A model generated the notes under the pieces. That model was not told the DNA's origin. It ran no database searches and worked only from the letters and a program-made list of their open reading frames with translations. DNA of 40,804 nt from a virus. Every line of letters starts with the position of its first letter. Positions within the stretch are counted from its first letter, which is position 1. Both the position numbers and the translations under genes were made by a program. Below are positions 1-40,804 of this stretch, one piece after another. The DNA is taken from positions 1-40,804 of IMG/VR virus record IMGVR_UViG_3300044633_000568; one strand, given 5' to 3'.

Positions 1-1614
1 TATAATGAAAACATAACTAGAAAATATAGACAGGCTGGTGTTACTACGGTAACTGCCGCTTGGATTTCTAAGAAATTACAAACCGCAAAGGAAAATGAAC
101 CAGAAAGGGTTCTTCTTATTGCAAACAAACGTGACACTGCGGTGGAAATGGCCAATAAAGTTAGAAATTTTATTGAGCAATGGCCTGAATGGATTAATGT
201 TGGGTTCTCACCCGATAAGAACTCAGAAAGTAGATTTAGATTAAACAATGGGTGTGAGGTTAAGGCGGTAGCAACATCTGCAGATGCCTTACGTGGTTAT
301 ACACCAACTATACTTGTATTTGATGAGGCGGCTTATATTGAAGCGGGTGAGGATTTTTGGGCGGCATCTATGGCGTCCCTATCAACGGGTGGTAAGATTA
401 TTCTTATCTCAACCCCAAATGGTTATGACCCTATCTATTACGGTGTTTATGACCAAGCATTACGTGGAATCAATGATTTCCATATAACAGATTTAAGGTG
501 GTTTAAAGACCCTCGTTATACCAAAGATTTACATTGGGTTAAGTGTCAAGACATTTGTCATTACATGTTGAATAGAGAACAATATAATGATGATGAAGTT
601 GTAATGAAGGATTTTAATCCAGAGAATTATAATGAATATATTGAACAAGGATATAAACCGTTCTCTTCTTGGTTTGAATCAATGTCTAAGAAATTTAAAT
701 ATGATAGACGTAAGATTGCTCAGGAATTGGAATGCGATTTCTTAGGTTCGGGTGATGGTGTTATTCCGGGTGATATTCAAGAGAACATTGCTAAGAATAT
801 GATACGTGTACCTAAAGAAAAATATATGCAGGGTACATTTTGGCATTGGAAGGAACCTGTTCAGGGACATCGTTACATTATGGGTGTAGATGTTAGTAGA
901 GGTGATAGTGAAGACTTCTCCTCAATTAATATTATCGACTTTGATGAAAGGGAACAGGTTGCAGAATACATTGGAAAAATACCTCCTGATGATTTGGCTG
1001 CAGTTGCATATAAATGGGGTGTTTTGTATGAGGCATATATTGTTATTGATATTACAGGGGGTATGGGTGTTGCAACGTCTAGGAAGTTACAAGAGATGCA
1101 ATATAAAAATCTATACATCGATGGGATAAACACTCAAAATATATGGGAGTGGAATAAAAAGGCCATGGATAAAATCCCCGGTATAAATTTTAACAATAAA
1201 AGAACTCAAATAGTTGCTGCTTTCGAGGAACAATTAAGAAAGGGGTTTTTAGTTAGGTCAAGTAGGTTATTAAATGAACTTAATACGTTTGTTTATATAA
1301 ATGGTAGACCCGACCACATGAAAGGTGCTCACGATGATGCAATTATGAGTATGTCAATGGCGTTATATGCTGCCGATATGTGTTTCAATCAATTACAAAA
1401 GAACGAAAACGCAAATAAAGCAATGTTGGAGTCTTGGACGATGTCAGAAAGATCGTATGAACCCAATAAATCGTTTTATTCTTACGGTACTGCATTTGAC
1501 CAAATTGGTTCTATGGGGATTGATAATCAAAATTTATATCACCCAAATAATAATATGAATGTATCAAAGGACGCATATAGAGAACATATGTGGTTATTTG
1601 GTAAATCAAAATAA
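1..1614 (+). CDS. terL: Terminase large subunit (T4 gp17-like), 5' truncated
   Basis: Packaging motor ATPase and headful nuclease that drives DNA into the prohead through the portal. The reading frame is open from base 1, so the true start lies outside the window; an internal GTG at 142 is not the start. The ATPase has a deviant Walker A, RQAGVTT (bases 28-48), in which the usual GK lysine is absent, as in many terminases that use an upstream basic residue. Walker B is VFDEA (Asp-Glu at 322-327). The RNase H-like nuclease shows GVDVSRGDSEDF (first Asp at 889-891), VIDITGG, and the late acidic motif GAHDDAIMS near 1330. It is followed by the portal gene, as expected for a T4-type head module. 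The small terminase is not in the window. Confidence 0.95.
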   Translation, partial: YNENITRKYRQAGVTTVTAAWISKKLQTAKENEPERVLLIANKRDTAVEMANKVRNFIEQWPEWINVGFSPDKNSESRFRLNNGCEVKAVATSADALRGYTPTILVFDEAAYIEAGEDFWAASMASLSTGGKIILISTPNGYDPIYYGVYDQALRGINDFHITDLRWFKDPRYTKDLHWVKCQDICHYMLNREQYNDDEVVMKDFNPENYNEYIEQGYKPFSSWFESMSKKFKYDRRKIAQELECDFLGSGDGVIPGDIQENIAKNMIRVPKEKYMQGTFWHWKEPVQGHRYIMGVDVSRGDSEDFSSINIIDFDEREQVAEYIGKIPPDDLAAVAYKWGVLYEAYIVIDITGGMGVATSRKLQEMQYKNLYIDGINTQNIWEWNKKAMDKIPGINFNNKRTQIVAAFEEQLRKGFLVRSSRLLNELNTFVYINGRPDHMKGAHDDAIMSMSMALYAADMCFNQLQKNENANKAMLESWTMSERSYEPNKSFYSYGTAFDQIGSMGIDNQNLYHPNNNMNVSKDAYREHMWLFGKSK

Positions 1615-1656
1615 GATTCCATTTATCAATAATTTAGTTTATATTGTAAAGAAAAG

Positions 1657-1664
1657 TATTTATA
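1657..1664 (+). promoter_or_regulatory. Late-promoter-like octamer TATTTATA
   Basis: Exact TATTTATA three bases before the portal ATG. It belongs to a set of such sites in sense orientation upstream of virion genes. It is the reverse complement of T4's TATAAATA. The promoter role is inferred. Confidence 0.55.
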
Positions 1665-1667
1665 TAC

Positions 1668-3482
1668 ATGGCAGAACAGAATCTTACCGTCTTTCAGAGA
1701 TTAACAAAGGTGTTTGGTTACCCAAATCAAGCAAAACAAAAAAATGTTGCACCACCTTCGTTTAATTTCAACAAAGATGAAATATTAAAAACGGATAGTA
1801 GAGAAGAATATGAAAAGGCAATGTTACAAGCTCAACAGAGTCAATACATTGCAGATAAGTGGACTAAATTAGACCAATCACTTTACAATCAATCTGTTTA
1901 TTACGAACCAAATAGGTTATCAGCATATTACGATTATGAATCTATGGAGTTTACTCCCGAAATATCTGCGGCGTTAGACATTTATGCTGAAGAATCAACA
2001 ACAATGTCTGAGAAAGGACAAATATTAACAATATTTTCAGATTCAGATAGAGTTAAAAATATATTAGATGATTTATTTAATAACAAATTAGATGTTAACA
2101 CTAACTTACAAATGTGGACAAGAGGTCTTTGTAAGTATGGTGACGATTTTGTTTATTTAAAAATAGACCCTGAGAAGGGAGTTGTTGGTTGTCAACAGTT
2201 ACCAAATATTGAAATTGAAAGAATTGAGGGTGCGGCATCTAAAACACCGAACTCATATACTGATATTAAAGTTCCAACAAGAGAGTTAAGATTTACTTGG
2301 AAGAATAAAGATTTAGAATTTCAAGCATGGGAGATTGCACACTTTAGATTATTAGGTGATGATAGAAAACTTCCTTATGGAACTTCTATGTTAGACAAGA
2401 TTAGAAGAATTTGGAAACAATTACTTCTTGCGGAAGATGCAATGTTAATTTACAGAACATCAAGAGCACCTGAAAGACGTGTATTCAAAGTATTCGTTGG
2501 TAACATGGATGATAAGGATATTGAACCTTATGTACAACGTGTTGCTAATAAATTTAAAAGAGACCAAGTTTCAGATCCACGTAATGGTAATGTAGATATG
2601 AGATATAATCAAATGGCGGTAGACCAAGATCCAGCACAAAGCAATCCAATTGAAACATTGCCGGGGGCTCAAAATTTAGGTGAAATTGCAGATATCGAAT
2701 ATATTCAAAAGAAGTTATTAGCGGCGTTACGTATTCCAAAGGCATTCTTAGGATTTGAAGAAGTTGTTGGTGAAGGTAAGAGTTTAGCATTAATGGATAT
2801 TCGTTTTGCGAGAACGATTAATAGAATTCAAAAATCTATTATTCAAGAATTAAATAAAATTGCATTAGTACATTTATATCTTTTAGGTTTAGAAGATGAG
2901 TTAGATAATTTTTCTTTATCGTTAACTAATCCTTCAGCACAATCTGATTTATTAAAAATAGAACAGTGGAAAGAAAAGATTACACTTTATAAAGACGCAA
3001 CATCTGACCAATCACAAGTCGGTATTTTACCAGTATCTCACACGTGGGCTAAAAAGAATATTCTTGGTATGAGTGACTCAGAGGTTATTTTAGATTTACA
3101 ACAACAAAGACTTGAAAGAGCAATGGGATTTGAATTGACAAATACACAAAACATAATTAAACGTTCTGGCGTATTTGACGACGTGGATTCTAAGTATGGT
3201 ATTTCTGAAGAAGAAAGACAAAAATTAGAAGCTGCAGGTGCAATGGGTGGTGATACTGCTGGTGCAGGAGCAATGGATATGGGTGGAGCACCCGCAACCC
3301 CTCCATCGGGAGGTGAGGGAGAAGCTCCATTGAGTGAATCTTTTACTAAATCTAAAAAATCAAAGATATTAAGTATGTTGGGAGAAGAAAAAGAAGGAAA
3401 AAATGTTTTATTTGATATGGAAAGAGCTCAACAGAATATTTATGAAATAGAAAATAAATTGAACGATATTATAAACGATTAA
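1668..3482 (+). CDS. 20: Portal vertex protein (T4 gp20-like)
   Basis: Dodecameric portal at the unique head vertex; it nucleates prohead assembly, docks the terminase and later joins the neck. At 604 residues it is longer than T4 gp20 (about 520). Family features visible are the N-terminal PNRLSAYYDYESM stretch, TPEISAALDIYAEE (about residues 97-110), LCKYGDDFVYLKI, and the helical VGEGKSLALMDIRFART segment (about residues 365-381). The C-terminal tail has a Gly/Ala/Met/Pro-rich linker (about 525-555) followed by a charged helix; this tail accounts for the extra length. The start ATG follows a TATTTATA box by three bases and no other Met lies nearby. The next gene begins two bases after the stop, so the two are probably cotranscribed. 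Confidence 0.95.
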   Translation: MAEQNLTVFQRLTKVFGYPNQAKQKNVAPPSFNFNKDEILKTDSREEYEKAMLQAQQSQYIADKWTKLDQSLYNQSVYYEPNRLSAYYDYESMEFTPEISAALDIYAEESTTMSEKGQILTIFSDSDRVKNILDDLFNNKLDVNTNLQMWTRGLCKYGDDFVYLKIDPEKGVVGCQQLPNIEIERIEGAASKTPNSYTDIKVPTRELRFTWKNKDLEFQAWEIAHFRLLGDDRKLPYGTSMLDKIRRIWKQLLLAEDAMLIYRTSRAPERRVFKVFVGNMDDKDIEPYVQRVANKFKRDQVSDPRNGNVDMRYNQMAVDQDPAQSNPIETLPGAQNLGEIADIEYIQKKLLAALRIPKAFLGFEEVVGEGKSLALMDIRFARTINRIQKSIIQELNKIALVHLYLLGLEDELDNFSLSLTNPSAQSDLLKIEQWKEKITLYKDATSDQSQVGILPVSHTWAKKNILGMSDSEVILDLQQQRLERAMGFELTNTQNIIKRSGVFDDVDSKYGISEEERQKLEAAGAMGGDTAGAGAMDMGGAPATPPSGGEGEAPLSESFTKSKKSKILSMLGEEKEGKNVLFDMERAQQNIYEIENKLNDIIND

Positions 3483-3484
3483 AA

Positions 3485-4231
3485 ATGAACAAATTCGGGG
3501 TTATAAAAACCAAAATGTTGACGAAATTAACTGAATCTTACGCTAAAGAGAATAAGAAAGAAGTTAAAGATTTATTAAACACAATCAAAGAAAACAAAGA
3601 CTTTAAAGAAATGTATTTGTTTTATGAAGAAATTGAAAACAAATACATTGAAGATAAAGAAACTGCGAAGTTATATGTTGAAGGATTAAATACATATTTT
3701 GGTCAACCAATAGGTAATTGGAGTAGTTTAAATATGTTTTGTGAATCTTTAAATACTAAGTTGGGTGAGATTGAAATCGAAACCAAAGAATTATACGAAT
3801 CTTTAGATATGTTATCAGAAAAAGATTCATTATCAAATATTGAAAAGAAAGTTATTGCAAAAAAGAAATTAGTAGAACATTTAACAACTAAAAAGGAAAT
3901 CAAAGAATCTAAAGATTCAACTATTGTTCCTAACGAAACATTACTACAAGCGGTATTAGCAAACAATTTTAACGTATTATATTCTAACACATTATCAGAA
4001 TCACAAAAAGAAGAATTAAAAAATATCTTATCAATTTCTTATGATGATTTAGTAACTAAAAGTAATGAATTACAAGAATCAATTATTAATCAGGTATCTA
4101 CACTTTTAAGTGAATCAAACGACTCTGATTTAACCACTAAACTAAATAAAGTAAAAGATGAAGTTAGTCAAATGACAACATCTAAGTACAACTACTACAG
4201 ATTAACAGAATTAAAAAATGGTCTTAACTAA
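3485..4231 (+). CDS. Conserved-position head-module protein, function unknown
   Basis: A 248-residue, Lys/Glu-rich, mostly helical protein with predicted coiled-coil character and no motif I recognise. It starts two bases after the portal stop with no Shine-Dalgarno sequence, so it is likely translated from the portal mRNA. In T4 the slot between portal (20) and protease (21) holds the small prohead core proteins gp67 and gp68; by position and helical, charged composition this could be a core or scaffold-associated protein, but no sequence similarity is evident to me. Its last codons and stop lie inside a perfect palindrome shared with the convergent bS21 gene, overlapping that gene by eight bases. 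Confidence 0.85.
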   Translation: MNKFGVIKTKMLTKLTESYAKENKKEVKDLLNTIKENKDFKEMYLFYEEIENKYIEDKETAKLYVEGLNTYFGQPIGNWSSLNMFCESLNTKLGEIEIETKELYESLDMLSEKDSLSNIEKKVIAKKKLVEHLTTKKEIKESKDSTIVPNETLLQAVLANNFNVLYSNTLSESQKEELKNILSISYDDLVTKSNELQESIINQVSTLLSESNDSDLTTKLNKVKDEVSQMTTSKYNYYRLTELKNGLN

Positions 4232-4242
4232 GACCATTTTTT
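4213..4242. terminator. Bidirectional terminator, perfect 14-bp inverted repeat
   Basis: The arms at 4213-4226 and 4229-4242 are exact reverse complements (AAAAAATGGTCTTA), separated by AC. The core GGTCTTA/TAAGACC is flanked by an A-run and a T-run, so it reads as a factor-independent terminator on both strands. The stop codon of the rightward gene (4229-4231) and the stop codon of the leftward bS21 gene (4224-4226) both lie inside it. Confidence 0.85.
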
Positions 4243-4415
4243 ATTTGTTGAACATACACAGCTTTTAAAACTTCTTTTCTTCTAGTAACTGAAGGTTTTT
4301 CAAATTGTTGTCTTTCCCTCAATTTTTGAATTTGCTTAGTTTTTTGAACCTTTTGTTTATAGGTTCTAAGTGCACTTTCAATACTTTTTTCTTTTGTTAA
4401 ATCGATAATAATCAT
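4224..4415 (-). CDS. rpsU: Ribosomal protein bS21, phage-encoded
   Basis: A 63-residue protein of normal bS21 length with the Bacteroidota-type pattern: N-terminal MIII, SIESALRTYKQK, LRERQQFEKPSVTRR and KAVYVQ. It is very Lys/Arg/Gln-rich, as expected for binding 16S rRNA near the mRNA exit and anti-Shine-Dalgarno region. It is the only leftward gene within the rightward head module and converges on the upstream gene. The start ATG (4413-4415) has no Shine-Dalgarno sequence; a possible host-type -7 element TATATTTG (minus strand, 4434-4441) lies upstream, but I see no matching -33 box. The likely role is replacing or supplementing host bS21 on ribosomes during infection. The family call is strong; the physiological role is inference. 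Confidence 0.92.
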   Translation of the reverse strand: MIIIDLTKEKSIESALRTYKQKVQKTKQIQKLRERQQFEKPSVTRRKEVLKAVYVQQIKNGLS

Positions 4416-4522
4416 AATATAATAAGTATACTACAAATATATAAAATTATTTTTGGTTTTGTAAGTTTTTTTTCTTATTTTTTAGATAACACCATAAAAT
4501 AATATATAATAATGAGAAATTA

Positions 4523-4948
4523 ATGAAAACAGGTAAGTATATCCCATTAGGGACTTACAACAATGTAAAAATCGGTTATGGTACCGTAGATTTTAAAAAT
4601 CTTAAAACCGTTTATTTGAAATTGAATGCATGGGTACAACCAGAAAATGATACTGAAGATTATAATCAAACCATTTCAAAGACAAGAAGAAAAATAAAAG
4701 AATCAATATACAATCTTAAAGATTCAAATTTTAAAGACCAATGTATTGTTGATTTAGATATAAGAACAAAAGGTATTAAGTTAGAAAAAAGGTCATTCAT
4801 GAACCTCGAAATAACTTTATATGTTGAGAAACAATTTGATGTTAAATCAAAAGAAATTAAAAATACAATTAAAAATTTATTGGTAGATGTTGTTAATGAC
4901 GGTTTAATTGATAAAAAACTGTTCAATTTTCACAAAAGCAAGAAATAA
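4523..4948 (+). CDS. Unknown protein between portal and protease genes
   Basis: A 141-residue basic protein with alternating hydrophobic residues suggesting beta structure in its first half (IPLGTYNNVKIGYG, VYLKLNAWVQ) and a Lys-rich C-terminus. I do not recognise the family. It lies downstream of the divergently oriented bS21 gene and upstream of the protease, on the strand of the head genes. No TATTTATA box or Shine-Dalgarno sequence precedes it. An ATG at 4512 is followed at once by an in-frame stop, so the start at 4523 is preferred. A head or prohead-core role is possible from position only. Confidence 0.75.
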   Translation: MKTGKYIPLGTYNNVKIGYGTVDFKNLKTVYLKLNAWVQPENDTEDYNQTISKTRRKIKESIYNLKDSNFKDQCIVDLDIRTKGIKLEKRSFMNLEITLYVEKQFDVKSKEIKNTIKNLLVDVVNDGLIDKKLFNFHKSKK

Positions 4949-4962
4949 CTTGGTTCTTGATG

Positions 4963-4970
4963 TATTTATA
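4963..4970 (+). promoter_or_regulatory. Late-promoter-like octamer TATTTATA
   Basis: Exact octamer 16 bases before the prohead protease ATG, in sense orientation. Confidence 0.55.
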
Positions 4971-4986
4971 GTAATAAAATCTATAA

Positions 4987-5670
4987 ATGAAGATATTAGG
5001 ACCAAAAGAGACGGGGCACGGAATTTTAATAGAGTACGATGCTGGTCACGTTTCACCAGAGGATAACAAACAAATTATTAAAGAGGCGAAGGATATGGAC
5101 TTTTCACAAGACCTTATCCTTTATGCCGTTTTGCAAAAATACGACACTGCAAATAAGAATGGAAGGATTTATCCTGAGATGTTACTTAAGAGAGAAAACG
5201 AGAAATATCAATCACTTATCAAAAAGGGTGGAGCACTTAATGAATTAAACCATCCCTCATCTTCACTTATCGACTTAGATAGAGTATCCCATTCAATTCT
5301 TGAAACATGGTGGGACGGTAAAATCCTAATGGGTAAAATTAAATTATTCACTTCTCCAGGTTGGAGAAAGATGGGTATTGTATCTACTAGAGGAGACCAA
5401 GCTGCAATGTTAATTATGAACGGAGCAACTTTAGGTATATCTTCTCGTGGTGTTGGTTCACTTAAAAATGTAAAAGGACAAAATATTGTTCAGGAGGACT
5501 TCGAGTTAGTGTGTTTTGATTTAGTATCATCACCATCAACTCCAGGTGCGTATGTTTTTGCGGACCAATCTGAAAGAGACCAATATCAAGAGTCTGAAGA
5601 GAAAAAACCCCAAGTTGAGGATAGAATGAAAAAATTAATGGGAAATTTAGATACTTTTTTATCTAAATAA
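4987..5670 (+). CDS. 21: Prohead core protease (T4 gp21-like)
   Basis: Serine protease that degrades the scaffold and trims capsid proteins during prohead maturation. At 227 residues it is close to T4 gp21 length. The catalytic signature of the family is visible: NELNHP with His89, and LGISSRG with Ser152/Ser153, separated by about 63 residues as in gp21-type enzymes. The region between includes LMGKIKLFTSPGWR, and a conserved VCFDLVSSPSTPGAY follows. The C-terminus ends in a short charged helix, possibly a self-cleaved tail. It is flanked by scaffold and capsid genes in the canonical 20-21-22-23 order. Its own TATTTATA box is 16 bases upstream. Confidence 0.93.
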   Translation: MKILGPKETGHGILIEYDAGHVSPEDNKQIIKEAKDMDFSQDLILYAVLQKYDTANKNGRIYPEMLLKRENEKYQSLIKKGGALNELNHPSSSLIDLDRVSHSILETWWDGKILMGKIKLFTSPGWRKMGIVSTRGDQAAMLIMNGATLGISSRGVGSLKNVKGQNIVQEDFELVCFDLVSSPSTPGAYVFADQSERDQYQESEEKKPQVEDRMKKLMGNLDTFLSK

Positions 5671-5724
5671 TAAATTTTATAGGGGTAGTTATATCGAAAA
5701 AGAGAATTTTTCATAAAAACGTAC

Positions 5725-5732
5725 TATTTATA
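5725..5732 (+). promoter_or_regulatory. Late-promoter-like octamer TATTTATA
   Basis: Exact octamer 23 bases before the scaffold ATG. It probably serves scaffold and capsid genes together, since the capsid gene has no box of its own. Confidence 0.55.
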
Positions 5733-5755
5733 AGATAATAAAACAAAATTTCACA

Positions 5756-6931
5756 ATGACTGAAAAATCAATTTTAGAACAAGCGTTACTTCAAGTACAA
5801 ACACTTGAAGAAGCCGTAAAGCAAAATGCAAAGGGTATACTTGCTTCAACTATGAAACAAGAACTGAATGACTTGCTTAAAGAATCATTGGAAGAAGAGG
5901 AAGAAACTGAAAACCCTATGATTGCCGCTGAGCAACCTGAGGACGAAGTTAATCCTGACGAAGAGGCAGATGATATGTCAGACGATGAAGCAACAGCAGA
6001 TGATGCTGAAGCTGATGATGCTGAAAATGACGCAACAGACCTCGATAACGAAGATCCTATGAAAGGTATCGACTCATTAGACTCAGAAATGGGTGATGAT
6101 GAATTACCTACAGATTCAGAATCAGAAGACGAAGAAGCATCTATGGATGATTTTTCTGCAGATGATGAAGATGTAATGGACATGACAGGTGCTTCAGATG
6201 ATGAAGTACTAAAAGTTTTTAAGGCTATGAAACCAGAAGATGGTATTGTAGTTAAAAAAGACGGTAACAATGTCGAAATGTCTACAGGTGATGACGACTA
6301 TATTATCAAACTTGATGGTGATGATGAATCAGAAATGGAAGCTCCAGCAATGGAACCTGAAATGGACGAAGAAATTATGTACGAAATTGAGTTAGATGAA
6401 GAAGACGAAGATTCTGAAGAAATTGAGGTTTCTGAAGAGGAAGAAGAATCTAAAGAAGGAGAGTTTGGCGAAGCTGCAAGAACATATGGAGCTGACGTTA
6501 GAGCACCTCAGGGTAAAAAATACAAAGCTGGTCGTCACGAAATGAATGAAGAAGTTGAAAACTTAAAAAAGCAAAATTCTGAGTATAAGAAGGCGTTAAT
6601 CCTTTTTAAAGAAAAACTTAATGAAGTTGCTGTTTTCAATGCGAACTTAGCTTATGCCACTCGTTTATTCACAGAACATTCTACAACAAAACAGGAGAAA
6701 TTGAATATATTAAAGAGATTTGATTCAGTTTCTACTATGAATGAGGCTAAAAATCTATTCAATACAATAAAAACTGAATTAGGTACAAAAATAACAGTTA
6801 CCGAATCAGTAGTTGAAAAAATCTCAAACACTCCATCAACATCAACATCTCAAGAAGTATTATCAGAAGCTAAAGCATATGAGAATCCACAATTCAAGAG
6901 AATGAAGGATTTGATGAGTAAAATAAAATAA
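5756..6931 (+). CDS. 22: Prohead core scaffolding protein (T4 gp22-like)
   Basis: Internal scaffold around which the capsid assembles, later digested by the protease. The 391 residues fall into an N-terminal helical segment (1-50), a strikingly acidic low-complexity region rich in Asp/Glu/Ser/Met (about 50-240), and a C-terminal helical/coiled-coil region (about 260-390) containing NEEVENLKKQNSEYKKAL and FNANLAYATRLF, typical of gp22-type proteins. It is longer than T4 gp22 (about 270), mostly because of the acidic part. Several (L/I)-x-E sequences such as VLSE could be protease sites. The position between protease and capsid genes agrees. The capsid gene follows after 34 bases. Confidence 0.88.
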   Translation: MTEKSILEQALLQVQTLEEAVKQNAKGILASTMKQELNDLLKESLEEEEETENPMIAAEQPEDEVNPDEEADDMSDDEATADDAEADDAENDATDLDNEDPMKGIDSLDSEMGDDELPTDSESEDEEASMDDFSADDEDVMDMTGASDDEVLKVFKAMKPEDGIVVKKDGNNVEMSTGDDDYIIKLDGDDESEMEAPAMEPEMDEEIMYEIELDEEDEDSEEIEVSEEEEESKEGEFGEAARTYGADVRAPQGKKYKAGRHEMNEEVENLKKQNSEYKKALILFKEKLNEVAVFNANLAYATRLFTEHSTTKQEKLNILKRFDSVSTMNEAKNLFNTIKTELGTKITVTESVVEKISNTPSTSTSQEVLSEAKAYENPQFKRMKDLMSKIK

Positions 6932-6965
6932 TAAATAAAAAAACCAAAAAACAAATATTCAAAAA

Positions 6966-8720
6966 ATGGGAGCATTATTAGAATCAGGTATGGTAGGTAA
7001 CATCGGTCTTAAGCACCTTCGTGTTATCAAAGAAGATACCATCAAAAAATGGGATGACTTAGGCTTTTTAGAAGGTCTTAACGGTCACCAAAAAGATAAC
7101 ATCGCGCAATTGTATGAAAACCAAGCGTCTTACTTAATCAATGAAGCAGCAACAGCTGATGCATCTGGTTCTTTCGAGACTGTAGTTTTCCCAATTATCC
7201 GTCGTGTATTCTCTAAATTATTAGCAAACGACATCGTTTCAGTACAAGCAATGAACTTACCAATTGGTAAATTGTTCTTCTTCGTACCTAAAATTCAAGA
7301 AAGAAACGCAAGTAACGGTCACTATTCTCCTTACGGTATCCCAGGTGGTGCTGGTGGATCAAGTGCTTCTACTGGTTATACAGGTATTAACTTGTACGAT
7401 CGTTTCTACGAGAACAGTGATGCAAACGATCAAGGTTTGTTTGATTACTCTAAAGGAGAGTTTTCAACAGTTTCTTTAACAGGTACATCACTTCACGAAT
7501 TTGCTGCAGGTGAAGCAGGTAACGGAGTAACTTACACTTCAGGTTCAACTGTAACTTCATTAGGTTCAGTAATCTTGAAATTAACTGGTTTCTCTAAACC
7601 AGGTCAAGGTAAATTAGCAGGTCCAGACGGTAACGAAATGGATACTGAAGAATTTTTAGCTTCATTATCTTTAACATGTCCTCGTATTGCTGGTTTAAGT
7701 GGTAGAACATCATTACCATTTAACGTAGTAACTCAGAAATATGGTAAAGGTATTGTAGAATACGGTTCAAGAACCGCAGGTGCAAATGGTCTTAAATTTA
7801 ATGACATTTGTGATGAAGATGGTGCAATCTACTTAAACGTTGATTTACAATCTTATTCATCTACTGCAGGTTATTCTAATTTTTCTGTAACAGGTACAAC
7901 ATCTTTAGATGGTACTGACTTTACAGCGGAATACCGTCGTTATGCAACTTTAGAATTTGAAGATGCAATCGGTGAAGTTTCTTTTGATTTAGAATCAGTA
8001 ACAGTTTCTGTAACTGAAAGAAAATTAAGAGCTAGCTGGTCTCCTGAATTGGCTCAAGACGTTAGTGCATTCCACAACATCGATGCTGAGGCAGAATTGA
8101 CAGCTTTATTATCAGAGCAAATCGCTGCTGAAGTTGACCGTGAAATCTTACGTGACTTACGTAAAGGTGCAGCATGGAAAGCTAAGTGGGATTATAACGA
8201 ATGGAAATACGGTGGAACTGGTGGAGCAACTCTACAAGGTTACACACAGAAAGATTGGAACCAAACTTTAGTAACTAAAGTTAACCAAATTTCTGCTCAA
8301 ATCCACAAGACTACATTAAGAGGTGGTGCTAACTGGATTGTTGTTTCTTCAGAAGTTTCTGCAGTATTCGATGATTTAGAGTATTTCCACGTATCTAATG
8401 CAGCTCCTGAGCAAGATTCATACAACATGGGTATCGAGAAAATCGGTTCTCTTGCTGGAAGATATCAAGTATATCGTGACCCTTACTTCCCAGCTGGAAA
8501 AATCTTGATTGGACATAAAGGAAAATCATTATTGGACGCAGGATATGTATACGCACCATACGTGCCATTACAATTAACTCCAACAATGTACAATCCATTC
8601 AACATGACACCTATCAAAGGTATCATGACACGTTACGCAAAGAAAATGGTGAACAACCGTTACTTCGGTGTAATCGATGTACAAGGTATTGTAACATTCA
8701 ATATGGATACATTAAGATAA
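6966..8720 (+). CDS. 23: Major capsid protein (T4 gp23-like)
   Basis: HK97-fold major head protein of 584 residues, compared with 521 in T4. The N-terminal 60 residues form the expected propeptide ending in LINE, so gp21-type cleavage between Glu60 and Ala61 is predicted, analogous to T4 gp23. Family features include VVFPIIRRVFSKLLAND after the cleavage site, RKLRASWSPELAQDVSAFHN with the EAELTALLSEQIAAEVDREIL helix near residues 355-400, and the C-terminal KMVNNRYFGVIDV. A Gly/Ser/Thr-rich middle stretch (about 165-300) may be an insertion domain. Codon choice is more C-ending than in neighbours (AAC, TTC, CGT), as is usual for the most highly expressed gene. A strong terminator follows. Confidence 0.97.
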   Translation: MGALLESGMVGNIGLKHLRVIKEDTIKKWDDLGFLEGLNGHQKDNIAQLYENQASYLINEAATADASGSFETVVFPIIRRVFSKLLANDIVSVQAMNLPIGKLFFFVPKIQERNASNGHYSPYGIPGGAGGSSASTGYTGINLYDRFYENSDANDQGLFDYSKGEFSTVSLTGTSLHEFAAGEAGNGVTYTSGSTVTSLGSVILKLTGFSKPGQGKLAGPDGNEMDTEEFLASLSLTCPRIAGLSGRTSLPFNVVTQKYGKGIVEYGSRTAGANGLKFNDICDEDGAIYLNVDLQSYSSTAGYSNFSVTGTTSLDGTDFTAEYRRYATLEFEDAIGEVSFDLESVTVSVTERKLRASWSPELAQDVSAFHNIDAEAELTALLSEQIAAEVDREILRDLRKGAAWKAKWDYNEWKYGGTGGATLQGYTQKDWNQTLVTKVNQISAQIHKTTLRGGANWIVVSSEVSAVFDDLEYFHVSNAAPEQDSYNMGIEKIGSLAGRYQVYRDPYFPAGKILIGHKGKSLLDAGYVYAPYVPLQLTPTMYNPFNMTPIKGIMTRYAKKMVNNRYFGVIDVQGIVTFNMDTLR

Positions 8721-8739
8721 TCTTAGGATTTATCATATT

Positions 8740-8769
8740 AAAAGACCCTCGAGAAATCGGGGGTTTTTT
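8740..8769 (+). terminator. Factor-independent terminator after the capsid gene
   Basis: The stem GACCCTCGA / TCGGGGGTT contains wobble pairs and is closed by a GAAA tetraloop (8753-8756). It is preceded by A-rich sequence and followed by TTTTTT. Confidence 0.85.
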
Positions 8770-8782
8770 ATTTAAACTGAAA

Positions 8783-8790
8783 TATTTATA
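8783..8790 (+). promoter_or_regulatory. Late-promoter-like octamer TATTTATA
   Basis: Exact octamer between the capsid terminator and the next ATG (18 bases away), giving the downstream small gene its own unit. Confidence 0.55.
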
Positions 8791-8808
8791 TCTATAAACA
8801 ATTAAAAA

Positions 8809-9129
8809 ATGAACAAAAAACTTGCAAAATTACAAAACATAATTGAGGCTAACCAAAGATTAAACAAAACATTATTAAATGAACAACACCAACCTAAAAA
8901 TTTTAGTGTGGGTCAAGTAGTTAATACTAAGAGAGATGTTGATGGCCAAATGTATACAATAAAAATTACAGCGGCAGAACCAAATTTTATGGTTGGTACT
9001 ATAACAGGTCCAGGAACATACGGTGGGGCATCGTTAAAAAATGGACAATCGGGTCTTGAATTATATTCAGACGCTCCCGGTGTACTAAGTGGTAATTCAC
9101 AATTAGGTAAATTTACAGTAGTAAGATAA
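8809..9129 (+). CDS. Small protein in its own late unit after the capsid gene
   Basis: A 106-residue protein with an N-terminal helix (residues 1-26, Lys/Asn/Leu-rich) followed by a compact Gly-rich beta region (FSVGQVVNTKRDVDGQMYTI, VGTITGPGTYGG). I do not recognise the family. It is isolated as a single-gene unit: terminator, TATTTATA box, gene, terminator. That arrangement next to the capsid gene would suit an abundant minor head or decoration protein, but this is inference from position alone. Confidence 0.8.
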   Translation: MNKKLAKLQNIIEANQRLNKTLLNEQHQPKNFSVGQVVNTKRDVDGQMYTIKITAAEPNFMVGTITGPGTYGGASLKNGQSGLELYSDAPGVLSGNSQLGKFTVVR

Positions 9130-9132
9130 TTT

Positions 9133-9158
9133 AAACCCCCAATTATGGGGGTTTTTTA
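9133..9158 (+). terminator. Factor-independent terminator
   Basis: Stem AAACCCCC (9133-9140) / GGGGGTTT (9147-9154), loop AATTAT, T-run behind it. Confidence 0.85.
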
Positions 9159-9160
9159 TT

Positions 9161-9192
9161 TTTGGCATATTCCAGAATATTATTTATATTTG
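9161..9192 (+). promoter_or_regulatory. Host-type (Bacteroidota sigma-A) promoter
   Basis: TTTG (9161-9164), a 20-base spacer, then TATATTTG (9185-9192). This matches the Bacteroidota consensus TTTG-N19-21-TAnnTTTG exactly. It lies directly behind a terminator and four bases before an ATG, and suggests early transcription by host polymerase. A TATTTATA octamer (9181-9188) overlaps the -7 element, so the unit could also be read late. Confidence 0.65.
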
Positions 9193-9196
9193 CATT

Positions 9197-9493
9197 ATGG
9201 AATACGAGAATCTTAGATTAGATGTTCTTATTAAACTCATTGATGAAAGGGGTATTTCTTGTAAAAGCAAGAAGGATGAGATTATAAAATACCTTAAATT
9301 GGACGATGAGGATAAATATATCAGAGAAACCACTTATATGAAGGATGGTAATGGATATGCTGTGGGTATTGATATTAAAAATAGAGACCATTTACTACAA
9401 ATGAGTAAATTAATCGAGAAAAAAGAAGGGAAACATTTAAATAGGTACGAGGATAATCGTATTATGTTTTGGTCACCACAAAAATTAATATAA
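9197..9493 (+). CDS. SAP-like domain small protein
   Basis: A 98-residue protein whose first 35 residues (LRLDVLIKLIDERGISCKSK then KDEIIKYL) fit the SAP helix-extension-helix pattern found in DNA-binding proteins. The rest, with YAVGIDIKNRDHLLQMSKLI, is unassigned. The start is fixed by the domain beginning at residue 5 and by a host-type promoter four bases upstream, which predicts a leaderless or nearly leaderless mRNA. Its stop overlaps the start of the deaminase gene (TAATG at 9491-9495), so the two are translationally coupled. Early expression is likely; a DNA-binding role is inferred. Confidence 0.8.
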   Translation: MEYENLRLDVLIKLIDERGISCKSKKDEIIKYLKLDDEDKYIRETTYMKDGNGYAVGIDIKNRDHLLQMSKLIEKKEGKHLNRYEDNRIMFWSPQKLI

Positions 9494-9933
9494 TGAATTG
9501 GACGGAATATTTTTTAGAAATTGCAGAGGTTGTAAAACTTAAATCTAAGGACCAATCTACACAGATAGGTGCTGTTGTCGTTGGGGAGGGTAGAAACGTC
9601 CTTTCTACGGGTTATAATTCCTTTCCAAGGGGTTTAGACGATTCTAAACCTGAACGTCAGGAAAGACCCGAGAAATACTTCTGGATGGAACATGCGGAAC
9701 GTAATGCGATTTATAATGCTGCGTTAGAGGGTGTGTCCCTTAAAAACTCAACAATCTATTTAACATCGGGATTACCTTGTATGGATTGTGCTAGAGGAAT
9801 TGTTAATTCTGGTATAAAGACGGTATATTGTAAGGAAGTCTGCACTACTAAAAATAAAGAAAAGTGGGATGAATCCCAAAGTAAGGCCAAACAACTTTTA
9901 AATGAGTGTGGGGTTAATATAATTTATTATTAA
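9493..9933 (+). CDS. cd: Deoxycytidylate (dCMP) deaminase
   Basis: Converts dCMP to dUMP for dTTP synthesis in the cytoplasm. The zinc site is clear: HAE at residues 67-69 and PCMDC at 95-99, with the N-terminal CDA-fold opening KSKDQSTQIGAVVV. A longer frame starting at TTG 9469 exists, but the ATG at 9493 overlaps the upstream stop and begins right at the conserved MNWTEYF, giving 146 residues, normal for the family. With the dUTPase gene (20915-21514) it forms a phage dUMP supply. It ends base-to-base with the convergent gene; I see no terminator between them. Confidence 0.93.
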   Translation: MNWTEYFLEIAEVVKLKSKDQSTQIGAVVVGEGRNVLSTGYNSFPRGLDDSKPERQERPEKYFWMEHAERNAIYNAALEGVSLKNSTIYLTSGLPCMDCARGIVNSGIKTVYCKEVCTTKNKEKWDESQSKAKQLLNECGVNIIYY

Positions 9934-10815
9934 TTACCAAGTTTTACAAGCCCAATATCTTGGTTTCCAACGAGGTCCAGGATTTTCACAATTATGTCTA
10001 GCTCTAAAAGATTTACGTCTCTGAGGATTATTTTTCTTAATAACCATTCTTTTTCCTTTCGCAGATTTACCTCCGAAACCGAAATTTACTTTAACGACCT
10101 TACCCTTGTCATTCTTGACATACACTTTAAACTTTTTAATATCACCTTGCATGATTTTGCCAAGTTGAACCTTACGTCCTTGATACTCGGCCTCATTTAA
10201 CATATTGGTTGATTCAAAATTTGTATTTTGAACAGAACCCGACTCATCTTCATAAATTAAAACAGGAGTCTCTTCGTTATATTCAAAAAGTCTTTCAAAT
10301 TGATCCTCAGATATTTGAATAATTGTTCTTTTTTCTACACTTTCAGATAATCTATCAGATTCTTTATATCTAAGGGGATTAGACATTTTTTCTGATTGAC
10401 TAAACAATCTTTTTTTTCTTGTAAACGCAAAACTTCTACTTCTTTCGTCAACATTTTGTTGTTCATCGAATTTTGTCATTGTTGGTTTATTACCTTTCCC
10501 AATTTTTGGGTCTTTCTTTTCTGCGTTTCTTTTTTGAGATGTCATTGCTTTCTTTTCTTTTTTATCATAAGAAGAAGCTACTTTAGGGGTGTCTTTTGAT
10601 ACTTTTTTAGAGGGTCTACATTTTGGGTAACCCTTTCTTCCCTTTTCACCATCGGCGTCACTACGACCACATGGAGGATGTTTACCGTCAATTTTACGAC
10701 TTACATCAACCCATTTTTCTTTAAACCATCTACCTAAGTCTTCTTCTAAGACTTCACCATTTTTAATAGATAATTTAATATATCGTAAATCTTCTTCGTT
10801 TATGTGTATTTTCAT
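9934..10815 (-). CDS. Two-domain Cys-motif protein, function unknown
   Basis: A 293-residue protein with two recognisable conserved blocks separated by a Lys/Ser-rich linker. Residues about 30-70 hold KWVDVSRKIDGKHPPCGRS then YPKCRP, a small Cys-paired domain seen in many T4-like phages and some giant viruses (DUF5872-like, from memory). The C-terminus has RKVQLGKIMQGDIKKFKVYV and ends RARHNCENPGP followed by RYWACKTW, another short Cys/Trp domain common in large phages. No enzymatic motif is visible. It is preceded by three bases from the next leftward gene, so it is the last gene of that unit, probably late. A virion role is plausible but unproven. Confidence 0.8.
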   Translation of the reverse strand: MKIHINEEDLRYIKLSIKNGEVLEEDLGRWFKEKWVDVSRKIDGKHPPCGRSDADGEKGRKGYPKCRPSKKVSKDTPKVASSYDKKEKKAMTSQKRNAEKKDPKIGKGNKPTMTKFDEQQNVDERSRSFAFTRKKRLFSQSEKMSNPLRYKESDRLSESVEKRTIIQISEDQFERLFEYNEETPVLIYEDESGSVQNTNFESTNMLNEAEYQGRKVQLGKIMQGDIKKFKVYVKNDKGKVVKVNFGFGGKSAKGKRMVIKKNNPQRRKSFRARHNCENPGPRWKPRYWACKTW

Positions 10816-10818
10816 AAT

Positions 10819-11277
10819 TTACTTTTTACCACTACAGTATGAACCGGAGCATTGTTTTTTACCATCTAATCCTTTAATTTTACCCTTACAGACTTGTACT
10901 GCGTACCCATTTGCATATGCCGATGGATAAACTTTAAATTTAGATTTGGCTGCGGACATTCCTCTTGAACAAAGTTTGTTTCTTTTTTTCTCTGATTCTG
11001 ACAGATTTTTTTGTTCAAAATAACCATCAATGAAGTTAGCAACCTCCTCAATATCATCCGCAGATGTTGTTATATGGTCACCAGCCCAAGCATGTTCTCC
11101 TGTGACTAATTTAGGGAAATCGGTTTGGTGTTTAAATGACAGTATTGTTTCAATATCATTCTTTATTTTAACAAGGTTACTTAAAACCATGTACGTTCCG
11201 TCCTCAGATATGTGAGATTCTTGTTGTTCTTTAACCACCTTACTTAAATGTTTTTTAATTAATTCACTTATGTTCAT
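10819..11277 (-). CDS. Small Cys-motif protein of a phage/giant-virus type family
   Basis: A 152-residue protein. The N-terminal half is helical (MNISELIKKHLSKVVKEQ), with GEHAWAGDHI near residue 60. The C-terminal block LCSRGMSAAKSKFKVYPSAY then ANGYAVQVCKGKIKGLDG is a short conserved domain found repeatedly in large phages, of unknown function, with Cys residues that could bind metal. It starts three bases after a TATTTATT box on the minus strand and is followed after three bases by another small Cys-domain gene. The association of the two short Cys domains is the main clue to a shared role. Confidence 0.8.
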   Translation of the reverse strand: MNISELIKKHLSKVVKEQQESHISEDGTYMVLSNLVKIKNDIETILSFKHQTDFPKLVTGEHAWAGDHITTSADDIEEVANFIDGYFEQKNLSESEKKRNKLCSRGMSAAKSKFKVYPSAYANGYAVQVCKGKIKGLDGKKQCSGSYCSGKK

Positions 11278-11280
11278 AAT

Positions 11281-11288
11281 AATAAATA
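11281..11288 (-). promoter_or_regulatory. Late-promoter-like octamer TATTTATT (minus strand)
   Basis: Reads AATAAATA on the plus strand; three bases from the ATG ending at 11277. Confidence 0.4.
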
Positions 11289-11291
11289 TTT

Positions 11292-12662
11292 TTATTTTTC
11301 AGATAAAATTTCAAATTTTATATGTTCTTTATAGAAGATTTCTTCTGTATGAGTTTTTCCTTTTATTTCTATAAAATATTCCCTCGGAATATAAATAGAC
11401 GTGTCTAATGTAAAAGAATTTTCATTTGTGGTATCTGTCAAAGTCCAATCATGAATAATAACATCGGTAACCCCCTCCTTTATAAACATTCTATAATAAA
11501 CCTCGTCAAATAACACCGTTTTAGGATTGTCAATTGATTTAAAACTTATTACAACTTTTCTTTTTTCTCCTCTTTTTATCTTATCGGATTGTTTTATACC
11601 AAAATATTGTATTGCATATCTTTGTAATTCTGTTTGATTTGCACCAATAGTATATAATGAGGTGTATGGTTTAGGTACGAATTTTTGAGTGACATCTGAA
11701 ATGTCAACACCATCTAAGGTTAAATTTTTCCACTTATCAAAAAAGAATTTTTTACCGTCACACAAAACACCATCAATTCCAAATGTAACTTTGTAAACTC
11801 CCTTTTTGACTTTTGTTGCTGTAAAATTGGACAATCCACTAATAACGGTATTTGTACTATCCAATATATCCACCATTGGAAGTTCATCTAAATCATAAAA
11901 ATTAGAACCTTTTGTAACATACAAATATAAATTTTGGTCAACCCCACCGATAAAATTTTGTCTATCATCTTCTATTCTATCATCAAATGTTGATTCCATA
12001 TAAGGTTCAAAGAACGTTTGGGTGTATTTCGTAAAAAACGCTACAGAGTTATCAACCTCGGGACTTAAATCTTGATATAACACCGAAAACGCAATTCCCA
12101 ATCCGTGATTTGTATCTCCCGATAATATACCATTAACATATCCTGTTATATCGACATTAATATCCTCATTACCATTGTCAAAATGCATTGAAGTTACTAT
12201 AATTGGGTCTGTTGCATATACACCTTGACTTGTCCATTCATTTAAAGTGGTTCTATTAAACCAGTTAGATGGTCTCTCATCAAATGTGTGGTTACCAGTT
12301 GTAAAATCATAACCAGAGTCTTGGTAATCAAAACCAACACCCTCGTCCCAAAATTCTGTTATTTTAAAGATTATTAAATCAAAAGAAGTTGCTCTATCTC
12401 TTGAGGTACTTCTGTTTTTACCTTTTAGTCCCTCGTCACCAAAAATCGTGTTTGTTAGATGTAATGTGTGGTTAGTGGTGTTGGTTACAACCAATTCACC
12501 CGAGTTTACTTTATTCTGTAAACTGTCTAAATCTAATTTAAATATAAATTTAGAAAATCCAGAACCATAAAATATCTCAGTTGTTGGATTTTTAGAGGTA
12601 TTAACAGCAGAATCCTTTATGATTGTGTTGTTTTTCTCAAAATATGAACGAAAATATGACAT
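11292..12662 (-). CDS. Virion structural protein, fibre/adhesion-like
   Basis: A 456-residue, beta-rich, Asn/Thr/Asp/Phe-rich protein without catalytic motifs. The N-terminal 220 residues (FIFKLDLDSL, SFDLIIFKITEFWDEGVGFD, WTSQGVYATDPIIV, DINVDITGYVNGIL) resemble the DNRLRE-type adhesion domain in layout: a beta sandwich protecting other repeats. The C-terminal half has Ig-like beta stretches (GVYKVTFGIDGVLCDGKKFF). It lies beside the gp5-like hub gene and has its own TATAAATA/TATTTATA box 11 bases upstream, so a baseplate or tail-fibre component is likely. The exact part cannot be named. Confidence 0.75.
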   Translation of the reverse strand: MSYFRSYFEKNNTIIKDSAVNTSKNPTTEIFYGSGFSKFIFKLDLDSLQNKVNSGELVVTNTTNHTLHLTNTIFGDEGLKGKNRSTSRDRATSFDLIIFKITEFWDEGVGFDYQDSGYDFTTGNHTFDERPSNWFNRTTLNEWTSQGVYATDPIIVTSMHFDNGNEDINVDITGYVNGILSGDTNHGLGIAFSVLYQDLSPEVDNSVAFFTKYTQTFFEPYMESTFDDRIEDDRQNFIGGVDQNLYLYVTKGSNFYDLDELPMVDILDSTNTVISGLSNFTATKVKKGVYKVTFGIDGVLCDGKKFFFDKWKNLTLDGVDISDVTQKFVPKPYTSLYTIGANQTELQRYAIQYFGIKQSDKIKRGEKRKVVISFKSIDNPKTVLFDEVYYRMFIKEGVTDVIIHDWTLTDTTNENSFTLDTSIYIPREYFIEIKGKTHTEEIFYKEHIKFEILSEK

Positions 12663-12673
12663 CTCTTTTTATT

Positions 12674-12681
12674 TATAAATA
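12674..12681 (-). promoter_or_regulatory. Late-promoter-like octamer TATTTATA (minus strand)
   Basis: TATAAATA on the plus strand, inside the 12-bp palindrome TATTTATAAATA; 11 bases from the ATG ending at 12662. Confidence 0.5.
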
Positions 12682-12686
12682 TCAAA

Positions 12687-14198
12687 TTAGTTGATTCTAA
12701 TCGATTTATTTAAAATGTCATTTTCAAAAGAGGAATATAACCCCATTAATCTTTCGTAATTTGGGTCTCCTTTCACTAAAGGACCCATTAAATTATGTTT
12801 ATGTCCGTTTAATAAATCTATAATTGCTCTTAACAATTCTAATAAATTTTCACCTCTAACAGTTGAGTATGTGTTTGGTCCAATATCCTTTAAATAATTT
12901 TCTTGGGTTAATTCATATTTGTCTAAATTGGTAAAATCAATTGTTTTACCTGAATCGTTAGTATCTGTAGATATAAGATATATGTTATCCGATTTCAAAG
13001 ACGCAAAAGTCTGTTCCCCCGGAATGTTTGAATCTTTAAGAACGTTTTCTTTTTTTGTAACTGGAGTTACCGGCGGTGAAACCTTTGTTCTTGAAAATAC
13101 CAAACCATTAATTGGACCACATCCTTTATTAATGGTTATTTTATTGAATATAGTTTTTCTTTCAGTTTTTTGGGTTGTGTCGGATAAAACTCTATTTTTA
13201 CATTCACTTGTTGGTCTAAAATAAAAAGGATGTAAATCTCCTTCTGAGTATGATGTATTAAATTCATTAAGACTCTTTAAGTGTAATGTTTTTAAGACAT
13301 CTCTTATTGTACAATAAGTTTCTTCGGTATCTTCGGTTGTAAAGGTAAGAGTTGCTCCCGTTGTTGTCCCATCTAAATTTAATAACTTATAATGGTCTTG
13401 AATTAAATCAACATCGGATAGTTTTGGGTTATCCGTTCTATATAAACCACCGAACGGCTTTGTTAATTTATAAACATATAAACTAACGGTTCTTGTTGTA
13501 CCGCTAAATTTATCTATTGAATATTCTATAAGATGTGATAAGTCAGATATTGCAACGGTGTTCGTGGTTATTTTTTCTTCCTTAAATTCTTTTCTTTTAC
13601 CAAATTTTTTAAGGTATAGTGTTGATACTTTATTGGACATTAATGGTTGATTTACCATTATTGTTTTTTGACCCGTCGATGCATAGTCTTTGGCGATTAA
13701 TTTACCACCTCTAAGTTGTACACCATTTTCTGTAAAAATAACATCAGAACCGTATTTTCCATAAACACCAAAGTCTGTTGTTTTTGCGAACGCAGCAACT
13801 GATTTAGGATTTTTATATCCATCTGCTTTAGTGGAATCCATAACCGCAGGTCCGTGTTTTGCTGAAACTCCATATGTTGTATTTTCAACCTGTGCGGAAT
13901 GTGTTTGTGAATTATAGTCAAACATTGTTGTAAAAGGACCGGCAATATATTCTGTATTTACAGTATCTTTATCAGGATTGTAATTTATAATTTTAACCGC
14001 TTGACCTTTTTCTGGAATAAAATTAATATTTGTTGGTAGGAATGGATATGCTAAAAATAAATCATTATCATCCCATTTTGTGTATTCTAAAGCCTTTTCT
14101 TGTTGACTAACCCAAGAACTATATCTAACGCATCTAATTGCACCTAAACCAGCCGGATCAAAATTATCAACACAAATACCAATATCTATTATTTTCAT
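12687..14198 (-). CDS. Baseplate hub protein with OB-fold N-terminus (T4 gp5-like)
   Basis: A 503-residue protein. The N-terminal region (IIDIGICVDNFDPAGLGAIR, then PTNINFIPEKGQAVKIINYN) matches the OB-fold opening of gp5/hub proteins, where a 'DNxDPxxLGxIR' strand is typical. The C-terminal RGENLLELLRAIIDLLNGHK with HNLMGP is a motif common at the end of phage hub/spike-associated proteins. I see no lysozyme catalytic domain between them, unlike T4 gp5. It lies in an operon: the upstream 66-residue gene overlaps it by ATGA. The role as hub/needle component is fairly secure at family level; whether it trimerises with a separate spike is unknown. Confidence 0.75.
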   Translation of the reverse strand: MKIIDIGICVDNFDPAGLGAIRCVRYSSWVSQQEKALEYTKWDDNDLFLAYPFLPTNINFIPEKGQAVKIINYNPDKDTVNTEYIAGPFTTMFDYNSQTHSAQVENTTYGVSAKHGPAVMDSTKADGYKNPKSVAAFAKTTDFGVYGKYGSDVIFTENGVQLRGGKLIAKDYASTGQKTIMVNQPLMSNKVSTLYLKKFGKRKEFKEEKITTNTVAISDLSHLIEYSIDKFSGTTRTVSLYVYKLTKPFGGLYRTDNPKLSDVDLIQDHYKLLNLDGTTTGATLTFTTEDTEETYCTIRDVLKTLHLKSLNEFNTSYSEGDLHPFYFRPTSECKNRVLSDTTQKTERKTIFNKITINKGCGPINGLVFSRTKVSPPVTPVTKKENVLKDSNIPGEQTFASLKSDNIYLISTDTNDSGKTIDFTNLDKYELTQENYLKDIGPNTYSTVRGENLLELLRAIIDLLNGHKHNLMGPLVKGDPNYERLMGLYSSFENDILNKSIRIN

Positions 14199-14395
14199 TT
14201 CTTAATTCTTTTCTCTATTTCATTATTTACATTATTATATAAAATTTCAATAGATTCTAAATGTCTTGTTAAATCTATAATTAAATTTTTTGTTTTTTCG
14301 TGTTCACCATATAATTCATTAACCACAACAAATAAATCTTTATTTGATTTATTTTTAGGGTCTTTTGCTATTTCAATTAAATTTTCTTTTTCCAT
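14195..14395 (-). CDS. Small coiled-coil protein next to hub gene
   Basis: A 66-residue helical, Glu/Lys/Asn-rich protein with heptad-like hydrophobic spacing (LIIDLTRHLESIEILYNNV). I do not recognise it. Its stop overlaps the hub gene start by four bases (ATGA) and it starts one base after the preceding gene's stop, so it is translationally coupled within a baseplate operon. A chaperone or assembly factor for the hub is a reasonable guess only. Confidence 0.75.
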   Translation of the reverse strand: MEKENLIEIAKDPKNKSNKDLFVVVNELYGEHEKTKNLIIDLTRHLESIEILYNNVNNEIEKRIKK

Positions 14396-14396
14396 G

Positions 14397-16304
14397 TTAA
14401 AACATTTTTCCTGAACTTGTTATAATACCCGGTGGAATTATAATTGGTAATCCAAACGGTGTTGGTATAATAACCTCTTGTGTTGATACTTGTATAAAAC
14501 TGTTTGCGTCGTGTTCTTCGGTTTGACCATCAATTACAGATTTAACTAATGCAGTTAAATTATTTGATTCTCCAAAAATTGGACCTGTACTAATTCCAGA
14601 AGATTCTAATTTTTCAGTAATATTTAATAACGCTCTATCCGTACTAAAACCAGGTAAATAATGAGACAACCCTAACAAAAATCCTGGCACTTGAGCACCT
14701 CCAGTAAGACCTCCAGTAATACTAGAAATACCACCCTTTAAGGCTAAATCTATTGATTGAGATATAATTTTAAATAATGAATCACAATTATCTAACCCCA
14801 ATTCTAATAATTTTGTTAATAGTGCAATTAACGATGTTATAATAAGATAATAACGTTTTGCTTTATTTTTTAATATTTTTAATGCTAATCTTTGTAAGAA
14901 ATTTAATAAATCTATTTTAACTCGTTTCCAAAACTCAGATAAAAATTTCCAAAGTAGATTTCTAATAATTTCATTAAATAATTTACTCAATTTTTTCATT
15001 ATTTCTTTTGCGGATTCAACCAATCCCCCAACACCAGCAACAACTGATTTGTATATAATAACAATTGGTAGCATATATTTCGGTGCCAATACGGAACCTA
15101 TTAATGCCTTTGGTAAATTTAAAATAAAAGTGTTTAATAATGATAAATGAAAATTATCTGGCGGTATAGACGAGTCTGATGTCTCATGTGCTGCAGCCGC
15201 GGCATTTAACAATGCATTATTAACAGCATCGTTTAAATTTTTCTTATTTGATAAGTAAACAAAATCTTCAAAGTGAGAGGTGTCAGCCACAGATTCAAAA
15301 TTGTTACAATCTTTAAATCTCAATACTTTTTTATATCTCGCACTTTCATCATCCAAATCAATACCCTCAACATTATCAAAATCAAAATAAAATTCAATGT
15401 CTTCATCATTTTCATTAAATTCAGTGGTTGGATTTTGATTTGTACCTGTAGATGTTGGGTTGTTACATAATGCACATAATTTTGCCAATAATCTATTTAA
15501 TTCATTAAAACCTTTATCAAATAAAGGAGGTTCGGTACCATCTCCTTGTAATGTCATTAACATTGCTGTTTTTGTAACACCACTGATGTCTAAAAACTCT
15601 ATATTAGTGTAGTATGTTGTTAAAAATTCATCAACTTTGGTTACACTAAAATTATCAAATGTATATTTTTGAGTTGATGCATTCCAATTAATGTCAAATA
15701 TTGGGTCGGGGTCCTTTGTATAAAATGTTTGTGGTGAAGTAAAACCACTATAAAGTAATTGGTTCATTTTAACTAACCCTCTATCTTTATTATCTTCGTA
15801 AACAATTTTACCACTATTACTAACGGGTGAAACTGTTAATACATTCATAAAATCAAATTCAGAAGGTGATATGGTCACACTACTAATTAAAGATTTATTT
15901 GTACCACAAATACCGTCTCCGGCAAATAAAACCTTTTTAACACTATCCATAACAATCTGTTTTGAACTTTTTAAAGTTTCATTTATAGAATCGTTTGTGT
16001 GTTGTCTAAGTCTTTGTTTGTTTGTACTTTTTTCGTTAATCTCTATCTTATTGTTTGTTCCTAAAAACCCCTCAACGGTATCGATTAATTCACCAAAAAT
16101 ATCCTTGTTGTTCTCTTTTTTCTTTTTTCTTTTTTCAGCAAAATCTGAAAGTTTTTTACCAAAAAGGGCATCAGTTGTTGGTAAGTCCTTTAAGAATTTA
16201 TCACTTTTCTCATTGAAACTTTTCTCACCGTCGTCGGCAATTCTCTTAACCGCATCAATTTTGGCCTTTATTTTGGACTTCTGTTCTTTTATTTTAGATG
16301 CCAT
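14397..16304 (-). CDS. Large baseplate-cluster protein with hydrophobic helical region
   Basis: A 635-residue protein. The N-terminal 110 residues are highly charged and coiled-coil-like. The middle is beta-rich (DGICGTNKSLISSVTISPSE; DEDIEFYFDFDNVEGIDLDD). About residues 385-520 are strongly hydrophobic or amphipathic, with membrane-like stretches (LPIVIIYKSVVAGVGGLVES; YYLIITSLIALLTKLLELGL) followed by Gly-rich GGISSITGGLTGGAQVPGFL. It ends in PTPFGLPIIIPPGIITSSG. It precedes the hub gene in the same operon and overlaps the next upstream gene by one base (TAATG). The composition would suit a tail-interior or hub protein that meets the host membrane on injection; this is inference and I cannot match it to a T4 gene. 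Confidence 0.75.
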   Translation of the reverse strand: MASKIKEQKSKIKAKIDAVKRIADDGEKSFNEKSDKFLKDLPTTDALFGKKLSDFAEKRKKKKENNKDIFGELIDTVEGFLGTNNKIEINEKSTNKQRLRQHTNDSINETLKSSKQIVMDSVKKVLFAGDGICGTNKSLISSVTISPSEFDFMNVLTVSPVSNSGKIVYEDNKDRGLVKMNQLLYSGFTSPQTFYTKDPDPIFDINWNASTQKYTFDNFSVTKVDEFLTTYYTNIEFLDISGVTKTAMLMTLQGDGTEPPLFDKGFNELNRLLAKLCALCNNPTSTGTNQNPTTEFNENDEDIEFYFDFDNVEGIDLDDESARYKKVLRFKDCNNFESVADTSHFEDFVYLSNKKNLNDAVNNALLNAAAAAHETSDSSIPPDNFHLSLLNTFILNLPKALIGSVLAPKYMLPIVIIYKSVVAGVGGLVESAKEIMKKLSKLFNEIIRNLLWKFLSEFWKRVKIDLLNFLQRLALKILKNKAKRYYLIITSLIALLTKLLELGLDNCDSLFKIISQSIDLALKGGISSITGGLTGGAQVPGFLLGLSHYLPGFSTDRALLNITEKLESSGISTGPIFGESNNLTALVKSVIDGQTEEHDANSFIQVSTQEVIIPTPFGLPIIIPPGIITSSGKMF

Positions 16305-16684
16305 TATAATCTATAGTTAGTTTCGTTTTTATTGTCACCGTCATTAACCAACTTATCCAATAAATCTCTATCCTCCTCAGATAATGTTAATTTACCCATA
16401 GGTCCACCTTTACCACTACCCGTTCCTTGGGTCTGTTTAAGGAGTGCACTTTGTAATTTTACAAGGGATATTTTCTTTTCGGTAAGGTCATTTAAAACCT
16501 TTTGTTGTTCTTTGATTACGGGACCAATAACACTCATATCTTCAGCATCTTTCATAAAAGAAAGCATTTTTTTCATAATAATTGAGGCGGTGTTTCGGTT
16601 CTCAACTACATCATTATATATCTCCTGCATTAAAGCCAATGCAGAATCAACATCTAATGATATTAAATTTCTTTGTGTTCTCAT
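16304..16684 (-). CDS. First gene of baseplate operon, unknown helical protein
   Basis: A 126-residue, mainly helical protein (VDSALALMQEIYNDVVENRN, VIKEQQKVLNDLTEKKISLV) with a Gly/Lys-rich hinge (TGSGKGGPMGK) near residue 95. No family recognised. The start ATG is three bases from a TATTTATA box on the minus strand, making it the first gene of the unit that runs through the hub genes. It overlaps the downstream gene by one base. A small structural or chaperone role is possible. Confidence 0.78.
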   Translation of the reverse strand: MRTQRNLISLDVDSALALMQEIYNDVVENRNTASIIMKKMLSFMKDAEDMSVIGPVIKEQQKVLNDLTEKKISLVKLQSALLKQTQGTGSGKGGPMGKLTLSEEDRDLLDKLVNDGDNKNETNYRL

Positions 16685-16687
16685 ACC

Positions 16688-16695
16688 TATAAATA
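16688..16695 (-). promoter_or_regulatory. Late-promoter-like octamer TATTTATA (minus strand)
   Basis: TATAAATA on the plus strand, in the 14-base gap between the sigma gene and the baseplate operon; three bases from the ATG ending at 16684. Confidence 0.6.
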
Positions 16696-16698
16696 GAT

Positions 16699-17397
16699 TT
16701 ATTCTAAAAATCCACCCAAAATCCCGTCGTACATCTTTTTGAATTTTTTTAGAGATATTCTAATTTCTTTGGTGGAAAGGGATGTCATTTCTCGTAATGA
16801 TAATAAAATTAGGTTTTTGTTAAATTTATTACCGTCACCAACTTGGAATATTCTATCAAAATTATTAAAAATTTCAAGTAACGCATAACCTAATTTCTGT
16901 TCGTTATCTGTTAGGTCTTCTTTTTCCATAAACTCCTCTAAGGATATTGTTAGTTTAATAATAACATCCCGATAGTCTACGATATACTCATCAATAACAT
17001 AGGATAAATCCGTTCTATCCTCAATGTCAGATGATATATCATCATAAGAAACTTGTCTATTCTGTTCTTTTGTGTCTTTCTGTATTGCCCCCATTAGGTA
17101 GTTTTTACAGATTGTCCCAAAATAGGAGTATGCTTTATGATTTTTTGTGTGATCAAATTTGTGAATTTTAGTAATTAAAAACGACATTGTATCGTTATGA
17201 ATTTCCTCAAATTCTAAATCTTTTCTGTAAAGTTTATAACGTCGAATAATTGATTCGACCATTATAATTAGGGGTTCTCGTAAATATTCGTTGAATATCT
17301 TGTTTTTTTCTGCATCGTCACTACTTTCAAGGTAACTGACTACCGCCTTCTCTTGATCCTCCCCAAAATAAATTTTTTGGGTACGTTTTCTCGGCAT
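16699..17397 (-). CDS. 55: Late transcription sigma factor (T4 gp55-like)
   Basis: Directs host RNA polymerase to phage late promoters. The core of this 232-residue protein matches the sigma region 2 of gp55: a helix around EPLIIMVESIIRRYKLYRKD, then KIHKFDHTKNHKAYSYFGTI with CKNYLMGAIQKDTKEQNRQV (about residues 78-116), equivalent to T4 'NFDETKY..PHAYI'. Unlike T4 gp55 (185 residues) it has a C-terminal extension with an HTH-like stretch LREMTSLSTKEIRISLKKF, ending in hydrophobic-acidic GILGGFLE, which might serve as a sliding-clamp contact. It overlaps the glycosyltransferase gene upstream by one base. The TATTTATA boxes in this window are its likely targets. Confidence 0.85.
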   Translation of the reverse strand: MPRKRTQKIYFGEDQEKAVVSYLESSDDAEKNKIFNEYLREPLIIMVESIIRRYKLYRKDLEFEEIHNDTMSFLITKIHKFDHTKNHKAYSYFGTICKNYLMGAIQKDTKEQNRQVSYDDISSDIEDRTDLSYVIDEYIVDYRDVIIKLTISLEEFMEKEDLTDNEQKLGYALLEIFNNFDRIFQVGDGNKFNKNLILLSLREMTSLSTKEIRISLKKFKKMYDGILGGFLE

Positions 17398-18176
17398 TAA
17401 GCTGGTTGATAATTTACATCTCGTTTATTTTTAAAGAAAAATTCTTTCTTTGCTGTGTCCAACCAAAATTTAACTTCGTTTTCAGATAGAATCATTTTTT
17501 CCTCATTTTTATATTTCCAAAATAATGAATCTTCTCTTAGATTTACGTGTTGATATCCCGCCTTAGGAACTGTCATTATTCTAACACCATTGTGTGTTAA
17601 TCTTAATAAGAATTCATAAACAAATGTTAATTTAATATTTTCTTTAAATTTACCATTGTCTTTAATGACTTGTGTTTTAAATAATCCACCGCTTGTTTGA
17701 TAATTTTGGAAATCTAATAAAACTTCGTTATCGATAAATCCTTGCATATCGGTAAAACCATATGCCCAAGCAGATTCATTAGTATAATTAATAAATTTAC
17801 CCTCTACATTAATATCTTTAACTATTGGTAAAAATACAGAAACATCTGTAAAGACTTTACTATATTCGTTCATTGATTTTAACCAAACTGGTTTAAATTC
17901 GTCATCAATTTCTAAAATTGTAAACCATTCAGTATCACAATTGTCAATACCTAAATTTACTTGTGAACAAAAATCGGTCTCACCTTTATTTGTAACAATC
18001 GTTATTTCTAATTTATTTGATAAATCTTTTAAATCTTTTTTTAATGATGTTGGACAAACAATAGAAACTTTTACATCATTATGAAAATCTTCGACTGATG
18101 ATAGTGCGTTATTTAACATTTCCTTATAATCATCAGATAAGGTATGAATTGGTAAAATTACTGTTATATTTTTCAT
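17397..18176 (-). CDS. Glycosyltransferase, family 2 (GT-A fold)
   Basis: A 259-residue protein with the GT2 opening ITVILPIHTL followed by a helix, EITIVTNKGETDFCSQVNLG and WFTILEIDDEF, where Glu-Ile-Asp-Asp takes the place of the DxD metal/nucleotide-sugar motif. The later HNGVRIMTVPKAGYQHV is also GT2-like. It uses a nucleotide-activated sugar; the acceptor is unknown and could be phage DNA, a virion protein or host surface glycan. It sits between the late sigma gene (1-base overlap) and another glycosyltransferase gene (4-base overlap), so they are one transcript. Confidence 0.85.
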   Translation of the reverse strand: MKNITVILPIHTLSDDYKEMLNNALSSVEDFHNDVKVSIVCPTSLKKDLKDLSNKLEITIVTNKGETDFCSQVNLGIDNCDTEWFTILEIDDEFKPVWLKSMNEYSKVFTDVSVFLPIVKDINVEGKFINYTNESAWAYGFTDMQGFIDNEVLLDFQNYQTSGGLFKTQVIKDNGKFKENIKLTFVYEFLLRLTHNGVRIMTVPKAGYQHVNLREDSLFWKYKNEEKMILSENEVKFWLDTAKKEFFFKNKRDVNYQPA

Positions 18177-19240
18177 GCTGTAGTTTCTTCTTCTTTTAAT
18201 TTATTAAGTGCATTCTCGATAGATTCCACTCTTTTATTTATTAGTGATTTGAAAATTGATAGTACATTGTTTTTTGTTATATCAAGACTATATGGTAATA
18301 AAGTATCCTTCATTTTTTCCTTAACCTCATCACTTAATTCAACTCCTTCAACCCACGCCAATACATAAGTTGCTAATATTTCTACCAACTTATTGATATC
18401 ATATGTCCACATTCCATTTTCGTCTAACCATTCAGGTTCAATATTTGGTATTTTACCAACAACAGGAACTCCACATTTCATCGACTCCAATGGGAACGTA
18501 CCAAACGTAGAGTCATCGTCAACCCAAACAGAAACCATACATTCTTTTAATGCGGTTGCAAATTCATCATAAGATAATTGAACCATATCTTTAAATGTTA
18601 TCCAACGTAATTGTGGGTATTTTAAATAAAATTCAGATATGATTCTTCTATGAATTAATCTATCTCTTGAACTAATTGCAATATATGGTTTTAATGGTAA
18701 TGATATTGGTTTGAAATTTTCACCTATAATTGGAGGGATAACAAAAACTAAAGATTCTGGAAATATATCTAAAATATATTTCTTAGTTTCTTCTGTTGTT
18801 GTAATAACTCTATCAAAACCATAATCACTCCAACGACTACCAATTGGTAGATTTTCAAAAATATAATCTTTTTGTTGTATTAACATTACCTTTACACATT
18901 TAACGCTAGATAATTGTTCTAATGCGTTTGAATAATATTCAGGTACTACAAGTACGTCATCTATTTTTATTTCTATTTTATCTTCTTTGATTGTAACAAC
19001 ACTTAATTCGTCATATGTGCTACCTAACCAATTACTAACTCCAGTATAGCTTTTATCCTCTACTAATATTTTAACATTGTAATCGTTTTGTTTCAATATC
19101 AATGCCATATCGTAGATATGCTTTACAGATGCTCTTGCGTTATTTCTTGTATCATATGTTAAAAAATATATGACATTTTCTTTTGTTGCGAGTCTTCCTA
19201 ATGAGGACTCTAATTTTTCAATGTTTTCTTTATTATTCAT
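18173..19240 (-). CDS. Glycosyltransferase, GT-B fold (GT4-like)
   Basis: A 355-residue protein with a Rossmann-type N-terminus (NVIYFLTYDTRNNARASVKH) and a C-terminal donor-binding half: YIAISSRDRLIHRRIISEFY, ECMVSVWVDDDSTFGTFPLE and SMKCGVPVVGKIPNIEPEW. The Gly-x-Phe-Pro-Leu-Glu-x-Met-x-Cys-Gly-x-Pro-Val pattern is the classic GT4 loop around the catalytic Glu. It overlaps the GT2 gene by four bases and the gene upstream by eight. The acceptor is unknown. The C-terminal 30 residues are a Lys/Glu coiled coil. Confidence 0.87.
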   Translation of the reverse strand: MNNKENIEKLESSLGRLATKENVIYFLTYDTRNNARASVKHIYDMALILKQNDYNVKILVEDKSYTGVSNWLGSTYDELSVVTIKEDKIEIKIDDVLVVPEYYSNALEQLSSVKCVKVMLIQQKDYIFENLPIGSRWSDYGFDRVITTTEETKKYILDIFPESLVFVIPPIIGENFKPISLPLKPYIAISSRDRLIHRRIISEFYLKYPQLRWITFKDMVQLSYDEFATALKECMVSVWVDDDSTFGTFPLESMKCGVPVVGKIPNIEPEWLDENGMWTYDINKLVEILATYVLAWVEGVELSDEVKEKMKDTLLPYSLDITKNNVLSIFKSLINKRVESIENALNKLKEEETTA

Positions 19241-19526
19241 CGTCTTCGTTTAATTCTTCGATTAAGATTTTATATTTTATTAGGGTGTTAAATGCTATTT
19301 TAAATGATGTGGTGGTTGAGTTTTGTGCAAACGCACCCATCTCTTCATCAACATCATCTACCTCACCTAAGATTCTTTCTAAACACATTTTAATAATTTC
19401 ATATTTGAAAATGTTTATTTCTAAAGTATCTTCTTCTTCTTCAGTTTTTATTTTGTTTCCTGTTCTACATTTTTCTGTGATTCCGTCAAGGTCAATGTAG
19501 TAGTATTTTCCGAAAATTTCGACCAT
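19233..19526 (-). CDS. Conserved small phage protein, unknown
   Basis: A 97-residue protein with the opening VEIFGKYYYIDLDGITEKCR, an acidic stretch (TEEEEDTLE), and a helical C-terminus (IFKYEIIKMCLERILGEVDD; SFKIAFNTLIKYKIL). The layout recalls a family found in T4-like phages of Bacteroidota, but I know no function. The first 79 bases overlap the end of the upstream HAD-like gene in another frame; the N-terminal residues look conserved, so the overlap seems real rather than a start error. It overlaps the downstream glycosyltransferase gene by eight bases. Confidence 0.78.
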   Translation of the reverse strand: MVEIFGKYYYIDLDGITEKCRTGNKIKTEEEEDTLEINIFKYEIIKMCLERILGEVDDVDEEMGAFAQNSTTTSFKIAFNTLIKYKILIEELNEDDE

Positions 19527-20098
19527 GGTTCTTGTATTTCAGTTAATTTAGTTATTTCTTTATTATAAGTAAAGTGTCCGTTATATTTGCTATTGAATTT
19601 TATTCCTGTTTTATTTTCAGGACACGAATCTAAAATTTGTTTATTATCAGTTATCCAAGCATCACATAAGTCCCACGTATTTTTAATATCCTCAGTTTTA
19701 ATAAATTTTATATTATTACCAAGAAAACCATTTTTTGATAGAAAAAATAAAGTAGCGGGCTTTGCTTTACCCAATTCATTTAAACCAACCAACGTAAAAT
19801 TATGTTCTTTATTTTCGAACAACAATTTATGTAAATCGGTAAATGTTGTTGAATAACTTAAACCAGCGTGACCAAATATCTCAATAGGATATTCCATAAA
19901 AAGAAAAAATTCGAATTCGTCTTGTGATTGAAACCTATAATGATTAAACAAATCATCATTTTTAATTGGCTCAACAACACCGTATTCGAACTTATTTTCG
20001 TTCTCAAAATCAGATGCTAGATATGCATCATTATAGTGGTAGTCAAATTTTTGTATTGTGTTTCTTAAAACACCATCGATACTAATGAATATTTCCAT
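19448..20098 (-). CDS. HAD-superfamily-like protein with missing nucleophile
   Basis: A 216-residue protein. Motif I reads EIFISIDGVLRNT, where HAD enzymes have DxDGxL: the first Asp, the nucleophile, is Ser8. Other HAD features remain: LVGLNELGKAKPATLFFLSK with a Lys in the motif II/III area, and CDAWITDNKQILDSCPENKT resembling motif IV. It may be an inactive HAD used for binding, or have lost phosphatase activity while retaining the fold. Its last 79 bases are shared with the next gene in another frame. It is separated by 37 bases from the PhoH-like gene upstream, with no late box. The family call is moderate. Confidence 0.75.
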   Translation of the reverse strand: MEIFISIDGVLRNTIQKFDYHYNDAYLASDFENENKFEYGVVEPIKNDDLFNHYRFQSQDEFEFFLFMEYPIEIFGHAGLSYSTTFTDLHKLLFENKEHNFTLVGLNELGKAKPATLFFLSKNGFLGNNIKFIKTEDIKNTWDLCDAWITDNKQILDSCPENKTGIKFNSKYNGHFTYNKEITKLTEIQEPWSKFSENTTTLTLTESQKNVEQETK

Positions 20099-20135
20099 AT
20101 AAGAAATATAACATTATCGAGATTATAAGTAAACC

Positions 20136-20867
20136 CTATTCGTATCTATTTAGTATTTCACCGATGATTGGATTTCGTACAATATCCTCCATACCAAATT
20201 CAAATATTCCAATCCCCTTTACATCTTGTAATCTTTTCTTTGCATCAAATAAACCAGATTTTGTTTTATCTCTAAATTTATCCGATTGCTCAAGATCACC
20301 TGAAATAAAGAATTTTGAATTGTATCCAATACGAGTTAATAACAACTTAATTTGAGATGGTGTAGCGTTTTGGGCTTCTTCAAACACTAATATTGTATTA
20401 TCTACGTTCCACCCTCTCATGTACGCAAGTGCCGCCACTTCAATATAACCCATATCTTTTAAAGTTTCACGAGCCTCTTTACCGATAATCTTATTTAAAA
20501 GGTAATATGATGGATAAATGTATGGGTCTAATTTCTCTTCTAAACCTCCCGGAAGGGACCCTAATTTCTCCTCAGCTTCAACTGCGGGTCTAACTATAAT
20601 TATCTTCTCATACTTGTTAGAATCGTCGTATAATAGGTCTACGGCTCGTTTCATCGCTATGTAGGACTTACCCACACCCGCAGGACCGAAACATAATGTA
20701 ATTTGATTTTCTCCAAGAATGTCCCAATAGGTTTCTTGATTCTTAGTTAGGAACTTTTCTTTTGGTCTTTTTATTATTTGTCTAATCTTATCTTTATGAG
20801 ATATTTTCTTATCTTCAACTACAACGGGAACTGAGTAGTTTTTCCCAACCTTAGGTTTTAATGCCAA
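20136..20867 (-). CDS. phoH: PhoH-like ATPase
   Basis: P-loop ATPase of the PhoH family, common in myoviruses and related to the N-terminal half of SF1 helicases; its role in infection is unresolved (RNA metabolism has been proposed for the family). Walker A is GPAGVGKS (residues 61-68), Walker B VFEEAQN (162-168), with IVRPAVEAEEKLGSLPG and FFISGDLEQSD, all hallmark PhoH motifs. The start appears to be TTG (20865-20867): no in-frame ATG or GTG lies upstream before a stop, and the first internal ATG is after Walker A. A TATTTATA box lies 34 bases upstream. Confidence 0.92.
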   Translation of the reverse strand: MALKPKVGKNYSVPVVVEDKKISHKDKIRQIIKRPKEKFLTKNQETYWDILGENQITLCFGPAGVGKSYIAMKRAVDLLYDDSNKYEKIIIVRPAVEAEEKLGSLPGGLEEKLDPYIYPSYYLLNKIIGKEARETLKDMGYIEVAALAYMRGWNVDNTILVFEEAQNATPSQIKLLLTRIGYNSKFFISGDLEQSDKFRDKTKSGLFDAKKRLQDVKGIGIFEFGMEDIVRNPIIGEILNRYE

Positions 20868-20901
20868 AACTTTTAAATTTTAAATTTCAATTGTTATTTT
20901 A

Positions 20902-20909
20902 TATAAATA
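20902..20909 (-). promoter_or_regulatory. Late-promoter-like octamer TATTTATA (minus strand)
   Basis: TATAAATA on the plus strand; 34 bases upstream of the phoH TTG start and six bases beyond the dUTPase stop. Confidence 0.5.
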
Positions 20910-20914
20910 TCTCA

Positions 20915-21514
20915 CTATTGACCTGTGGACCCAAATCCACCCGTTCCTCTTTCAGTATCGGATAATTCATCTGATTCGACCATTTTAACTTGTGGGTAGG
21001 GTAATATAATAATCTGAGCACCCCTATCTCCTACTTTGTATTTAATTGAGTCTAATCCGTTCGTTTTCTTGAATGTTGCCTGTATTTCACCTCGATACCC
21101 ACTGTCAATTACACCCACACAGTTTGATAAAATCAAATCTTGGTTACGTACTGATGAACGCGGAAATACTAAACCAACGAAATTTTTTGGAATTTCCATT
21201 GAGATTCCAAATCCATAGGAAACACTAAAAGATGTGTTTTCAATTTCTCTTGTAATTGTTAAATCCATACCAGCATCACCAACTTTAGAATAAGATGGTA
21301 TAACGGCATTATCACTCAATTTTTTAACTTTAACAATTAATGAATTATTATATATCGGTGTTTCTTGAGTTTCATTTTTAATGTCGGTATTAATTTTATT
21401 TAAAACACCATTTAATTCATTAATAAAATTAAAATCCAAATCATCATCATTAGATAATTCTGTTTCAAACTCTTTTAATTTTTTTATATAGTCCTCAATT
21501 TCTTTTTTATTCAT
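20915..21514 (-). CDS. dut: dUTPase with N-terminal extension
   Basis: Hydrolyses dUTP to dUMP, keeping uracil out of phage DNA and feeding thymidylate synthesis. All five trimeric dUTPase motifs are seen in order: GDAGMDL, PRSSVRNQD, GVIDSGYRGEI (catalytic Asp), DRGAQIIILP and the C-terminal RGTGGFGSTGQ. At 199 residues it is longer than the usual 140-150: residues 1-55 are an acidic helical extension (LKEFETELSNDDDLDF) absent from ordinary dUTPases. Its start overlaps the end of the upstream small gene by eight bases. It pairs functionally with the dCMP deaminase at 9493-9933. Confidence 0.95.
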   Translation of the reverse strand: MNKKEIEDYIKKLKEFETELSNDDDLDFNFINELNGVLNKINTDIKNETQETPIYNNSLIVKVKKLSDNAVIPSYSKVGDAGMDLTITREIENTSFSVSYGFGISMEIPKNFVGLVFPRSSVRNQDLILSNCVGVIDSGYRGEIQATFKKTNGLDSIKYKVGDRGAQIIILPYPQVKMVESDELSDTERGTGGFGSTGQ

Positions 21515-21728
21515 TTTTTAGTTTTTTTTCTAATATCCATTTATCTAATTTCTTAACTCTCTCTTTTAAGTCATTATCTTGTGGTCTTAAACAACACTCG
21601 ACAAATACATCCGTTACACGTTGTAATTCCTCAAATGTAACTTGAACACCAACTGTATTAAGGTATTCTAAAGCCATTTTACTTTGCGATTGTCGCATTA
21701 TCTGTATATCTCTACCGTAGAAATCCAT
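21507..21728 (-). CDS. Small unknown protein upstream of dut
   Basis: A 73-residue helical protein (MDFYGRDIQIMRQSQSKMAL, then EYLNTVGVQVTFEELQRVTD) with a Lys-rich C-terminus and two adjacent Cys residues. No family assigned. It overlaps the dUTPase start by eight bases, so the two are coupled; the next gene upstream ends 22 bases away. A small regulator or accessory to nucleotide metabolism is possible but not supported by motif. Confidence 0.75.
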   Translation of the reverse strand: MDFYGRDIQIMRQSQSKMALEYLNTVGVQVTFEELQRVTDVFVECCLRPQDNDLKERVKKLDKWILEKKLKNE

Positions 21729-21750
21729 AATTCAGTTGGTGTGTTTGTTA

Positions 21751-21984
21751 TTAAGCCTTGTAATATTCCGGCGTGTTCTTTTTGTCGATAACACATTCAA
21801 TTGCCATTTTTGCAACTGAAATACTTTCGCTTGTTCGAACATCTCCGGCTCTATATTTTGACGCAACAATTGTCGCTTCTTCAACAGTTTCCGCTTCGAT
21901 AATGTACTTTAATTTTTGAAGACGGGCGTTTCCGTTTCTGTCCATTTGTTCGGTTTCATAACCGATAGTTACTAAGTAATGCAT
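21751..21984 (-). CDS. Small protein resembling DUF4494
   Basis: A 77-residue alpha/beta protein: YLVTIGYETEQMDRNGNARL, then KLKYIIEAETVEEATIVASK, and SISVAKMAIECVI. The strand-strand-helix pattern with 'EAExVEEAxxxA' resembles DUF4494, a small domain common in Bacteroidota genomes; this is a memory-based, low-certainty match. If right, it supports the host assignment. It starts 11 bases downstream of the glycosyltransferase gene's stop and is probably cotranscribed with it. Confidence 0.72.
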   Translation of the reverse strand: MHYLVTIGYETEQMDRNGNARLQKLKYIIEAETVEEATIVASKYRAGDVRTSESISVAKMAIECVIDKKNTPEYYKA

Positions 21985-21995
21985 ACGTGTTTGTT

Positions 21996-23219
21996 TTATT
22001 TATTTATAATTGATTTGAAAAATTCTACTCTATCTTGACACACTTTTTTTAGTGAGTATGTGTCTTTAACTGTTTCATATAAACGGTTTCCTAAGTCTTC
22101 AATCATATTTGGATTTTCAACTAATCGTTTCATATGTCTCGCCCAATCTTTGTGATTCTTTTTTGTACCTACCAATAATGCGTTTCCTTTATCATTAAAA
22201 TTACCTTCGTTTACCGCAGACAATAAATCCAAAGTGAATGGGTCTGTATCACTTGCAATCAAAGCCTTTTTATAAAAACCAGCTTCAATGACTTTTAATT
22301 GTGATTTATTTGCATTAAACACAGATTCAACTAACGGAGCCAAAGATACGTCAAAAGTGTTATAGTTTGTTGCATATGTGTTTATTTCTTTTGTCCATCT
22401 TCTTCTATATGGTTCATTTTCATCATCATATGGAATTTCCATAAACGTATTAAGATATGATTTATATTCTTCACTTAAAACTTTATAATCATCTGTAAAG
22501 AACTTTTCATATTTGAACCAAACAGTTTCATGTGGTTTAATTGGTCTATTTCTACGATTACCTTTATCGTCAATTTCCATTACATTACCTCTTAAATCAA
22601 ATCCACATAAAACAAATTGTACTTTATCTTTAAATAAATTATGTGTCGCGGAAATACCACTTGCCATTAACTCAATATCGTGTAAATGTGATGACCCACC
22701 TAACCAACCGAATCTAACTTTATCTGATTTAATTGGATTTAGTTTAAACTGAGGTTCTTCATTGTTCACGGCATTTGGAAAAATAACAATGTTTTTAACA
22801 CCTAATCTTTCTTTAATTGTTTTAGCAAAGATGGAAGTTGTTGTGGAAACATAATCGGCAATTTTAAGTAACTCGATTTTTTTCTCACCCATTTTAGAAA
22901 TTTTTATTTGTTGGTACATTGGATGTCTTTGGTCAACAAACCATAAATCATCAATGTCCATTACAACTTTAATTCCTTGTTTCTTTAACCATAAAACTCT
23001 ATTAACGTTATCTTCGTGAGTTGTTTGGTGTATAAAACTATGAAACACAACAATGTCATAATTTAAAAACGCTTCATCATTATTTTCAACATTATATGAA
23101 ATGTCAACATGAAATTCATCCATGTGATTATCACCAATATATTTGTATGGATCCATTATCCTAAATTTACCCACACCATGGGCATCGGACGGAATAGCTA
23201 AAATTCTCAATTTTGACAT
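21996..23219 (-). CDS. Glycosyltransferase, GT-B fold
   Basis: A 407-residue protein with N-terminal LRILAIPSDAHGVGKFRIMD, an acceptor half with VVMDIDDLWFVDQRHPMY, then NIVIFPNAVNN, VRFGWLGGSSHLHDIELM and the donor-loop-like SQLKVIEAGFYKKALIASDT. This is the layout of GT4-type enzymes, with Glu in the 'E-A-G' loop. It is the third glycosyltransferase of the leftward block but 2.7 kb from the other two, separated by the dUTPase and PhoH genes. The acceptor is unknown. A host-type promoter candidate lies 20-50 bases upstream, which would make it early, unlike the virion genes. Confidence 0.85.
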   Translation of the reverse strand: MSKLRILAIPSDAHGVGKFRIMDPYKYIGDNHMDEFHVDISYNVENNDEAFLNYDIVVFHSFIHQTTHEDNVNRVLWLKKQGIKVVMDIDDLWFVDQRHPMYQQIKISKMGEKKIELLKIADYVSTTTSIFAKTIKERLGVKNIVIFPNAVNNEEPQFKLNPIKSDKVRFGWLGGSSHLHDIELMASGISATHNLFKDKVQFVLCGFDLRGNVMEIDDKGNRRNRPIKPHETVWFKYEKFFTDDYKVLSEEYKSYLNTFMEIPYDDENEPYRRRWTKEINTYATNYNTFDVSLAPLVESVFNANKSQLKVIEAGFYKKALIASDTDPFTLDLLSAVNEGNFNDKGNALLVGTKKNHKDWARHMKRLVENPNMIEDLGNRLYETVKDTYSLKKVCQDRVEFFKSIINK

Positions 23220-23238
23220 TATGTTACTTTATATGTCT

Positions 23239-23269
23239 AAAATATAACTAAAAAAATTGGAAAAACAAA
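23239..23269 (-). promoter_or_regulatory. Possible host-type promoter (minus strand)
   Basis: On the minus strand: TTTG (plus 23266-23269), a 19-base spacer, then TATATTTT (plus 23239-23246). This is one mismatch from TAnnTTTG. It lies upstream of the 407-residue glycosyltransferase gene. Confidence 0.35.
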
Positions 23270-23270
23270 A

Positions 23271-23855
23271 TTACTTGGCTTTATTTACGCCAGTAATTTT
23301 ACCCTTAAAAATAGAATCACCAACTTTTAATACTAAATTTTCATTTATAGTTGATGTTGTTTGGGCGGTTAGAATTTGATTTAATTTTTCATCCAATACT
23401 TTACGTATGGTGTTTTCAATAAGAACCGCAATTGCACCCATATCAATATTACCACCTGAAGATTGTTGTCTTTGTGGTTGTACTTGTTGTTTTTTAGTTG
23501 CAACACCTTCTTGTTCCATTAATCGTTTTGCTCCCTTAATAAAATCCATATCAAGAGTATCGTTTAATGAAATTTGGTTCATTTGTTGTATTGGACTTTC
23601 AATCATAGCCCTTTTAATTGCGTCGGGTAATTTAGAATTTTGTATTTTATCAATTGAAGGGGAACCTATTGGTCTTGTTGGAGTTGATTGATATTCAGTA
23701 TTGTTCATTACATCTTCAGGAGAAGATAATAACATAGATTCATTAACGTGACCTCTTTCATAATCTCCTCCATCTACTTTATTCATAACTTTTTTGGCCT
23801 GAACTAATTTTTTCATTAAATCGTTTTGTGATATACTTCCTTTACCTTGTGACAT
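23271..23855 (-). CDS. Unknown protein, probably virion or prohead associated
   Basis: A 194-residue protein, polar and partly disordered (STPTRPIGSP, a Gln-rich KKQQVQPQRQQSSGG stretch at about 120-135), followed by a helical segment IAVLIENTIRKVLDEKLNQI and a small beta C-terminus (LVLKVGDSIFKGKITGVNK). No family recognised. The C-terminal helix plus beta hairpin recalls adapter or attachment modules of T4-like structural proteins, but this is weak. It is the last gene of the leftward structural cluster that begins near 26229. Confidence 0.72.
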   Translation of the reverse strand: MSQGKGSISQNDLMKKLVQAKKVMNKVDGGDYERGHVNESMLLSSPEDVMNNTEYQSTPTRPIGSPSIDKIQNSKLPDAIKRAMIESPIQQMNQISLNDTLDMDFIKGAKRLMEQEGVATKKQQVQPQRQQSSGGNIDMGAIAVLIENTIRKVLDEKLNQILTAQTTSTINENLVLKVGDSIFKGKITGVNKAK

Positions 23856-23890
23856 GATAATAATATTTTCTTTTTTAATTATAACTATTT

Positions 23891-24613
23891 TTATAGTAAC
23901 ATTAAACTCTTAATTCTTTTTAAATTTTCTTGAAGATTGTTATCCTCCTCAGGGTTTTGAGTTGGTTTATCTTCTGGTTTTGGTTGTGGTAAGTCCTCTG
24001 GTTTTGGTTCTTCCTTAGGAGGTTCCTGTGCTTTTGTTGGTTTTACTTCTGGTTTTGGTTGAGGTAATTCTGTTGGTTTTGGTTCCGGTGTTTTAACTTG
24101 TGGTTGGGGTTTTTCAACATTAACATCAGGTTTTTCAATAGGTGGTTTAACTGTGGTTTTTGGTTCAACTTTTGGTTGTGGTTTTTCGACTTTTTTGGTT
24201 TTGGGTTGTTTAGTCCAATCAGTTGTTACATATGTAACACTTAATCCATTGTCATCACCTTCTTTATAACCCGGTCTCTTCTCGTTAAAAATTTCATCGG
24301 TCACATTAGTTCCACTCATCCTACTCAACATAAACGTTCTCCATCCATGTTTTGCAAACCCCTTTTTTGAGGTTGATGGGGGTTGAACATATGCTCTCAT
24401 AACCAAATTACCTTTTTTACTTAATCCTAATGCAACGACTTCTGCCTTTACTCTATAACCCGGTTTCACACTATCTTTTTTAGGTTTTCTTGGTCCAGAA
24501 TAATAAAACGTAATTTTTTTCCTATTTTTGATGGCATCAACAATAGGTTTCGTTTTAGTTGTTTTAAGTATAGATTGTTCTTCGATTATGTCAAAGATTG
24601 TATTATTTAACAT
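23891..24613 (-). CDS. WYL-like domain protein with Pro-rich tail
   Basis: A 240-residue protein. Residues about 22-105 resemble a WYL domain: IVDAIKNRKKITFYYSGPRK, then KPGYRVKAEVVALGLSKKGN, LVMRAYVQP and WRTFMLSRMS, the beta-barrel order of WYL ligand-sensing modules. Residues about 130-222 are a Pro/Lys/Glu linker with repeated KPQPK, PKPTELPQPKPE and PKPEDLPQPKPE units. The protein ends with a short helix LQENLKRIKSLMLL. No HTH is attached, so it is not an ordinary WYL regulator. In a structural gene cluster it may be a virion protein with a sensing or binding domain. Confidence 0.72.
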   Translation of the reverse strand: MLNNTIFDIIEEQSILKTTKTKPIVDAIKNRKKITFYYSGPRKPKKDSVKPGYRVKAEVVALGLSKKGNLVMRAYVQPPSTSKKGFAKHGWRTFMLSRMSGTNVTDEIFNEKRPGYKEGDDNGLSVTYVTTDWTKQPKTKKVEKPQPKVEPKTTVKPPIEKPDVNVEKPQPQVKTPEPKPTELPQPKPEVKPTKAQEPPKEEPKPEDLPQPKPEDKPTQNPEEDNNLQENLKRIKSLMLL

Positions 24614-24616
24614 AAA

Positions 24617-24994
24617 TTAAAAATCAGGGTAACCTTTTGATTCATTGTATTTATTTCTAGCAACAACGTCAGTTCTTGTTTTAATATCGGTTAATGAACC
24701 AACTTGTCCGTTAACATCACCTTTACCAAATTCATCCCCATCAGATAGGGCGTCCTTATTAACAGATGAATATTCATTACCGTTGTTGTATCTATTTCGT
24801 CCTAAATTATCGATTCTGTTTTGTATATCAATGGAGGAACCAACTTGTCCATTAACGTCACCCTTACCCTTTTCGTCTCCATCAGACAAGGCGTTCTTAT
24901 TAACTGAAGAATAACCGTTACTACTATTGTAACTATTCTTACTAATAACTTCTTTTCTAAGTTTTTCTGCTAAAATTTCTAATTGTGTTGCCAT
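24617..24994 (-). CDS. Tandem-repeat small protein
   Basis: A 125-residue protein built from an N-terminal helix (residues 1-19) and two nearly complete 47-residue repeats (20-66 and 67-113) plus a partial third (114-122). The repeat core is YSSVNK-ALSDGDE-GKGDVNGQVGS-DI-R-D. The conserved Asp/Gly/Asn pattern (SDGDE, KGD) might bind a divalent cation but has no EF-hand form. I recall similar 'ALSDGDExGKG' proteins in other T4-like phages without function. It sits between two unknown genes with spacings of 1-3 bases, so it is in one operon. Confidence 0.78.
   Translation of the reverse strand: MATQLEILAEKLRKEVISKNSYNSSNGYSSVNKNALSDGDEKGKGDVNGQVGSSIDIQNRIDNLGRNRYNNGNEYSSVNKDALSDGDEFGKGDVNGQVGSLTDIKTRTDVVARNKYNESKGYPDF
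24656..24937 (-). repeat. Two 141-bp in-frame repeats
   Basis: Copy 1 spans 24797-24937 and copy 2 spans 24656-24796. The encoded repeats are about 60-70% identical by eye and the DNA has diverged at synonymous sites, so the duplication is old and has been kept in frame. Confidence 0.8.
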
Positions 24995-24995
24995 A

Positions 24996-25493
24996 TTAAT
25001 ATGATATTAATTTTTTAAATTTTTGAATTTGTTCAAACAATCCAAGAGATGATATTGGACTTATTGTATTTTTATGTGAATTACTTTTTAATAAATTGGT
25101 TGGTATTTTAAAAGTTTCATCTTTAGTATGTGATTTAAGATGACTATTCTTTCTTTCTCCACCTATACTACCAATTTCATCAGCTCTTTTTCTTGCGTCT
25201 TTGACATTACTAACTAAATCTCTTTCTCCCTGTAAATGTTGTTTAGACCACTTATCCATTAAATCTCCGCCGGATAAATCATATTTAACCCTATCTACCG
25301 ACTTATCCATTTTTTGGAAATCGTGGATAATTCTTTTAAGTTGACCATATTTTACAGTTTTATCTGTTAAAAGTTTTTGTGCTCTTTGTACACCATGTAC
25401 GTGTTGTCCACCCAAACTCTTAATAGTGTGATTAATTTTGTCCAATATGTTTTGAGGTATGTTGAATACCCTATCTTTTAAATCTTTATTCAT
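24996..25493 (-). CDS. Unknown basic helical protein of the structural cluster
   Basis: A 165-residue, Lys/His-rich helical protein: IPQNILDKINHTIKSLGGQH, VKYGQLKRIIHDFQKMDKSV, and a C-terminal segment IPTNLLKSNSHKN followed by LGLFEQIQKFKKLISY. Basic charge and short amphipathic C-terminal helix are seen in several neighbours, suggesting proteins packed in the head or tail, but no motif identifies it. It overlaps the upstream gene by eight bases and is one base from the downstream gene. Confidence 0.75.
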   Translation of the reverse strand: MNKDLKDRVFNIPQNILDKINHTIKSLGGQHVHGVQRAQKLLTDKTVKYGQLKRIIHDFQKMDKSVDRVKYDLSGGDLMDKWSKQHLQGERDLVSNVKDARKRADEIGSIGGERKNSHLKSHTKDETFKIPTNLLKSNSHKNTISPISSLGLFEQIQKFKKLISY

Positions 25494-26229
25494 TATCTTT
25501 TAAATGTTTCATAATATCATTAATTGATAATTTATGACTATTCATTGTATTTTTCAATGATTTTAATTGTTTTAAAACAATTGGGTTAATTTCTTTTTCT
25601 TCTGTTTGTTCGTCTTTTGAAACGATTTCATTGTCTTTTGCCCTTTTAGATAAAACACTTTCGATATATTCCTCCATGAATTTTTTAGGATTCTCAACCA
25701 ATCTTACCTTATCCGCGGGTAATTTTTTATCATAACCCATTTGAGCTAACCTATCTTCAGCTTCAGGTTCATCTAAACCTAATTCACCTTTAAAATGGTC
25801 TTCAGCATCCTCATAATCAGCATCTTTTGCCATCGTGTCGTCAAATCCTAACGCTTTACTCATATCCGATTCAGCCCAATATCTCATTGTTGATCCACCA
25901 ACATTAGCCATTCTACCCATAGAACCATGAGCCGCCTTTGCAACATCATCACTTGTTTTCTTTTGTGTGACACCTTTCGTATTAAAATCAGTTGGTTTTT
26001 TGCCTGTAGCAATATTTCCGTATTTGTCTACAATTTCATCGACCTCTGTCTCTACCTTATCAGGTATTTCGTCATAATTTGTTTTATCAGAGAATTCCTT
26101 AGCCCATTTACTCCATTTCTTCTTTTCTTTCTTAGGTTTACCCTTTTCATTCGCCTTAGCGTAGAAGAACCTTTGTTGTGCTTTTGATGCAAATTTCTCC
26201 TCAATTACCTGTTTTATAAAATTATTCAT
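25486..26229 (-). CDS. Unknown protein, first gene of a late leftward unit
   Basis: A 247-residue protein. The N-terminus IKQVIEEKFASKAQQRFFYA is a basic amphipathic opening seen in phage structural proteins ('KAQQRFF' type), followed by KKWSKWAKEFSDKT, a Gly/Ser/Met patch (HGSMGRMANVGGSTMRYW) and an acidic region (DADYEDAEDHFKGELGLDEP). No enzymatic motif. Its start is 15 bases from a minus-strand TATTTATA box and divergent from the fibre-type gene at 26283, so the 26230-26282 gap carries two opposing late boxes. It probably heads the operon running down to 23271. Confidence 0.75.
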   Translation of the reverse strand: MNNFIKQVIEEKFASKAQQRFFYAKANEKGKPKKEKKKWSKWAKEFSDKTNYDEIPDKVETEVDEIVDKYGNIATGKKPTDFNTKGVTQKKTSDDVAKAAHGSMGRMANVGGSTMRYWAESDMSKALGFDDTMAKDADYEDAEDHFKGELGLDEPEAEDRLAQMGYDKKLPADKVRLVENPKKFMEEYIESVLSKRAKDNEIVSKDEQTEEKEINPIVLKQLKSLKNTMNSHKLSINDIMKHLKDNE

Positions 26230-26244
26230 CTAAATCGGTTTTAT

Positions 26245-26252
26245 TATAAATA
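26245..26252 (-). promoter_or_regulatory. Late-promoter-like octamer TATTTATA (minus strand)
   Basis: TATAAATA on the plus strand; 15 bases from the ATG ending at 26229. It is divergent with the box at 26270-26277. Confidence 0.55.
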
Positions 26253-26269
26253 TCAAATCTTATGAAAGA

Positions 26270-26277
26270 TATTTATA
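26270..26277 (+). promoter_or_regulatory. Late-promoter-like octamer TATTTATA
   Basis: Five bases before ATG 26283. Since it lies inside the frame if ATG 26262 were used, it argues for the 26283 start. Confidence 0.5.
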
Positions 26278-26282
26278 GAAAC

Positions 26283-27437
26283 ATGAATAGACAGAATATT
26301 TTAAATTTTTATGGGTTAAAATTAGATTTAAGGTTGGATTCTTCCGAATTATATGATTTTGAATTATCAAAAGACGTGAATTATGATTCCGACGTTTTAG
26401 ATTTAACAAATGAAATTATATATACAGGATTAACAATAGATTCTTCATGTTATACCAATTTTACAACTCCGTGGTCAATACCAATTAACGAGAGATATAC
26501 AGGTCATACATGTAATTTCAACATTAGAAGACGTACTGAAAAGGGTTGGACTTTGGATTTTGTTTTTAATAAGGAGAATATACCTTGGTCGGGTGGTACT
26601 ACATTTTACTATTGGGGTATTAGTGGGGAAACGGTACAATCTAACTATGCTGACAACAACCTTTCCTTTTCGTTTACGGATGACCGTAGAATAAAATGGG
26701 AATCTTATAGGTATTCTGGTTTATGTGATTCAAGTTCGGGTTATACTGAGAGTTATTATATATCTTCAGGACAAACCCCTGTTTTATGTAGTGGTGGTAC
26801 TTCAATGGATTTTAATATAACCATTACTTTCGACAGATATAAACACTACGAAGGTTGTGAGATTGAAAACGACGGTGGGTGGAACGATTTAATAAGAGGT
26901 CCATACCCTATTTCTTATACTGGGTCATCAACCGGAACTACAACAACTCAAATAACAACTGGCTATACCATAACAAACTCAATAGATGTATTATCGGGGG
27001 CAACACCAACATATGAATTTATTGAGAAATTAAATAGAGAGTGGGCTTCAGAAAAACAGAGAAGGTTGGGTACGTTAAAGATATTTTTAAATGGAAATTT
27101 AATTTATAAAGTAAAAGATTGGGAGGAAATAATACCTTCACTAAGAGAATCTGAAAATAAAATTGTACAAATATGGGGTGGAGGAACCAGTGGTATACAA
27201 TCATTACATACAGGGAATACACAATTTAATGTTTATCAAATAAAATATTTTGAAGAACCATTAAATTTCCCGAGAGTAAGACACCATTATCTGACCGAAA
27301 TAAAACCAAATTTTGACATTGTTGAATGTTATGAAGATTGTTTAGACACATTAAGTGGTGTATTTTCAAACGCATTACTGACAGAGGATGGTGAAGACAT
27401 AATAACTGAAAATAATAATGATATCATACTATTTTAA
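26283..27437 (+). CDS. Fibre/adhesion protein with lectin-like (LamG/ConA-type) layout
   Basis: 384 residues from ATG 26283; an in-frame ATG at 26262 would add seven residues but would place the TATTTATA box inside the gene. It is beta-rich, with aromatic and Ser/Thr/Gly content typical of tail fibres. GWTLDFVFNKENIPWSGGTT, FSFTDDRRIKWESYR, DFNITITFDRY, and LGTLKIFLNGNLIYKVKDWE follow the strand order of laminin-G/concanavalin-like jelly rolls ('lkiyvNGxlv'). A Cys-containing acidic tail follows (FDIVECYEDCLDTLSG). It is the first of three consecutive fibre-type genes. A carbohydrate-binding role is inferred. Confidence 0.75.
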   Translation: MNRQNILNFYGLKLDLRLDSSELYDFELSKDVNYDSDVLDLTNEIIYTGLTIDSSCYTNFTTPWSIPINERYTGHTCNFNIRRRTEKGWTLDFVFNKENIPWSGGTTFYYWGISGETVQSNYADNNLSFSFTDDRRIKWESYRYSGLCDSSSGYTESYYISSGQTPVLCSGGTSMDFNITITFDRYKHYEGCEIENDGGWNDLIRGPYPISYTGSSTGTTTTQITTGYTITNSIDVLSGATPTYEFIEKLNREWASEKQRRLGTLKIFLNGNLIYKVKDWEEIIPSLRESENKIVQIWGGGTSGIQSLHTGNTQFNVYQIKYFEEPLNFPRVRHHYLTEIKPNFDIVECYEDCLDTLSGVFSNALLTEDGEDIITENNNDIILF

Positions 27438-27439
27438 AC

Positions 27440-27447
27440 TATTTATT
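27440..27447 (+). promoter_or_regulatory. Late-promoter-like octamer TATTTATT
   Basis: Three bases before ATG 27451; last base differs from the common form. Confidence 0.35.
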
Positions 27448-27450
27448 TAA

Positions 27451-27783
27451 ATGGCAGGAAAAAAAATAACAGAACTATCTAGTTCAATTGCTCCAAGTTT
27501 AACCGGAGTTACCGCGGTTGCATTTGGTGGTACAACATATAAATCGACATTATCCACACTTAGACAAACGTTAGTTGATAGTGGTTCACATTATTTTACC
27601 GGTAGTCAATATATTAGTGGTAGTTTATCGTTAACAGGTTCATTAAATGTTACTGGCAGTGCAAATGTAAACGGAAGTAATATTATGTCATCAAATACCG
27701 TTAATAAACTCGAAACTATTACATCATCATCATATGCATCGATAACACCAGTTAGTGGTACATTGTATATTATAATAAATTAA
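27451..27783 (+). CDS. Short tail-fibre-like protein with TGS repeats
   Basis: A 110-residue protein with an N-terminal [12 protein letters not shown] opening, typical of phage fibre proteins, and hexapeptide-like repeats [20 protein letters not shown] and GSANVNGS (about residues 49-75), which usually form trimeric beta prisms in fibres. It ends in a short beta segment ([16 protein letters not shown]). No chaperone or catalytic domain. It is followed after one base by the Pro/Thr-repeat gene, so the pair is cotranscribed and may form one fibre or collar. Confidence 0.78.
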
Positions 27784-27784
27784 A

Positions 27785-28948
27785 ATGAGTTTATTTACAA
27801 ACGCATCAGATATTAAGTTTAATGGTAACACACCATCTTTTGTTTATTTAAATGGAAACATAATTTGGTCTTCGGTTGTAACTCCAATACTTACTCAAAG
27901 TATTACACCAACTAATACTATGACACCAACCGGAACGGCAACCCCCACACCAACTCAAACACCAACTAATACTGTTACACCAACTCAAACACCAACTAAT
28001 ACTGTTACACCTACCGGAACACCAACTCCAACTCAAACACCTACTATTACTTTAACACAAACAAATACAGTAACACCGACCAACACACCCACACCAAGTA
28101 TTACTCCAACAATTAGTTTAACACCAACTAATACGGTAACACCTACAAATACCATTACTCAAACACCAACTCAAACACCAAGTGAAACTCCAACGATGAC
28201 TCCGTCGGAAACACCAACTCAAACACCAAGTGAAACTCCAACGATGACTCCGTCGGAAACACCAACACAAACGCCAACACAAACGATAACTCAAACACCA
28301 ACAAATAGTCAAACTCCAACGGTAACTCCTTCTGAAACGCCCACAATGACCCCATCAGAAACACCAACCATGACACCAACTAATACAGTAACACCAACAC
28401 CTAGTATTACACCTACCATTACTTTAACACCAACGATGACTCCGTCGGAAACACCAACAATGACACCAACAATGACACCAACAATGACTATGACGCCAAG
28501 TCCAACATCACCAATGGTAGTTACTAGTGAATGGTATTTAACGGGCGATGAGGGTTTATTTTTTGGACAGACGAGTGCAACTTTCGATGGTAATGGTGAA
28601 TCACTTTTCACATATAATCCTACAGGACAGCCTAGTGATATAGTTGTTACATATAATCCTAATTTTATTAGTAATACATTTGTTATACTTCGTTTTAACA
28701 CCAAAAATAGTGCGGGTGTTGATTATTTATCATTATTTCAAAGCATTAAAGATAATGGAGGTACAGTGTCATTAACACAAGGTTCGAACACCGCAAGATA
28801 TTCACTTGCTCCGGGTTTTAACTATATATTTAATCAACCAACATATAATACATTTATTATATCTGAGACAGGCGGAGTAACACAAACACAAGATTCACCT
28901 AATCCATTTGTAAAGAATTTACCAATAACAATAACATTTAGAGGATAA
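27785..28948 (+). CDS. Mucin-like Pro/Thr-repeat virion protein
   Basis: A 387-residue protein in three parts. Residues 1-32 are a small module with [16 protein letters not shown]. Residues about 33-243 are low-complexity, almost only Thr, Pro, Ser, Gln, Asn, Glu and Met in units such as [16 protein letters not shown] and [12 protein letters not shown]. Residues about 244-387 are a beta-rich C-terminal domain ([20 protein letters not shown]). The Thr/Pro composition is like O-glycosylated stalks. No signal peptide or anchor is seen. It starts one base after the TGS-repeat fibre gene and is most likely a tail-fibre or head-surface appendage with a variable-length stalk. Confidence 0.82.
27881..28512 (+). 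repeat. Pro/Thr-coding low-complexity repeat
   Basis: Short degenerate units coding TPTxT or TPSxT. It includes a perfect 48-bp tandem duplication (28169-28216 and 28217-28264; identity extends eight bases further left) and further partial copies near 28430. The lack of divergence in the 48-bp copies points to recent slippage. Confidence 0.9.
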
Positions 28949-28966
28949 ATAATATTAAAAAAACAA

Positions 28967-28974
28967 TATTTATA
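28967..28974 (+). promoter_or_regulatory. Late-promoter-like octamer TATTTATA
   Basis: Four bases before ATG 28979. Confidence 0.5.
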
Positions 28975-28978
28975 ACAT

Positions 28979-29347
28979 ATGGAATTCTTTATAAGACAAG
29001 GGGCATCTGACCCAATATTAAAAATGAGGATGATTGATGACGGTAAAAACGACAAATCATCATTTAATGATATGCTCGAAAGTGCAGACATCACATTTGA
29101 AATGTCTGACGTTAAAACAGGGGAACCCGTAATATTGAATAGTGATTGTTTAGTGACAACGAGAACAAAATTATATAACCAAACAACCGAGGAATATTAT
29201 ATTACACATAGATTTACTGAAACCCAAACTTCAGAAATGGGTAAATTTGAGGGTAAAATAACTATACAATTTTTAGACACAAACGGAAACCCAACAACAA
29301 AATTGATATTACCCGTTAAAGAAAAATTATACATCAACATTTTTTAA
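28979..29347 (+). CDS. Small beta-rich virion protein, BppU-N-like
   Basis: A 122-residue protein: EFFIRQGASDPILKMRMIDD, SADITFEMSDVKTGEPVIL, ITIQFLDTNGNPTTKLILPV. The order, a strand opening followed by 'l.m.l.d', 'a.itF.m' and a second Ig-like half, resembles the N-terminal domain of baseplate upper proteins (BppU) that attach receptor-binding proteins to the tail. The match is by pattern only. It is the last of the fibre-type gene group, with a TATTTATA box four bases upstream and the DNA polymerase leader beginning downstream. Confidence 0.72.
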   Translation: MEFFIRQGASDPILKMRMIDDGKNDKSSFNDMLESADITFEMSDVKTGEPVILNSDCLVTTRTKLYNQTTEEYYITHRFTETQTSEMGKFEGKITIQFLDTNGNPTTKLILPVKEKLYINIF

Positions 29348-29374
29348 TACCGATTTTAATTCTTATATTTACAG

Positions 29375-29407
29375 ATGAAAACAAGGCAAACTACTGATTT
29401 TCAGTAA
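29375..29407 (+). CDS. Possible 10-codon upstream ORF ahead of DNA polymerase
   Basis: ATG at 29375 encodes MKTRQTTDFQ and stops at 29405-29407, 31 bases before the polymerase start. Its stop falls in the right arm of a hairpin. TATATTTA, near the host -7 motif, is directly upstream (29365-29372). It may be a leader peptide or chance. Confidence 0.25.
   Translation: MKTRQTTDFQ
29392..29406 (+). other. Small hairpin in the DNA polymerase leader
   Basis: TACTGA TTT TCAGTA, a perfect 6-bp stem with a 3-base loop, 32 bases upstream of the polymerase ATG. T4-type polymerases repress their own translation through an mRNA hairpin; this one is farther from the start, so the analogy is loose. Confidence 0.4.
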
Positions 29408-29438
29408 GCTAATACGTCACATTTAAAAAAATTATAAG

Positions 29439-32342
29439 ATGAAAGAAGTTATCTCTCAGGAAGTTATAGAAAACTTCCTTAACGGTGGCGACCCCGAAGA
29501 GTTCATTGTCGGAGTCGAATACGACTACCCCACCAACACAATTTACAAAATTATTCAGGACCCCGAAAAGGGAAAGATTGTAAAATCAGATTCATTTACC
29601 CCGTTTATGTGGGTTGGTGATTTATCAGGTTTAGGTTTTTACAATAATTCAAAATCCATACAAAAAAAACGTATGGGTGAATTTGGTATTCTAATTGAAA
29701 AATTAGATACTCATGGAGATGAACGACTTGAGTCGGGTATGAAATATTTGGTAAAAAGTCTTAAATCGTATACCGATTTAATTTCATTTTTCAGAATGGG
29801 TGGTATTAATCCGTGGGATGAAAAATATAGACAACATTTTACGGTTTTATCACCGGTAGAACAATATCTTGTTCAAACGAAAAAAAGATTATTCAAAGGT
29901 ATTGATGATTATGGTGGTGTTAATCGATTTGTATTTGATATTGAAACCACAGGTCTTGACCCTGAAACTTGTGTTATTATATTAATTGGGGTTAAAGATA
30001 ATCGTGGTTTAAACGTAACAATTCCCGCCTTTGGGGAAGACGGAGAAAAAAAATGTATTGAAAGATTTTTCCAATATATAAGGGACTTAAAACCAACAAT
30101 CATTGCTGGTTACAACTCCGCATTTTTTGATTGGCCATTCATATTAAAACGTGCGGAAATTCTTGGTGTTGATGTTGATGGAATGACTCAAATTTTCACG
30201 TCCCAAGGAATGAAAGAAAAAGAGGGAATGTTAAAATTGGCAAATGAAGTTGAGCCATATAAACAACATATTATTTGGGGTTTTAATATCATTGATATTG
30301 CACATTCAGTACGACGTGCTCAAGCAATCAATTCTGAAATTAAATCATGGGGTTTGAAATACATTACCACATATTTGGAAAAAGAAAAACCTAATCGTGT
30401 GTATGTTGAAGGTAGTAAAATATCAAAAATATATCTAGATAATGAAAGTTATTATGTAAATCCAAAAACAGGTGGATATAAACAAATAGGTGAGCCAGGT
30501 ACCGAAGATTTATTACGAAAATATCCTGGCAAGTTTGAGATATGGCCAGGTAGGAAAATTGTTGAGCAATATCTTGATGATGACCTTTATGAGACAATGG
30601 TTGTAGACGATTCATTTTCTCAATCAACATTTTTATTGTCAAAACTTGTACCAACAACTTATGAAAGGATTGCAACAATGGGTACGGCAACATTATGGAA
30701 AATCATTATGTTAGCTTGGTCTTATGAAAATAATTTAGCAGTACCATCTAAAGATGAGAAACGAGCCTTTACTGGTGGATTATCTCGTTTATTAAATGTT
30801 GGTTATGCAAAGAATATTGTTAAATTTGACTACTCATCGCTCTACCCATCAATTCAATTAGTGTATGATGTATTTCCCGCGTGTGATGTCATGGGAGTAC
30901 AAAAATCGATGTTGAAATATTTCCGTAACATTCGTATTAAATATAAGCATCTTGCCAGTGAATTAAAAGATAGCGACCCTGTTGCTGCTGAAATGTACGA
31001 CCGTAAACAATTACCAATTAAGATTTTTATTAATGCATATTTTGGTTCATTATCTGCACCACACGTATTCCCTTGGGGGGAAATGGATTCAGGTGAAACT
31101 ATTACTTGCATTGGTCGTCAGTGTTTACGTATGATGATTATGTTCTATATGCAAAAGGGTTATAAACCTCTTGTAATGGACACGGACGGTGTGAACTTTG
31201 AAACACCTGATAGTGCATTAGACGCTGTGTATGTTGGTAAAGGTTTAAATGAATTAGTAATAGAAGGTAAAGAATATAAAGGTATTGAAGCTCACACCGC
31301 AGAGTTCAATGACATATTCATGAGAGGTGAAATGGGTTTAGATATTGACTACACCGCACCATCTTGCATTAACGTATCTCGTAAGAATTATATTATTAAA
31401 TTAATTAAGAAAGGCAAGGAGAAAATTAAATTAACAGGTAACACAATTAAATCAAAAAAATTACAAACATATATTGTTGAATTTTTGGATGAAGGTTTTA
31501 AATATTTGTTAAATGGTGACGGACATTCTTTTGTGGAACTATATTACAATTACGTAGAAAAAATATATAATAAAGAAATACCATTATCTAAAATTGCAAA
31601 TAAAGCTCGTGTTAAACAATCTATTAATGAATATAAAAAACACGTACAAAAAACAACTAAATCAGGTTCTTTAATGTCTCGTCAAGCACACATGGAATTA
31701 ATAATTCAAAATGATTATCCTGCCGGTTTAGGTGATACAATATACTATGTTAATAATGGTATAAAAAAATCATCTGGAGATGTGGAAAGAAAAACTAGAT
31801 GGACAAAAAAGGAAATGATTGAGTATTTTGAAAGTATTGGTAGTGAAATGCCGAAAGACCACGCAGTTATAAATGTTAATTGTTACATGATTGATGAAAA
31901 GGAAATTACAAATAATCCCGATTTAAAAGGTGATTATAACGTTCCTCGTTATCTTAGTAATTTTAACAAACGTGTTGAGCCTTTATTGGTTGCATTTAAC
32001 CCAAACATTAGAGAAGATATTCTTATTGAAGACCCAAAGGATAGACAATACTTTACTAAATTACAATGTGAACTTGTTAATGGTTATCCATTAAAAGAAA
32101 GTGGACAAGATAAGTTTGATGAGGTAATGACACTTTCAGATAGTGAAGTTATTTTTTGGAATAGAGTGGGTAGAGATCCTTATTTTATGTATGTTGAAGA
32201 TAGTCTAAAATTAGTTGACCAAAATTGGGTGGAACATAATAGAAAAGTGGTATCACTACAAGCTGAAAGTACAATCAGTAATGAGGATGAAATCATTGAA
32301 AATGATGGACACGATTACGCTTACCACGCAATAGAAGTTTAG
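29439..32342 (+). CDS. 43: Family B DNA polymerase (T4 gp43-like)
   Basis: Replicative polymerase with 3'-5' exonuclease, 967 residues (T4: 898). Exo I is FDIETTG (Asp167, Glu169), Exo II AGYNSAFFDWP (Asn226, Asp231), and a candidate Exo III is YLDDD. Polymerase motif A is DYSSLYPSI (Asp464), motif B KIFINAYFGS, and motif C DTDG (Asp581, Asp583), where Gly replaces the usual Ser. An unusual stretch between Exo II and Exo III (SYYVNPKTGGYKQIGEPG) accounts for some extra length. The start at 29439 has no Shine-Dalgarno sequence and no TATTTATA box, consistent with early or middle expression. Its stop overlaps the convergent neck gene's stop. Confidence 0.95.
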   Translation: MKEVISQEVIENFLNGGDPEEFIVGVEYDYPTNTIYKIIQDPEKGKIVKSDSFTPFMWVGDLSGLGFYNNSKSIQKKRMGEFGILIEKLDTHGDERLESGMKYLVKSLKSYTDLISFFRMGGINPWDEKYRQHFTVLSPVEQYLVQTKKRLFKGIDDYGGVNRFVFDIETTGLDPETCVIILIGVKDNRGLNVTIPAFGEDGEKKCIERFFQYIRDLKPTIIAGYNSAFFDWPFILKRAEILGVDVDGMTQIFTSQGMKEKEGMLKLANEVEPYKQHIIWGFNIIDIAHSVRRAQAINSEIKSWGLKYITTYLEKEKPNRVYVEGSKISKIYLDNESYYVNPKTGGYKQIGEPGTEDLLRKYPGKFEIWPGRKIVEQYLDDDLYETMVVDDSFSQSTFLLSKLVPTTYERIATMGTATLWKIIMLAWSYENNLAVPSKDEKRAFTGGLSRLLNVGYAKNIVKFDYSSLYPSIQLVYDVFPACDVMGVQKSMLKYFRNIRIKYKHLASELKDSDPVAAEMYDRKQLPIKIFINAYFGSLSAPHVFPWGEMDSGETITCIGRQCLRMMIMFYMQKGYKPLVMDTDGVNFETPDSALDAVYVGKGLNELVIEGKEYKGIEAHTAEFNDIFMRGEMGLDIDYTAPSCINVSRKNYIIKLIKKGKEKIKLTGNTIKSKKLQTYIVEFLDEGFKYLLNGDGHSFVELYYNYVEKIYNKEIPLSKIANKARVKQSINEYKKHVQKTTKSGSLMSRQAHMELIIQNDYPAGLGDTIYYVNNGIKKSSGDVERKTRWTKKEMIEYFESIGSEMPKDHAVINVNCYMIDEKEITNNPDLKGDYNVPRYLSNFNKRVEPLLVAFNPNIREDILIEDPKDRQYFTKLQCELVNGYPLKESGQDKFDEVMTLSDSEVIFWNRVGRDPYFMYVEDSLKLVDQNWVEHNRKVVSLQAESTISNEDEIIENDGHDYAYHAIEV

Positions 32343-33454
32343 ATTACATTAAACGGACTTGGCATTGCTCTAAACTTAAGTGCTTTATTTAAATTCTCCG
32401 CTTCTGAACCTTTTCTTTCAAGAATTTTTTCAGGGCGGAGTCTTTCTAATCTAGCCATAAGTTCCTCAACCAATTTCATTCTTTCGTCTTTACCTTCAGT
32501 CAATAAAGAACTATAATCTAATTTAACAGCACTGTCAGGAACTTGTAAATCACCTGAGAATTTACCCCAAATACGACCTAATCCTTCTTTAGAATAACCT
32601 ATTAGGTATTTTCTTACCCAATTTTGAGATGGTTTATTTAACTTATCCCAAGTAAGTTCTTCGGTCATAACATCAGAAGGTAATTTAATAACATCTTTGT
32701 TTTTTTGTAGACAAGTGTCTCTATCCATGGTATCATAATACCAATACCATACTTGATAGTTTTTATTAGCGTTATTACCAAAATCGTATTTTCCACCAGG
32801 CACGTTGTATAAGTGAATATATTTTTTACCTTCAGGTCCCGCAGTAATCCTATATGTTAAATCCCCACCAATTATTCTATTTTTAATACTTCTATCTTGC
32901 ATTCTTAAAAGAAGGTCAAAAGCTGGTAACATAAAGTATGAACCTGAAGACCCAACCTGAGCAAATCCTCCCACACCACCAAAACCAACACCTCCAAGAC
33001 CACCGAAACCACCTAAAAACGGGTCAACGATTGAATCGGTTAACTCGGCTCTTGTAAACCATAATAGTTCGTTTATTTCACGACCAGCAGGTATTTCATA
33101 TGTTTGTGTACCACCTGTAAGGGTAAAAAAATCTTTTTTAAGTTCGTTATCACCACCGGCCTGTAAACCAACTATTTTGGAATATGAATAAGTGTATTGT
33201 GTCTCATAATCTAAACTTCTTGTAGTAAACGCTCTAGAAAGGGATTGTGTATCAACATCTAATCCGGCCAATGCGGACCATTGAGATTCAATCAACCAAT
33301 CACTAACGTATTGTTCATATTCAGACAAGGAAAACTCTAAAAAAGTATCCATTTGTTCTTCAGTAAGTTCAATGCCACGAACGGGCATCCCCAATAGGTG
33401 AAAAACCTGTGTATATAATTTGTCCTTTTCAGATTGTGAAATAATTGTAGCCAT
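32339..33454 (-). CDS. Neck/head-completion-like structural protein
   Basis: A 371-residue protein. The N-terminus VFHLLGMPVRGIELTEEQMD with EYEQYVSDWLIESQW resembles head-tail neck proteins of distant T4-like phages (gp13 type). A Gly/Phe-rich loop (FLGGFGGLGGVGFGGVGGF) occurs at about residues 142-161. The later part, with YIHLYNVPGGKYDFG, WVRKYLIGYSKEGLGRIWGK and a charged C-terminal helix, is also typical. A minus-strand TATTTATT box is 15 bases upstream. The location near gp15-like and sheath genes supports a neck role. The specific gp13 assignment is tentative. Confidence 0.72.
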   Translation of the reverse strand: MATIISQSEKDKLYTQVFHLLGMPVRGIELTEEQMDTFLEFSLSEYEQYVSDWLIESQWSALAGLDVDTQSLSRAFTTRSLDYETQYTYSYSKIVGLQAGGDNELKKDFFTLTGGTQTYEIPAGREINELLWFTRAELTDSIVDPFLGGFGGLGGVGFGGVGGFAQVGSSGSYFMLPAFDLLLRMQDRSIKNRIIGGDLTYRITAGPEGKKYIHLYNVPGGKYDFGNNANKNYQVWYWYYDTMDRDTCLQKNKDVIKLPSDVMTEELTWDKLNKPSQNWVRKYLIGYSKEGLGRIWGKFSGDLQVPDSAVKLDYSSLLTEGKDERMKLVEELMARLERLRPEKILERKGSEAENLNKALKFRAMPSPFNVI

Positions 33455-33456
33455 AA

Positions 33457-33488
33457 TTTGGTATATTTCAATAAATAGTTTATTTTTG
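33457..33488 (+). promoter_or_regulatory. Host-type (Bacteroidota sigma-A) promoter
   Basis: TTTG (33457-33460), 20-base spacer, TATTTTTG (33481-33488), an exact fit to TTTG-N20-TAnnTTTG, five bases before ATG 33494. It overlaps the divergent late box of the neck gene. Confidence 0.65.
33470..33477 (-). promoter_or_regulatory. Late-promoter-like octamer TATTTATT (minus strand)
   Basis: AATAAATA on the plus strand, 15 bases from the ATG ending at 33454, lying inside the spacer of the divergent host-type promoter. Confidence 0.4.
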
Positions 33489-33493
33489 GTATT

Positions 33494-33703
33494 ATGACTA
33501 CAACGAATAAACTAAATGAACTATTAATCCTTTGTGGAATAAATAATATTGTTTTTACATATCAAAAAGAGGAAGGCGGGAACTACGTCAACTTTAATGA
33601 ACCTGAAAAAACAATAGTTGTTAACGTATCGGATTATGAAGATAAGGAGTTGGATTCTTTATTGGATAAAAAAATTGGTGAGTTAAAAGAGTTGTTTAAG
33701 TAA
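33494..33703 (+). CDS. Tiny early-type protein, unknown
   Basis: A 69-residue acidic protein with an N-terminal helix (TTNKLNELLILCGIN), beta strands (IVFTYQKEEGGNYVNF, KTIVVNVSDYED) and a C-terminal helix. No family recognised. Unlike its virion-gene neighbours it is driven by a host-type promoter, so it is probably expressed early and could act on the host. It stands alone between two leftward late genes, and its last 21 bases overlap the end of the convergent helicase gene. Confidence 0.75.
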   Translation: MTTTNKLNELLILCGINNIVFTYQKEEGGNYVNFNEPEKTIVVNVSDYEDKELDSLLDKKIGELKELFK

Positions 33704-35434
33704 GTCCTTACTAAAGGATTCTGAATATTCTCCGTCACCCATTACTTGGTCAATAATCCCCTTTTTCTTTTGTAATATATTGTAAATTATTTTTTCTACC
33801 GTGTTTTCAAAAACGGGATAATAAACTAATACACTATTTTGTTGACCATAACGATATGCTCTATCTTCTCCTTGTGAGTGGTCAGCAGGTACAAATGATA
33901 AGTCATTCATAATAACAACTTCAGCAGAGGTTAATGTTATACCAACACCCGCAGCTTTAATATTACCAATGAAGACTTTGATTTTATCTTCGGTTTGGAA
34001 TCTATCAACATTTTCTTGTCTCTTATCTTTATTCATTCTTCCATCAAGTGTTACTGAAACTTTCTTATATTTCTCATGTAACATATCTAATGACATTGTA
34101 AAGTTTGTAAATACAATTACCTTTTTACCTTGTTCTAAACACTTGTCAATCAACTCACAAGTATAAGGGATTTTTTCGTAAGCAATAAGTTGTCTAATTT
34201 TCATTAAACGATTTAACGTAACTGTGATTGTTTCATCATTTTTCTTATCGGTACTAATACGAGTAAATTCTTCTAATTCCTCATCATACATTTTACTAGT
34301 CAATTCAACAAACACTGGTGTAACAATTTTTTCAGGTAAGTCAAGAATGTCAGTCTTCATTCTTCGTAAAACAAGATTTTTCGTTCGTTCACGAAGTTCA
34401 TCTAAATTACTTGCACCACTTGTATTCCAAACCTTACGATTACCGACATTGAATTGGTAACCTTTACAATATCTGCGAACATAGGATTGCCAATTTAATG
34501 CTAATGGTGATTCTACAATCTTTAATAAATTGAAATAATTAATTGGTCTTGATGTCATCGGTGTACCAGTTAATAACCAAACTTTTGGGATTGTTTCTAA
34601 AACATCATTTAATAAACGAGTTCTGTTTGCTGTGGCATTTGATATATAGTGAGCCTCATCTACGATTGCCAAGTCAAAATTGGCATTAACCAATAATTTA
34701 TAATCGTCGCTATCTTCACTCTTGTCTGTAGTGTGGTAGTTTTTAATAATATCATAATTAATAATGTAGAAATCAAAAGTAGAACCCCATTTACGTCCTT
34801 CGACAATTAAAACTTTTCTATCTGAATAGTTTTTTATTTCCCTTTCCCAATTTATTTTTAATGATGCGGGACATACTATAAGTATCTTTCTTGCTTTACT
34901 TTCTAAAGACGCAATAACCGCAGATGTTGTTTTACCAAGACCCATATCATCCGCTAAAATAAATTTATCGTTCGCTAATAATTTTTCAATTGCAATCTTT
35001 TGATGGTCCATCGGGGGTCTTGAATTGTATTTGGTATAATCAATTACCCTATCTAATTTTTTTTCTTCTTGAACAACCGCCGCTTTTGGTAACCACATTG
35101 CACTTAATTGGTCAATTTCTAAAACCTTACCCCATATATGAAACGCCTTATCTGATTCACATAATAATTTTTCACACCAAATTTTGGTCGGTGGAGTTGT
35201 TAATAACCTATCCTCCATTATCTTTTCACCGAAAGTACTAACAATGTTAATATGTTTTCTGGCAATTTTTGGAGTTACTTCATGATATTTCTGTACATAT
35301 TCAGATTGGGGTCTCGTTAACTTAAAATTCTTAACATCTTTAAATTTTCTTTTCCAATCTAATAATTGATTATTAGAACCTTCATATGTTGAAAGTATAT
35401 TTCTAGCCTCAATTTCGGGAATCTTTGTTTCCAT
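33683..35434 (-). CDS. SNF2-family superfamily 2 helicase/translocase
   Basis: A 583-residue SF2 ATPase of the SNF2/SMARCAL1-like type. Motif I is DDMGLGKTT (about residues 162-170), motif Ia ILIVCPASLKINWEREI, motif II VDEAH (258-262), motif III LLTGTPM, and motif VI QGEDRAYRYGQ with the arginine fingers. It also has KVIVFTNFTMSLDMLHEKYK and GVGITLTSAEVVIMNDL from the second RecA lobe. Such proteins remodel forks or branch DNA. T4 has UvsW, an SF2 helicase expressed late that unwinds R-loops and shifts replication mode; this protein has a late box seven bases upstream and could play that part, though SNF2-type and UvsW are different subfamilies. Confidence 0.92.
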   Translation of the reverse strand: METKIPEIEARNILSTYEGSNNQLLDWKRKFKDVKNFKLTRPQSEYVQKYHEVTPKIARKHINIVSTFGEKIMEDRLLTTPPTKIWCEKLLCESDKAFHIWGKVLEIDQLSAMWLPKAAVVQEEKKLDRVIDYTKYNSRPPMDHQKIAIEKLLANDKFILADDMGLGKTTSAVIASLESKARKILIVCPASLKINWEREIKNYSDRKVLIVEGRKWGSTFDFYIINYDIIKNYHTTDKSEDSDDYKLLVNANFDLAIVDEAHYISNATANRTRLLNDVLETIPKVWLLTGTPMTSRPINYFNLLKIVESPLALNWQSYVRRYCKGYQFNVGNRKVWNTSGASNLDELRERTKNLVLRRMKTDILDLPEKIVTPVFVELTSKMYDEELEEFTRISTDKKNDETITVTLNRLMKIRQLIAYEKIPYTCELIDKCLEQGKKVIVFTNFTMSLDMLHEKYKKVSVTLDGRMNKDKRQENVDRFQTEDKIKVFIGNIKAAGVGITLTSAEVVIMNDLSFVPADHSQGEDRAYRYGQQNSVLVYYPVFENTVEKIIYNILQKKKGIIDQVMGDGEYSESFSKDLLKQLF

Positions 35435-35441
35435 ATTAAAA

Positions 35442-35449
35442 TATAAATA
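35442..35449 (-). promoter_or_regulatory. Late-promoter-like octamer TATTTATA (minus strand)
   Basis: TATAAATA on the plus strand, seven bases from the helicase ATG; divergent with the box at 35470. Confidence 0.55.
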
Positions 35450-35469
35450 ATTAGAACGTAAGATTAAAC

Positions 35470-35477
35470 TATTTATT
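35470..35477 (+). promoter_or_regulatory. Late-promoter-like octamer TATTTATT
   Basis: Five bases before ATG 35483. Confidence 0.4.
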
Positions 35478-35482
35478 AGGAT

Positions 35483-35995
35483 ATGAACAATAAATTACCA
35501 ATTACCAGATTGTCTAAATTCTTCTCTCAAGACGACTTTGATATCAATATTCAAATGGGTAGGGAATATCTTCATGGGGATTTAAACATGAAATTAGTCC
35601 TTTATCGTGTCGATAGGAGTAAAACAGACAATGACGCGGTCTATGCTGAAGCGGGTGCGGATGAGATAAAGTACTTTCCACCTGTTGAGATTAATGCATT
35701 GGTTAAAATTGAAGAACCGAAGAATGTTACATATAAATCTGGTATGGTTAGATATAATGAGCCGGGAAATTTAACATTGTCGGTTTATATAACACATTTG
35801 GAAGAATTGAATGTGGATATTAAGTACGGTGATTATATTGGTTATCCCGATTCGGAGGAGAAATTGAGGTTTTATACTGTCTCAAATGATGGTAAGGTAA
35901 CCTCAGATAATAAACACAAAATGTTTGGATTCAAACCACATTATAGAACTATAGTTTGCGTACCAACACAACAAAACGAATTTAGAGGAGTATAA
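35483..35995 (+). CDS. Virion structural protein, probable neck component
   Basis: A 170-residue protein: FFSQDDFDINIQMGREYLHG, LVLYRVDRSKTDND, a beta-rich middle (NVTYKSGMVRYNEPGNLTLS) and DIKYGDYIGYP. The layout, a helix then a compact beta domain ending in 'GDYIxxxxx..LRFYTV', fits the neck or head-tail joining proteins of T4-like phages by position (just upstream of a gp15-like gene), and gp14 is the natural comparison. I cannot confirm it by residue matches. It is followed by the gp15-like gene after one base. Confidence 0.75.
   Translation: MNNKLPITRLSKFFSQDDFDINIQMGREYLHGDLNMKLVLYRVDRSKTDNDAVYAEAGADEIKYFPPVEINALVKIEEPKNVTYKSGMVRYNEPGNLTLSVYITHLEELNVDIKYGDYIGYPDSEEKLRFYTVSNDGKVTSDNKHKMFGFKPHYRTIVCVPTQQNEFRGV
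35984..35990 (+). promoter_or_regulatory. Shine-Dalgarno-like AGAGGAG, rare in this genome
   Basis: Purine-rich AGAGGAG followed by a 6-base spacer and ATG 35997. It lies within the last codons of the upstream gene, so it may be coding coincidence. Nearly all other starts here lack such a site. Confidence 0.35.
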
Positions 35996-35996
35996 C

Positions 35997-37253
35997 ATGG
36001 GAATACCTAAAAGAAAAAACAACATTGATGTTTATGGTGGTGCGAAAGAATCGTTCCAAGGTGAACGAGTTATGGAGAGAAGACAGGAATTATTGGATAG
36101 GATTACCAAGTCAGATTCCTATTTACCTGATTCTATACTTCATGATGATTTGGATGGTGGAATGTTAGATTTTATAAAAACAAATTTTGTTGTTGTATCT
36201 GATGGGAATCAAATCCCAATCATACCAAAAATACTTACAATACAAAGATGGGGTGAATTTGCAAACAATTGGGAGTTTTCTGATGACGATGGTAATGTTA
36301 AAGTACCATTTATTGCAATTATTAGAAAACCTGACGTTCAGCCAGGTACGAATCCTGTAACACAAAGAACAATACCTGATAGAAGAACATTCCATTATGC
36401 ATCTGTCCCAACATGGAACGGAACACAAATTGGTGCCGACATATATAAAATGCCACAACCAGTTGCTGTGGATATAACTTTTGAGGTTACAATAGTGTGT
36501 CATAAATTTAGGGATTTAAATAAATTTAATAAAATTGTTTTACAAAAGTTCTCTTCAAGACAGGCTTACACATCTGTAAAAGGACATTACATACCAATAG
36601 TTTTAGAGGGTATTGAAGATAATAGTCCTATAGATACAGTTGATGGTCGTAGATTTTATATTCAAAATTATAAATTTGTAATGTTGGGTATTTTAATAGA
36701 TAGTGAGGAATTTGAGGTTAAGCCGGCAATTAGTAGATTTTTTCTATTAAATGAATTTATAAATCAAAAACCAGGCAGTAAAAAATTTATTAATAAGTTA
36801 ATTGATGTAACTGTGGCCACTTTTCCTGCTGATGGAATTCAAACACAATTTAGTGTTGGTGAAAGTATAGGAACGTTATTCAACGCATCGGTAAACGGTC
36901 TTGTACAAGAGAGGGATACGGATTATTTTCACGTCGCATACACATCAAAAATTACATTTTCTGAACCACCACCTGAAGGTAGTTCGATTGCCATAACATA
37001 TTATAAGGGTAGAAATAGTGTAATTATCGACACTTATGGTTCCTTATTACAAGTTACAACGGAATATTTTACATATAATGGATCAACATTAGAATTTACA
37101 TTACATAACTCCATCAATAGTATCATAACTGTAGACATAAACGGTCTATTACAAGAGGAAGGTTCAGGTTTTGATATAACTAGTGACCAAAGAATAACGT
37201 TGAGTGGTGCACCTGTAATTGGGTCAAGAATAGGGGTTACGTATCTTTATTAA
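35997..37253 (+). CDS. 15: Tail completion/sheath stabilising protein (gp15-like) with added C-terminal repeats
   Basis: Residues about 75-255 match the gp15 layout: KVPFIAIIRKPDV, RRTFHYASVPTW, PQPVAVDITFEVTIVCHKFR, DLNKFNKIVLQKF, then HYIPIVLEGIEDN and DGRRFYIQNYKFVMLGILI. This compares with T4 gp15's 'P.KMIYELSIFTRYEDDMFQ..EQILPYF'. gp15 forms a hexamer that terminates and stabilises the tail sheath and joins the neck. Residues about 265-418 add two copies of a 55-residue beta module (FSVGESIGTLFNASVNGLVQ and FTLHNSINSIITVDINGLLQ, each ending ITYYKG or VTYLY) not present in T4 gp15. An SD-like site precedes the start. It converges on the small RHH gene, overlapping it by four bases. Confidence 0.75.
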   Translation: MGIPKRKNNIDVYGGAKESFQGERVMERRQELLDRITKSDSYLPDSILHDDLDGGMLDFIKTNFVVVSDGNQIPIIPKILTIQRWGEFANNWEFSDDDGNVKVPFIAIIRKPDVQPGTNPVTQRTIPDRRTFHYASVPTWNGTQIGADIYKMPQPVAVDITFEVTIVCHKFRDLNKFNKIVLQKFSSRQAYTSVKGHYIPIVLEGIEDNSPIDTVDGRRFYIQNYKFVMLGILIDSEEFEVKPAISRFFLLNEFINQKPGSKKFINKLIDVTVATFPADGIQTQFSVGESIGTLFNASVNGLVQERDTDYFHVAYTSKITFSEPPPEGSSIAITYYKGRNSVIIDTYGSLLQVTTEYFTYNGSTLEFTLHNSINSIITVDINGLLQEEGSGFDITSDQRITLSGAPVIGSRIGVTYLY

Positions 37254-37408
37254 TCATCACCATACATGTCCTTCTTTTTTGGTTTACACAAGTCTTCTAT
37301 AAATTTTTCTAAGACTTTGTAAATTTTTAATCCGTTCTTTTCACAATGGACTTTTAACATCTCGTGGTGTTTTTCACTGATTTTTACATTTTTCTGTTTG
37401 TTTTCCAT
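37250..37408 (-). CDS. Small ribbon-helix-helix-like protein
   Basis: A 52-residue ORF read from the minus strand: start ATG 37406-37408, stop TAA at 37250-37252. NVKISEKHHEMLKVHCEKNG then LKIYKVLEKFIEDLC fits the ribbon-helix-helix pattern, one strand (VKIS) and two helices, used by small repressors of the Arc/CopG class. The C-terminus is Lys/Asp-rich. It lies alone between gp15-like and sheath genes on the opposite strand, with an inverted repeat just upstream of its start. A near-match to the host -7 element (TATCTTTC) overlaps that repeat. A DNA-binding regulatory role, perhaps autorepression, is inferred. Confidence 0.7.
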   Translation of the reverse strand: MENKQKNVKISEKHHEMLKVHCEKNGLKIYKVLEKFIEDLCKPKKKDMYGDD

Positions 37409-37412
37409 AATG

Positions 37413-37452
37413 AAAGATAGTTTTAGATATAAAAAGATAATTTACTATCTTT
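37413..37452. repeat. Inverted repeat upstream of the RHH gene
   Basis: AAAGATAGT (37413-37421) and ACTATCTTT (37444-37452), a perfect 9-bp inverted repeat with a 22-base centre. It could be an operator for the RHH protein or a weak terminator. Confidence 0.5.
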
Positions 37453-37490
37453 TTTAAGAAAAGTACGGAAATCTTTGGTAAAAACAAAGA

Positions 37491-37498
37491 TATTTATA
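37491..37498 (+). promoter_or_regulatory. Late-promoter-like octamer TATTTATA
   Basis: Exact octamer 37 bases before the sheath ATG. This spacing allows a real 5' leader, unlike many other sites here. Confidence 0.6.
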
Positions 37499-37535
37499 GA
37501 ATAACTAATAAAAATAATTAACCAAACAACAATCG

Positions 37536-40415
37536 ATGGCAAATTCAAACAGAGTATTCGTTTCTCCAGGTGTCTACACATCTGAGAAGGATCTAACATT
37601 CGTGGCTCAAAGTGTCGGAGTAACAACATTGGGATTAGTAGGTGAAACCTTAAAAGGTCCAGCTTTCGAACCAATTTTAATAGGAGACTTCGACGAATTC
37701 AAAACATACTTTGGCGGTACCTCTCCAGAAAAATATGGAGACGGATCTAATAACCCAAAATATGAGTTACCTTACGTAGCTAAATCTTATTTACAAGAGT
37801 CAAACCAATTATTCGTAACAAGAGTACTTGGATTGACTGGATATAAAGCAGGTAAAACATTCGCAATAAAAACATTAGGTGGTATTTCACCAACAGGTGC
37901 TACTTGGGATTCAAGTTATAGTACGTCTGGAAGTACTACTATGTCTGCAACAACCGCAACAATTACCGGAAGTACAATATATGGTGAGTTATCGGGTAAA
38001 ACTTCAACAGAAGGAGTATCTATAACAAGTTATATAGTATCAAATTTTAGTGGTTTTACAACTACAGATGACGGTAAATGGTTTACAATTGGTTTAATGC
38101 CTTCAGGTGTAACATTACCTAGTACGACATTACAAGTTGTATCGCCTTTAACAGGTAAACTATACAGTGAAACACCTAATAATAAAGAATGGTACAATAC
38201 TTTCTTTAATTCAGGTGCAACAATTAATCAACTTTATTCATATAAATTTGCTTGGAATTCAGGTACTACTAGATTTGATGTTGTAAAATACACATTTGGT
38301 GCTGAGGTTAATACCGATTATGATAGTATATCTGTGGCAACATTAAGATCAAGAGGTCGTTATGCTTCAGAGATATTAACTTATGAAGTTACGGGCACCA
38401 CACAAGTTTCATTGGCCGAAGTTACAGATATTGAATTAAATCCATTAGGTGAATTTCAAATTAATGTTACAGGAACAACAGGAGGTGCAAAATCATTTAA
38501 TTGTACTTTAGATACAACGTCAACAAAATACATTAAAAAAGTATTAGGTTCTGATGTATTTGACAAGTCATATGAAGATTTTCCTCTTTATGTTTATGAA
38601 TCTTATCCTAATTTAGTTAAATCCGCTTATGAAAGAGGATTGATTAGAGGTTTAAGTACAACTAAAGTTTTTAATGATGAAGGTTCTAACTTTTTAGGTC
38701 AATGGTCAACATCTTTATCTCCAATGGTGGTTTCAGAAGTTCGTGGTGGAAAAGTTTCAGATTTATTTGAAGTAATAACAATTTCAGACGGTGAAGGTTC
38801 TAACTACCAAGTTAAAATAACAATCCAAAACATTAATTTAGATTCAGGTGAATTTGACATTGTTGTTCGTGATTTTAACGATACTGATGACAATATGGTT
38901 GTTCTTGAAAAATATTCAAGATGTTCTATGAATCCTGACATGCCAGGTTTTGTTGGTAGAAAAATAGGTACCGCCGATGGTGAGTACGAATTACGTTCAA
39001 AATATATAATGTTATCTTTAGCTGATAATCATCCATCGGATGCGTTCCCTGCAGGATTTAAAGGATTTGTTAATAATGCAAACTTTAGTGGAACAACATT
39101 AGGTAGTGTAATTTATAAAACTGAATATATCGATGCTGGTGATGTAGTAACATATAACGCAGACGGTACTGAAAATATTGAGTCAGGTGATAAGGTAAAG
39201 AAAGTAATGTTAGGATTATCATCACAAGTCGGATTTGATAAGGATTTATTTAAATATAAAGGTACAAGTGGTACAACTGAAACTTTCGGATTCCACTTAT
39301 CTGTTAATGCTACCGATATTACAGGAACTACATACCAATGTACACCTTACGATTTAGAAGGTATAACAAAAGGAGCGTTAGAAAATATTGCATATCGTAA
39401 ATTTACATTTGCAACATGTGGAGGTACAGATGGTTGGGATATCTATAGAACATCAAGAACCAACACCGACGGTTATATATTTGGTAAAACAACTTACAAC
39501 AATAATAAAACAACTGGTGCGTATAGTGGGGTGTTTAACGCTGATAATGGAAACTCTGACTATTATGCTTATTTAGACGCTATAAACACATTTGCTAACC
39601 CTGAAGCGGTTGATATTAACGTATTTGCAACTCCAGGTATTAACTTCCGTGACCATAGTTCTTTAGTTAATCAAGCAATTGATATGATTGAGAATGATAG
39701 AGCAGATTCATTATACATTATGAACTCTCCTAACATTACGGGAACAACCGCAGCTGCTGACGTTGTTGGTGAATTAGATACAGTATCTATTGATTCTAAC
39801 TATTCTGCAACATATTGGCCTTGGATTCAAGTAAGAGATACGGATAATGCAACTCAACTATATATCCCACCAACAGGTGAGGTATTGAAGAATATCGCAT
39901 TAACCGACAACGTTTCTTATCCTTGGTTCGCAGTCGCGGGTTATTCAAGAGGTTTGGTAAATGCCATTAAAGCAACCAAAAAATTAACTTTAGACGAAAG
40001 AGATGAATTATATAAGAATAGAATCAACCCAATTGCAACTTTCTCTGATACAGGTACAATTATTTGGGGTAACAAAACACTTCAAGTAAGAGAATCTGCA
40101 TTGGATAGAATCAACGTAAGAAGATTATTATTGAGAGCAAGAAAATTAATTTCAGCAGTTGCGGTAAGATTGTTATTTGAACAAAATGACGAGCAAGTAA
40201 GACAAGAGTTCTTAAGATTGGTTAACCCTATCTTGGATTCAATTAAAAAGGAAAGAGGTTTGTACGAATTCAAAGTTACTGTTTCTAGTGACCCAGAAGA
40301 TATTGATGCAAACACATTGAGAGGTAAAATTTATATTAAACCTACTCGTTCTCTTGAATTTATTGATGTTGAATTTGTAATCACTCCAACAGGAGCCTCA
40401 TTTGAGAATATCTAA
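37536..40415 (+). CDS. 18: Contractile tail sheath protein (T4 gp18-like)
   Basis: Forms the contractile sheath around the tail tube. The N-terminus RVFVSPGVYTSEKDLTF is the classic sheath opening ('SPGVyt.E.D.s'), followed by GLVGETLKGPAFEPILI and FGGTSPEKYG. The conserved C-terminal domain is clear from about residue 820: NPIATFSDTGTIIWGNKTLQ, DRINVRRLLLRARKLIS, and LRGKIYIKPTRSLEFIDVEF. At 959 residues it is far longer than T4 gp18 (659); the extra is a Gly/Ser/Thr-rich central region (about 120-480) that probably forms surface domains. A terminator follows. It is normally followed by tube gp19, as here. Confidence 0.95.
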   Translation: MANSNRVFVSPGVYTSEKDLTFVAQSVGVTTLGLVGETLKGPAFEPILIGDFDEFKTYFGGTSPEKYGDGSNNPKYELPYVAKSYLQESNQLFVTRVLGLTGYKAGKTFAIKTLGGISPTGATWDSSYSTSGSTTMSATTATITGSTIYGELSGKTSTEGVSITSYIVSNFSGFTTTDDGKWFTIGLMPSGVTLPSTTLQVVSPLTGKLYSETPNNKEWYNTFFNSGATINQLYSYKFAWNSGTTRFDVVKYTFGAEVNTDYDSISVATLRSRGRYASEILTYEVTGTTQVSLAEVTDIELNPLGEFQINVTGTTGGAKSFNCTLDTTSTKYIKKVLGSDVFDKSYEDFPLYVYESYPNLVKSAYERGLIRGLSTTKVFNDEGSNFLGQWSTSLSPMVVSEVRGGKVSDLFEVITISDGEGSNYQVKITIQNINLDSGEFDIVVRDFNDTDDNMVVLEKYSRCSMNPDMPGFVGRKIGTADGEYELRSKYIMLSLADNHPSDAFPAGFKGFVNNANFSGTTLGSVIYKTEYIDAGDVVTYNADGTENIESGDKVKKVMLGLSSQVGFDKDLFKYKGTSGTTETFGFHLSVNATDITGTTYQCTPYDLEGITKGALENIAYRKFTFATCGGTDGWDIYRTSRTNTDGYIFGKTTYNNNKTTGAYSGVFNADNGNSDYYAYLDAINTFANPEAVDINVFATPGINFRDHSSLVNQAIDMIENDRADSLYIMNSPNITGTTAAADVVGELDTVSIDSNYSATYWPWIQVRDTDNATQLYIPPTGEVLKNIALTDNVSYPWFAVAGYSRGLVNAIKATKKLTLDERDELYKNRINPIATFSDTGTIIWGNKTLQVRESALDRINVRRLLLRARKLISAVAVRLLFEQNDEQVRQEFLRLVNPILDSIKKERGLYEFKVTVSSDPEDIDANTLRGKIYIKPTRSLEFIDVEFVITPTGASFENI

Positions 40416-40438
40416 TCTAAAAGGAGATATAAAAATAG

Positions 40439-40465
40439 GAAGGGGGTCTTTGGACCTCCTTCTTT
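40439..40465 (+). terminator. Factor-independent terminator after the sheath gene
   Basis: GAAGGGGGTC / GACCTCCTTC, a 10-bp stem with one G-T pair and a TTTG loop, followed by TTTATTT. Confidence 0.85.
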
Positions 40466-40469
40466 ATTT

Positions 40470-40490
40470 GTGGAACGTTCCACGTGGAAC
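40470..40490. other. parS-like overlapping palindromes
   Basis: Two perfect 14-bp palindromes overlap: GTGGAACGTTCCAC (40470-40483) and GTTCCACGTGGAAC (40477-40490). The second matches the core of bacterial parS (TGTTTCACGTGAAACA and the variant with TTCCACGTGGAA), centred on CACGTG. ParB binding is inferred. The three arms could also form alternative RNA hairpins. Confidence 0.5.
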
Positions 40491-40525
40491 CTTTTGTATA
40501 ATGATTGGATTGTTTTACTGCACCC

Positions 40526-40565
40526 AGTATATACTAGTATAATCTAGAACTGGTTATACTAGTAT
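40526..40565. repeat. Cluster of short palindromes around ACTAGT
   Basis: ATACTAGTAT occurs twice (40531-40540 and 40556-40565), 25 bases apart, with AGTATATACT (40526-40535) overlapping the first. A small hairpin TACTG-CACC-CAGTA (40516-40529) lies just before. Confidence 0.7.
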
Positions 40566-40710
40566 TTATTTAATATTGAATAAATTATTAAAAAATAGAT
40601 ATATTATTTATTACTGGAACTAGAATACTGGAGGGTTTGTAAAAAACTACGAAAAATAATTGATAAAATCAAGTACCTAACCAAAAATAAATTTATTTCC
40701 AAATAACACA

Positions 40711-40718
40711 TATTTATA
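40711..40718 (+). promoter_or_regulatory. Late-promoter-like octamer TATTTATA
   Basis: Exact octamer 37 bases before the tube ATG, the same spacing as for the sheath gene. Confidence 0.6.
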
Positions 40719-40755
40719 AGAAGTATAAAATAACAAAAAATTTAACAAATACAAA

Positions 40756-40804
40756 ATGGCAGATTTACTAATGAAAATGCCGGTTCCTTACGAACCGAAA
40801 AGAC
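40756..40804 (+). CDS. 19: Tail tube protein (T4 gp19-like), 3' truncated by the window end
   Basis: Only 16 codons are present: MADLLMKMPVPYEPKR. The sequence 'MPVPYEPKR' at the N-terminus and the position directly behind the sheath gene fit gp19-type tail tube proteins, which stack as hexamers to form the DNA channel inside the sheath. A TATTTATA box is 37 bases upstream. The assignment leans on synteny as much as on the short sequence. Confidence 0.75.
   Translation, partial: MADLLMKMPVPYEPKR

Follow-up and report, generated by a model that had tools for sequence, protein, structure and literature searches.

A phage bS21 gene without a Shine-Dalgarno site and its likely terminator-written C-terminus

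The window, that is, the whole 40,804-base stretch of a virus record analysed here, has a GC content of 29-33% in 4-kb blocks. From PHROG-based context its plus strand carries genes for the terminase large subunit (142..1614), portal protein (1668..3482), head maturation protease (4987..5670) and major head protein (6966..8720), with PolB, SNF2 helicase, tail sheath and PhoH genes farther along. A tRNA scan of the window found none, and an Rfam scan gave no match at the gathering score. Between the portal and protease genes lies a minus-strand gene of 63 codons (4224..4415) whose product matches Pfam PF01165 with 48 bits against a cut-off of 27 (profile positions 4-53 of 55), NCBIfam TIGR00030 with 42.9 bits against a cut-off of 28.95, and PHROG 21469; the closest solved structures are the bS21 chains 9i5v and 7jil, the latter from Flavobacterium johnsoniae according to PMC9723584. 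This open reading frame is a genuine bS21, and the family assignment is firm. The original prediction of a Bacteroidota-type bS21 is borne out both by these significant profile matches and by two motifs of the window protein, RERQQFEKPSVTRR and KAVYVQ. The phage probably infects a member of the Bacteroidota. The gene had also been described as antisense within the head module, which is correct insofar as the head genes on either side run on the other strand; actual overlap is confined to the final 8 nt of the convergent gene at 3485-4231.

The gene has many relatives. IMG/VR holds 189 candidate stretches that encode relatives, and the best 80 of these together with the window make up the 81 records of clade A. 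Each of eight larger records of this group that were searched contained one bS21 match. In a second phage set (L162-L182, comprising clade B together with L162; L183 and L184 were dropped from clade B) bS21 likewise lies on the opposite strand, beside relatives of the two genes that flank it in the window. The relatives in 189 stretches, and the overlap seen in nearly all of the 81 records, argue that the window bS21 is not there by chance. The layout is also that of the 47 freshwater Bacteroidetes jumbo phage genomes of Chen et al. (2022, PMC9723584), in which bS21 is reported on the reverse strand within the head module: the window gene is likewise reversed, lies between TerL/portal and protease/MCP, and encodes Tyr54. 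The complete genomes in that study have a GC content of 31.0-33.7%, against a block mean of about 32% in the window.

The convergent neighbour (3485..4231, plus strand) encodes a 248-residue, predicted all-helical protein of no recognised family that ends in LKNGLN, and the divergent neighbour (4523..4948, plus strand) encodes a 141-residue protein with an alpha/beta model. The models have a pLDDT of 79.7 and pTM of 0.56 for the former and a pLDDT of 87.9 and pTM of 0.82 for the latter. Assigning a function by fold was tried and given up: matches at E<0.001 were to uncharacterised phage proteins only, three for the 248-residue protein and one, a Myoviridae protein, for the 141-residue protein, whose model also found nothing at E<0.001 in the PDB. 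PHROG scans of both neighbour families gave weak, scattered matches only. By position and synteny the neighbours might be T4-like prohead core genes, and one of the two is presumably the bS21_CN of Chen et al. In the convergent protein G246 and L247 are kept in all 29 aligned members from both phage sets.

Two features of the bS21 protein itself matter for what follows, namely Tyr54 and the linker (VQKTKQIQ in the window). Position 54, by F. johnsoniae numbering, holds the aromatic residue that occludes the anti-Shine-Dalgarno sequence (ASD); Chen et al. report an aromatic residue there, Tyr in 54 of 61 phage proteins. Tyr54 is kept in the window protein, in all 32 distinct clade A proteins and in 7/7 distinct clade B proteins (L068, whose 5' end is cut, was left out of residue counts and trees). 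The phage protein shares this residue with F. johnsoniae bS21, in whose ribosomes the ASD is hidden in a platform pocket (PMC9976891), and since it is kept throughout clade A the hiding is expected to be kept as well. For the same reason no support was found for the proposal that the phage copy retunes mRNA choice by leaving the ASD exposed. Residues 21, 23, 24, 27 and 28, on the other hand, are consistently unlike canonical bS21: residues 23-28 read VQKTKQ in clade A, VIKTKQ in clade B and F[DE][KR]TG-like in canonical proteins.

At its 3' end the gene runs into the convergent gene, with an overlap at the stop codons that measures 8 nt in 77 of the 81 records and 4 nt in two others (the convergent open reading frame was not obtained in the remaining 2/81). 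Spanning both stop codons is a near-perfect palindrome (4209..4246, both strands) with arms at 4209-4226 and 4229-4246 and a 14-bp stem at 4212-4243, which codes for KNGLS and stop on the bS21 strand and KNGLN and stop on the other. It forms a stem-loop with flanking A and T tracts that is stable, and has a terminator-like score, on both strands. All 26 distinct 3' regions among the 81 records form a hairpin, with energies of -12.6 to -17.2 kcal/mol for the bS21 strand and of -10.9 to -17.3 kcal/mol for the opposite strand. When they are aligned, 97.8% of cells are paired and three pairs have changed on both sides; sliding the partners by 1-3 columns leaves 37-62% paired and no pair changed on both sides. 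The covariation score, the paired cells and the cells changed on both sides were equalled in 0/500 shuffles, the number of pairs with both sides changed in 23/500, and the number of pair types in 174/500. The palindrome is thus likely a bidirectional intrinsic terminator that would serve both bS21 and the convergent gene. In L162 and clade B a gap separates the two genes and sequence-unrelated hairpins lie just past the bS21 stop; eight of nine distinct ones beat all 200 shuffles and the weakest was equalled by five, where the shuffles, like those for the 3'-region folding and the SD energies, kept single-base composition only. L162 itself (4001-4952) has an intermediate layout, with a gap of about 30 nt between bS21 and the convergent gene that holds the hairpin. 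Elsewhere in the window, a strong C/G-rich hairpin with a terminator-like score on both strands follows the gene at 8809-9129 (9133-9154).

This palindrome also bears on the protein sequence. All 33 distinct bS21 proteins of clade A, including one that is 5'-cut, end in [KR]NGL plus one residue, as KNGLN, KNGLS, RNGLS or RNGLD, and the convergent neighbour ends in KNGLN or KNGLD; the likeness arises since the palindrome is translated from either strand. The ending was found in 0/8 clade B proteins, which have ordinary C-termini, 0/50 Flavobacteriaceae copies and 0/66 proteins from the bacterial scan (80 of 550 loci), one protein being common to the last two sets. The Leu codon of NGL is CTT in 25 of the 26 distinct clade A 3' regions, and among Leu codons in 26 window genes CTT accounts for 15% and TTA for 65%. 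It appears that the ending came with the gene overlap, and terminator overlap explains it best. Because the palindrome writes the end of bS21, conserved residues there need not reflect ribosome binding; the terminator would be a sufficient cause for conservation of the last residues in clade A. That [KR]NGL is instead kept for ribosome binding, the palindrome being incidental or a protein-binding operator, has in its favour that deltaC mutants show the C-terminal region to be important in F. johnsoniae (PMC9976891) and that Chen et al. suggest that conserved phage C-termini may serve substitution into ribosomes (PMC9723584), but I regard it as very improbable given that clade B has different C-termini and separate hairpins, that the neighbour retains GL near its end in clades A and B alike, and that the stem shows CTT codon bias and paired changes. 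The overlap also warns against taking the conserved end of clade A bS21 as a ribosome contact.

Upstream of the gene lie two promoter-like elements. The first, TATATTTG (4434..4441, minus strand; 26 nt upstream of the start), resembles the Bacteroidota -7 box, whose consensus is TAnnTTTG. It occurs in 26/32 distinct clade A upstreams, with TATATTTA in its place in five of the other six, and in 0/7 from clade B. Upstream of the other 40 window genes TAnnTTTG boxes are at chance level (two seen, 1.3 in shuffles). A host-type promoter alone for bS21 was considered and rejected, as TATATTTG is absent from 6/32 clade A and 7/7 clade B upstreams. The second element, TATACTTAT (4422..4430, minus strand; 15 nt upstream), is a variant of the late-promoter-like motif TATTTAT. 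Of the 40 window genes, 17 have that motif in the 60 nt ahead of them, against a mean of 2.3 and a maximum of 7 in 200 shuffles that keep dinucleotides. On both strands it precedes start codons by 11-48 nt, and it is a candidate phage late promoter. Ahead of bS21 the form TATA[CT]TTAT is found in 30/32 distinct clade A upstreams and TATTTAT itself in 7/7 from clade B. A candidate reader of the motif is encoded at 16699..17397 (minus strand), where there is a weak match to a late sigma factor family (phrog_234, E 2.7e-4). A sigma-70 scan of 3400-9600 gave 26 hits against 27.9 in shuffles, which is chance. The late-type motif before bS21 fits the late transcription of phage bS21 reported by Chen et al. 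and goes beyond the content found in PMC9723584.

The original prediction also held that the phage gene has no Shine-Dalgarno (SD) site and so may escape the autoregulation of host rpsU. I paired the 25 nt upstream of each gene with a 13-nt ASD, deduced from its complement at rpsU, after dropping the two of 81 clade A records with fewer than 25 nt upstream. The 23 distinct clade A upstreams have a median of -1.8 and a best value of -5.4 kcal/mol, and the six distinct ones from clade B and L162 a best value of -1.5 kcal/mol, whereas 29/29 distinct upstreams of canonical Flavobacteriaceae rpsU pair at -15.5 to -21.6 kcal/mol. Nine further Flavobacterium and Capnocytophaga rpsU genes lie at -17.4 to -18.7 kcal/mol and 15/16 of the Algoriphagus type at -13 kcal/mol or below; among other Bacteroidota 10/35 are at -8 kcal/mol or below and none at -13. 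The missing SD is therefore confirmed, and no clade A bS21 has the extended SD, below -13 kcal/mol, by which an SD-autoregulated rpsU was recognised. SD absence is not special to bS21, as all but one of the other window genes and the accessory chromosomal copies described below also lack one. Among the 40 other window genes one reaches -8.7 kcal/mol and the remainder are at -4.3 or weaker. This gene (35997-37253), with AGAGGAG, is the sole one of 41 tested at -8 kcal/mol or below, in a phage whose presumed hosts ignore the SD, and it has a DUF4183 match under the cut-off of that family. In F. johnsoniae, ribosomes that lack bS21 or carry a mutant one translate rpsU better than bS21-replete ribosomes (McNutt et al., 2023, PMC9976891), and the host gene, unlike the phage gene, has an extended SD. 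The lack of a strong SD means that the phage gene should stand outside this published autoregulation, and the predicted escape is supported to that extent: it is consistent with the sequence, the effect itself being presumptive.

Where did the phage gene come from? A donor clade was sought through the closest bacterial matches, and no close donor emerged, the best match being 63% over 54 residues (among 80 of 550 confirmed loci). That match, L084, is one of three bS21 genes in its genome, which led to the accessory chromosomal copies. A search of 199 Flavobacteriaceae genomes with L084 found matches in 192 of them, by hand count one in each of 117 and at least two in each of 75; seven have none. 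Fifty copies were examined (30 best loci and 20 further chosen ones) and divided, first by eye from sequence and upstream region, into 30 canonical and 20 accessory. The latter are SD-free, and most have a phage-like, KTKQ-like linker, residues 23-28 being mostly V/Y, R/K, K/N, T/V, K/Q and Q. A cold-shock protein gene ends 57-72 nt before the bS21 start, on the same strand, in six of the 20 (L084/L196, L197, L198, L199, L202 and L203); the other 14 have no cold-shock motif upstream, at least 576 nt being available in all 20 stretches. The genome of L084 (G011, Robertkochia sediminum) has one SD-led canonical bS21 and two SD-free ones of different kinds.

A protein-only tree of 114 rows groups 18 of the 20 SD-free copies (87/92), with L211 and L230 elsewhere, and these 18 pair with the ASD no better than -3.0 kcal/mol. 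In this tree, which has no outgroup, the phage and accessory proteins form separate groups that a 94/92 branch leaves together on one side; long branches meeting at the junction of clades A and B drew a warning from the program. In a tree rooted on Bacillota and E. coli (56 columns; clade A thinned to 12/30 rows, with roughly half of the canonical and other bacterial rows retained; L162, L194, L193, L195, L211 and L149 left out), both phage clades and 18 accessory rows come together (97/96) within the Flavobacteriaceae sequences, with L230 outside. The bootstrap was unsettled in both trees. An AU test did not reject a group of the phages with all 19 accessory rows (p 0.71). In quick trees from which L230 was also left out, the group survives removal of clade A alone (97) but not removal of columns 21-30, whether clade A is present or not. 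The grouping thus rests on ten linker columns, and since it dissolves without them the linker is shared by descent or by convergence; the accessory rows were moreover found with a query picked because it resembled the phage protein. Phage bS21 appears closer to the SD-free accessory copies than to canonical rpsU, and chiefly so in the linker. I found no extra bS21 copies described in Bacteroidota in the literature searched, mostly at abstract level, and the passage of PMC9976891 on groups with extra copies names no Bacteroidota. In Francisella, of another phylum, alternative bS21 homologs make ribosomes differ (PMC9578407), and no link to SD feedback was found in the available parts of that report.

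Taken together, these observations suggest an explanation to which I give slightly more credence than doubt: a phage bS21 that is made late and blind to feedback maintains ASD occlusion on ribosomes, and host rpsU remains off. The protein would probably be made late from its own reverse-strand transcription unit, bounded by the TATATTTG box and late motif upstream and the terminator-like palindrome downstream. With Tyr54 it would seat on the 30S platform and leave the ASD hidden. Its mRNA being SD-free, the filling of ribosomes with bS21 should not slow its synthesis, and the SD-led host rpsU would be poorly translated by such replete ribosomes, as in F. johnsoniae (PMC9976891). Phage bS21 may then displace host bS21 during ribosome turnover and hold rpsU off, and ribosomes would thereby be kept fit for SD-less phage mRNAs. 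Ribosome entry, displacement and repression are all read from sequence here. Telling against this explanation, E. coli ribosomes that took up the bS21 of the pelagiphage HTVC008M retained about 5% activity (Mizuno et al., 2019, PMC6375957); that protein is not from a Bacteroidota phage.

Chen et al. offer another explanation, selective translation, in which the changed N-terminal helix and linker steer ribosomes to phage mRNAs. The five residues that consistently differ from canonical bS21 agree with this, and in PMC9723584 N-terminal differences of this kind are located at the expected site of mRNA binding. However, chromosomal accessory copies have a closely similar linker, so that it is not phage-specific, and tests of SD pairing and seven promoter-like patterns upstream found no marker signal on phage mRNAs; I consider this explanation unlikely, if still worth keeping in view. 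Less likely again is simple supply, in which late infection outpaces host bS21 production and the phage copy merely tops it up: the conserved Tyr54 and core and the late-type promoter motif agree with it, but a near-host bS21 would then do, and clade A is far from the bacterial copies among the 80 loci kept from the scan.

Returning to the late-made, feedback-blind bS21, a broader and rather doubtful extension would be that Flavobacteriaceae and jumbo phages share a separate SD-free class of bS21, with a VxKTKQ-like linker where canonical proteins have F[DE][KR]TG, in some genomes directly behind a cold-shock gene and outside SD feedback; phages would fill ribosomes with it and the host's own feedback would shut rpsU off.

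Much of the setting is not new. The arrangement of phage bS21 and the idea of ribosome takeover were published between 2019 and 2022 (PMC6375957; PMC9723584, which proposes a ribosome-substitution model), and novelty is to that extent low. The parts of PMC9723584 available hold nothing on terminator overlap, promoter elements, the lack of an SD in phage genes or likeness to accessory copies, and the words "terminator", "promoter", "sigma" and "convergent" do not occur in its main text. As far as searches show, three points are new within the literature searched: a C-terminus probably written by a terminator, the contrast in SD strength and the likeness to accessory copies.

bS21 is the ribosomal protein gene most often reported in phages (PMC6375957, PMC9976891), and the phages that carry it are mostly aquatic and lytic (PMC6375957). 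Why they carry it is an open question in the field, and McNutt et al. speculate that rpsU feedback could act as a host counter-defence. Because host rpsU is under known SD feedback, the SD-free phage gene would allow a direct test, and the accessory chromosomal copies would provide a natural non-phage control.
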